Assembly: GCA_944386985.1 (NCBI GenBank)
Contig: CALXDD010000026.1
Span: 1-40,311, forward strand
Direction of reading: 5' to 3'
From: an uncultured Oscillospiraceae bacterium
GTDB taxonomy: Bacteria > Bacillota > Clostridia > Oscillospirales > Oscillospiraceae
Length of the DNA: 40,311 nt
Shown here: in pieces, positions 1-40,311 of the stretch
Numbering within the stretch: the stretch's first letter is position 1
Layout: each line of letters opens with the position of its first letter
Position numbers and translations under genes: made by a program
The notes under the pieces: model-generated
What the model was told of the DNA's origin: nothing
The model's database searches: none
The model's input: the letters and a program-made list of their open reading frames with translations, nothing else

Positions 1-771
1 GAGATCGACAAGATCGCCCGGAAGAGCGAGAACACCTCCATCACCCGGGACGTGTCCGGCGAGGGCGTCCAGCAGGCCCTTCTGAAAATTCTGGAGGGCA
101 CCGTGGCCAACGTGCCGCCCCAGGGCGGCCGCAAACACCCCCACCAGGAGTTCATCCAGGTGGACACCCACAACATCCTCTTTATCTGCGGCGGCGCCTT
201 TGACGGCATCGACAAGATCATCGAGCGGCGGCTGGACAAGAAGGGCATCGGCTTTGGCGCGGAGATCCCCAGCAAGAAGGAGCGGGACGTGGGAGAGCTG
301 ATGAAAGAGGTACAGCCTCACGACCTTCTGAAGTTCGGCATCATTCCGGAACTGGTGGGCCGCCTGCCGGTGATTGCGCCCCTCCAGTCTCTGAAGCGGG
401 AGGATCTGGTGCGGATTCTCACCGAGCCCAAGAACGCCCTGGTCAAGCAGTACCAGAAGCTTTTTGCCTACGACGACGTGGAGCTGGTGTTCGACAAGGA
501 GGCCCTGGAGGCGGTGGCCGAGAAGGCCATCGAGCGCAACATCGGCGCCCGGGGACTGCGGGCGGTGATGGAGGGCATCCTCACCAGTATTATGTACGAC
601 ATTCCTTCCGACCCCACCATCACCAAGGTGATCATCACGGCAGCCTGCGTGAAGGGGGAGGAGGCGCCCCGGATCGACCGTGATCCGGAGAAGGCCAGCC
701 GGCCTGCCCGCCTGAAAGGCGGAAAAAACGAGGGGGAGAAGAGCCGATCCAATCCGGCCTCCGCCTCCTGA
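1..771 (+). CDS. clpX: ClpX, ATP-dependent unfoldase of ClpXP (C-terminal 256 residues)
   Basis: The reading frame is open from base 1, so the gene starts outside the window and only the last 256 codons are seen. ClpX is the AAA+ hexamer that unfolds proteins and feeds them to ClpP. Visible are the stretch [20 protein letters not shown] typical of the ClpX large AAA domain, the RKH pore loop (GGRKHP, about bases 124-141), the arginine-finger region LVGRLPV and the sensor-2 motif IGARGLR in the small AAA domain. After the conserved domain there is a lysine/serine-rich tail of about 25 residues of no known function. The Zn-binding N-domain and Walker motifs lie upstream, off the window. A hairpin terminator follows 40 bases after the stop, and lon comes next, the usual Firmicutes order. 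Confidence 0.96.
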
Positions 772-811
772 CAGGAAAGTGAATTGTCCCTTGCAGGACA
801 AGTGTGGGTGG

Positions 812-838
812 AAAGAGGTGTCCTGCGACACCTCTTTT
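812..838 (+). terminator. Rho-independent terminator after clpX
   Basis: An 11-bp perfect stem AAAGAGGTGTC / GACACCTCTTT with a CTGC loop ends in TTTT. It separates clpX from lon. A smaller inverted repeat TTGTCC/GGACAA lies just before it (784-801). Confidence 0.85.
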
Positions 839-945
839 CGCCCATTTCCGGGGAATTTTCCAGATGCTGGAACCCCTGGGACCGCTGAGGTCCCTTACCA
901 ATAAGACGCGGAGGGTTCCATATCCGCGCCGGAAAGGAGAGACCT

Positions 946-3354
946 ATGGAACAACAGATGACAATGAATATTCCCGCCCTCGCCCTGCGGGGGCTGACCA
1001 TATTTCCCAACATGCTCATGACCATCGACGTGGAGCGGGAGGCGTCCATCCGGGCGCTGGAGCGGTGCATGGAGCATGATGAGAAGATCTTCCTGGTAAC
1101 CCAGCGGGAGATCAGCACCGACAACCCGGAGGAGAAGGACCTGTACACGGTGGGCACCGTCTCCGTGATCCGGCAGATCCTCCGGATCTCCGAGCGGACC
1201 ATCCGGGTGCTCATGGAGGGCAAGAGCCGGGCAAAGCTGCGCCGCCTGTGGCAGCTGACCCCCTACCTCCAGGCCAACGTGGAGATGATTGAGGAGAAGC
1301 CGGTCCGCTCCTCCGGAGACCGGCTGGAGGCTCTTCTGCGCCAGACCTTCGCCAACATCCACGACTATAATGAGATGGCGCCCCGTTCCAACGACGAGCT
1401 TCTCACTGTGACGGCGGACTGCCGGGACCCGGGGTATTTAGCGGACTACATCGCCCAGAACGTCACATTGCGCCACCAGGATAAGCAGATGATCCTGGAG
1501 GAGCTGCGGCCCATGGTCCGGCTCCAGCGGGTCAACGAGCTTTTGAAGCGGGAAATGGACGTGATGGACTTAGAGCAGGAGCTGGAGAGCAAGATCCGTC
1601 AGCACGTCGGCGAGGTCCAGCGGGAGAACATCCTCAGAGAGCAGCTTCGGGTGATCCGCCGGGAGCTGGGCGAAGGGGAGGAAGGCGACAGCGAGATCGA
1701 GGAGTATCGCCAGAAGATCCTGTCCCTCCACCTGGAGGAAGAGGTGGAGGCCAAGCTCCTCAAGGAGCTGGGGCGGCTTCAAAAGCAGCCTTTTGGAAGC
1801 GCTGAGGGCTCCGTCCTCCGCAACTATTTAGACGTGTGCTTAGAGATGCCCTGGAACCACCGCACCAAGGAGCGGGCAAATGTGGAGGCGGCCCGGAAAA
1901 TCCTGGACCACGACCACTTCGGCCTTGACAAGGTGAAGGAGCGGATTTTGGAGTTCATTGCCGTCAAGCAGCTGAACCCGGAGGCCAAGGGGCAGATCCT
2001 CTGTCTGGTGGGTCCTCCGGGCGTGGGTAAGACCTCCATTGCCATCTCCGTGGCCAAGGCCCTCAACCGCAAGCTCAGCCGCCTCAGTCTCGGCGGCGTC
2101 CACGACGAGGCGGAGATCCGGGGCCACCGGAAGACCTACATAGGAGCCATGCCCGGCCGCATCATCGACGCCATCAGCCGCAGCGGCTCCATGAATCCCC
2201 TGTTGGTGCTGGATGAGATCGACAAGCTGGGCAGCGACCACCGGGGCGACCCGGCCTCGGCGCTGCTGGAGGTGCTGGACAGCGAACAGAACTACGCCTT
2301 CCGGGACCACTACCTGGAGATCCCCATGGATCTTCGCCAGGTCATGTTCATCACCACTGCCAACACCACCGAGACCATTCCCAGGCCCCTTCTGGACCGG
2401 ATGGAGGTCATTGAACTGAGCTCCTACACCGATGAGGAGAAGGTGCAGATCGCCCGGCGGTATCTCCTGCCCAAGGAGATGAAGGAGCACGGTCTCAAGG
2501 GCCGTCAGATTTCCGTCAGCGACGACGCCCTTCGGGCCATGATCGAGGGCTACACCCGGGAGGCCGGCGTTCGGCAGCTGGAGCGGACCTGCGGCAAGCT
2601 CTGCCGCCGGGCCGCCATGACGCTTGTCAGCGGTGCGGCCAGGCAGGTGAAGGTGACGGCGGAGAATCTGCAGACTTACCTGGACGTGCCTCGGTATACC
2701 CGTCCCAACCTCTCCGGCAAGGAGGAGGTGGGCCTGGTCAACGGCCTTGCCTGGACCGAGGTGGGCGGCGAGCTTTTAGAGGTAGAGGTCAATGTGATGG
2801 AGGGCAGCGGCAAGCTGGAGCTTACCGGCAACCTGGGCGACGTGATGAAGGAGAGCGCCCACGCCGCCCTCAGCTGCCTGAGAAGCCGCATCCCCCAGCT
2901 GGGGCTGGAGCCGGACTTCTATAAGACCAAGGATATCCACATCCATTTCCCCGAGGGGGCGGTGCCCAAGGATGGCCCCAGCGCCGGTATTGCCATCACC
3001 ACGGCCCTTCTGTCTGCCCTCACGGAGCGGAAGGTCCGGGGCGACGTGGCCATGACCGGAGAGATCACCCTCCGGGGCCGGGTGCTGGCCATCGGCGGGC
3101 TGAAGGAAAAGACCATGGCCGCCTACCGCGCCGGAATCAAGACGGTGATTTTGCCCAAGGAGAACGAGAAGGACCTCCGGGACATCGACCCCACTGTCCG
3201 GGAAGGACTGCGTTTTGTGCCGGTGGAGACCATCGACGCGGTGCTGGCGGAGGCTCTGGTGTATCCGGAGAACCACAACAGCAGCCGGGAGGAGCTGACG
3301 GTGGCCTTTGCGCCCCCGGCGGAGGCGCAGAAGGATCTGGCGCTGCGCCAGTGA
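946..3354 (+). CDS. lon: Lon, ATP-dependent serine protease
   Basis: Lon degrades misfolded and regulatory proteins in the cytoplasm. The 802-residue product has the full LonA layout: an N-terminal substrate-binding domain and coiled-coil region (about 1-310), an AAA+ module with Walker A GPPGVGKT (356-363) and Walker B LLVLDEID (from 419), and a C-terminal peptidase with the Ser-Lys dyad at S679 (DGPSAGI) and K722 (GGLKEK). These catalytic positions fall at the same numbers as in E. coli Lon. The ATG is chosen because GGAAAGGAGA lies just upstream. Two small inverted repeats (858-872 and 878-894) sit in the leader; no CIRCE or CtsR-type heat-shock operator was recognised there. ysxC follows after 13 bases and is probably cotranscribed. 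Confidence 0.97.
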
Positions 3355-3367
3355 GAAAGGAGGCCCT

Positions 3368-3961
3368 ATGGCTGTCAATTTCAACAAGGCAGAATTTGTG
3401 CTGTCGGCGGTGCGGCCGGAGGGCTTTGTCCGGGACGGACTGCACCAGCTGGCCTTTGCCGGGCGCTCCAATGTGGGAAAAAGCTCGGTGATCAACCGTG
3501 TGGTGGGCCGGAAGAACTTTGCCCGGGTGGGGGCTTCTCCCGGAAAGACCACCCAGATCAACTACTTCTGCATTGACAAAGCCCTCTATCTGGTGGATCT
3601 GCCGGGCTACGGCTACGCCAGAGTATCCAAGGCGGAGCGGGACCGGTGGGGGCGGCTGATGGAGGACTACTTTGCCTCCGGCCTTATCACCTGGGGCGTC
3701 ATGATCGTGGATGCCCGCCACAAGCCTACAGCGGACGACGTGACCATGGCCCGGTGGTTTCAGAACACGGGCTGTCCCCTGATCGTGGTGGCAAACAAGC
3801 TGGATAAGCTGAAGAAATCGGAAATTGAGCCCAATCTCCGCCAGATTCGGGAGACCCTCTCCTTAGGAGAGGAGGTACCGGTGGTGCCCTTCTCTGCGGA
3901 AAAAGGCACCGGCCGGGAAGAACTGCTGGCTTTGCTGGAGCAGGCAGTAAGCCAGGACTGA
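3368..3961 (+). CDS. ysxC: YsxC/YihA (EngB) ribosome-assembly GTPase
   Basis: This 197-residue TrmE-Era-EngA-EngB family GTPase acts in late assembly of the large ribosomal subunit. All G motifs are visible: G1 GRSNVGKSS (from residue 32), G3 DLPGYG, G4 NKLD and G5 SAEKG. The frame is open for 20 codons further upstream, but the ATG at 3368 has the strong site AAAGGAGG 5 bases before it and gives the usual family length, with the usual start NFNKAEFVLSAV. Upstream codons overlap the end of lon. lon-ysxC adjacency is common in Firmicutes. Confidence 0.95.
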   Translation: MAVNFNKAEFVLSAVRPEGFVRDGLHQLAFAGRSNVGKSSVINRVVGRKNFARVGASPGKTTQINYFCIDKALYLVDLPGYGYARVSKAERDRWGRLMEDYFASGLITWGVMIVDARHKPTADDVTMARWFQNTGCPLIVVANKLDKLKKSEIEPNLRQIRETLSLGEEVPVVPFSAEKGTGREELLALLEQAVSQD

Positions 3962-3977
3962 CCAGCCGCAGAAAAGG

Positions 3978-4015
3978 AGCAGGCACCCGCCTTAAAATGG
4001 CGGGTGCCTGCTTTT
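3978..4015. terminator. Strong terminator between ysxC and the convergent lipoprotein gene
   Basis: A 14-bp perfect stem, AGCAGGCACCCGCC and its complement, encloses a TTAAAAT loop and is followed by TTTT on the plus strand. On the minus strand it is followed by CCTTTTC, so it can serve both convergent units. Confidence 0.9.
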
Positions 4016-4075
4016 GTCTGTTGTGCGCGGCTCCTTATGGAGGACAGCGCGTTTGCCTGCGGCAGAGAGTGGGTG

Positions 4076-4666
4076 TTACTCAGCGGCGTTGGCGGAGTCG
4101 CCGGTATCTCCGGTATCGGCGCTGCTGGCGTCGGCCGCATCAGTGCCATTGGCGGAGGCGTCAGTGCCGTTGGCGTCAGCGGCGTCGCCGGTGCTGTCCT
4201 CAGCGGAAGCGGCGTAGACCACCACCTGGGTCAGATCGTTGGTGTCGATGTCCTGGGACAGGACCAGCATGTCGCCCACAGCAATGGCGTCCGTCTTGGA
4301 GGGCACCAGGGAGCCGTCCTCAGCGGTGTAAAGAATGCTCTCGTCGGAAATGGTGATGGACTCCGTCTCATCGGTGGCGGTGTAGGCGCTCAGATCCACC
4401 GCGGCGAAGTCGGCGATGTTGCCGCTGCCGGAGTAGATCTTCAGCTCCAGAGAGCCGTCGTCGTTGATGGCGGTCACCTCAGCCACCGTGTTGATGATAA
4501 TGGTTTCTCCTGAGCTGTCTCCCGTGTTGCTGGAGTTGTCAGACGTTGTATTGTTCCCGGTGGTATTGCCGGCGTTTCCTCCGTTGTTGGAGGAGCATGC
4601 AGCCAGCAGGCCTACGCACAGGGACAGAGACAAAGTGACTGCAAGAATCCGAAACTTCTTGTTCAT
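4076..4666 (-). CDS. Secreted acidic lipoprotein of unknown function
   Basis: The 196-residue product starts with a lipoprotein signal: basic MNKKFR, a hydrophobic core and the lipobox LAAC with the lipidated cysteine at residue 24. A Ser/Asn/Thr/Gly linker (about 25-55) leads into a compact region of about 100 residues (about 56-155) that looks beta-rich, and then an Asp/Ala/Ser/Thr-only tail with an imperfect NGTDA repeat. The ATG is preceded by AAGGAGG at good spacing. I do not recognise a named family; the middle part could bind metal or polymer, but nothing in the sequence proves this. It stands alone, convergent with ysxC. Confidence 0.8.
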   Translation of the reverse strand: MNKKFRILAVTLSLSLCVGLLAACSSNNGGNAGNTTGNNTTSDNSSNTGDSSGETIIINTVAEVTAINDDGSLELKIYSGSGNIADFAAVDLSAYTATDETESITISDESILYTAEDGSLVPSKTDAIAVGDMLVLSQDIDTNDLTQVVVYAASAEDSTGDAADANGTDASANGTDAADASSADTGDTGDSANAAE

Positions 4667-5081
4667 AATAGAACCTCCTTATTGGTTGTGCTGTGTATTT
4701 GCCGAATGGAATGAACAGGTTTCCCTGTTGGGGCGATGATACGGGCTATTGTTGAAGTCCACCTAAAAAAAGCAGTGAATAATGTGTGAATTTCACAAAA
4801 GACAGAGGAGACTTTCAGGGGCGCTTCAGATTTGAGATAAAAATGGCGGATCTGAAACGAATATAGAAAAAGATAGGGAGGAACGTCACGATTTGGTCAA
4901 AAAAAGGTTACAATTCGGACATGGGATTTTTTAGGCGGCCCACAGGTGGGGGCGGTACACTGACAGCGTCATGAAGAATCTCTTCATTTTCCCATAGATG
5001 GAGGAACGCCCCGGCACCTCCTTTCCGGCGCGCCTGCGGGGACACGGTATCCGGCCGCCGTTTCAGATAGATGGACGACAG
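4667..5081. other. Stretch of about 415 bases without a recognisable gene
   Basis: No supported coding region was found. The stretch holds the leader of the lipoprotein gene (minus strand), a direct repeat TTCAG-N6-TTCAG at 4814-4829 with an inverted ATCTGAA at 4850-4856, an AT-rich part (4855-4920), and a small hairpin ATGAAGA/TCTTCAT at 4971-4987 followed by TTT. A minus-strand frame of 126 codons (4908-5288) crosses it but overlaps the regulator gene at 5150 and has no homologous look. Confidence 0.5.
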
Positions 5082-5130
5082 GAAAAAGCAAAGACGAGGC
5101 TCCGGCGGATGAATCCCGCCGGGGCCTCGT
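5082..5130 (-). terminator. Terminator of the orphan regulator gene
   Basis: Arms at 5094-5108 and 5116-5130 form a 15-bp stem with one G-U pair and a 7-base loop. Read on the minus strand the stem is followed by TCTTTGCTTTTTCC, and it begins 20 bases after the stop codon at 5150. Confidence 0.8.
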
Positions 5131-5149
5131 GACTTGTCTGGGGCAGCGG

Positions 5150-5821
5150 TTATGCCGCCTCTAAAATATAGCCCACCCCCCGGACCAGCCGGATGGTCAC
5201 GCCGGCATCCAGAGCCGCCAGCTTTCGCCGGAGGGAGGCGATATTGGTCCACACCACGTTGATCTCCGCCTTGGCGTCCCATCCCCAAACCCGCTCCATC
5301 AGCTGCTGGGCGGAGAGAAGGCTGTGGGGACTGCGCATGAAGAGCTCCATCACCTGAAATTCCTTGTTGTTCAGCTGCATCACCCCTGCCGGCGTGGACA
5401 AGCGGTAGGCGGCGGTATCAAGGGTGAGGGAGCCGAAGGTAAGGGCATCCGGCACATATACGCTGCTGCGCCGCAGCATGGCCCGGACCCGGGCCAGCAG
5501 CTCTGTGGCGGCAAAGGGACGGATGAGACAATCGTCCGCCCCGGCGTCCAGACCGGCCACCCGGGTCTCCAGGGAATCCGCTCCGGCCAGCAGCATCACC
5601 GGCACGGTCTCCCCCTCTTTCCGCAGGGTGGTCACCACCCCCACGCCGTCCAGACCGGGGAGAGTGAGCGCCAGAAGGACAGCGCCGTAGCTGCCGGAGA
5701 GAGCGTAGTCCAGCGCGTCCGGCCCGTTTGTGACGGTGTCGGTGCCGTAGTTCTGCCGCTCCAAAATAGCCTGCAGGGTGCGGGCAAACTCTGCTTCACC
5801 CTCTGCAATCAATATTCTCAT
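5150..5821 (-). CDS. OmpR-family DNA-binding protein with degenerate receiver (no phosphoacceptor Asp)
   Basis: The 223-residue product has a receiver-like domain (1-117) and an OmpR/PhoB winged-helix domain (about 125-223, ending RLVRGVGYILEA). The receiver fold is clear from spacing, but the active site is gone: the acidic pocket reads AEGE instead of VEDE, the phosphorylated Asp is Ala51 (LLALTLPG instead of LLDxxLPG), the conserved Thr aligns with Ala79, and the Lys before Pro is Arg101 (IRPF). It therefore should act without phosphorylation. The frame is open another 99 codons upstream, but the ATG at 5821 has AGGAGG eight bases before it and starts at the first beta strand. It has no kinase partner on its strand and is divergent from an intact two-component pair. 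Confidence 0.88.
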   Translation of the reverse strand: MRILIAEGEAEFARTLQAILERQNYGTDTVTNGPDALDYALSGSYGAVLLALTLPGLDGVGVVTTLRKEGETVPVMLLAGADSLETRVAGLDAGADDCLIRPFAATELLARVRAMLRRSSVYVPDALTFGSLTLDTAAYRLSTPAGVMQLNNKEFQVMELFMRSPHSLLSAQQLMERVWGWDAKAEINVVWTNIASLRRKLAALDAGVTIRLVRGVGYILEAA

Positions 5822-5915
5822 AAAGGGACCTCCTGCTGGATGGGTTGCGCCGGGATTGTCCGGCCCTGAAGAGAAGATACCAGAGAAAGATGAAGAAGAC
5901 GTAAACAAAGCAAAT

Positions 5916-5978
5916 TTCCACAAAAAGTTCACAAAATATTCAAAAATACGGGAAAAATTGTAAATGAATTGTAAATAA
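5916..5978. promoter_or_regulatory. Array of helical-phase repeats between the divergent regulators
   Basis: Three TTC(C)ACAAAA-like units begin at 5916, 5928 and 5939, and a perfect tandem of 11-bp units ATTGTAAATGA/ATTGTAAATAA occupies 5957-5978. Spacing of 11-12 bp is that of OmpR-family binding sites. The nearest -10-like hexamer for the rightward pair is TATGAT (6013-6018) with no good -35, which fits an activated promoter. The binding protein is inferred, not shown. Confidence 0.5.
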
Positions 5979-6050
5979 GCTGAATTTTCACCCACATTTA
6001 AGAAAACTGGGGTATGATGGGGGACAAGAATACAGCAGAGGAGGTATATG

Positions 6051-6725
6051 ATGAAGATCCTGATTGTGGAGGACGAAAAGCGGCTGGCGGACTCTGTGGC
6101 GGATCTGCTGCGCAGCAATGGAATGGAGGCGGATGTGACCTGTGACGGCGGCAGCGGATATGAGTACGCCGCCAGCGGTGTGTACGATTTGGTGATATTG
6201 GATGTAATGCTGCCAGTACAGAGCGGGCTGGACGTGGCCAGGAGGCTGCGCGGCGATCACAACGGCACCCCCATTTTGATGCTCACTGCCCGGGGTGAAC
6301 TGGAGGACCGGATCAACGGTCTGGACGCCGGGGCGGACTACTACCTCACCAAGCCCTTTGACACCGGCGAGCTGCTGGCCTGTGTGCGGGCGCTTCTCCG
6401 GCGGCAGGGAGAGCAGGTGGATGTGCTGACCTTCGGCAACACGGTGCTGGATCTTTCCACCTGCACCCTGGTCAACGGGGAGGAGCGGGTGCGTCTCAGT
6501 ACCCGGGAGTTTGATATCATGCGGATTTTGATGAGCGCCAAGCACCGCAACGTGGCCAAGGAGGCCATCCTCACCAAGGTCTGGGGCTATGATTCCAACG
6601 CCGACGAGAACCATGTGGAGGTCTATACCTCCTTCCTGCGCAAGAAGCTGGCCAGCATCCACTCCAACGTGCGGATCGTGGCCATCCGCCGGCAGGGCTA
6701 CCACCTGGAAACGGAGGAAGTATGA
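6051..6725 (+). CDS. OmpR/PhoB-family response regulator
   Basis: This 224-residue regulator has an intact receiver: acidic pocket EDE, phosphoacceptor Asp51 in VILDVMLP (counted from this start), conserved Thr in MLTARG and Lys in YLTKPF, then a winged-helix domain ending RIVAIRRQGYHLE. Two ATGs are adjacent (6048 and 6051). The second is preferred because the site AGAGGAGG is six bases from it and only three from the first, and because MKILIVEDE is the usual family start. The stop overlaps the start of the kinase gene (ATGA), so the two proteins are translationally coupled and form a pair. Target genes are unknown; the ABC exporter operon downstream is a candidate. Confidence 0.95.
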   Translation: MKILIVEDEKRLADSVADLLRSNGMEADVTCDGGSGYEYAASGVYDLVILDVMLPVQSGLDVARRLRGDHNGTPILMLTARGELEDRINGLDAGADYYLTKPFDTGELLACVRALLRRQGEQVDVLTFGNTVLDLSTCTLVNGEERVRLSTREFDIMRILMSAKHRNVAKEAILTKVWGYDSNADENHVEVYTSFLRKKLASIHSNVRIVAIRRQGYHLETEEV

Positions 6726-7933
6726 TCCGCCGTCTGCGCATCAAGTTTGTCTGCATCAACATGGCCATTGTCCTGGTGATGCTGTGCGCCATGTTCCTGA
6801 CGGTGTATTTTTTGACCCGGCAGAACCTGGAGCGCAGAGGGGTGGACTTTCTCAAGACGGCGGCGGAGGACCCGTCCCTGCTGCAGACGGCGACGGAGGA
6901 TCCCCTCCACCCGCCCTATCTGGTTTTAGAGGTGGAGCGGGACGGACAGATTCGGATTCTCGCTGTCGGGGGTATGCAGATCGAGGACCCGGGACAGCTG
7001 GCAAAGGCGGCAGAGGCAGCGGAGAAACCCACTGGCGTTTTGCAGGAGTATCATCTCCGATACTACCGGACGGCCACGCCTGAGGCCCGCCGCCTGGTGT
7101 TCACGGATATGTCCGGTGAGCGGTGGGCCATGGAGGGAATGGTGGAGACCGCCATCCTCATCGGCTGCGCCGGTCTGGTGGTCTTCTTCTTTATCAGCGT
7201 GTTTTTGGCCTGGTGGGCCGTGCGGCCGGTGGAGGAGGCATGGAAGGGACAGCGGCAGTTTGTGGCTGACGCTTCTCACGAGCTGAAGACGCCGCTGACG
7301 GTGATCCTGGCCAATGCGGACATGCTCCAGGGCAGCGAAGGTCTCACCGGCCAGACCCGGCAGCGGGTGGAGAACATCGCCGCGGAGTCCCACCAGATGC
7401 GGGGACTGGTGGAGAGCCTTCTGGAGCTGGCCAGAACCGACAGCGGCATCCCCAGGGAGCAGATGGCTTCCCTGGACTTCAGCGCTCTTACAGAACGGGC
7501 CCTGCTGCCCTTTGAGGCGGTGTTTTTTGAAAATGGCCATCTCCTTAAGGGGGAGATCACCCCGGATCTATGGGTGGTGGGCAGCCGCCGCCATCTCAGC
7601 CAGGTGGTGGAGATCCTTTTAGACAACGCCAACAAATACGCCGCCCCCAACGGAGCGGTGGAGGTGGGTCTCCGGCGGGAGGACAAGGGGCGGTGCCTTC
7701 TGTGGGTCCGCAGCCAGGGGCCTGCCATCCACGAGGGGGACCTGGAGCGGATCTTCCGCCGCTTCTACCGCACCGATGCCGCCCGCTCCGCCAGCGGCAG
7801 TTACGGCCTTGGCCTGTCCATTGCCGACGGCATTGTGCGGGAGCACAAGGGCAAAATCTGGGCGGAGAGCGGGGAGGAGGGCAATACCTTCTTCGTGCGC
7901 CTGCCCCTGGACCGGGGACGCCAGGCGTCCTGA
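6722..7933 (+). CDS. Membrane sensor histidine kinase, partner of the upstream regulator
   Basis: The 403-residue protein has a first membrane segment (about 12-31), an extracytoplasmic sensor of about 110 residues, a second membrane segment (about 142-165), then the HisKA dimerisation domain with phosphorylated His186 in DASHELKTPL and a HATPase domain with N-box DNANKY (Asn302) and G-boxes SYGLGLSI. There is no evident HAMP or PAS domain; the linker between membrane and HisKA is very short. It phosphorylates the regulator encoded just upstream, with which it shares an ATGA overlap. The ligand cannot be read from the sequence. A terminator follows directly. Confidence 0.95.
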   Translation: MIRRLRIKFVCINMAIVLVMLCAMFLTVYFLTRQNLERRGVDFLKTAAEDPSLLQTATEDPLHPPYLVLEVERDGQIRILAVGGMQIEDPGQLAKAAEAAEKPTGVLQEYHLRYYRTATPEARRLVFTDMSGERWAMEGMVETAILIGCAGLVVFFFISVFLAWWAVRPVEEAWKGQRQFVADASHELKTPLTVILANADMLQGSEGLTGQTRQRVENIAAESHQMRGLVESLLELARTDSGIPREQMASLDFSALTERALLPFEAVFFENGHLLKGEITPDLWVVGSRRHLSQVVEILLDNANKYAAPNGAVEVGLRREDKGRCLLWVRSQGPAIHEGDLERIFRRFYRTDAARSASGSYGLGLSIADGIVREHKGKIWAESGEEGNTFFVRLPLDRGRQAS

Positions 7934-7949
7934 ACCATAGCGTTACCGG

Positions 7950-7981
7950 CGGGCCTCTCCTTGGGAGAGGCCCGTCCTTTT
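7950..7981 (+). terminator. Terminator after the two-component pair
   Basis: CGGGCCTCTCC pairs with GGAGAGGCCCG over 11 bp around a TTG loop and is followed by TCCTTTT, starting 17 bases after the kinase stop. Confidence 0.85.
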
Positions 7982-8076
7982 GCTGGCTGTCGGACGGAAA
8001 GATAAAAGAAAGCTTGAAAAATTCCAATCAAAATGTGGAAAAATTCAAAAAAACTTAACAAAAATACGCAAAAACT

Positions 8077-8113
8077 TTCAGCGGAGGTTCAGCGGTATGG
8101 ATTAAGGTATAGG
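8077..8113 (+). promoter_or_regulatory. Direct-repeat regulator box and possible -10 before the NEW3/ABC operon
   Basis: TTCAGCGG occurs twice, at 8077 and 8088, in exact 11-bp phase, and a TATAGG hexamer follows at 8108-8113. The distance from the second repeat to the hexamer resembles that of activated OmpR/PhoB-type promoters where the protein replaces the -35. The upstream part (8010-8075) is very A-rich. A related pair of boxes occurs at 4814-4829. Confidence 0.5.
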
Positions 8114-8167
8114 CAGGACGGCGGGGTGTGACGGCCCCGCCCCACCATGTGAAAAGGAGTTTTGCCT

Positions 8168-9346
8168 ATGAATCGTTTCCCTGTGATCCGCCGCAGCGGC
8201 AGGTTGGCCGCGCTGGCGGTGGTGGCGGCGCTGCTTTGGACCATGAGCGTCCCCGCCTTTGCCGCGGGACTGGAGCTGAGCACCAGCTACCCCGGCATCT
8301 CAGCCCGGGCCGGAGAGACCCTGACATTCTCTCTGGACCTCACCAACAGCTCCGGCTCCGGCTGCACAGTCACCCTTACTGAGGCATCGGCCCCGGAGGG
8401 CTGGGAGGGCTATTTTACCGGCAACGGCGGTGAGATCAGCCAGGTTTACGCAAAGAGCGGTGAGAACGTGGCCGTGGCGACCTACAGCGTTACGGTGCCG
8501 TCAGATGCGGCAGAGGGGGACTACACCGTCCGTCTCCAGGCCGGCGGCGGCGGAATGTCCTCCCAGCTGACGCTGACGCTCCATGTGACCACTCAGGAGA
8601 CGGGCAGCAGCGCCATCACCGCGGAGTACCCTGACCAGGAGGGCGCCGCCGACGCCAGCTTCAGCTTCAATGTGACGGTGCGCAACAGCACTGCCGCCGA
8701 GCAGTCCTACAGCCTCTCCGCCCAGACGCCCACCGGTTGGACGGCCACCTTCAAGCCCTCCGGTGAGTCCACCCAGGTGGCGGCCATCACTGTGGACGCG
8801 GGCGGCACCCAGAATCTGACTGTGGAGGTCACCGCCCCCACCGACGCCGATGCCGGGGAGTACACCATCCCCATCACCGCCGCCTCCGGCGGGGAGACAT
8901 TGTCTACAGAGCTCAGCGTCACCATCTCCGGCAGCTACGATCTGGTTCTGTCCACCCCCAGCGGCCTTCTCAGCTTTGACGCTACCGCCAACAAGGCCGG
9001 CGACGTGACACTGAGCCTCACCAACGCCGGCAATGTGGACCTGCAGAACATCAACCTCACCACCTCCGCACCCACCGGCTGGACTGTTACCTTCTCCGAG
9101 TCCACCATCGGTACCCTGGAGGCCGGGGCCACCAAGGAGGTCACCATGACCGTGACCCCCGCCTCCGACGCCATGTCCGGGGACTATGTGCTGGGGGTCA
9201 CCGCCTCCGGGGGCGGCGGCAGCGATACTGCCCAGTTCCGGGTTACGGTGAAGACCTCCACCGGCTGGGGCATCTTGGGAGTGCTGCTGCTCCTCATCGC
9301 CGCTGCAGCCCTGTGGGCAGTGTTCCGCAAGTACGGCAGGAGGTGA
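8168..9346 (+). CDS. Secreted, membrane-anchored NEW3-repeat protein
   Basis: This 392-residue protein has a signal peptide (about 1-33, ending PAFAA), three consecutive beta-sandwich repeats of the NEW3/CARDB type (COG1470-like) with the recurrent pattern AP(E/T)GW followed by a Gly-Asp-Tyr strand, and a C-terminal membrane helix (about 365-385) with a basic RKYGRR stop. It would display its repeats outside the cell. The frame extends to a TTG at 8162, but the ATG at 8168 has AAAAGGAG at proper distance. It is followed after three bases by the ATPase of an ABC-2 exporter, a known pairing; a role as accessory or substrate-guiding part of that exporter is inference. Confidence 0.85.
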   Translation: MNRFPVIRRSGRLAALAVVAALLWTMSVPAFAAGLELSTSYPGISARAGETLTFSLDLTNSSGSGCTVTLTEASAPEGWEGYFTGNGGEISQVYAKSGENVAVATYSVTVPSDAAEGDYTVRLQAGGGGMSSQLTLTLHVTTQETGSSAITAEYPDQEGAADASFSFNVTVRNSTAAEQSYSLSAQTPTGWTATFKPSGESTQVAAITVDAGGTQNLTVEVTAPTDADAGEYTIPITAASGGETLSTELSVTISGSYDLVLSTPSGLLSFDATANKAGDVTLSLTNAGNVDLQNINLTTSAPTGWTVTFSESTIGTLEAGATKEVTMTVTPASDAMSGDYVLGVTASGGGGSDTAQFRVTVKTSTGWGILGVLLLLIAAAALWAVFRKYGRR

Positions 9347-9349
9347 GAC

Positions 9350-10360
9350 ATGGAAGCCATTCTTGAGACCAGGGGCCTCACCAAACGCTACGGTGATGTA
9401 ACGGCGGTGGACCATCTGGATCTGACGGTCTTTTCCGGGGAGGTGTTCGGCCTTCTGGGCCCCAACGGCGCGGGGAAGACCACCACAACTTTGATGCTTC
9501 TGGGGCTGACGGAGCCCACCGCCGGCACTGCGGTGATCGACGGTCACAACTGCACCCGCCAGGCTCTGGCGGTCAAGCAGATGGTGGGGTACCTGCCGGA
9601 CAATGTGGGCTTCTACCCGGACATGACCGGCCGGGAGAACCTCCTTTTCACCGGGCGGCTCAACAGTCTTTCGGAGGAGGAATGCGCCGCCCGGGCGGCC
9701 CGGCTTCTGGAGCGGGTGGGCATGACCGCCGCTGCGGACCGGAAGGCGGGCACTTATTCCCGGGGCATGCGCCAGCGGCTGGGAGTGGCGGACGTGCTGA
9801 TGAAGGACCCACGGGTCATCATCATGGACGAACCGACCCTCGGCATCGACCCGGAGGGCGTCCGGGAGCTGATGGAACTGATCCGGAAGCTCTCTACCGA
9901 GGACGGCCGGACCATTCTCATCTCCTCCCATCAGCTCTACCAGATCCAGCAGATCTGCGACCGGGTGGGTATCTTCGTCCGGGGCCGTCTGGTGGCCTGC
10001 GGCGCGGTGGAAGAACTGGGCCGCCAGCTGGAGAGCGAGGGGCGGTATATCCTGGAGCTGCGGGCGGAGGCGCTGAAGCCTCTCAAAGAGCTGCTGGAGG
10101 TGATCCCCGGTGTGGAGGAGATCACTGAGTCTGTGGAGGGCCTGCGGATCGTGTCCAGCCGGGACGTGCGCCGGGAGGTCACCGCCCGGGTGGCGGCGGC
10201 GGGGGGCACGGTGCTCCAGCTGCGCCAGAGCGGCGGCGATCTGGACGAGATCTACCGGAGATACTTTGAAAAGGAGGGTGAGGCACATGACATGGACAGC
10301 CATCCGTCAGAGGGCGGAAGAAGCGCTTTCCGTCTCCCATGGAAAAAGCGGGCGCAGTAG
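9350..10360 (+). CDS. ABC-2 type exporter, ATP-binding subunit
   Basis: The 336-residue protein has Walker A GPNGAGKT (37-44), Q-loop region VGYLPDNVG, a divergent signature YSRGMRQR in place of LSGGQ as is usual for drug/lipid ABC-2 exporters, Walker B IIMDEPT (Asp160, Glu161) and the switch His in SSHQL. A C-terminal domain of about 110 residues follows, as in gliding-motility/CcmA-like ATPases. The start ATG has AGGAGG overlapping the end of the previous gene. The last 74 bases overlap the permease gene in another frame, so the two are tightly coupled. The substrate is unknown. Confidence 0.93.
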   Translation: MEAILETRGLTKRYGDVTAVDHLDLTVFSGEVFGLLGPNGAGKTTTTLMLLGLTEPTAGTAVIDGHNCTRQALAVKQMVGYLPDNVGFYPDMTGRENLLFTGRLNSLSEEECAARAARLLERVGMTAAADRKAGTYSRGMRQRLGVADVLMKDPRVIIMDEPTLGIDPEGVRELMELIRKLSTEDGRTILISSHQLYQIQQICDRVGIFVRGRLVACGAVEELGRQLESEGRYILELRAEALKPLKELLEVIPGVEEITESVEGLRIVSSRDVRREVTARVAAAGGTVLQLRQSGGDLDEIYRRYFEKEGEAHDMDSHPSEGGRSAFRLPWKKRAQ

Positions 10361-11279
10361 GGCGGCCCTCTTCCGCAAGGAGCTGGCAGACCACCTGAAC
10401 AGCAGGCGTTTTTTCCTCATGTTCGCCCTGCTGCTCCTGGCCTCCACCGCCAGTCTCGCCGGGGCGGTGTCCACCCTTAGGGAGGCGGAGAGCGGGGAGG
10501 GCCTGTTTTTGGAGCTTTTCACCACCTCCAGTTCCTACATCTATTCCTTCGCCACCTTCCTGGCATTCCTTGGCCCCCTGGCGGGTATCGCTCTGGGGTT
10601 TGACGCTATCAACAACGAGCGGAACATGGGCACCCTCAACCGTCTGGCTGCCCAGCCCATCTACCGGGACAGCATCATCAACGCCAAGTTTCTGGCCGCA
10701 GCGGCGGCGGAGGGGGTGATGGTGCTGACCCTGGGACTCTATGTCAGTGGTATGGGCATCCTTCTTCTGGGGGTCCATCCCACCGTGGAGGAGGTACTGC
10801 GGGTGGCGGCCTTCCTGGTGCTCACCTGGGTGTACATGGCTTTCTGGCTGGCCCTCTCCATCCTCTTCTCCGTGGTCTGCCGCCATACGGCCACGGCGGC
10901 GCTGTCGGTGCTGGCCATCTGGCTGTTTTTGACGCTGTTCATGTCCCTGGTGGCGGGGGGGCTGGCCAATTTTCTCTTCCCCACCGAGGGCATCCAGGGC
11001 TTTTCCAACATGATGGCCAACTATGAGGCGGAACTGGCACTCAACCGCATCTCTCCTTACTACCTCTTTGTGGAGGCGGCGGTGACCATCCTCAACCCCA
11101 GCGTCCGCGCTGTGGGGATCATCACCACCTCCCAGCTGTCCGGCGCCATCGACAGCAGCCTCACCTTTGGTCAGAGCCTTCTGCTCATCTGGCCCCATCT
11201 GGTGGTAATGGTGGCCCTGGCCATGGCGGCTTTCGCCTGTGCCTATGTGGTCTTCATGCGCCAGGAGATCCGGGCCTGA
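10287..11279 (+). CDS. ABC-2 type exporter, permease subunit
   Basis: The 330-residue product has a cytoplasmic N-terminus, a first membrane helix in LFRKELADHLNSRRFFLMF (about residues 28-60) and about six membrane helices in all, with the extracytoplasmic stretch holding many acidic residues, matching the ABC-2 permease fold. The frame is open to 10110, but the ATG at 10287 has AAGGAGG nine bases before it and starts the conserved part; the longer version would run far inside the ATPase gene. It ends the NEW3-ATPase-permease operon, which is closed by a terminator. Confidence 0.9.
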   Translation: MTWTAIRQRAEEALSVSHGKSGRSRAALFRKELADHLNSRRFFLMFALLLLASTASLAGAVSTLREAESGEGLFLELFTTSSSYIYSFATFLAFLGPLAGIALGFDAINNERNMGTLNRLAAQPIYRDSIINAKFLAAAAAEGVMVLTLGLYVSGMGILLLGVHPTVEEVLRVAAFLVLTWVYMAFWLALSILFSVVCRHTATAALSVLAIWLFLTLFMSLVAGGLANFLFPTEGIQGFSNMMANYEAELALNRISPYYLFVEAAVTILNPSVRAVGIITTSQLSGAIDSSLTFGQSLLLIWPHLVVMVALAMAAFACAYVVFMRQEIRA

Positions 11280-11299
11280 CAGCCTGTTCGCTCTTCTCA

Positions 11300-11336
11300 G
11301 CCCCGGCCCGCCTTTCGGCGGCGCCGGGGCTTTTTT
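11300..11336 (+). terminator. Terminator after the ABC exporter operon
   Basis: GCCCCGGCCCGCC pairs with GGCGGCGCCGGGGC (13 bp, one bulged C) around a TTTC loop, followed by six Ts. Confidence 0.9.
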
Positions 11337-11444
11337 GGGGAAAAACAGACTTCTGCTCCAAAATTTCAAAATACCTACTTTTCAAACGGGGAATTTTATA
11401 TTAGAATGTGTGCAGTATGACATTAAGGGAGGATGTGTTCCCCT

Positions 11445-12173
11445 ATGGAAAACATGGAAAAACCCAAGTATAGCCGGGTGCTGCTGAAAATCAGCGGCGA
11501 GGCCCTGGCCGGTGATCGTCACTTCGGCCTCGATTTTGACGTGATCACCAGCGTCTGTGAGGTGATCCGGCAGGCAGTGGACATGGGTGTCCAGGTGGGC
11601 ATCGTCATCGGCGGCGGCAACTTCTGGCGGGGCCTCAAGGACGGCAACGGCAAGATGGAGCGGGTCCGGGCCGACCACATGGGTATGCTGGCCACCACCA
11701 TGAACTGTCTTGCCATGGCGGATGTGCTGGAGCAGCTGGGCGTGGGCGTCCGGGTGCAGACAGCGGTGGAGATGCGCGCGGTGGCGGAGCCCTATATCCG
11801 CTCCCGGGCCATCCGGCACCTGGAGAAGGGCAGGGTGGTGATTTTCGGCTGCGGCACCGGAAACCCCTTCTTTTCCACGGATACCGCCGCGGTGCTCCGG
11901 GCCGCTGAGATCGGCGCGGACGTGATCCTCTTGGCCAAGAACATCGACGGCGTCTACAGCGCCGACCCCAACAAGGACAGCTCCGCCGTCAAGTATGACC
12001 AGATCAGCTACGACGACGTGCTGGCCAAGCACCTGGCGGTGATGGATTCCACCGCCACCAGCCTCAGCATGGACAACCGCATCCCCATCCATGTGTTTGC
12101 GCTGAAGGACCCCCAGAATATTATCCGTGCCCTGAAGGGCGAAAAGATCGGCACCATTGTGAAGGAGGACTAA
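11445..12173 (+). CDS. pyrH: UMP kinase
   Basis: UMP kinase makes UDP from UMP and ATP and is the bacterial hexameric amino-acid-kinase type, not related to eukaryotic UMP/CMP kinases. The 242-residue product has the motifs [17 protein letters not shown], and [16 protein letters not shown]. Possible ATGs are 11433, 11445 and 11454. The first touches the site AAGGGAGG and is too close; 11445 is 12 bases away and gives the normal family length, so it is preferred with some doubt. A weak promoter could lie in the AT-rich part at 11375-11410. It opens the pyrH-frr-uppS-cdsA-dxr-rseP-ispG-polC run. Confidence 0.95.
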
Positions 12174-12176
12174 AGG

Positions 12177-12734
12177 ATGTTAAAGGACGAGTATAAGATT
12201 TTTGAGGACAAAATGAAGAAATCCATCGAATCCGTGTCGGCGGACTTTGCTGCGGTGCGGGCCGGCCGGGCCAACGCCGCCGTGCTGGACCGGATCATGG
12301 TGGACTACTACGGCACCCCCACCCCCATCCAGCAGATCGCGTCCATCGCTTCTCCCGATCCCCGCTCCCTGGTGATCCAGCCCTGGGACGCCTCCGCTGT
12401 GAAGGCCATTGAGAAGGCCATCCAGGAGTCCGACCTCGGCATCAATCCCGCCAACGACGGCAAGGTGCTGCGCCTGCTGTTCCCCCAGCTCACCGAGGAG
12501 CGCCGCAAGGAGCTGACCAAGCAGATCGGCAAGTACGCCGAGGGGGGCAAGGTGGCCATCCGCAACATCCGCCGGGACGCTCTGGAGAAGTTCAAGAAGC
12601 TGCAGAAGGACGGCGAGATCACCGAGGACGATCTGAAGGTCGCCGAGAAGGATATCCAGAAGCTCACCGACGAGATGACCAAGAAGGTGGATGAGCTCTA
12701 CGCCGCCAAGGAGAAGGAACTGATGGCAGTCTGA
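12177..12734 (+). CDS. frr: Ribosome recycling factor
   Basis: With EF-G this factor splits the post-termination ribosome. The 185-residue product shows the RRF pattern throughout: VRAGRANAAVLDRI, the hinge YYGTPTPIQQIASI, LNP-like GINPANDG and the KxIRNIRRDA helix followed by the long C-terminal helix. The ATG lies three bases after the pyrH stop; its site AAGGAGG is inside the last codons of pyrH. pyrH-frr adjacency is nearly universal in bacteria. Confidence 0.97.
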   Translation: MLKDEYKIFEDKMKKSIESVSADFAAVRAGRANAAVLDRIMVDYYGTPTPIQQIASIASPDPRSLVIQPWDASAVKAIEKAIQESDLGINPANDGKVLRLLFPQLTEERRKELTKQIGKYAEGGKVAIRNIRRDALEKFKKLQKDGEITEDDLKVAEKDIQKLTDEMTKKVDELYAAKEKELMAV

Positions 12735-12761
12735 TTGCCGTCTTGAAAGGACTACCAATAG

Positions 12762-13523
12762 ATGAAGCTTGCTTTTTGGAAGAAGAAAAGCGGTGGCGGA
12801 GCGGGGCAGGTGGATTTTGACCACTTGCCCCGCCACGTTGCTATTATCCTGGACGGCAACGGCCGCTGGGCCAAGCGGCGGGGCCTGCCCCGCACCGCGG
12901 GGCACAAGGTGGGGGCGGAGACCTTCCGCACCATCGCCACCTACTGCAGGGACATTGGTCTTGACTATCTCACCGTCTACGCCTTCTCCACGGAGAACTG
13001 GAAGCGGCCGGAGGAGGAGGTGGACACCATCATGGACCTTCTGAAGAAGTATATGCTGGAGGCCATCGACACCATGGAGCGGGACAATGTGCGCCTGCGT
13101 TTTGTAGGGGATCTGTCGGTACTCAGCGACGAGCTGAAGGCCCTGGCCGCCCGGTGCGACGCCATTTCGGCAAAGCTCACCGGCTGCCAGTGCAACATCT
13201 GCCTCAACTACGGCGGCCGGGCGGAGATCGTTCACGCCGCCAGTGAGTTTGCGAGAGATTGCACGGAGGGAAAGGCGAAGCCGGAGGAGCTGACGGAGGA
13301 GATTTTTGAGAACTATCTCTACACCGCTGGCATCCCCAGCCCGGAGCTTCTCATCCGCCCCGGCGGAGAGCAGCGGCTCAGCAATTTCCTCCTGTGGCAG
13401 TGCGCCTATGCGGAGTTTTACTATACCGATGTGCTGTGGCCTGATTTCACGGTGGAGGAACTCCACAGGGCCTTCGCCGCTTACCAGCGGCGGGACCGTC
13501 GGTTTGGAGGTGTGAAGCAATGA
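12762..13523 (+). CDS. uppS: Undecaprenyl diphosphate synthase (cis-prenyltransferase)
   Basis: This 253-residue enzyme adds isopentenyl units in cis to farnesyl diphosphate, giving the C55 lipid that carries peptidoglycan and wall polymers. The motifs ILDGNGRWAKRR (catalytic Asp31), TVYAFSTENWKRP and RPGGEQRLSNFLLWQ are present. The usual RTSGE/RTGGE is RPGGE here, a small change. The first 20 residues are a basic, Gly-rich extension. Its stop overlaps the start of cdsA as ATGA, pointing to coupled translation. Confidence 0.96.
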   Translation: MKLAFWKKKSGGGAGQVDFDHLPRHVAIILDGNGRWAKRRGLPRTAGHKVGAETFRTIATYCRDIGLDYLTVYAFSTENWKRPEEEVDTIMDLLKKYMLEAIDTMERDNVRLRFVGDLSVLSDELKALAARCDAISAKLTGCQCNICLNYGGRAEIVHAASEFARDCTEGKAKPEELTEEIFENYLYTAGIPSPELLIRPGGEQRLSNFLLWQCAYAEFYYTDVLWPDFTVEELHRAFAAYQRRDRRFGGVKQ

Positions 13524-14392
13524 AATCGAGAGTGCTGGTCGGCATTGTGGGGGTTCCCTTCCTGGTTTTGGTGCTGGGCTGGGCGCCGGACTGGGCCACA
13601 CTGATTTTGGTGGCTGGGATGTGCGCCATCGGCGCCTGGGAGCTGATGCACGCCGTGGCCGGGGAGGCGGGGAAGCCCCTTCTTTCGCTGACGGTGGCAG
13701 CGGCGGCGTTGGTGCCGGTGTGCGTCTATTTCGAGATGGCCGAGGCCCTGGAGAAGGCGGAGGGACTGACCGGGCTTCCCCTGTTGGGCCTGCTGGCGGC
13801 GGTCTTCATCTTCCTGACCTTTGCCATGGCCATCCGCCGCTATGACCGGCAGGAGGCCATCCCCTTTGCCGACGTTACCGCCGCCCTGTTTGCCGGGCTG
13901 GTGTTTCCCATCATGCTCTCCTGCCTGCTGCGGCTGCGGATGGTGCCTTATATCGGGATGCTGCTGGTATTTTTTCCACTCTGCATCTCTTTTGGCAGCG
14001 ACACCTTCGCCTATTTTTCCGGTCTTCTGTTCGGAAAGCACAAGCTCTCCCCCCGTGTCAGCCCGAAAAAGACTGTGGAGGGGGCCATTGGCGGCCTTGT
14101 GGGCGGCGTGGTCGGTATGATGATCATGCCCTTTGTGGGGGGCGCGGTGCTCAGCGACGCCTTTATGTCCCCCGCGGAGGCGGCGCTCTTCGGACTGGTG
14201 GGCAGTGCTGTCAGCCAGATCGGAGATCTGAGCTTCTCTGTCATCAAACGGGAGTTTGGCGTCAAGGACTACGGCAAGCTTCTGCCCGGCCACGGCGGTA
14301 TCCTGGACCGGTTTGACAGTGTCACCTTCGCCGCCCCCGCCGTATGGCTGACCCTGCGGCTGATGTGGGGGGGCGTGCTGTTCCCCGTGTAA
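13520..14392 (+). CDS. cdsA: Phosphatidate cytidylyltransferase (CDP-diglyceride synthase)
   Basis: The enzyme forms CDP-diacylglycerol from phosphatidate and CTP, the branch point of phospholipid synthesis. The 290-residue product is mostly membrane helices (about eight) and carries the CdsA signature near the C-terminus, SVIKREFGVKDYGKLLPGHG followed by GILDRFDS. Start by ATGA overlap with uppS. Continues into dxr after 14 bases. Confidence 0.95.
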   Translation: MKSRVLVGIVGVPFLVLVLGWAPDWATLILVAGMCAIGAWELMHAVAGEAGKPLLSLTVAAAALVPVCVYFEMAEALEKAEGLTGLPLLGLLAAVFIFLTFAMAIRRYDRQEAIPFADVTAALFAGLVFPIMLSCLLRLRMVPYIGMLLVFFPLCISFGSDTFAYFSGLLFGKHKLSPRVSPKKTVEGAIGGLVGGVVGMMIMPFVGGAVLSDAFMSPAEAALFGLVGSAVSQIGDLSFSVIKREFGVKDYGKLLPGHGGILDRFDSVTFAAPAVWLTLRLMWGGVLFPV

Positions 14393-14406
14393 AGAGGAGA
14401 GAGGAT

Positions 14407-15555
14407 ATGAGCAAGACGATTTCCCTCCTGGGCTCCACCGGCTCCATCGGCCGGCAGACCTTGGAGGTGGCCCGGGAGCTTGGTCTCCGGGTAGCGGCCC
14501 TCACCGCCAACCAGAGCGTGGATCTTCTGGAGCAGCAGGCCCGGGAATTCCTGCCGGGGCTGGTGGTGCTGGGGGACATGGCCTCCGCCATGGACCTGGC
14601 GGGCCGTCTCAAGGGACTGCCCATCCGGGTGGCCTACGGCATGGAGGGCCTCATCGAGGCCGCTTCCCTCCCGGAGGCAGACACGGTGGTCACCGCTGTG
14701 GTGGGCATGGTGGGCCTTCGTCCCACTTTGGCCGCCATTGAGAAGGGTAAACGGATTGCCCTTGCCAACAAGGAGACTCTGGTCTGCGCCGGGGAGCTGG
14801 TGATGGCGGCGGCGGACCGCTGCGGCGCGGAGATCGTGCCGGTGGACAGCGAACACTCCGCCATCTTCCAGTGTCTCCAGGGCTGCCGGGACAGAGGAGA
14901 GGTGCGAAAGCTGATCCTCACCTGCTCCGGCGGACCCTTCTACGGCAAGACCTTTGAAGAACTGGAGGGGATGACCAGGGAGAAGGCCCTCCGGCATCCC
15001 AACTGGTCCATGGGGGCCAAGATCACCGTGGACTGCGCCACGCTGATGAACAAGGGCCTGGAGTTTATCGAGGCCATGCGGCTCTACCGGGTGACGCCGG
15101 ACCAGATCCAGGTGGTGATCCACCGTCAGAGCATCGTCCACTCCCTGGTGGAGTACCGGGACGGGGCGGTTCTGGCCCAGTTGGGTACCCCGGATATGCG
15201 CCTGCCCATCCGCTATGCCCTCACCTGGCCCCACCGGACCCAGTCTCCGGCGGAGCCTTTGGACCTTCTCAACTGTCCGCCCCTCACTTTTGCCCCGCCG
15301 GATCTTGCGGCCTTCCCCAGTCTGGGGCTGGCCATGGACTGCGCCCGCACCGGCGGTACCTCCTGCGCCATCCTCAACGGCGCCAACGAGGCGGCGGTGG
15401 GCCTCTTTTTGGAGGGGAAGATCGGCTTCAACCAGATCCCTCGTCTGGTAAAATCCGCGCTGGACCGGTTGGAAGTGAAATGGAATCCGGAACTGGCGGA
15501 TATACTGGAAGCAGATCAGGCTTCCAGACGTGTTGTTTTGGAGGAATCCAAATAA
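14407..15555 (+). CDS. dxr: 1-deoxy-D-xylulose 5-phosphate reductoisomerase
   Basis: This enzyme makes 2-C-methyl-D-erythritol 4-phosphate, the committed step of the MEP isoprenoid pathway, with NADPH. The 382-residue product has the NADPH motif LLGSTGSIGRQT at the N-terminus, NKETLVCAGE, the metal ligands Asp147 and Glu149 in PVDSEHSAIFQ, and Glu219 in MNKGLEFIEA. The frame is open 21 codons upstream into cdsA, but the ATG at 14407 follows AGAGGAGAGAGG and begins right at the conserved part. With ispG downstream it shows that this organism uses the MEP route. Confidence 0.97.
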   Translation: MSKTISLLGSTGSIGRQTLEVARELGLRVAALTANQSVDLLEQQAREFLPGLVVLGDMASAMDLAGRLKGLPIRVAYGMEGLIEAASLPEADTVVTAVVGMVGLRPTLAAIEKGKRIALANKETLVCAGELVMAAADRCGAEIVPVDSEHSAIFQCLQGCRDRGEVRKLILTCSGGPFYGKTFEELEGMTREKALRHPNWSMGAKITVDCATLMNKGLEFIEAMRLYRVTPDQIQVVIHRQSIVHSLVEYRDGAVLAQLGTPDMRLPIRYALTWPHRTQSPAEPLDLLNCPPLTFAPPDLAAFPSLGLAMDCARTGGTSCAILNGANEAAVGLFLEGKIGFNQIPRLVKSALDRLEVKWNPELADILEADQASRRVVLEESK

Positions 15556-15570
15556 GGAGAGTTCAATCGT

Positions 15571-16638
15571 ATGGTCTATATCTTAGCGGCTATTATCATC
15601 TTCGGGGTGCTCATCGCCGTTCACGAGTGGGGGCACTACATTGCTGCCCGGCTCTGCGGCGTCACCGTTCATGAGTTTGCCATCGGCATGGGGCCAAAGC
15701 TCTACCACAAGGAGAAAAATGGCTGCCTCTACACCCTGCGCCTGCTGCCCATCGGCGGCTACTGCGCCTTAGAGGGGGAGGAGGAGGAATCCGACGATCC
15801 CCACAGCCTTAACAATCAGAATCTCTTTAAGAAGATTGTCATTTTCGCTGCCGGCGCCTTTATGAACTTTGTGGCGGGGCTGGTAATCATCCTGATCCTC
15901 TTTGCCAACGCAGGAGGCTTCTACACTGCGGAGGTCACCGGGGTCCGGGAGGACTTCGCCTATGGCGGGGAGACGGGCATTCAGGTGGGAGATGTGATCT
16001 ACCGCATCGACGGCCACCGGATCTACAATCGCTCCGACGTGGAGCTCTTTCTGGGCCGGGGCGACGGCCAGGGGTACAGCATTGAGGTCATGCGGGACGG
16101 CAAGCGGATCGATGTGGGCTATATCCCTCTGACAGAGTATACGGAGGAGGACGGCACCACCGTTCAGGCCATCGGCATTACCATCGGCGGTGTGGAGAAG
16201 GCCACCCTTGGCGCCAAGCTCCGGTACAGCTGGTATCAGGCCATCGACTTTGTGCGCCTGGTGTGGATCAGCTTGGGCGACCTTCTGTCCGGCGCGGTGG
16301 GCATGGAGCAGCTCAGCGGCCCGGTGGGCATTGTGGACGCCCTCTCCGAGGTGGGCAGTGATCCGGAGCTGTCCCCCACAGTGTGGGACGCGTTGTGGAA
16401 CATCGGCTACTTTGCCGCCCTCATCGCGGTGAACTTAGCGGTGATGAACCTGCTGCCCATTCCCGCCCTGGATGGGTGCAAAATCCTTTTCCTGCTGGTG
16501 AACGGGTTGACCATGCTGCTCTTTAAGCGGCAGATTCCGCCCAAATATGAGAACTATATCCACGCAGCCGGCTTCGTGCTGCTCATGGGGCTGATGGTGG
16601 TGGCGACCTTCCAGGACGTCTGGCGGATCATCAAATAA
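15571..16638 (+). CDS. rseP: RseP-type site-2 intramembrane metalloprotease
   Basis: Site-2 proteases cut anti-sigma factors or signal peptides inside the membrane (RasP in Bacillus). The 355-residue product has the zinc motif HEWGH (18-22) in the first membrane helix, one PDZ domain (about 120-200; GIQVGDVIYRIDG) and the C-terminal motif NLLPIPALDGCK that supplies the third zinc ligand. The motif usually ends LDGG; here the second Gly is Cys. AAGGAGA lies ten bases before the ATG. It sits between dxr and ispG, its usual neighbours. Confidence 0.95.
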   Translation: MVYILAAIIIFGVLIAVHEWGHYIAARLCGVTVHEFAIGMGPKLYHKEKNGCLYTLRLLPIGGYCALEGEEEESDDPHSLNNQNLFKKIVIFAAGAFMNFVAGLVIILILFANAGGFYTAEVTGVREDFAYGGETGIQVGDVIYRIDGHRIYNRSDVELFLGRGDGQGYSIEVMRDGKRIDVGYIPLTEYTEEDGTTVQAIGITIGGVEKATLGAKLRYSWYQAIDFVRLVWISLGDLLSGAVGMEQLSGPVGIVDALSEVGSDPELSPTVWDALWNIGYFAALIAVNLAVMNLLPIPALDGCKILFLLVNGLTMLLFKRQIPPKYENYIHAAGFVLLMGLMVVATFQDVWRIIK

Positions 16639-16667
16639 GTAGAAAATAGGCGAAAGGGGGAGGGAAG

Positions 16668-17198
16668 ATGACGGTTTCACTGCGGCCCTGGCGGGCGGAG
16701 GATATCCCTGCTCTGGCCCGGTATGCCGACGATCCCCGGATCGCGGCCAACCTCCGGGACGCCTTCCCCAGCCCCTATACAAGGGCGGATGCCCAGTGGT
16801 TTGTGGAGGACTGCATGGCCCGGGACGAGAACGATGTTCTCTTCCGGGCCATCATGGCAGACGGTCAGATGGCAGGCAGCATCAGCGTGGTTCGGGGCGC
16901 TGATGTGTACCGCCAAAGCGGAGAGCTTGGCTACTGGCTGGCCGTCCCCTTCTGGGGACAGGGCATTATGACCGCCGCGGTGGAGCAGATCTGTCGGGAG
17001 GCCTTTGACTCCCTTGGATTGGTGCGGATCTTTGCAGAGGTTTTTGCCTGCAACACCGCCTCCCGGCGGGTGCTGGAGAAGGCGGGGTTCCAGCTGGAGG
17101 GAATCCTTCAAAAGAGTGTAACAAAAAACGGACAGCTGTATGACTCCTGCCTCTACGGCCTGGTGCGGCAGAGGGGAGAGGAAGGGAGAGAGACATGA
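16668..17198 (+). CDS. GNAT-family acetyltransferase (RimJ/RimL-like)
   Basis: The 176-residue product begins LRPWRAEDIPALARYADDP, the RimJ/RimL-type start, and contains the acetyl-CoA loop region ELGYWLAVPFWGQGIMTAAV followed by CNTASRRVLEKAGFQLEG near the C-terminus. It would transfer an acetyl group from acetyl-CoA to a protein N-terminus or small amine; the substrate cannot be told. It is inserted between rseP and ispG and overlaps the start of ispG as ATGA, so it is expressed with the isoprenoid genes. Confidence 0.92.
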   Translation: MTVSLRPWRAEDIPALARYADDPRIAANLRDAFPSPYTRADAQWFVEDCMARDENDVLFRAIMADGQMAGSISVVRGADVYRQSGELGYWLAVPFWGQGIMTAAVEQICREAFDSLGLVRIFAEVFACNTASRRVLEKAGFQLEGILQKSVTKNGQLYDSCLYGLVRQRGEEGRET

Positions 17199-18232
17199 CA
17201 AAGCAGATCATGGTGGGCAATGTGCCTGTGGGCGGCGGAGCGCCGGTATCCATTCAGTCCATGTGCTCCACCAAGACAGACGATGTGGAGGCCACGGTGG
17301 ACCAGATCCTCCGGCTGGAGGAGGCCGGGTGCGAGATCATCCGTGTGGCGGTGCCGGACATGGCGGCGGCCAAGGCCGTAGGGGCCATCAAAAGCCGCAT
17401 CCACATCCCTCTGGTGACGGATATCCATTTCGACTACAAGCTGGCTTTAGAGTGCGCCGCTCAGGGAGCGGATAAAATCCGCATCAACCCCGGCAACATC
17501 GGTGGGGAGGACCGGGTGAAAGCGGTGGTGGAGGCCTGCCGGGTCCGGAACATCCCCATCCGCATCGGCGTCAACGGCGGCTCTCTGGAGAAGGAGCTGG
17601 TGAAGAAGTACGGCGGCCCCACCCCGGAGGCCCTGGTGGAGAGCGCCCTCGGCCACGCGGCGCTGCTGGAGAAGTTCGACTTTACCGACATCTGCATCTC
17701 GGCAAAGTGCTCCTCAGTGCCGGTGACCATGGCGGCCTACCGGCTCCTCAGTGAGCGCTGTCCTTACCCTCTCCACCTGGGGGTTACCGAGGCGGGCACC
17801 CCCTCCATGGGGATCATCAAGTCCGCCATGGGGATCGGCGGCCTTCTCTGCCTCGGCATCGGGGACACCCTCCGGGTGACCCTCACCGCCGACCCGGTGG
17901 AGGAGATCTACGCCGCCAAGAAGATTCTCCGGGCGGCAGGTCTCCGGCAGGACGGTCCCAACCTTATCGCCTGTCCCACCTGCGGCCGCACCAACATCGA
18001 CCTCATTCCCATGGCGGAGGAAGTGGAGCGGCGGCTCAGCGGCTGCACCAAGCGCATCACCGTGGCGGTGATGGGCTGCGCCGTCAACGGTCCCGGGGAG
18101 GCGTCCCAGGCCGACGTGGGCATTGCCGGGGGCAAGGGGGAGGGCCTTCTCTTCCGCAAGGGGAAGATCCTTCGGAAGGTGCCCCAGGATCAGCTGGTGG
18201 ACGCCCTGATGGCGGAGATCGACCAGCTGTAA
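17195..18232 (+). CDS. ispG: 4-hydroxy-3-methylbut-2-enyl diphosphate synthase
   Basis: IspG reduces methylerythritol cyclodiphosphate to HMBPP with a [4Fe-4S] cluster, the sixth MEP-pathway step. The 345-residue product has the TIM-barrel motifs VTDIHFDYKLAL, KIRINPGNIG and PIRIGVNGGSLE, and the C-terminal cluster domain with Cys260 and Cys263 (CPTCGR), Cys295 and Glu302 (GCAVNGPGEA). This is the short bacterial form without the plant-type insert. Translation is probably coupled to the GNAT gene. polC follows after 36 bases. Confidence 0.97.
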   Translation: MTKQIMVGNVPVGGGAPVSIQSMCSTKTDDVEATVDQILRLEEAGCEIIRVAVPDMAAAKAVGAIKSRIHIPLVTDIHFDYKLALECAAQGADKIRINPGNIGGEDRVKAVVEACRVRNIPIRIGVNGGSLEKELVKKYGGPTPEALVESALGHAALLEKFDFTDICISAKCSSVPVTMAAYRLLSERCPYPLHLGVTEAGTPSMGIIKSAMGIGGLLCLGIGDTLRVTLTADPVEEIYAAKKILRAAGLRQDGPNLIACPTCGRTNIDLIPMAEEVERRLSGCTKRITVAVMGCAVNGPGEASQADVGIAGGKGEGLLFRKGKILRKVPQDQLVDALMAEIDQL

Positions 18233-18268
18233 GCTTTGCAAGATTTTCCTTAGGAAAGTGATATAGAT

Positions 18269-21200
18269 ATGGCGCAGAAGATCCCATTTTTTGAATTATT
18301 CAAATCATTGAGGCTCAGCCGGGGGCTGAGCCTCGCCGTTGGTGACGCATGGTTTACCGCCGCGGAGCTGAACCGGGGAGAGCGCTCCATGCGCCTGGCC
18401 CTTACCACCACCTGTGAGTTGGGGGAGCGGGCCATGAGGGAGCTGAAGCACGCTATTTCCGAGACTTACGGTCTCAGCAGCGTCCAGGTGGACCTGACGG
18501 TGGAGGCCCCGGTGCTGGAGACGGTCCAGCCGGCAAAGAGCGCCGCCGGGGAAAAGGGGGAGGTCATCATGGGGGGGCCTGTCCGGGGCAAGGCCATCTC
18601 CATGGTGGGCCTCAATCCCAAGATGGGTCAGGTGACGGTGGAGGGGAAGGTGTTCTTTTCCGACCTCTATGAGACCCGCCGCCCCGGCGTGTTCTGCCTC
18701 ACCTTCGACATGACCGACTTCCAGTGCTCCGTCCGAGTGACCAAGTACCTCCAGAAGGCGGAGAAGGAGGCGCTGAAGAAGGACATCAAGCCGGGCATGT
18801 GGCTGCGGGTTCAGGGCTTTATGAAGCTGAACAGGGACGGCAGCGATGTGCTGCTGGACCCCAAGAACATCGAAACCTGCACCCATGAGATGCGGAAGGA
18901 CACCGCCGAGGTGAAGCGGGTGGAGCTCCACCTCCACACCTCCTTCTCCAACATGGACGCCACCACTCCTGTGGGAGCCAAGAACGGCCCCGACGCCAAT
19001 GTGGTGAAGCGGGCGGAGGCCTGGGGCCACCCCGCCATCGCCATCACCGACCACGGTGTGGTTCAGGGTTTCCCCGACGCCTGGCACTCCGCCAAGGACA
19101 TCAAGATCCTCTACGGCATGGAGGGCTACTACGTCAACAATTTGGACGACCGGGTGGCGATCCACGGCGACCGGGATTTTTCCTTCACTGACCAGTATGT
19201 GGCCTTTGACATTGAGACCACCGGCCTCCAGGTAAAGCACGAGGCTATCACGGAGATCGGCGCGGTGGTCATCGAGAACGGGGAGGTGAAGGACCGGTTC
19301 CAGACCTTCGTGAACCCCCACCGCCGGCTGACGCCGGAGATCGTGGCCCTCACCGGCATCACCGACGCCATGCTGAAGGACGCCCCCTCCCTGAAAGAGG
19401 CCCTGACGGCCTTCCTCGACTTTGTGGGGGACCGTCCCCTGGTGGCCCACAACGCGGAGTTTGATATCGGCTTTATCCGGGAGGGGTGCCGGAAGGTGAA
19501 GCTGCCCTTCGCCCCCACCTATGTGGATACGCTGATCCTGGCCCAGAACCTTCTGCCGGAGCTCAATAAATACAAGCTGGATATCGTGGCGGAGTATCTG
19601 CAGCTGCCCGCCTTCCAGCACCACCGGGCCAGCGACGACGCCGCCACCTGCGGCCTCTTCCTGCCCCACTTCTTCAAAAAGCTGGAGGCTATGGGGATCA
19701 CCTCCCTCCAGCAGATCAACGAGGCCATGCTGGCCCTCCGGCCCAAGGGCACGGCGAACCGCCGCCCCCGGCACATCATCCTCATCGCCAAGAACAAGGT
19801 GGGCCTCAAAAACCTCTACCAGATGATCTCCGCCTCCAACCTCAAATATTTCAAGCGGGTGCCCATCATCCCCAAGACGGAGCTGATCGCCCACCGGGAG
19901 GGGATCATCGTGGGCAGCGCCTGCGAGGCGGGGGAGCTGTTCCAGGCGGTGGTGGACAACAAGGACTGGTCGGAGCTCAAGCGCATCGCCTCCTTCTACG
20001 ACTTCCTGGAGATTCAGCCCATCTGCAACAATCTCTTCATGCTCCGGGACGGGAAGGTCCAGAGCGAGGAGGAGCTGCGGGACTTTAACCGCACCATCGT
20101 CCGCCTGGGGGAGGAGATGGGCAAGCCGGTGTGTGCCACCGGAGACGTCCACTTCTTAGACCCGGAGGACGAGATCTACCGCCACATCCTTCTGGACACC
20201 AAGAAGTTCCCAGACTGCGACGCGCCCCTGCCCATCTACTTCAAGACCACCGACGAGATGCTCAAGGAGTTTGCTTACCTGGGGGAGGAGAAGGCCTTTG
20301 AGGTGGTGGTCACCAATACCCGGGCCATCGCCGACCAGGTGGAGCGCTTCGAGCTGCTGCCAAAGGGGAAGCTGTTCCCCCCAAGGCTGGAAAATTCCGA
20401 GGAGGAACTGAACCGCCTGGTGTGGGACAAGGTCCATGAGCTCTACGGCGAGGACCCGCCCCAGCTCATCGTGGACCGTCTGAATGTGGAACTGGGAGGC
20501 ATTCTGGGGAAGTACGACGTGGTGTACATGTCTGCCCAGAAGCTGGTGCAGCGGTCGTTGGAGAATGGCTATCTGGTGGGCTCGAGAGGCAGCGTGGGCT
20601 CCTCCCTTGTGGCCTACATGTCCGGCATTACTGAGGTCAACGCCCTGCCCCCCCACTACCGCTGCCCAAGCTGCAAGCACAGTGAGTTCATCCTGGACGG
20701 CTCCTACGGCTGCGGCGCCGACATGCCGGACAAAAACTGCCCCATCTGCGGCGCCAAGTACGTAAAGGACGGCTTTGACATCCCCTTCGAGACCTTCCTG
20801 GGCTTTGGCGGCGGCAAGGTGCCGGATATCGACCTCAACTTCTCCGGAGAGTACCAGGCCCGGGCCCACCGCCACGCCATTGAAATGTTCGGTGAGACCC
20901 AGGTGTTCCGGGCGGGCACCATCGGCACCGTGGCGGAGAAGACCGCCTACGGCTATGTGAAGAAATACTTGGAGGCCCGGGGATTGAACCCCGGCCACGC
21001 GGAGGAGAACCGGCTGGCCCTCGGCTGCGTGGGCGTCAAGCGCACCACCGGCCAGCACCCCGGCGGCCTGGTGGTGGTGCCCGACGATCTGGACGTGGAG
21101 GACTTCTGCCCCGTTCAGCACCCCGCCGACGCCGCCGACAGCGACATCATCACCACCCATTTTGAATATCACTGCATGGAGGACAACCTCCTGAAGCTGG

Positions 21201-22255
21201 ATATGCTGGGACACGATGACCCGTCCATGGTCCGGATGATGGAGGATCTCACCGGGGTCAATGCCCGCCAGATCCCCTTGGATGACCCGGACACCATGAG
21301 CCTCTTCACCACCAGCAAGGCCCTGGGCTTTGAAAACGACGAACTGCTGGGGCCCACTGGGGCCGTGGCCATCCCGGAGTTCAACACCAAGTTCACCCGC
21401 CAGATGCTGGTGGACACCCAGCCCAAGGATTTCAACACCCTGGTCAGGCTCTCCGGCTTCTCCCACGGCACCGACGTGTGGATGGGCAACGCCCGGGAGC
21501 TGATTTTGAGCGGCACCGCCGGCGTCAACGAGACGGTGGGCTGCCGTGACGACATCATGCTTTACCTCATCTCCATGGGCCTGGACCCCAAGATGAGCTT
21601 CAAGATCATGGAGGCGGTGCGAAAGGGCAAGGTGAAGAAGGGCGGCTTTGAGGAGGGCTGGGAGGAGGCCATGCGGGAACACAAGGTGCCCGACTGGTAC
21701 ATCGAATCCCTTCAAAAGATCGGTTACCTCTTCCCCAAGGCCCACGCTGTGGCCTATGTGATGATGGCCTTCCGCATCGCCTGGTTCAAGGTCCATAAGC
21801 CCCTGGCCTTCTACGCCACCTTCTTTACCGTCCGGGCCAAGGCCTTCGACGCGGAGTACTGCTGTGCGGGGCTGGAGGCGGTGCGCCGGAAAATCCGGGA
21901 GATTGAGAACAACAAGGACGCCGCCGCTGTGGAGGAGGATCTGGCCAAGACCCTGGAGGTCTGCTATGAGTTCTACCTCCGGGGCTTCCACTTTGAGACC
22001 ATCGACATCTACCGCTCTGAGGCCACCAAGTTTGTGGTGGTGGAGGACGGACTGATCCCTCCCTTCACCTCGGTCCGGGGCCTGGGGGAGGCGGCGGCGC
22101 TGGATACCGTGGAGAAGCGGAAGGGCAAGGAGTTTGTGTCGGTGGAGGAGTTTGCCCTCTGCTGCAACAAGCTCAGTAAAACCCACATCGAGCAGCTGAA
22201 GAACTTAGGAGCTTTCGCCGGTATGGCAGAGACCAGCCAGATGACCCTGTTTTAG
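18269..22255 (+). CDS. polC: DNA polymerase III PolC (Gram-positive replicative polymerase)
   Basis: PolC is the replicative polymerase of Firmicutes. The 1328-residue product shows in order an N-terminal domain (1-about 105), an OB domain, a PHP domain split by a DEDDh 3'-5' exonuclease (Asp314, Glu316 in FDIETTGL; HNAEFDIGF; HHRASDDA), a zinc site (Cys799, Cys802, Cys824, Cys827) in the thumb/palm region, the palm catalytic motif PDIDLNFSGE (Asp853, Asp855), fingers and the C-terminal duplex-binding part. It is about 100 residues shorter than Bacillus PolC, mostly in the N-terminal part. The ATG follows AGGAAAG at ten bases; the IPFFELF start matches the family. A perfect 11-bp hairpin lies in codons 14-22. 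Confidence 0.97.
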   Translation: MAQKIPFFELFKSLRLSRGLSLAVGDAWFTAAELNRGERSMRLALTTTCELGERAMRELKHAISETYGLSSVQVDLTVEAPVLETVQPAKSAAGEKGEVIMGGPVRGKAISMVGLNPKMGQVTVEGKVFFSDLYETRRPGVFCLTFDMTDFQCSVRVTKYLQKAEKEALKKDIKPGMWLRVQGFMKLNRDGSDVLLDPKNIETCTHEMRKDTAEVKRVELHLHTSFSNMDATTPVGAKNGPDANVVKRAEAWGHPAIAITDHGVVQGFPDAWHSAKDIKILYGMEGYYVNNLDDRVAIHGDRDFSFTDQYVAFDIETTGLQVKHEAITEIGAVVIENGEVKDRFQTFVNPHRRLTPEIVALTGITDAMLKDAPSLKEALTAFLDFVGDRPLVAHNAEFDIGFIREGCRKVKLPFAPTYVDTLILAQNLLPELNKYKLDIVAEYLQLPAFQHHRASDDAATCGLFLPHFFKKLEAMGITSLQQINEAMLALRPKGTANRRPRHIILIAKNKVGLKNLYQMISASNLKYFKRVPIIPKTELIAHREGIIVGSACEAGELFQAVVDNKDWSELKRIASFYDFLEIQPICNNLFMLRDGKVQSEEELRDFNRTIVRLGEEMGKPVCATGDVHFLDPEDEIYRHILLDTKKFPDCDAPLPIYFKTTDEMLKEFAYLGEEKAFEVVVTNTRAIADQVERFELLPKGKLFPPRLENSEEELNRLVWDKVHELYGEDPPQLIVDRLNVELGGILGKYDVVYMSAQKLVQRSLENGYLVGSRGSVGSSLVAYMSGITEVNALPPHYRCPSCKHSEFILDGSYGCGADMPDKNCPICGAKYVKDGFDIPFETFLGFGGGKVPDIDLNFSGEYQARAHRHAIEMFGETQVFRAGTIGTVAEKTAYGYVKKYLEARGLNPGHAEENRLALGCVGVKRTTGQHPGGLVVVPDDLDVEDFCPVQHPADAADSDIITTHFEYHCMEDNLLKLDMLGHDDPSMVRMMEDLTGVNARQIPLDDPDTMSLFTTSKALGFENDELLGPTGAVAIPEFNTKFTRQMLVDTQPKDFNTLVRLSGFSHGTDVWMGNARELILSGTAGVNETVGCRDDIMLYLISMGLDPKMSFKIMEAVRKGKVKKGGFEEGWEEAMREHKVPDWYIESLQKIGYLFPKAHAVAYVMMAFRIAWFKVHKPLAFYATFFTVRAKAFDAEYCCAGLEAVRRKIREIENNKDAAAVEEDLAKTLEVCYEFYLRGFHFETIDIYRSEATKFVVVEDGLIPPFTSVRGLGEAAALDTVEKRKGKEFVSVEEFALCCNKLSKTHIEQLKNLGAFAGMAETSQMTLF
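18310..18334 (+). repeat. Perfect inverted repeat inside the start of polC
   Basis: GAGGCTCAGCC at 18310-18320 and GGCTGAGCCTC at 18324-18334 form an 11-bp stem with a GGG loop, 40 bases into the coding sequence. No T-run follows, so it is not a normal terminator. Confidence 0.8.
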
Positions 22256-22320
22256 CCGGGAAAAATAGGGAATGTACAAGTTCCGGGTGGAAAAGTGCGG
22301 AATTTTTGTAGTGCCGCCTA

Positions 22321-22349
22321 TGGACAAAAAGGCGAAAACTGTGTATACT
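22321..22349 (+). promoter_or_regulatory. Sigma-A-type promoter of the flavodiiron gene
   Basis: TGGACA at 22321-22326 and TATACT at 22344-22349 are separated by exactly 17 bases. Each hexamer is one base off consensus. The start codon follows 44 bases later. Confidence 0.65.
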
Positions 22350-22393
22350 TCTGGCCGAAGATAGAAATTTTGTAAGGAGAGGCGAGTCAGACC

Positions 22394-23557
22394 ATGAAAG
22401 ATGTATTCGTGACCGATTCTATCCGCTACATCGGGGCGGACGATAAGAACATTGACCTTTTTGAGAGCCAGTACAAGGTGCCAAATGGCGTGTCCTACAA
22501 CTCCTATGTGATCCTGGACGAAAAGGTGGCCGTGATGGATACCGTGGACCGCCGGGCCACCGATGCGTGGCTGGAGAATCTGGAGAAGGCCCTGAACGGC
22601 CGGACTCCGGACTATCTGGTGGTCCACCACATGGAGCCCGACCATGCCGCCAATATCCAGGTGCTGGCGGAGAAATACCCCGACATGCAGATTGTGGGCA
22701 ACGCCAAGACCTTCACCATGATCCGCCGCTTCTTCACCTTTGATTTAGAGGGGCGCACGGTGGAGGTGAAGGAGGGCAGCACCCTGAGTCTCGGCAGCCA
22801 CACCCTCACCTTTGTCATGGCCCCCATGGTCCACTGGCCTGAGGCTATGGTTTCCTATGAGTCCAGCGAGAAGATCCTCTTCTCCGCCGACGGCTTCGGC
22901 AAGTTCGGCGCTCTGGACGCGGAGGAGCCCTGGGCAGATGAGGCCCGGCGGTACTACATCAACATTGTGGGCAAGTACGGCGCCCAGGTCCAGGCCCTTC
23001 TGAAGAAGGCCGCCGGGCTGGACATTGCCATGATCTGCCCCCTCCACGGCCCCATTCTCAAGGAGGACTTGGGGTACTACCTGAACCTCTACGACATCTG
23101 GAGCAGCTACCGTCCTGAGGAGGAGGGCGTTTTCCTGGCCTACGCCTCCATCCATGGCAACACTGCCAAGGGTGCTCTGGCACTGAAGGAAATGCTGGAG
23201 CGGCGGGGTGTGAAGGTGTGCGCCGCCGATGTGTGCCGCACCGATGTGGCCCAGTGCGTGGCCAACGCCTTCCGCTACAGCAAGATGATCTGCTGCGCCG
23301 CCTCTTATGACGGCGGACTGTTCCTGCCCATGGAGGACTTCCTCCACCACCTGAAGGCCAAGACCTACCAGAACCGAAAGGTGGCCCTGGTGGAGAATGG
23401 TACCTGGGCTCCCTCCGCCGCCCGGGTGATGAAGGAGATTTTGGGTTCCATGAAGAATGTGGAGATCTGCGACAAGACTGTCACCATCTGCTCGGCGGTG
23501 AAGGAGGATACCCTCCGGCAGCTTGAGGAGCTGGCCGACGCCGTGGCCGCCATGTGA
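22394..23557 (+). CDS. Flavodiiron protein (A-type, O2/NO reductase)
   Basis: Flavodiiron proteins reduce oxygen to water, or nitric oxide to nitrous oxide, protecting anaerobes. The 387-residue protein has a metallo-beta-lactamase-like domain with the di-iron ligands His79, Glu81, Asp83, His84, His147, Asp166 and His218, then a flavodoxin domain that binds FMN (from about 250; YASIHGNTAKGA). There is no C-terminal rubredoxin domain, so electrons must come from a separate rubredoxin or similar carrier. The ATG follows AAGGAGAGG. The gene has its own promoter and terminator and stands alone. Confidence 0.95.
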   Translation: MKDVFVTDSIRYIGADDKNIDLFESQYKVPNGVSYNSYVILDEKVAVMDTVDRRATDAWLENLEKALNGRTPDYLVVHHMEPDHAANIQVLAEKYPDMQIVGNAKTFTMIRRFFTFDLEGRTVEVKEGSTLSLGSHTLTFVMAPMVHWPEAMVSYESSEKILFSADGFGKFGALDAEEPWADEARRYYINIVGKYGAQVQALLKKAAGLDIAMICPLHGPILKEDLGYYLNLYDIWSSYRPEEEGVFLAYASIHGNTAKGALALKEMLERRGVKVCAADVCRTDVAQCVANAFRYSKMICCAASYDGGLFLPMEDFLHHLKAKTYQNRKVALVENGTWAPSAARVMKEILGSMKNVEICDKTVTICSAVKEDTLRQLEELADAVAAM

Positions 23558-23584
23558 TCGGCATATCTTCTTACATATCGTGCA

Positions 23585-23620
23585 AAAAGCGGCCCTGAAG
23601 AGGATTTCAGGGCCGCTTTT
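23585..23620. terminator. Bidirectional terminator, flavodiiron gene and merR
   Basis: AAAAGCGGCCCTGAA and TTCAGGGCCGCTTTT form a 15-bp stem with a 6-base loop. It carries an A-run on one side and a T-run on the other, so it works for both convergent genes. Confidence 0.93.
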
Positions 23621-23621
23621 C

Positions 23622-24449
23622 CTATTTTGTCTTCAGCGCCACGGGTACCCGGATCTTCAGCACATAGTCGGCGTCGTCGGGCTGGGAGAGGTAGTAGAGG
23701 AGGTCCTCCTCCAGCACGTCCCCCGCGGCCTCATAGCCATGGTCCGTCAGATAGTGAAAGAGCGCCTCGTAGGACCGGGGCAGAGCGTCGTAGCCGCCCT
23801 GGTGATAGAACACCGCGTGGAGGCCGCCGGGCAGCCGCAGAAGACGCTCGCTGCGCAGGGGCTGGTCCACCCGGCTGCAGAGATAGCTGCTGTGAAAGTC
23901 CCCTGCGGTAAAGTCCTGCCGCCGCACCACCTCCCCCAGGGGAAAATGGTGGAACAGCCGGTGCTGGGAGCAATAACGGAGGTGGTCGCCCATGGTCTGG
24001 AGAAACAGCCGGTCGTTCTGTCGGCACTCCGGGGGAATGGGGGTGACGATAAGGCAGCAGGACTCCTGCTCCTCGATGGTAACGGCGCCGCACTGGGCGG
24101 ACCGGCCCTGGCGCAGCTCGGAAAGGGTGTTGTTCATCAGCCGCCGCAGCCGCCGGATCTCCTGCTCCTGCCGCCGAAGCTGCTCCTGCTTCTCCTCTAA
24201 AAGCTCCTCCAGCCGCTGAGGGCTGCGGTGCTTGATGTAGTTCCGAATCTCCTCTAAGGGCGTGCCGATGCTCCGCAGGGAGTCGATGAGGTCAAAGAGC
24301 AGTACCTGCTGCTCCGTGTAGCGGCGGTAGCCGTTGGACTCCACCCGCTCCGGGGAGAGAAGGCCAATCTCGTCGTAGTGGAACAGGGTGGCTTTTTTCA
24401 CGCCGCACAGCTTGGCAAACTCCCCGGTGGACAGATAAACGGACTGCAT
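23622..24449 (-). CDS. MerR-family regulator with BmrR-like effector domain
   Basis: The 275-residue protein has a MerR winged-helix head (STGEFAKLCGVKKATLFHYD, then RRYTEQQVLLFDLIDSLR), a long coiled-coil dimer helix rich in Glu/Arg/Gln (about 78-115), and a C-terminal GyrI/BmrR-like ligand domain (about 120-275). Such proteins sense hydrophobic cations or drugs and untwist a 19-bp-spacer promoter. The frame is open 24 codons further, across the promoter region, but the ATG at 24449 has GGAAGGGAG upstream and starts the conserved head. It is divergent from a MATE exporter whose promoter has the matching operator. Confidence 0.9.
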   Translation of the reverse strand: MQSVYLSTGEFAKLCGVKKATLFHYDEIGLLSPERVESNGYRRYTEQQVLLFDLIDSLRSIGTPLEEIRNYIKHRSPQRLEELLEEKQEQLRRQEQEIRRLRRLMNNTLSELRQGRSAQCGAVTIEEQESCCLIVTPIPPECRQNDRLFLQTMGDHLRYCSQHRLFHHFPLGEVVRRQDFTAGDFHSSYLCSRVDQPLRSERLLRLPGGLHAVFYHQGGYDALPRSYEALFHYLTDHGYEAAGDVLEEDLLYYLSQPDDADYVLKIRVPVALKTK

Positions 24450-24483
24450 ATCCAGGCTCCCTTCCTCAGAAATAAAATCCCTC

Positions 24484-24514
24484 TTGACTATCCGGTTACC
24501 GGATAGTTTATAGT
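24484..24514 (+). promoter_or_regulatory. MerR-type promoter of the MATE gene with palindromic operator
   Basis: TTGACT (24484-24489) and TATAGT (24509-24514) are separated by 19 bases, two more than optimal, which is the hallmark of MerR-activated promoters. The palindrome ACTATCCGG-TTA-CCGGATAGT (24487-24507) lies in the spacer. The -10 lies 42 bases before the exporter start. Confidence 0.85.
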
Positions 24515-24556
24515 CTATCATGCACGACGAAAATTTGCAATGGAAGGAGGAGCAGG

Positions 24557-25879
24557 ATGGACCTCTTGTCTACAGATATCCGAAAGCTCTATGCCCACTA
24601 TTTGTTTCCCTCTCTCGGCAGTGCCCTGGTCATCACCATTTACAGCTTGGTGGATACCATTGCGGTGGGACAGTCCGCGGGCCCCAACGGCGCGGCGGCC
24701 ATGGCAGTGATTGGGCCGGTGTGGTCCATGATGATCTCCTTCGGCCTGCTTCTGGGCATCGGCGGCGCGGCCATGATGAGTATGCGCCGGGGTTCGGGAA
24801 AGGAGCAGGAGGGCAGACGGTACTTCTCCGTTGGCATTCTGGCCGCCGGAGTATTCACCCTCTTTTTGTGGGGCTTTTTCAATTTGGTGGCAGAAGACAT
24901 GCTGGTGTTTTTCGGCGCCGACGCGGAGATTCTGCCCCTTGCCATGGAGTATGTGTTCTGGGTTCGTCTGGCCCTGCCGGTCTTTACCATGGCCACGGTG
25001 CTGGCTGCCTACATCCGCAACGACGGCGCGCCGGGACTGTGCATGGCGGCGGTGGTGACGGGCGGACTGTTCAACGTGGTGGGGGACTGGCTGTTCGTCT
25101 TCCCGCTGGGAATGGGCATCAGCGGCGCGGGCCTTGCCACGGTGCTGGGGCAGGCCATCCAGATGGGGATTCTGTGTACCCACTTCCTCTCCAAGAAAAA
25201 CGGCCTTCACTGGGTACGGCCCACCGGTTTTTTCCGGGCGCTGGGGGAGATCCTGCGGCTGGGGGTGTCCCCCTTCCTCATCGATTTCACCAACGGACTT
25301 CTCATCTGCCTTTTCAACATCCAGATCGTCCGATGCCTCCAGAGCAACGACGCGCTCTCCGTCTACGGTGTGGTCTGCACCCTGGTGGCGCTGATCCAGG
25401 CCCTGTACAACGGCGTGGGACAGGCCATCCAGCCCATCATCTCCAGCAATCTGGGGGCGAAGCAGCCTGAGCGGATTCGGGCCGCCCTGGGGCAGGGGGT
25501 GCGGACGGTGCTGCTGATGGGGGTTGTGGTCACCGCAGTGGGACTCCTCTTTCCCAGACAGCTCATCTGCATTTTCATTCGGGCCACGGAGAGCGTTTTG
25601 GCGGTGGGAGAACCGGTGTTCCGGATCCATTTTCTGGCATTCCTCCCCATGGGGCTCAATATCCTCTGCGGATACTATTTCCAGTCCATGCTCCATACCC
25701 GGGAGGGGATGACGGTGTCCCTGCTTCGGGGTATTCTCCTCAGCGGGACGCTGATCCTGCTGCTCCCGGCGCTGCTGGGCGGGGAGATGATCTGGTGGAC
25801 CATGCCCATTACCGAGGCGCTGACCCTTGCGGTGGCGGCAGTTTTTGCCTGCCGGATGCGGAAAAATGCGGCCACATAA
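24557..25879 (+). CDS. MATE-family efflux transporter
   Basis: The 440-residue protein has twelve predicted membrane helices in two homologous halves, with the family patterns TIYSLVDTIAVGQ and GAAAMAVIGP in the first half and YNGVGQAIQPIISSNLGA in the second. MATE proteins expel drugs or metabolites using a Na+ or H+ gradient. The ATG follows AAGGAGG. It is transcribed from the MerR-type promoter and so is probably induced by the compounds it exports; the substrate itself cannot be read from the sequence. Confidence 0.94.
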   Translation: MDLLSTDIRKLYAHYLFPSLGSALVITIYSLVDTIAVGQSAGPNGAAAMAVIGPVWSMMISFGLLLGIGGAAMMSMRRGSGKEQEGRRYFSVGILAAGVFTLFLWGFFNLVAEDMLVFFGADAEILPLAMEYVFWVRLALPVFTMATVLAAYIRNDGAPGLCMAAVVTGGLFNVVGDWLFVFPLGMGISGAGLATVLGQAIQMGILCTHFLSKKNGLHWVRPTGFFRALGEILRLGVSPFLIDFTNGLLICLFNIQIVRCLQSNDALSVYGVVCTLVALIQALYNGVGQAIQPIISSNLGAKQPERIRAALGQGVRTVLLMGVVVTAVGLLFPRQLICIFIRATESVLAVGEPVFRIHFLAFLPMGLNILCGYYFQSMLHTREGMTVSLLRGILLSGTLILLLPALLGGEMIWWTMPITEALTLAVAAVFACRMRKNAAT

Positions 25880-25884
25880 AATAG

Positions 25885-25912
25885 TCGCCTCCTCAGTCTG
25901 CTGAGGAGGCGA
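25885..25912. terminator. Bidirectional terminator, MATE gene and purF
   Basis: TCGCCTCCTCAG and CTGAGGAGGCGA form a 12-bp stem with a TCTG loop between the two convergent stops. TTGCTGTTT follows on the plus strand and CTATTTTA on the minus strand. Confidence 0.87.
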
Positions 25913-25927
25913 TTGCTGTTTAAAAGG

Positions 25928-27397
25928 TTACCCCTTGGCGGGAGCGCCGGAGGAGCGGCTGATCTTCTGGGCGAAGCGGTTTTTCTGTCCCGGCTCGGGG
26001 ACGGAGGTGGGATACCCGCCGCCGAAACAGGCGGTACAGAAGCTGTCCTCTGCCTTCCCTGTGAGCTGCCTGACGTGCTCCAGTGTCAGATACCCCAGGG
26101 AATCCACGCCGATCATTTCAGCGATCTCCTCCACGGCGTGGTGGTTGGCGATGAGGTTGTCGGCACTGTCGATGTCCGTACCATAGTAGCAGGGAGCCAC
26201 AAAGGGGGGTGCGCTGACCCGCATGTGGATCTCCGCCGCACCCGCCTGCCGCAGCAGCTGGATGGTCCGGCGGCAGGTAGTGCCCCGGACAATGGAGTCG
26301 TCCACCATCACCACCCGCTTGCCCTCCACCACAGCCCGGATGGGGTTCAGTTTCAGGTTGACTCCGGTTTCCCGCATGGCCTGGGTGGGGGAGATGAAGG
26401 TGCGGCCCACATATTTGTTCTTGGTAAAGCCCATGGCGTAGGGGATGCCGGACTCTCTGGCGTAGCCCAGGGCGGCGTCCAGGCCGGAGTCCGGCACGCC
26501 GATGACTACATCCGCATCCACCGGGTGCTCCTGGGCCAGAAAGGCCCCCGCCCGCTGCCGGGCCAGAGTGACGCTGCAGCCGTCGATAACGGAGTCGGGA
26601 CGGGCGAAGTAGATGTACTCAAAGACGCACAGCCGTTTGGGGGCCGTGCCGCAGTGGGAGGTATCGGTGTGAATGCCGTCCCGGCCCACGGTGACGATCT
26701 CCCCCGGGAGAATATCCCGCTCAAAGGCGGCGCCCACCGCGTCTAAGGCGCAGGTCTCGGAGGCGAAGACCACAGCGCCGTCGGGGCGGCGGCCCATACA
26801 CAGGGGGCGGAAGCCGTGGGGGTCCCGGGCGGCAATAAGCTTGGTGGGGGAGGAGATCACCAGGGAGTAGGCCCCCTCCAGATGATCCATGGCGGCGCAG
26901 ACGGCGGCCTCAATGGAGGGGGTCCGCAGCCTCTCGCGGACGATGAGGTAGGCGATGACCTCGGAGTCGGTGGTGGTGTGGAAGATGGAACCCTGCTCCT
27001 CCAGATGTTGGCGCAGAGTGAGGGAGTTTGTGAGATTTCCGTTGTGGGCCAGGGCCATACGGCCCTTGTAGTGGTTGATAAGCAGGGGCTGGGCGTTGAG
27101 AGCCGCGTCGGAGCCGGTGGTGGCATAGCGCACATGGCCTACCACGATGCTGCCCTTGCCCAGGGTTTCCAACCGGTCCCGGGAGAGAGCCTCGCTGACC
27201 AGCCCTACATCTCTCCAGACGGAGAAGACTCCGTCGTCATTGACGGCGATGCCCGCGCTTTCCTGGCCACGGTGCTGCAGGGAGTAGAGGCCATAGTAGG
27301 CCAGGGAGGCCACATCCTCCGTCCGGGGGGCGAAGAGGCCGAAGACCCCGCACTCCTCGTGGAGATGGCGGGGCATTGCTTCCTTCTGAACAATCAT
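25928..27397 (-). CDS. purF: Amidophosphoribosyltransferase (PurF)
   Basis: PurF makes 5-phosphoribosylamine from PRPP and glutamine, the first step of purine synthesis. The 489-residue protein has a short propeptide and the catalytic Cys16 (EECGVFG) that must become the N-terminus, the Ntn amidotransferase domain, and the PRTase domain with the PRPP loop VVMVDDSIVRGTT. The four Fe-S cysteines of the Bacillus-type enzyme are present: RLCVFEY, APCYYG and CTACFGG. A second in-frame ATG (residue 8) also has a ribosome site and would leave an 8-residue propeptide. It lies alone, without other pur genes, downstream of glnN on the same strand. Confidence 0.96.
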   Translation of the reverse strand: MIVQKEAMPRHLHEECGVFGLFAPRTEDVASLAYYGLYSLQHRGQESAGIAVNDDGVFSVWRDVGLVSEALSRDRLETLGKGSIVVGHVRYATTGSDAALNAQPLLINHYKGRMALAHNGNLTNSLTLRQHLEEQGSIFHTTTDSEVIAYLIVRERLRTPSIEAAVCAAMDHLEGAYSLVISSPTKLIAARDPHGFRPLCMGRRPDGAVVFASETCALDAVGAAFERDILPGEIVTVGRDGIHTDTSHCGTAPKRLCVFEYIYFARPDSVIDGCSVTLARQRAGAFLAQEHPVDADVVIGVPDSGLDAALGYARESGIPYAMGFTKNKYVGRTFISPTQAMRETGVNLKLNPIRAVVEGKRVVMVDDSIVRGTTCRRTIQLLRQAGAAEIHMRVSAPPFVAPCYYGTDIDSADNLIANHHAVEEIAEMIGVDSLGYLTLEHVRQLTGKAEDSFCTACFGGGYPTSVPEPGQKNRFAQKISRSSGAPAKG

Positions 27398-27466
27398 AGG
27401 CGTTTATCCTCGTTGAATGGTGTAGTCTTCCTGCCGGAGAGACAGGAGCGGAGATTTCCCAGGAAA

Positions 27467-27512
27467 CGGCACAGGCCGGCACCTGATCTCAGGTGCCGGC
27501 TTTTGCGTGCCG
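27467..27512. repeat. Nested inverted repeat between glnN and purF
   Basis: GCCGGCACCTGA (27475-27486) and its complement (27489-27500) form a 12-bp stem; CGGCAC/GTGCCG adds an outer stem. Its T-run (27501-27504) is on the plus strand, while the genes here run on the minus strand. Confidence 0.75.
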
Positions 27513-27621
27513 ATTGCATAATGAGGAGAGAGATATACGCAAGCTTACCGGTGCGCCTTTCTCGGCGGCGGAAGCTTCCCCAACGGCCTTTTGGGGGGGA
27601 AGCCGGAGGGGAGAGGAGGGC

Positions 27622-29712
27622 TTACCGCACACCGAAAAGCAAGGCGCCATAAGTGGGGAAGGGCCAGTAGGACTCGGCGGTCATCAATTCCGCCTCGTCG
27701 GCGGCGGCCCGGAGACTGCGCATACGGGGCAGAATCTCGTCCCGGACGGCCACGGACTCAGCGGTAACGTCATCGTGAGTCAGTGTAAGCATGGCCTGCT
27801 CCAGATCGTCGGTACCGGCGGCAATGCGGTCGGTAAGGACGGAGAGCTTGCTCACAAGGCCGGTCTCATAGCTGAGAGCCAGATCCGGCTGCATGGCCTT
27901 CTTTTTGCCGGCAGACTCGGCAGTGGCGCTGGCGAAGGCCTCCACAGCGGGGAGAATCTCCTTGCGGGCCATGTCCACCATGGTCAGCGCTTCGATCTCC
28001 ACGGTTTTGCAGTAGTTTTCCAGCATGATCTCGCAGCGGCTCTTCAGCTCCGCCACGGAGAAGACCTTGTGGGCCGTCAGCATGGCTACGTTCTTCTCAT
28101 CGAGAAGCCTCGGCATGCAGTCGGGGGTGGTGGGCAGGTTGCTGAGCCCCCGGGTGGCGGCCTCCTTGAGCCAGGCGGCGTCATAGCCGTTGCCGTTGAA
28201 GATGATCCGCTTGTGCCGGGCGATCACGTCCTTGAGGATGTGCTGCACCTCGGCGGGGGCGTCCGCCGCCCCTTCCAGCCGGTCGGCATACTGGCGGAGA
28301 GATTCCGCCACGGCGCTGTTGAGCATCATGTTGGCACAGGCGATGGAGTTGGAGGAACCCAGCATCCGGAACTCAAATTTGTTGCCGGTAAAGGCAAAGG
28401 GGGAGGTGCGGTTGCGGTCGGTGGTGTCCTTGGGGAACCGGGGCAGGGCGTGGACGCCCAGCTTCATCTGGGCCCCTTCTGCAGCGGTGTAGTCCTCGCC
28501 GCTCTCAATGGCCTTGAGGATGGCGGTGAGCTCGTCGCCCAGGAAAATGGACACCACGGCGGGGGGCGCCTCGTTGGCCCCCAGGCGGTGGTCGTTGCCG
28601 GCGGTGGCCACGGACAGACGCAGCAGATCCTGATAGTCGTCCACGGCCTGAATCACAGCGCAGAGGAAAAGCAGGAAACGGGTGTTTTCATAGGGCTTCT
28701 CTCCCGGGGAGAGGAGGTTCACGCCGGTATCGGTGGACATGGACCAGTTATTGTGCTTGCCGGAGCCGTTGACCCCGGCAAAGGGCTTCTCGTGGAGCAG
28801 GCACACCAGGCCGTGCTTGGCGGCCACCTTCTGCATGATCTCCATGGTCAGCTGGTTGTGGTCCGTGGCGATGTTGGTGGTGGTGTAGATGGGGGCCAAC
28901 TCATGCTGAGCAGGGGCCACCTCGTTGTGCTCCGTCTTGGCCAGGATGCCCAGTTTCCACAGCTCCTGGTCCAGATCCGCCATATAGGCGGCTACCCGGG
29001 GCTTGATGGTGCCGAAGTAGTGGTCATCCAGCTCCTGGCCCTTGGGGGGACGGGCGCCGAAGAGGGTGCGGCCGGTGTAGATGAGGTCCTTGCGCTTATT
29101 ATAAAGCTCCCGGTCCACCAGGTAATACTCCTGCTCAGGTCCCACGGAGGTGCGGACGCAGGTAGTCTCCGTATCCCCCAGCAGCCGCAGTACCCGCATG
29201 GCCTGCTTGTTCAGAGCCTCCATGGACCGAAGCAAAGGGGTCTTCTTGTCCAGAGCCTCGCCGCCGTAGGAGCAGAAGGCGGTGGGGATGTACAGGGTGT
29301 TGTCTTTAATAAAGGCGTAGGAGGTGGGGTCCCATGCGGTATAGCCCCGGGCCTCAAAGGTGGCCCGCAGACCGCCGGAGGGGAAGGAGGAGGCGTCGGG
29401 CTCGCCTTTGATCAGCTCCTTGCCGGAGAATTCCATGATCACCCGACCGTCGGGAGCGGGGGAGATAAAGCTGTCGTGCTTTTCTGCCGTGACGCCGGTC
29501 ATAGGCTGGAACCAGTGGGTAAAGTGGGTGGCGCCCTGCTCTACAGCCCAGTCCTTCATGGCGGAGGCCACCGCGTTGGCCACAGACAGGTCCAAAGGAG
29601 CATTTTCCTCCATGGTCTTGCGCAGAGACCGGTAGACGTTCTCCGGAAGCCTTGCCTTCATGATCCGATCGTCAAACACCATGCTGCCGAAATATTCCGG
29701 TACGGTTGTCAT
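27622..29712 (-). CDS. glnN: Type III glutamine synthetase (GlnN)
   Basis: This ATP-dependent enzyme makes glutamine from glutamate and ammonia. The length of 696 residues and the motifs [41 protein letters not shown] and [13 protein letters not shown] are those of the large type III family found in Bacteroides and Clostridia, with a long C-terminal helical part (ending [14 protein letters not shown]). It is a different family branch from the glnA gene 3.6 kb away. The ribosome site (AAAGGGTG) is weak. Its leader can form two competing hairpins, so expression is probably controlled by early termination. purF follows after 224 bases. Confidence 0.96.
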
Positions 29713-29730
29713 GTTTATTCACCCTTTTCT

Positions 29731-29786
29731 GAAAATATAAAGAGACGACGGCGCAGGGACCACCTGGTCCAAGACGCCGTCGTCTT
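29731..29786 (-). promoter_or_regulatory. glnN leader: terminator with competing 5' hairpin
   Basis: On the minus strand AGACGACGGCG (29785-29775) pairs with CGCCGTCGTCT (29753-29743) and is followed by the U-rich CTTTATATTTTC, a terminator just before the glnN ribosome site. An inner stem GGACCA/TGGTCC lies between. The 5' arm can instead fold on itself as AAGACG-ACGG-CGTCTT (29786-29771), which would block the terminator. Confidence 0.65.
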
Positions 29787-29797
29787 TCGATGCCATT

Positions 29798-29826
29798 ACG
29801 ATACACGGATTTTTTGTTGCCGTCAA
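29798..29826 (-). promoter_or_regulatory. Probable glnN promoter
   Basis: On the minus strand TTGACG (29826-29821) and TATCGT (29803-29798) are separated by 17 bases. Transcription would start near 29791, directly before the leader hairpins. Confidence 0.55.
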
Positions 29827-29882
29827 TGGGCGAAACGTCAAAATACAGAAAGATTGCGAAAGGGAATTTGTGGAGATTTCCG

Positions 29883-29912
29883 TTGACAGCGGACAGGTGT
29901 TCATAGTAGAGT
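29883..29912 (+). promoter_or_regulatory. Probable promoter of the glutamate synthase operon
   Basis: A consensus TTGACA (29883-29888) and TAGAGT (29907-29912) are separated by 18 bases. Transcription would start near 29919, at the first base of the leader hairpin. Confidence 0.6.
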
Positions 29913-29916
29913 ATTG

Positions 29917-29977
29917 GTATAAACAAGGATGTTTATGTAAGAGGGGCATTGCGCCCTCTGCGTAAATATCCTTTTTT
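29917..29977 (+). promoter_or_regulatory. ANTAR-type antiterminator/terminator leader of the glutamate synthase operon
   Basis: ATAAAC and GTTTAT (29919-29936) form a stem with hexaloop AAGGAT, having A at position 1 and G at position 4 as in known ANTAR targets; two G-U pairs can extend it. The 3' part GGATGTTTAT (29927-29936) can instead pair with GTAAATATCC (29962-29971) over ten bp, enclosing AGAGGG/CCCTCT, and is followed by six Ts: an intrinsic terminator. The two folds exclude each other. An ANTAR protein is encoded at the operon end. Confidence 0.7.
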
Positions 29978-30002
29978 CTTTAACCAAAAGGTGGTGACGG
30001 AT

Positions 30003-31097
30003 GTGAAGCAATTGGAAGGCCAGACGCGCATTCCCTCCGGCTGCGCCATTTCCGCTGTCATTTCCCGGGAAGGACGGGGCATGACCGGCGAGGGCATCAT
30101 TGAGAGCATGCGCCCTATGCGGGAGCGGTCCAACGGACTGGGGGGCGGCTTCGCCGGCTACGGTATTTATCCCGACTACCGGGATTTTTTTGCCATCCAT
30201 CTCTTTTTTGACGACAACAGCTGCCGCTTGGAGTGCGAGAAATTCCTCAAGGAGCGGTTCGATGTGGTGTGGGCGGAGGAGATCCCGGTGCGAAAGCTGC
30301 CGGAGATCACCGACGAGCCTCTGATCTGGCGGTATTTTGCCACGCCCCTCCAGTCCGCCCTCCGCTCCATGCAGGTGGACGAAAACACCTTTGTGGCCAG
30401 ATGTGTTCTGAAGATCAATGTGGCCCTGAAGGGCTGCTATGTGTTCTCCAGCGGCAAGAATATGGGCATTTTCAAGGCGGCGGGCTACCCCGAGGACGTG
30501 GGCCGGTTCTACCGTTTAGAGGAGTACGAGGCCTATGCCTGGACGGCCCACGGCCGATACCCCACCAACACTCCCGGCTGGTGGGGCGGCGCCCACCCCT
30601 TCGGCTTTCTGGACTACTCCGTGGTCCACAACGGGGAGATCTCCTCCTACGACGCCAACCGCCGCTTCATCGAGATGTTCGGCTACGCATGCACCCTCCA
30701 GACCGACACGGAGGTGATGGCCTACATCGCCGACTACCTCCTGCGCCGCCAGGGCCTCACTTTAGAGGAGACGGCCTCGGTGATTGCGGCCCCCTTCTGG
30801 AGTACCATCGGCACCAAGCCGGAGCGGGAGAAGCGGCAGCTGAGCTATCTGCGGGCCATGTTCTCCGGCCTTCTGCTCACAGGGCCTTTCTCCATTGTCC
30901 TGGGCTTTACCGGGGGGCTCATGGCCCTCAACGACCGTCTGAAGCTTCGGAGCATGGTGGTGGGGGAGAAAAGAGATCTCACCTTTATCGCCAGTGAGGA
31001 GGCTGCCATCCGGGCTATGGAGCCGGAGGCGGAGAACATCTGGGCGCCTGCCGGCGGCGAGCCGGTGATCATCCGGGTGAGAGAGGGGGCGTACTGA
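30003..31097 (+). CDS. Glutamate synthase, glutamine amidotransferase subunit (class II)
   Basis: The 364-residue product is a stand-alone Ntn amidotransferase of the glutamate synthase type, which frees ammonia from glutamine for the synthase subunit encoded next. The nucleophile is Cys14 in RIPSGCAIS and must be exposed by removal of the first residues. Further family motifs are WTAHGRYPTNTPGWWGGAHP, VHNGEIS and TDTEVMAY. No ATG start exists in frame: the GTG at 30003 is preferred, with AAAGGTGG at suitable distance; a TTG at 29949 and GTGs at 29991/29994 are in frame too, but the TTG lies inside the leader hairpin. The next gene overlaps by one base (TGATG). Confidence 0.9.
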   Translation: MKQLEGQTRIPSGCAISAVISREGRGMTGEGIIESMRPMRERSNGLGGGFAGYGIYPDYRDFFAIHLFFDDNSCRLECEKFLKERFDVVWAEEIPVRKLPEITDEPLIWRYFATPLQSALRSMQVDENTFVARCVLKINVALKGCYVFSSGKNMGIFKAAGYPEDVGRFYRLEEYEAYAWTAHGRYPTNTPGWWGGAHPFGFLDYSVVHNGEISSYDANRRFIEMFGYACTLQTDTEVMAYIADYLLRRQGLTLEETASVIAAPFWSTIGTKPEREKRQLSYLRAMFSGLLLTGPFSIVLGFTGGLMALNDRLKLRSMVVGEKRDLTFIASEEAAIRAMEPEAENIWAPAGGEPVIIRVREGAY

Positions 31098-32602
31098 TGC
31101 AGGTGAACTATCTCTATCCTGAATTTGAGGTGATCCGCAGCGCGGAGCGGTGTACCAACTGCCGTCTGTGCGAGAAGCAGTGCGCCAACGGGGTCCACCG
31201 CTACGACGAGGCCCACAAGCGGATGGTCAGCGACGAGGCGAAATGCGTCGACTGCCAGCGGTGCGTGGCCACCTGCCCTACCCGGGCGCTGAAAATTGTC
31301 AAGAGCAGCTGTACCCTCCGGGAAAACGGCAACTGGAGCGGCGACGCTATCCGGGAGATCTACAAGCAGGCGGCCAGCGGCGGCATGCTGCTGTCCTCCA
31401 TGGGAAGTCCCGGCAAGCTGCCGGTGTACTGGGACCGGCTGCTGCTGAATGCCTCCCAGGTGACGAACCCGCCCATCGATCCCCTGCGGGAGCCTATGGA
31501 GACCCGGACCTTTTTAGGGAAAAAGCCGGAGAAGGTCCGCCGCAATGCCGACGGCACGCTGGACTGCACCCTGCCTCCCCAGCTGGAGCTGAGCATGCCG
31601 GTACTGTTCTCCGGCATGAGCTACGGCTCCATCAGCTACAACGCCCATGAGAGCCTGGCACGGGCGGCGGAGCGGCTGGGCATCTACTACAACACCGGTG
31701 AGGGCGGTCTCCACGAGAATTTTTACCGCTACGGCCGCAATACCATCGTCCAGGTGGCCTCCGGCCGCTTCGGCGTCCACAAGGCCTATCTGCAGGCCGG
31801 CGCCGCCATTGAGATCAAAATGGGCCAGGGGGCCAAGCCGGGTATCGGCGGCCACCTGCCGGGGAACAAGCTGGTGGGGGATGTGTCCAGGACCAGAATG
31901 GTGCCGGAGGGGTGCGATGCGATCTCCCCGGCGCCCCACCACGACATCTACTCCATTGAGGACCTGCGGCAGCTGGTGTCCTCCCTGAAGGAGACCACAG
32001 AGTACCGCCTGCCGGTGATCGTGAAGGTGGCCGCCGTCCACAACATCTCCGCCATCGCCAGCGGTATCGCCCGCAGCGGGGCGGACATTATCGCCATCGA
32101 CGGCTTCCGGGGCGGCACCGGCGCGGCCCCCACCCGCATCCGGGACAACGTGGGCATCCCCATTGAACTGGCTCTGGCCGCAGTGGACCGCCGGCTGAGG
32201 GAGGAGGGTATCCGCAACCAAGTGTCCCTGGTGGTGGGCGGCAGCATCCGCAGTGCCGCCGACGTGGTGAAGGCAGTGGCCCTGGGGGCGGACGCCTGCT
32301 ATGTGGCCACGGCGGCCATGATCGCCATGGGCTGCCACCTCTGCCGCACCTGCCAGAGCGGTCTTTGCAACTGGGGCATCGCCACCCAGCGGCCGGAGCT
32401 GGTGAAGCGGCTGGACCCGGAGGAGGGCAGCGAGCGCCTGGTACGGCTGATGACCGCCTGGAAGCATGAGATCCGGGAGTTCATGGGCAGCATGGGTATC
32501 AACTCCATCGAGGCCCTTCGGGGCAACCGGCTTATGCTCCGGGGCGTGGGCCTCAACGAGAAGGAACTGGAAATTTTGGGCGTGGCCCACGCGGGGGAGT
32601 AA
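31097..32602 (+). CDS. Glutamate synthase, ferredoxin/FMN synthase subunit
   Basis: This 501-residue protein joins an N-terminal 2x[4Fe-4S] ferredoxin domain (Cys19, 22, 25, 29 and Cys50, 53, 56, 60) to the FMN-binding (beta/alpha)8 synthase domain with MGQGAKPGIGGHLPG, IDGFRGGTGAAPT and VGGSIRSAADVVKA, and a C-terminal cysteine cluster (Cys413, 416, 419, 424) for the 3Fe-4S site. It makes glutamate from 2-oxoglutarate and ammonia. No GltD-type NADPH subunit is encoded nearby, so electrons probably arrive by ferredoxin through the fused domain. This is the archaeal/clostridial split form of GltB. Confidence 0.94.
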   Translation: MQVNYLYPEFEVIRSAERCTNCRLCEKQCANGVHRYDEAHKRMVSDEAKCVDCQRCVATCPTRALKIVKSSCTLRENGNWSGDAIREIYKQAASGGMLLSSMGSPGKLPVYWDRLLLNASQVTNPPIDPLREPMETRTFLGKKPEKVRRNADGTLDCTLPPQLELSMPVLFSGMSYGSISYNAHESLARAAERLGIYYNTGEGGLHENFYRYGRNTIVQVASGRFGVHKAYLQAGAAIEIKMGQGAKPGIGGHLPGNKLVGDVSRTRMVPEGCDAISPAPHHDIYSIEDLRQLVSSLKETTEYRLPVIVKVAAVHNISAIASGIARSGADIIAIDGFRGGTGAAPTRIRDNVGIPIELALAAVDRRLREEGIRNQVSLVVGGSIRSAADVVKAVALGADACYVATAAMIAMGCHLCRTCQSGLCNWGIATQRPELVKRLDPEEGSERLVRLMTAWKHEIREFMGSMGINSIEALRGNRLMLRGVGLNEKELEILGVAHAGE

Positions 32603-32614
32603 GGAGGGAAGGCC

Positions 32615-33337
32615 ATGCAGTATATCAACGCAACAGAACTGGAGGCCAGAGCCCTCAACGAGACCATCCGCAATTGCCGGGAGGACTGCGAGATCACCAA
32701 CTGTCTGGGCCAGCGCTTCATCGGCGCGGGGCTGAGCCGCCGGAAGCTTTCGATCTACGGCGTTCCCGGCAACGCTTTGGGCGCCTATCTGGACGGTGCC
32801 GAGATCGAGGTGAACGGCAACGCTCAGGATGCGGTGGGGGACACTATGAATGCCGGGACCATCGTGGTCCACGGCAGCATCGGCGACACCGCGGGCTACG
32901 CCATGCGGGGCGGGTCCATCTACGTCCGGGACAGCGCCGGCTACCGGGCGGGCGTCCACATGAAGGCCTATCAGGAAAAGTTGCCGGTACTGGTCATCGG
33001 CGGACGGGCGGGCAGCTTTTTAGGGGAGTACCAGGCGGGAGGGATCATCCTGGTGCTGGGACTCCACACCGACGGCAAGCCCATCACCGGCTATTTCCCC
33101 TGCACGGGCATGCACGGAGGGAAGGTGTTCCTCCGCGACTGCTGCAAGAACGTCCGGTTCCCCGGGCAGGTCACTGCCCGAAGGGCGAAGGCGGCGGAGC
33201 TGGAGGAGATTCGCCCCTATGTGGAGGAATACTGCCGCCTTTTCGGCGGCGATGCGGCGGAACTTCTGAAGGGTCCCTTCACCCTGGTGACCCCGGACAG
33301 CAGCAACCCCTACCAACAGATGTATGTGGCCAACTGA
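32615..33337 (+). CDS. Glutamate synthase GXGXG-domain subunit
   Basis: The 240-residue product is the right-handed beta-helix (GXGXG) domain that forms the C-terminal structural part of large GltB proteins, here on its own gene. The repeated Gly pattern is seen in GNALGAYLDGAEIEVNGNAQ, AVGDTMNAGTIVVHGSIGD and TAGYAMRGGSIYVRDSAGY. It has no catalytic site and completes the split synthase. AAGGAGG precedes the ATG, 12 bases after the previous stop. Confidence 0.93.
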   Translation: MQYINATELEARALNETIRNCREDCEITNCLGQRFIGAGLSRRKLSIYGVPGNALGAYLDGAEIEVNGNAQDAVGDTMNAGTIVVHGSIGDTAGYAMRGGSIYVRDSAGYRAGVHMKAYQEKLPVLVIGGRAGSFLGEYQAGGIILVLGLHTDGKPITGYFPCTGMHGGKVFLRDCCKNVRFPGQVTARRAKAAELEEIRPYVEEYCRLFGGDAAELLKGPFTLVTPDSSNPYQQMYVAN

Positions 33338-33350
33338 GAGGAGGCACGCT

Positions 33351-34553
33351 ATGAACTACACAGCCGATGAGGTGCTGCAGTACACGGAGGAGGAGAACAT
33401 CAAGTTCATCCGCCTGGCCTTCTGCGACGTCTACGGAAAACAAAAGAATATCTCCATCATGCCGGGGGAGCTGGCCCGGGCCTTTGACATTGGCGTGGCC
33501 ATCGACGCCTCCGCCATCGCCGGCTTTGGAGGGGAGGTGCGGTCGGACCTGTTTCTCCACCCGGACCCCAGCACCCTGTCCTCCCTGCCCTGGAGGCCGG
33601 AGAACGGCGGCGTGGTGCGGATGTACTGCGACATCTCCCACCCCGACGGCCGCCCCTTTGAGGCCGACACCCGCCGCATTCTGAAGACGGCGGTGGCGGA
33701 GGGAGAGGCGGCAGGCTACCGCTTTGCCATCGGCTCAGAACTGGAGTTCTATCTCTTCCGGACCGACGAGGCGGGACGGCCTACCCAGGAGCCCTGGGAC
33801 CAGGCGGGCTACATGGACGTGGCGCCTTTAGACAAGTGCGAGAACATCCGGCGGGAGGTGTGCCTGACCCTGGAGCAGATGGGCATCTATCCCGAGAGCT
33901 CCCACCACGAGGAGGGGCCGGGCCAAAACGAGATCGACTTCCGCTACTCCGACCCTCTCACCGCGGCGGACAACGCCCTCACCTTCCGCAACGTGGTGGA
34001 GACCATCGCCGCCCGCAATGGCCTCTGGGCGGACTTCTCTCCCAAGCCGCTGAAGGCCCACCCCGGCAGCGGACTCCACATCAACCTCTCCGTCTCCGGC
34101 GGGGAGGATCCCCTGCCCGCGGTGATCGCCGGGGTGCTGGACCACGTCCGGGACATGACTGCTTTCCTCAACCCTCTGGAGGCATCCTATGAGCGCTTGG
34201 GCAGCAGGAAGGCCCCGGGGTATGTCACCTGGTCCCCGGAGAACCGGTCTCAGCTTATCCGCATTCCCGCCGCCAGCGGCCTCTACCGCCGGGCGGAGCT
34301 GCGCTCCCCGGATCCGGCGGCCAACCCCTATATCGCCTTTGCCCTGCTGCTCTACGCGGGACTGGACGGCATCCGCCGGGAGCTCTATCTGCCGACGCCC
34401 GCCAATCTGAACCTCTATAACGCCCCTGCCCAGGTGCTGGAGCAGTACCGCCGTCTTCCCGCCACCCGCATGGAGGCGGTGGCGGCGGCCTCGGCCAGCC
34501 CCTTTATCCAAACATGTCTTCCCGCCGCCGTGGTGGCGGCGTACTGCCGGTAA
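33351..34553 (+). CDS. glnA: Type I glutamine synthetase, short form (GlnA)
   Basis: The 400-residue protein has the type I layout: a beta-grasp domain (1-about 95) and the catalytic domain with metal/substrate motifs SELEFYLF, HHEEGPGQNEIDFRY, HPGSGLHINLS, the Arg in WSPENRSQLIRIP and RAELRSPDPAANPY. It is about 40 residues shorter than Bacillus GlnA. The frame opens nine codons earlier, but the ATG at 33351 has GAGAGGAGG in front. It closes the GS-GOGAT cycle with the three synthase genes before it. An ANTAR regulator gene follows after 28 bases, as in the glnA-nitR pair of solventogenic clostridia. Confidence 0.94.
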   Translation: MNYTADEVLQYTEEENIKFIRLAFCDVYGKQKNISIMPGELARAFDIGVAIDASAIAGFGGEVRSDLFLHPDPSTLSSLPWRPENGGVVRMYCDISHPDGRPFEADTRRILKTAVAEGEAAGYRFAIGSELEFYLFRTDEAGRPTQEPWDQAGYMDVAPLDKCENIRREVCLTLEQMGIYPESSHHEEGPGQNEIDFRYSDPLTAADNALTFRNVVETIAARNGLWADFSPKPLKAHPGSGLHINLSVSGGEDPLPAVIAGVLDHVRDMTAFLNPLEASYERLGSRKAPGYVTWSPENRSQLIRIPAASGLYRRAELRSPDPAANPYIAFALLLYAGLDGIRRELYLPTPANLNLYNAPAQVLEQYRRLPATRMEAVAAASASPFIQTCLPAAVVAAYCR

Positions 34554-34581
34554 ACGTCCTGTCAGGAAGGAGGAGGTCTCC

Positions 34582-35184
34582 ATGGTGTTCCAGGAACGCA
34601 CCTACGCTGTGCTCATCGTCTCCGCCGGTGAGCGCTTCAACAGCGCGCTGATGGGACTGCTGCCGGTGACGGACTTCTGGCCGGTGACCACAGTGAAGAG
34701 CGTGGCGGAGGCCCGTCGGAGGCTGGCGGAGCAGGACTACGACCTGGTGCTCATCAACGCCCCTCTGCCTGACGCCAGCGGGGAGCGGCTGGCGGTGGAG
34801 ATCTGCGGCGGCAGCGACGCCGGAGTGCTGCTTTTCGTCAAAAGCGAACTCTATGAGGAGGTCTACGCCAAGGTGACGGAGTACGGTGTGGTGACGGCTC
34901 CCAAACCCACCTCCTCGGCGGTGGCGGGCCAGTGCATCCGGGCTATGTGCGCCGCCCGGGAACGGCTTCGCCGTCTGGAGGCGAAGCAGCTGTCGGTGGA
35001 GGAGAAAATCCAGGAGATCCGTCTGGTGAACCGGGCCAAGTGGGCCCTGATCCAGTGCCTTGGCATGACGGAGCAGGAGGCCCACCGCTACCTGGAGAAG
35101 CAGGCCATGGACAACCGGATCTCCCGGAAAGAGGCGGCCCGGCGGGTACTGTCCACCTATCAGCAGACCGGAGGGGAGTCCTGA
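34582..35184 (+). CDS. ANTAR-domain antitermination regulator with degenerate receiver (NitR-like)
   Basis: The 200-residue protein has a receiver-like domain (about 1-125) and a C-terminal ANTAR RNA-binding domain (about 137-198; EEKIQEIRLVNRAKWALIQC, MTEQEAHRYLEKQAMD). ANTAR proteins bind paired hexaloop hairpins in nascent RNA and prevent terminators from forming. The receiver keeps a Lys-Pro (APKP) but has Asn59 where the phosphorylated Asp should be (LVLINAPLPD), and its N-terminal acidic pocket is missing (VSAGER), so it is unlikely to be switched by a kinase, and none is encoded nearby. The ATG follows AAGGAGGAGG. It ends the glutamate synthase/glnA operon; the operon leader holds a matching hairpin. 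Confidence 0.93.
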   Translation: MVFQERTYAVLIVSAGERFNSALMGLLPVTDFWPVTTVKSVAEARRRLAEQDYDLVLINAPLPDASGERLAVEICGGSDAGVLLFVKSELYEEVYAKVTEYGVVTAPKPTSSAVAGQCIRAMCAARERLRRLEAKQLSVEEKIQEIRLVNRAKWALIQCLGMTEQEAHRYLEKQAMDNRISRKEAARRVLSTYQQTGGES

Positions 35185-35212
35185 AGGTCCGGAGTGAGAC
35201 GGAAAAAAAGAC

Positions 35213-35248
35213 AAATCGACCATCTTGGAGAAGATGGTCGATTTTTTT
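35213..35248. terminator. Bidirectional terminator after the ANTAR gene
   Basis: AAATCGACCATCTT and AAGATGGTCGATTT form a perfect 14-bp stem with a GGAG loop, followed by TTTT on the plus strand; on the minus strand GTCTTTTTTTCC follows, so it also ends the leftward unit from the DUF421 gene. Confidence 0.95.
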
Positions 35249-35334
35249 CCGGCCGCTGGGCAGGAGCCTGCGGATCTGCCGGCGGGAGCTGCCGGGACCG
35301 TTCTCAGGTCACTGTTGCAGCGCCGTACGCGCGG

Positions 35335-35496
35335 CTATTCACCGCCGCAGATGCTCCTGTGGGTCGCAATGGTGGTGAGGGTGTCCCCCAGCTGCGTCAA
35401 AACTATTCCCAGCAGATTCAGCTCATCTTTGGTCAGTCTGCAGGCCAGTGCGTTGGCCAGCGCGGTGATGGAAGCCGGCAATTCACAGGAATTCAC
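35335..35496 (-). CDS. Small DUF6774-like protein, 53 residues
   Basis: A 53-residue frame starts with GTG at 35496 after a strong GGAGGTGA eight bases away and ends with TAG. The product begins MNSCELPASITALANALA and contains KDELNLLGIVLTQLGDTLTT followed by IATHRSIC. This Cys-Glu-Leu start and the LTQLGDTL core match small DUF6774 proteins that I recall from gut Clostridia; their function is unknown. It lies 61 bases after the DUF421 gene on the same strand, so the two probably share a transcript. The plus-strand frame across this place has no ribosome site or family resemblance. Confidence 0.75.
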   Translation of the reverse strand: MNSCELPASITALANALACRLTKDELNLLGIVLTQLGDTLTTIATHRSICGGE

Positions 35497-35557
35497 AAGA
35501 GGTTCACCTCCCGGCTGCTGCTATCCTATGCCGGCGGAGGTGAAAGGTGCGCGGGGC

Positions 35558-36244
35558 TCAGTCCGCGGCGCTGCACTTTTCATAGAGGGTCAGCTGCAAT
35601 TTACAGTCACACACGGCCAGAAACACGTCATGAGGAGAGCGGATATGGCGCTGCTGCAGCTGCTTTTCCAGCCATGTGCGGTCCAGCCCCATCCGCTTCA
35701 AGTTGCTCTCCAGAACGCGGCCGTCCATAATGAGCTCCGTGAAGAGAAATTCCTGTTCCGGCGTCATCTGCAGATCCTGGGGCATTACGGGGCGCCGGGC
35801 AGCCGCTGGAAGAATGGTCAGGGTTCCGTTGTATTCAAAGACAGCGGTCTGAATGCCTGTCAGGTCGAAATATCCCTGCTGCCGGCACATGGCCATGAAT
35901 TCGCTCAGATCCAGTTTTGCCTTCTTGAGATTCTCGGGATACAGCTTTCCCTGGTCCATGAGGATGGTGGGCGTACCGTTCAGATATTTTCGGGTCCTTG
36001 GAAACTTGATGGAGGTGACGCTGAGAAGCCAGGTGATGCCGCCGTAGAGCAGCATGGCGGTGAGCGGCTTCCAGGGTTCCTCCAGCTCTGTGGCCATTTC
36101 GGCGGCAATAGAGCCGATGGTAATCCCGGTGATATAGTCGAAAAAGTCCAGTTGGGAGATCTGTTTGTGTCCAATAATCTTGGCGGACAGGAATAAAACG
36201 GCAAATGATCCCAACGTGGTCAGGCAGAGGGTCAGAAAGTCCAT
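35558..36244 (-). CDS. DUF421 (YetF-like) membrane protein
   Basis: The 228-residue protein has an N-terminal membrane part (about three helices in 1-80; FLSAKIIGHKQISQLDFFDY, ITGITIGSIAA) and a soluble C-terminal alpha/beta domain with the DUF421 pattern PTILMDQGKLYPENLKKAKL and LDLSEFMAMCRQQGYFDLTG. B. subtilis YetF-type proteins are linked to membrane or spore properties, but the biochemical role is not settled. The frame is open 29 codons upstream, yet the ATG at 36244 has AAAGGAGG eight bases before it. Divergent from the cupin gene, with the small DUF6774-like gene downstream. Confidence 0.88.
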   Translation of the reverse strand: MDFLTLCLTTLGSFAVLFLSAKIIGHKQISQLDFFDYITGITIGSIAAEMATELEEPWKPLTAMLLYGGITWLLSVTSIKFPRTRKYLNGTPTILMDQGKLYPENLKKAKLDLSEFMAMCRQQGYFDLTGIQTAVFEYNGTLTILPAAARRPVMPQDLQMTPEQEFLFTELIMDGRVLESNLKRMGLDRTWLEKQLQQRHIRSPHDVFLAVCDCKLQLTLYEKCSAAD

Positions 36245-36365
36245 GGGGCAGTCCTCCTTTCCCCATAGTTTGGCCCGAACCGCAGCAGGCATGCATGGGA
36301 ACTGCACGCACCGGAATATCTGCCGCTGCATAGGATAGTGTCAGCTATAGAAAGGAGGGTATGAT

Positions 36366-36812
36366 ATGGAATTGCTTCATACGATGCGGTGCGGCGGGGA
36401 GGCCGGCCAAACCGATCATGGGCAGAAGCCCTTTGTTGTCAATATCCCCTGTGCGGCCCGGCAGAACCCCCATTTCCGCACAGCGCTGTGGACGGGATGT
36501 CATCTGCAGATGACGCTGGTGAGTATTCCTGTCTGCGGAGAGGTGGGCGTGGAAATGCACACCGATACGGAGCAGGTGATCCGTGTGGAGGAGGGACAGG
36601 CGCTTGTCTGTGTAGGCAGCTGCAGAGAAAAGCTGGACGATCACTGCCGCCTCTGCCCGGGAGATGCCCTTTTTGTCCCCTGCGGCACATGGCACAATGT
36701 GGTCAACATCGGCCGCTGTCCCCTGAAACTCTCATCCTTCTATGGACCGCCCAAGCACCCCAAGGGCACCATCCACCATACAAAGGCGGACGCGGAGGCC
36801 GGGGAGTCCTGA
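36366..36812 (+). CDS. Cupin-domain protein
   Basis: The 148-residue product is a single small cupin. Motif 1 is EVGVEMHTDTEQVIRVEEG, with a metal-type His and Glu, and motif 2 is PGDALFVPCGTWHNVVN with a second His. The tail LKLSSFYGPPKHPKGTIHHT is typical of stand-alone cupins described as mannose-6-phosphate-isomerase-like or unknown. A role in metabolite or metal binding cannot be narrowed. AAAGGAGG lies seven bases before the ATG. A small inverted repeat ACACAG/CTGTGT begins at its stop codon (36812-36831). Confidence 0.88.
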   Translation: MELLHTMRCGGEAGQTDHGQKPFVVNIPCAARQNPHFRTALWTGCHLQMTLVSIPVCGEVGVEMHTDTEQVIRVEEGQALVCVGSCREKLDDHCRLCPGDALFVPCGTWHNVVNIGRCPLKLSSFYGPPKHPKGTIHHTKADAEAGES

Positions 36813-36888
36813 CACAGAGGGCGCCCTGTGTAGGGGGCAGAGGGATTCCATGCAGCCTTTGCGGAAAGATTCTGTCAGACCAGCAGCG

Positions 36889-36920
36889 GGCATCCGGCTC
36901 CAGCCGGGTGCCTGCTTTCC
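36889..36920. terminator. Probable terminator between the cupin and deacetylase genes
   Basis: GGCATCCGGCT and AGCCGGGTGCC form an 11-bp stem (one G-U) with a two-base centre, followed by TGCTTTCC. It lies between convergent genes. Confidence 0.55.
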
Positions 36921-36954
36921 TGCGTTTTCCAGTGTGCGGCAGATTGCAGAGCAG

Positions 36955-37713
36955 TTATTCCGCCGGACACTGGCGGCCGGTGTGGTCCATATAGTACTCG
37001 CAGGTGAGCAGGATTTCCGAAATGGGGACCACCTCATACCCCTGGCCGATCATATACTCCAGAATCCCCGGCAGGGCCTCGGGGGTGTGGAGGGCGGCGT
37101 TGTGGAAGAGGACGATGGAGCCGTTCTGGATCTTCTCAGTCACCCGCTGGGTGATCTCAGGGGCGGAGATCTCCTTCCAGTCCAGACTGTCCACATCCCA
37201 CTGGATGGGCTCCATGCCGATGGAGCGGATGGCGGAGATCACATGGTCGTCATACTCTCCGTAAGGGCAGCGGATCAGGGTGGGGCGCACGCCGGTGACC
37301 GCCTCAATCTTGTCGTTGCAGGCCTCCACATCGGCAATGATCTCCTCAGCGGAGAGACTGTTGAAGTGGGCGTGGGTATTGGAGTGGTTCATCACCTCGT
37401 GTCCGGCGTCGTGGAGTGCCTTCACCGACTCCGGGTACTTCTCCACCCAGTCGCCTACCACAAAAAAGGTGGCCTTCACATTGTACTGCGCCAGAATGTC
37501 GATGAGCTGCTGGGTATCCTCGTTGCCCCAGGCGGCGTCGAAGGAGATGGAAACCATTTTCTGATCCCGGTCCACACAGTAGATAGGGAGCTGGCGGGTG
37601 GTGGCGGAGGCGGTGATCGCCGAGGGGAGATTGGTCACCGCCGCCATGGCGGCGACGACGGCCACCGCGGCGATGGCGGCCAGTGCGCGGCGCTTGAGAA
37701 AGAAAATTTTCAT
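36955..37713 (-). CDS. PdaB-like polysaccharide deacetylase
   Basis: The 252-residue protein has an N-terminal membrane anchor or signal (about 7-30) and a NodB-type deacetylase domain: SISFDAAWGNEDT, HEVMNHSNTHAHF with the metal histidines, RCPYGEYDD, WDVDSLDW and LFHN. The FDxxWGNE form of motif 1, without the usual second Asp, is that of the sporulation PdaB group of Firmicutes, so the protein would modify cortex or wall polysaccharide outside the membrane. GGAGGAG precedes the ATG. It is divergent from an SLH/SGNH surface protein. Confidence 0.9.
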   Translation of the reverse strand: MKIFFLKRRALAAIAAVAVVAAMAAVTNLPSAITASATTRQLPIYCVDRDQKMVSISFDAAWGNEDTQQLIDILAQYNVKATFFVVGDWVEKYPESVKALHDAGHEVMNHSNTHAHFNSLSAEEIIADVEACNDKIEAVTGVRPTLIRCPYGEYDDHVISAIRSIGMEPIQWDVDSLDWKEISAPEITQRVTEKIQNGSIVLFHNAALHTPEALPGILEYMIGQGYEVVPISEILLTCEYYMDHTGRQCPAE

Positions 37714-37808
37714 GGGGACTCCTCCATTCCGTTTTTTTCAGTCTATGAACAGGCCGTGTCCCATTATGTCGCCGTCTGATGGGAAGCTGAAAAGACGCTA
37801 AGATCCGC

Positions 37809-37837
37809 TGGACAAGGTATGGGAAATCTGCTACACT
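37809..37837 (+). promoter_or_regulatory. Sigma-A-type promoter of the SLH/SGNH gene
   Basis: TGGACA (37809-37814) and TACACT (37832-37837) are separated by 17 bases; the start codon is 37 bases after the -10. It has the same -35 hexamer and spacing as the promoter at 22321. Confidence 0.6.
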
Positions 37838-37873
37838 GCAGATGAAAACCTGGTGCGAAAAGGGGAGGAGATT

Positions 37874-39109
37874 ATGAGGCAACTTCGGAAGCTGGCAGCC
37901 GGATTTTTGGCTGCCCTGATGCTCACCACAACGGTGTTGGCCGCTGCTGCGGATGTGCCCAAATCCAGCTGGGCCTACGAGCCGGTGTCCTATGTACTGG
38001 ACCGGGGGATCATGGAGACGGACAGTCAGGGGAACTTTGGTATCCAGGAGGAGATGTCCCGGGGTGAGTTTCTCTACAGCCTCTGGTGCGCCGCCGGACG
38101 GCCCGCGGCCTCCGGCGCCTCCTTTACCGATGTGGGCCGCGGCAGCCGCTACTACCAGGCGGTGAGCTGGGCGGTGGAGAAGAAAGTGGCCTCCGGCACC
38201 TCCGCTTCCACCTTTTCCCCCGGCAGTACGGTGACCCGGGAGCAGGCGTTCACCTTTTTGTGGAAGGCTCTGCCGGTGCTGGGACTGAAGCAGGAGAGCG
38301 GCGGCGCCCTCTCGGTGTTCCGGGACAGCGGCGATGTCAGCAGCTGGGCGCTTGCGGCGGTGAAGTCCCTGTACGCACAGGGGATCGTCACCGGCACCGA
38401 TGAGAACCGCCTGGAGCCCAGACGGACGGTGAAGCGGGGGGAGGCGGCCTCCCTCTTTTATGAGGTGCTGGGGAAGAAGCGGACCGCGGCAGCCTGGAGC
38501 TGGTTTGACGACGCGGTGTTCATCGGGGACTCCGTGTCTTTGAAGCTCAACTACTACGTCGCCAAGCAGCGGCAGAGCGACAGCGGCTACATGGGGACGG
38601 CCCAGTTCCTCACCTCCGGCAGTCTCGGCAGCGGCAACGCCCTGTGGGAGGTGAGCAGCAAGTCCGTGCATCCGGCGTACCAGGGGAAGAAGATGAAGCT
38701 GGAGGAGTCCGTTCCCCTCACCGGAGCAAAAAAGGTGTACGTTATGCTGGGGATGAATGACATTGGGGTGTACGGACCGGAGAAATCCGTCAAGAACCTG
38801 GAGACGCTTCTGGACCGGATCAAGGCCAAGGCCCCCGGCGTCACTTTCTATGTTCAGTCCGCCACGCCCATGTACAAGGGCGCGGAGAAAAAGGTGCTGA
38901 ACAACACGACACTGACGGAATATAACCGGCTGGTGAAGGAGCTGTGCCTGCGCCGGGGCTGGCACTATGTGGACGTGGCCTCGGTGCTCCAGGACGGGGA
39001 GGGCTATCTGCCCGCCTCCTACTGCAGCGACCGGGAGGGCATGGGGATCCACTTCACCGATACGGCCTGTGCCGTCTGGGTGAACTATCTCAGAACCCAC
39101 ACCAGCTGA
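37874..39109 (+). CDS. Cell-surface SGNH/GDSL hydrolase with S-layer homology repeats
   Basis: The 411-residue protein has a signal peptide (about 1-30), three S-layer homology repeats (about 30-200; WAYEPVSYVLDRGIM, YYQAVSWAVEKKVAS, WALAAVKSLYAQGIV) that would bind wall polymer, and a C-terminal SGNH esterase domain with Ser220 in FIGDSVS, Asn295 in MLGMNDIG and His393 in GIHFTD. The Asp expected three residues before the His is Met here, so the catalytic triad is uncertain. A GTG eight codons upstream is in frame, but the ATG has AGGGGAGGAG just before it. A DUF4358 lipoprotein gene follows after 14 bases. Likely an acyl-esterase on surface glycans; inference. Confidence 0.88.
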   Translation: MRQLRKLAAGFLAALMLTTTVLAAAADVPKSSWAYEPVSYVLDRGIMETDSQGNFGIQEEMSRGEFLYSLWCAAGRPAASGASFTDVGRGSRYYQAVSWAVEKKVASGTSASTFSPGSTVTREQAFTFLWKALPVLGLKQESGGALSVFRDSGDVSSWALAAVKSLYAQGIVTGTDENRLEPRRTVKRGEAASLFYEVLGKKRTAAAWSWFDDAVFIGDSVSLKLNYYVAKQRQSDSGYMGTAQFLTSGSLGSGNALWEVSSKSVHPAYQGKKMKLEESVPLTGAKKVYVMLGMNDIGVYGPEKSVKNLETLLDRIKAKAPGVTFYVQSATPMYKGAEKKVLNNTTLTEYNRLVKELCLRRGWHYVDVASVLQDGEGYLPASYCSDREGMGIHFTDTACAVWVNYLRTHTS

Positions 39110-39123
39110 GAAGGGGGAGGATC

Positions 39124-39597
39124 ATGAAAAACGGAAGGAAGAGGGGCGGCGTCCTGGCGGCGCTGGCGCTGTGCCTGTGCCTGGCGGGCTGCGGCGGCGC
39201 TTCGGCGGAGGAGGTGGATCTCCACGCCGCCATGGAGGAGATGTTGGCCGAGGCGCCCATTGCGGAGGCCCTGGAGCTGACGGAGGAGGATATGCTGAAT
39301 TTCTACGGCATCGAGGCATCTCAGATGGAGGACTTCGCGGCGACGGCCTGCTCCATGGGCATTGAGGCCGACGAGCTGGTGCTGGTAAAGGCGGTGGACG
39401 AGGACGGCGCCCAGGCGGTGGAGGAACTGCTGCAGCAGAGGCTGGAGAACCGCAGGAGCGAGTTTCGAAACTACAGTCCGGAGGAATACGAGGTGCTCAC
39501 CCAGGGCTCCGTGGAGCGAAACGGCCTCTATGTGCGGCTTATCGTGTCTCCCGAGGCTGAGGAACTGGCGGCCATTTACGACAGCTATTTTCAGTGA
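39124..39597 (+). CDS. DUF4358 lipoprotein
   Basis: The 157-residue product has a lipoprotein signal with basic KNGRKRGG, a hydrophobic core and lipobox LAGC (lipidated Cys23). The rest matches DUF4358 proteins of gut Clostridia: LTEEDMLNFYGIEASQMEDF, then ADELVLVKAVDEDGAQAVEE and a Leu-Val-Arg beta strand near the end. Function is unknown. The frame is open 60 codons upstream but that part overlaps the hydrolase gene in another frame; the ATG at 39124 has AAGGGGGAGG before it. It ends the operon of the SLH/SGNH gene. Confidence 0.85.
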   Translation: MKNGRKRGGVLAALALCLCLAGCGGASAEEVDLHAAMEEMLAEAPIAEALELTEEDMLNFYGIEASQMEDFAATACSMGIEADELVLVKAVDEDGAQAVEELLQQRLENRRSEFRNYSPEEYEVLTQGSVERNGLYVRLIVSPEAEELAAIYDSYFQ

Positions 39598-39609
39598 CGT
39601 CTTACATAA

Positions 39610-39650
39610 ATAGCAAAAGCGGCAGGCGATCAGCCTGCCGCTTTTGCTAT
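39610..39650. terminator. Bidirectional terminator before the convergent ABC exporter gene
   Basis: ATAGCAAAAGCGGCAGGC and its exact complement form an 18-bp stem with a GATCA loop. T-runs lie within the stem ends in both directions. Confidence 0.93.
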
Positions 39651-39736
39651 CATAAAGAAGATTTGCAGCTTTGCACCGGTGTCATGTGCGCGGGAGAAAC
39701 CACGCTTGGGAAAAGGGACCTGCGGCGGAGCGGATC

Positions 39737-40311
39737 TCACTCCAACTCCAAGGCTCCAGTGTACAGCTGGTAGTAGGTGCCTTTCAGAGCCAGCAGCTCC
39801 TCGTGGGTGCCCCGCTCAATGATCCTGCCGTGGTCCAGCACCATGATGGCGTTGGAGTTCTGGACGGTGGAGAGGCGGTGGGCGATGACGAACACCGTCC
39901 GCCCGGTCATCAGCGCGTCCATACCCTGCTGGACGATGGCCTCGGTGCGGGTATCGATAGAGGAGGTGGCCTCATCCAGGATCATCACCGGCGGGTCCGC
40001 CACGGCGGCCCGGGCGATGGCCAGCAGCTGCCGCTGGCCCTGGGAGAGGTTGGCGCCGTTGCCGGAGAGGGGGGTGTTGTAGCCCTCCGGCAGGCGGGTG
40101 ATGAAGTCGTGGGCGCCGGCCAGCTGGGCGGCTACGATGCACTCCTCGTCGGTGGCGTCCAAACGGCCGTAACGGATGTTGTCCATCACCGTACCGGTGA
40201 AGAGATTGGTGTCCTGCAGCACGATGCCGAGGCTGCGGCGCAGGTCCGCCTTCTTGATCTTGTTGATGTTGATGCCGTCGTAGCGGATCTTGCCGTCGGC
40301 GATGTCGTAGA
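39737..40311 (-). CDS. ABC exporter, C-terminal part of the fused ATP-binding domain (partial)
   Basis: The frame is open to the window edge, so the N-terminal membrane domain and the Walker A motif are off the window; about 190 residues are seen. Present are the Q-loop VLQDTNLF, signature LSQGQRQ, Walker B VMILDEATSSID and the switch His in IAHRLST, in the spacing of type-I half-exporters (MdlB/MsbA-like). These proteins move lipids, peptides or drugs outward and often come as heterodimers from adjacent genes. The substrate cannot be told. Confidence 0.93.
   Translation of the reverse strand, partial: YDIADGKIRYDGININKIKKADLRRSLGIVLQDTNLFTGTVMDNIRYGRLDATDEECIVAAQLAGAHDFITRLPEGYNTPLSGNGANLSQGQRQLLAIARAAVADPPVMILDEATSSIDTRTEAIVQQGMDALMTGRTVFVIAHRLSTVQNSNAIMVLDHGRIIERGTHEELLALKGTYYQLYTGALELE

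Follow-up and report, generated by a model that had tools for sequence, protein, structure and literature searches.

The systems closest to the locus described here are summarised from the available portions of each report. In Enterococcus faecalis, the targets of EutV/EutW carry a hairpin with a six-base loop having A at position 1 and G at position 4 (A1/G4), which overlaps the 5' base of a terminator. EutV requires both hexaloops of its target in vivo (PMC3369931, PMC8934654); the minimal ANTAR binding site has been redefined as one hexaloop, while both were kept for antitermination (PMC8934654). The working model of ANTAR antitermination needs two hexaloops, and by that model one should not suffice, though it does for binding in the structure paper (PMC8934654). 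In 2012, ANTAR targets, defined as dual hairpins of at least three pairs each, were predicted ahead of genes for glutamate and glutamine synthase (PMC3369931), and a later survey keeps the dual-hairpin definition (PMC8164766). Searches with a dual motif would miss leaders that have a single hexaloop.

ANTAR control of GS and GOGAT genes is already known. In Clostridium saccharobutylicum, NitR is described as inducing them by antitermination on nitrogen limitation (Stutz 2007; PMC6316151), and an antiterminator role has been suggested for the ANTAR protein at the GS-GOGAT cluster Clo1313_2030-2038 of Clostridium thermocellum (PMC4676874), where ANTAR, glnA, GOGAT genes and glnN share one neighbourhood (PMC4676874, PMC9888227). 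ANTAR proteins may also be controlled by sensors that are not kinases, as in AmiC-AmiR (PMC3369936) and NasS-NasT (PMC3795266). Finally, a feedback-inhibited GS serves as nitrogen sensor for the co-encoded regulator GlnR/TnrA (PMC9249791).

The locus studied here shares the A1/G4 hexaloop and a related ANTAR protein with the EutV/EutW system, the linkage of ANTAR and GS/GOGAT genes with the NitR cluster, and the grouping of ANTAR, glnA, GOGAT genes and glnN with C. thermocellum. It differs from the EutV/EutW targets in having one hexaloop at about +1, no phosphorylation site and no kinase among the listed operon neighbours. From the NitR cluster, as far as that is described, it would be set apart by a separate leader for the type III glnN gene and by a GlnA that is missing the flap Glu; and a leader RNA is described here, whereas the available portions of the C. 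thermocellum accounts (PMC4676874, PMC9888227) describe none. The candidate sensor, a partnership we propose by analogy with AmiC-AmiR, is a glutamine-synthetase-like protein, and in the GlnR/TnrA system the regulator binds DNA and the GS is an active enzyme with its flap Glu (PMC9249791). What appears to be new is the single +1 hexaloop, the glnN device and the wider set of leaders. Within the available portions of the literature, the NitR leaders of C. saccharobutylicum (Stutz 2007) lying outside the comparison, there was no recognised account of single-hexaloop +1 leaders or of a pseudo-GS partner. A natural, repeated leader with one hexaloop at about +1 makes the question of one or two hexaloops directly testable.

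Two divergent leaders between gltB and glnN

The window, that is, the whole stretch of 40,311 nucleotides analysed, comes from a draft genome of 2.99 Mb, in which it forms contig C26. Its + strand carries an operon in the order gltB-gltS-gxgxg-glnA-ANTAR, encoding the glutamate synthase glutamine-amidotransferase subunit (30003-31097, GTG start; PF00310, 1e-8), the central subunit with a 4Fe-4S domain (31097-32602; PF01645, 1e-136), the GXGXG subunit (32615-33337; PF01493, 2e-29), a short GlnA-like protein recognised by a profile match and residue comparison, with the flap Glu changed to Lys and a candidate sensor (33324-34553), and an ANTAR antiterminator with a pseudo-receiver in which Asn59 stands for the phospho-Asp (34582-35184; PF03861, 53 bits). 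An inverted repeat at 35213-35244 is the likely end of the operon; the terminator-like site there was listed on the - strand, and it is palindromic. On the - strand lies glnN, encoding a type III glutamine synthetase (27622-29712; PF12437, 4e-81); the genome has another gene for a type III glutamine synthetase outside the window (G000:C1:144267-144815, L341). Further along the window, positions 37853-39106 encode a protein that combines S-layer homology repeats with a GDSL-type lipase domain.

The sequence-only reading had reported a hexaloop antiterminator overlapping a terminator before gltB, and this observation is real. A promoter, TTGACA-N18-TAGAGT (29883-29912, + strand), matches the consensus at 10 of 12 positions and stands at a distance from the hairpin that is fixed in relatives. 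It places the +1 at about 29918-29920, so that the RNA would begin at the base of the hairpin; listed before as an odd point, this proved to be a conserved feature in relatives. The hairpin was found as described, with ATAAAC at 29919-29924, the loop AAGGAT at 29925-29930 and GTTTAT at 29931-29936, and its stem can be extended to eight pairs (29917-29938); the covariance model matched it at 29881-29939 with 28.6 bits. As for the intrinsic terminator (29925-29977), its presence was borne out by folding and by covariation of its arms, but the 16 bp assigned to its stem are too few: the predicted fold has 22 pairs with two single-base bulges and spans 29925-29973. The T-run at 29972-29977 comes next, and the GTG start at 30003 lies 25 nt beyond it, as had been noted. 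The hairpin and the terminator share 29925-29938 and are mutually exclusive, again in agreement with the earlier claim. With a free energy of -28.6 kcal/mol (z -6.8), the terminator was not equalled in stability by any of 200 shuffles, while the hairpin on its own reached -3.4 kcal/mol (z -3.7), 3 of 200 shuffles being equally stable. RNAfold draws it as seven pairs with a tetraloop, because A1 and U6 of AAGGAT can pair. Positions 1 and 6 can pair in both window loops, at 29925-29930 (A-U) and 29776-29781 (G-C), unlike in the common loop AAAGGC. Four promoter-like sites occur in the 6.9 kb scanned for promoters, against 1.5 in shuffles, and the window gave no Rfam match over the gathering cut-off.

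Set against the published definition of a dual-hexaloop target, the gltB leader has an A1/G4 hexaloop, AAGGAT, on a stem of at least three pairs, and it overlaps an intrinsic terminator, a feature used as a screen in Ramesh 2012 and optional there. It does not have two stem-loops joined by a linker, there being no space 5' of the hairpin. The second hairpin, at 29940-29959, indeed has no canonical hexaloop and is no more than the top of the terminator; in relatives, a second A1/G4 hexaloop at this place is not commoner than chance would give.

Several findings go beyond the earlier description. The broader regulon, the changed GlnA and the pseudo-receiver are treated below; a further one is that the divergent glnN gene carries the same device on the opposite strand. 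Its promoter, TTGACG-N17-TATCGT (29798-29826, - strand), matches the consensus at 9 of 12 positions. The hairpin AAGAC[GACGGC]GTCTT (29771-29786, - strand; covariance model match at 29767-29828, 32.9 bits) is a variant with G at position 1 of its loop GACGGC and hence departs from A1; the other retained G1 loops (L034, L036, L082, L084) all belong to the window's own family. The overlapping terminator (29743-29785, - strand), identified by the leader scan and the arm analysis, has a weak U-tract. A covariance model search of the window's own genome ranked these two leaders at the top, with 32.9 and 28.6 bits, the next match scoring 23.0. A scan of the reverse strand, tried as a negative control, was dropped: its matches, in 56/80 to 56/81 loci, are the leaders before glnN, and shuffles and a scan without a loop requirement took its place. 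Among 58 opposite-strand matches that a looser scan gave outside the window, 40 lay at most 500 nt from a recognised glnN start, 5 were further away and 13 came from loci without a recognised glnN. One glnN leader (L115) apparently holds two tandem hexaloop attenuators.

These features suggest, with a probability that we put at about 0.87, that the intergenic region contains two divergent transcription-attenuation switches, one for the gltB operon and one for glnN, which the operon's own ANTAR protein would open at the hexaloop. Each transcript would start with a small hairpin bearing a six-base loop. In the default state, the downstream terminator stem would take up this loop together with the 3' arm, and transcription would stop. 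An active ANTAR protein would grip the hexaloop as it emerges from the polymerase, so that the base of the terminator stem could not close, and the GS, GOGAT and ANTAR genes would be transcribed. Because the ANTAR gene lies within the operon, this would amount to positive autoregulation; the earlier interpretation, that the protein acts on the leader and autoregulates the gltB-glnA-ANTAR operon, is supported on sequence grounds. We infer binding and antitermination and, by analogy with NitR, induction under nitrogen limitation.

Leader architecture and covariation among relatives

At E <= 1e-3, the window ANTAR protein was matched in 36 of 60 relatives, with 22 at E <= 1e-15; in genomes of the same order, 162 of 297 had a match at E <= 1e-15, the window's own genome being counted in both sets. 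Judged by their ANTAR protein, the nearest named records are genomes of uncultured Oscillospiraceae, Ruminococcaceae and Clostridia, and several carry the label rumen. From the match lists, best matches first, 80 loci were taken. A glnA-like gene directly precedes ANTAR in 79 of them, as in the window operon, which agrees with the glnA-ANTAR linkage stated earlier for clostridia, and gltB genes and a divergent glnN are often present as well. Upstream of ANTAR, 58 of 81 loci, the window counted, combine a promoter with a hexaloop hairpin and a terminator that overlaps it; two of these (L130 and L136) are doubtful and were dropped from the 58. This recurrence argues that the gltB leader is not a product of chance. 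In its commonest form, the leader reads TTGACA-N17-TATAAT, about 7 nt, then RATGAGC[AAAGGC]GTTCATY.

In the 80 loci and the window, 121 leaders were scored: 59 on the opposite strand and 62 on the ANTAR strand, a class from a looser scan that is not purely made of gltB/glnA leaders, as it holds three matches downstream of ANTAR (L083, L085, L136). The promoter spacer is 17 in 108 of the 121, and the loop starts 13-17 nt past the -10 in 107. Given this fixed distance, the base of the stem falls at the expected transcription start. As a rule, then, these leaders have a single hexaloop at about +1, the start being predicted from the promoter. The leaders might alternatively be ordinary dual-hexaloop targets, the other hairpin lying upstream behind another promoter or being a non-canonical loop in the terminator top. 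This would agree with the published ANTAR targets, which are defined with two stem-loops, and the pentaloop ATTGC had been put forward earlier as such a loop; but the promoter at a fixed short distance in those 107 leaders speaks against it, and a second A1/G4 hexaloop was seen in 6 of 116 leaders (the 121 minus five matches in L093, L096 and L136) against 3.9 (sd 1.9) in shuffles, which is not above chance. We consider this alternative very unlikely.

Both the antiterminator and the terminator arms covary, a point on which the sequence-only reading depended. For the hairpin, 46 reference leaders were reduced to 43 by removing the ANTAR-strand matches L083, L085 and L130 by hand. In these 43, pairing was 90.7% against 71.0% in shuffles, with 80 doubly changed cells against 33; five of seven stem pairs had double changes (4.3 in shuffles), and the covariation score was 0.641 against 0.280 in shuffles and at most 0.205 when the stem was slid. 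Much of this double change is due to there being two types of stem, one gltB-like and one glnN-like, and the shuffles ignore relatedness. In a second set, made up of the 102 matches that 80 named-contig loci yielded at E values of up to 0.05, pairing was 92.3%, with 205 double changes against 91, in an alignment fitted to the model; 53 of the 80 loci had a leader at E <= 0.0022. For the terminator arms, 91.7% pairing was found in 59 ANTAR-strand leaders (75.8% in shuffles; 73 double changes against 20.5) and 88.2% in 57 opposite-strand leaders (70.2%; 74 against 25.2).

The loop bases also pair within the terminator. Loop conservation might reflect terminator pairing and no more, the hairpin and terminator being an attenuator that acts constitutively, or a 5' element for RNA stability, to which no protein binds; the weakness of the isolated hairpin would agree with this reading. 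Yet within the terminator loop position 4 faces C or U, and the loop keeps its G in the leaders where it faces U (14 of 58 and 23 of 52), these having been preselected for G4. The fairer test of G4 is for this reason an unbiased scan, run without a loop requirement: it covered 86 intergenic sides, of which 74 had a promoter-proximal hairpin overlapping a terminator. Hexaloops made up 57 of the 74 hairpins, with A1 in 56 and G4 in 55 of the 57; the window gltB loop, drawn as a tetraloop, is among the 17 others, and the window glnN side was missed because its promoter scores 9/12. Together with the co-occurrence of the leader with the window ANTAR type (see below), the retention of G4 makes a protein-free attenuator very improbable, and favours a switch opened by an ANTAR protein.

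The ANTAR protein and its GlnA-like neighbour

Scores for the ANTAR domain (PF03861) were 53-56 bits against a curated cut-off of 27.3, and the AlphaFold model of the protein had a pLDDT of 91.2. Its best solved neighbours by E-value were Rv1626, EutV, EutV with RNA (TM 0.70) and AmiR (0.61). We mapped the RNA contacts of EutV, as listed in the available portion of PMC8934654, onto 71 ANTAR proteins by alignment. Lys149, Glu160 and Met172 are kept in 71/71; Lys143 and Lys147 are replaced by Arg in 68/71 and 65/71; and Tyr164 is replaced by His in 70/71, AmiR, which is close in fold, likewise having His at this G4-stacking site. Arg142 is not kept, being Ile in the window protein. The phospho-Asp is Asn in 67 of the 71 and Asp in three, and it is Asn in 39/39 proteins of alignment A4. 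As the RNA contacts are mostly kept and the phospho-Asp is lost, these residues suggest that RNA reading is likely to have been kept and control by phosphorylation to have been lost. The pseudo-receiver of this protein contrasts with the second ANTAR protein of the genome (L002, G000:C1 ~16036), which has a full receiver domain and an adjoining gene for a PdtaS-type histidine kinase.

Control without phosphorylation could be exerted by the GlnA-like neighbour: less firmly, we propose from residue changes, adjacency and the analogy with AmiC and AmiR that this pseudo-synthetase may sense glutamine and sequester the ANTAR protein. The flap Glu, Glu304 of B. subtilis, is a catalytic residue of glutamine synthetase (PMC9249791, PMC7948447). 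In the window protein, the flap reads LGSRKAP in place of LVPGYEAP; this Glu is replaced by Lys there and in 60 of 74 GlnA proteins, and kept in 7 of 74. For comparison, 25 genomes were chosen among those without a strong match to the window ANTAR protein; 18 had GS matches, 21 in total, all with the flap Glu and 17 with RLVPGYEAP. Among the 21 is L343, which has RLGTYEAP and looks like the ANTAR-linked kind.

An even chance should be given to the alternative that GlnA is a working glutamine or amine ligase, control of the ANTAR protein then falling to PII, to a small molecule or to nothing more than its own amount. GlnA has retained most of its other active-site residues, the D50-loop Asp being present in 70 of 74 proteins, and gamma-glutamylmethylamide synthetase, as described in the available portion of PMC7948447, is an active enzyme that lacks the flap Glu and works through another residue. 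Since an enzyme can work without the flap Glu, loss of GlnA activity is probable at best. Against a ligase speak the D50-loop Asp itself, which gamma-glutamylmethylamide synthetase has also lost and which is kept here, the position of GlnA beside ANTAR in 79 of 80 loci, and the two type III synthetases of the genome, which are available for the chemistry. Taken as a whole, a glutamine regulon of gut Clostridia in which single-hexaloop +1 leaders, a phosphorylation-independent ANTAR protein and a dead-GS sensor act together, with a co-controlled type III synthetase doing the chemistry, is a tentative picture to which we give clearly less than even odds.

Occurrence of the leader and its downstream genes

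R1, a covariance model that spans the promoter and the hairpin, was run on the 297 genomes of the same order and, with stricter filters, matched 137 of them at E <= 3e-4. It matched 116 of 162 genomes with the window ANTAR type and 21 of 135 without it (Fisher 5e-23), a contingency blurred by the fact that the class without this type also holds ANTAR proteins: of the 21 leader genomes in it, 5 have another ANTAR match and 16 have none. The 46 ANTAR-type genomes without an R1 match at the cut include the window's own (E 6.6e-4). It could be argued that the genome's other ANTAR protein (C1:16036), with its full ANTAR match, good receiver domain and PdtaS-type kinase alongside, regulates these leaders. 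Across genomes, though, the leaders track the glnA-linked ANTAR type, which is itself in the same operon, and we regard regulation by the other protein as scarcely credible compared with regulation by the operon-encoded one.

From the match lists, 39 usable further leaders were picked by hand, the leader being the R1 match, with terminators checked for some. The first gene, assigned by blastp and clustering with one member per class named by NCBIfam except for glnN and gltB, could be determined in 31 of the 39, and all 31 are ammonium/glutamine or purine-pyrimidine genes: glnN (6), gltB, pyrG and amtB (4 each), carA (3), gdhA, purC and purF (2 each), and asnB, asnA, guaA and purA (1 each). In the other 8, no clear gene lay within reach. 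The asnA and purA leaders were seen exclusively in genomes that lack an ANTAR match (G051, G106). One glnN leader (G251) and one gdhA leader (G181) are likewise from such genomes, and the asnB leader belongs to a genome whose ANTAR match is of another type (G058). Several near relatives have a leader directly 3' of the ANTAR gene, before a gene start that matches the pyrG of L215. Raised levels of glutamine-using enzymes under low glutamine would suit such a wider regulon, and the leaders suggest that gut-type Clostridia have a nitrogen regulon, possibly with a pseudo-enzyme as its sensor. A search of the window's own genome for a large regulon found none: the two window leaders stand out, together with one weaker paralogous copy. 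This third leader (G000:C9:55561-55622, L146) is close to the glnN leader, has a hairpin with one mismatch, and lies ahead of a gene for an M20-family peptidase that has GntR and amidohydrolase genes next to it.

The gdhA leader of G181 (L247), a genome of 1.2 Mb that lacks an ANTAR match, has a shortened loop, AGAGC. This change would fit decay once the ANTAR protein had been lost, but other leaders of ANTAR-less genomes look intact. Sister genera (G017, G030, G032) have an ordinary glnA beside a weak ANTAR match, the adjacency being taken from coordinates; a regular-expression search for an ANTAR pattern downstream of sister-genus glnA genes gave no match. Leaders with a single hexaloop-like hairpin near the promoter were also seen at glnA genes that encode the flap Glu (L347, L349, L350, L352, L356, L357, L361-L363), perhaps the ancestral state. 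The loops of these sister-genus glnA leaders are AAAGGC, GAAGGC or AAAGAC.
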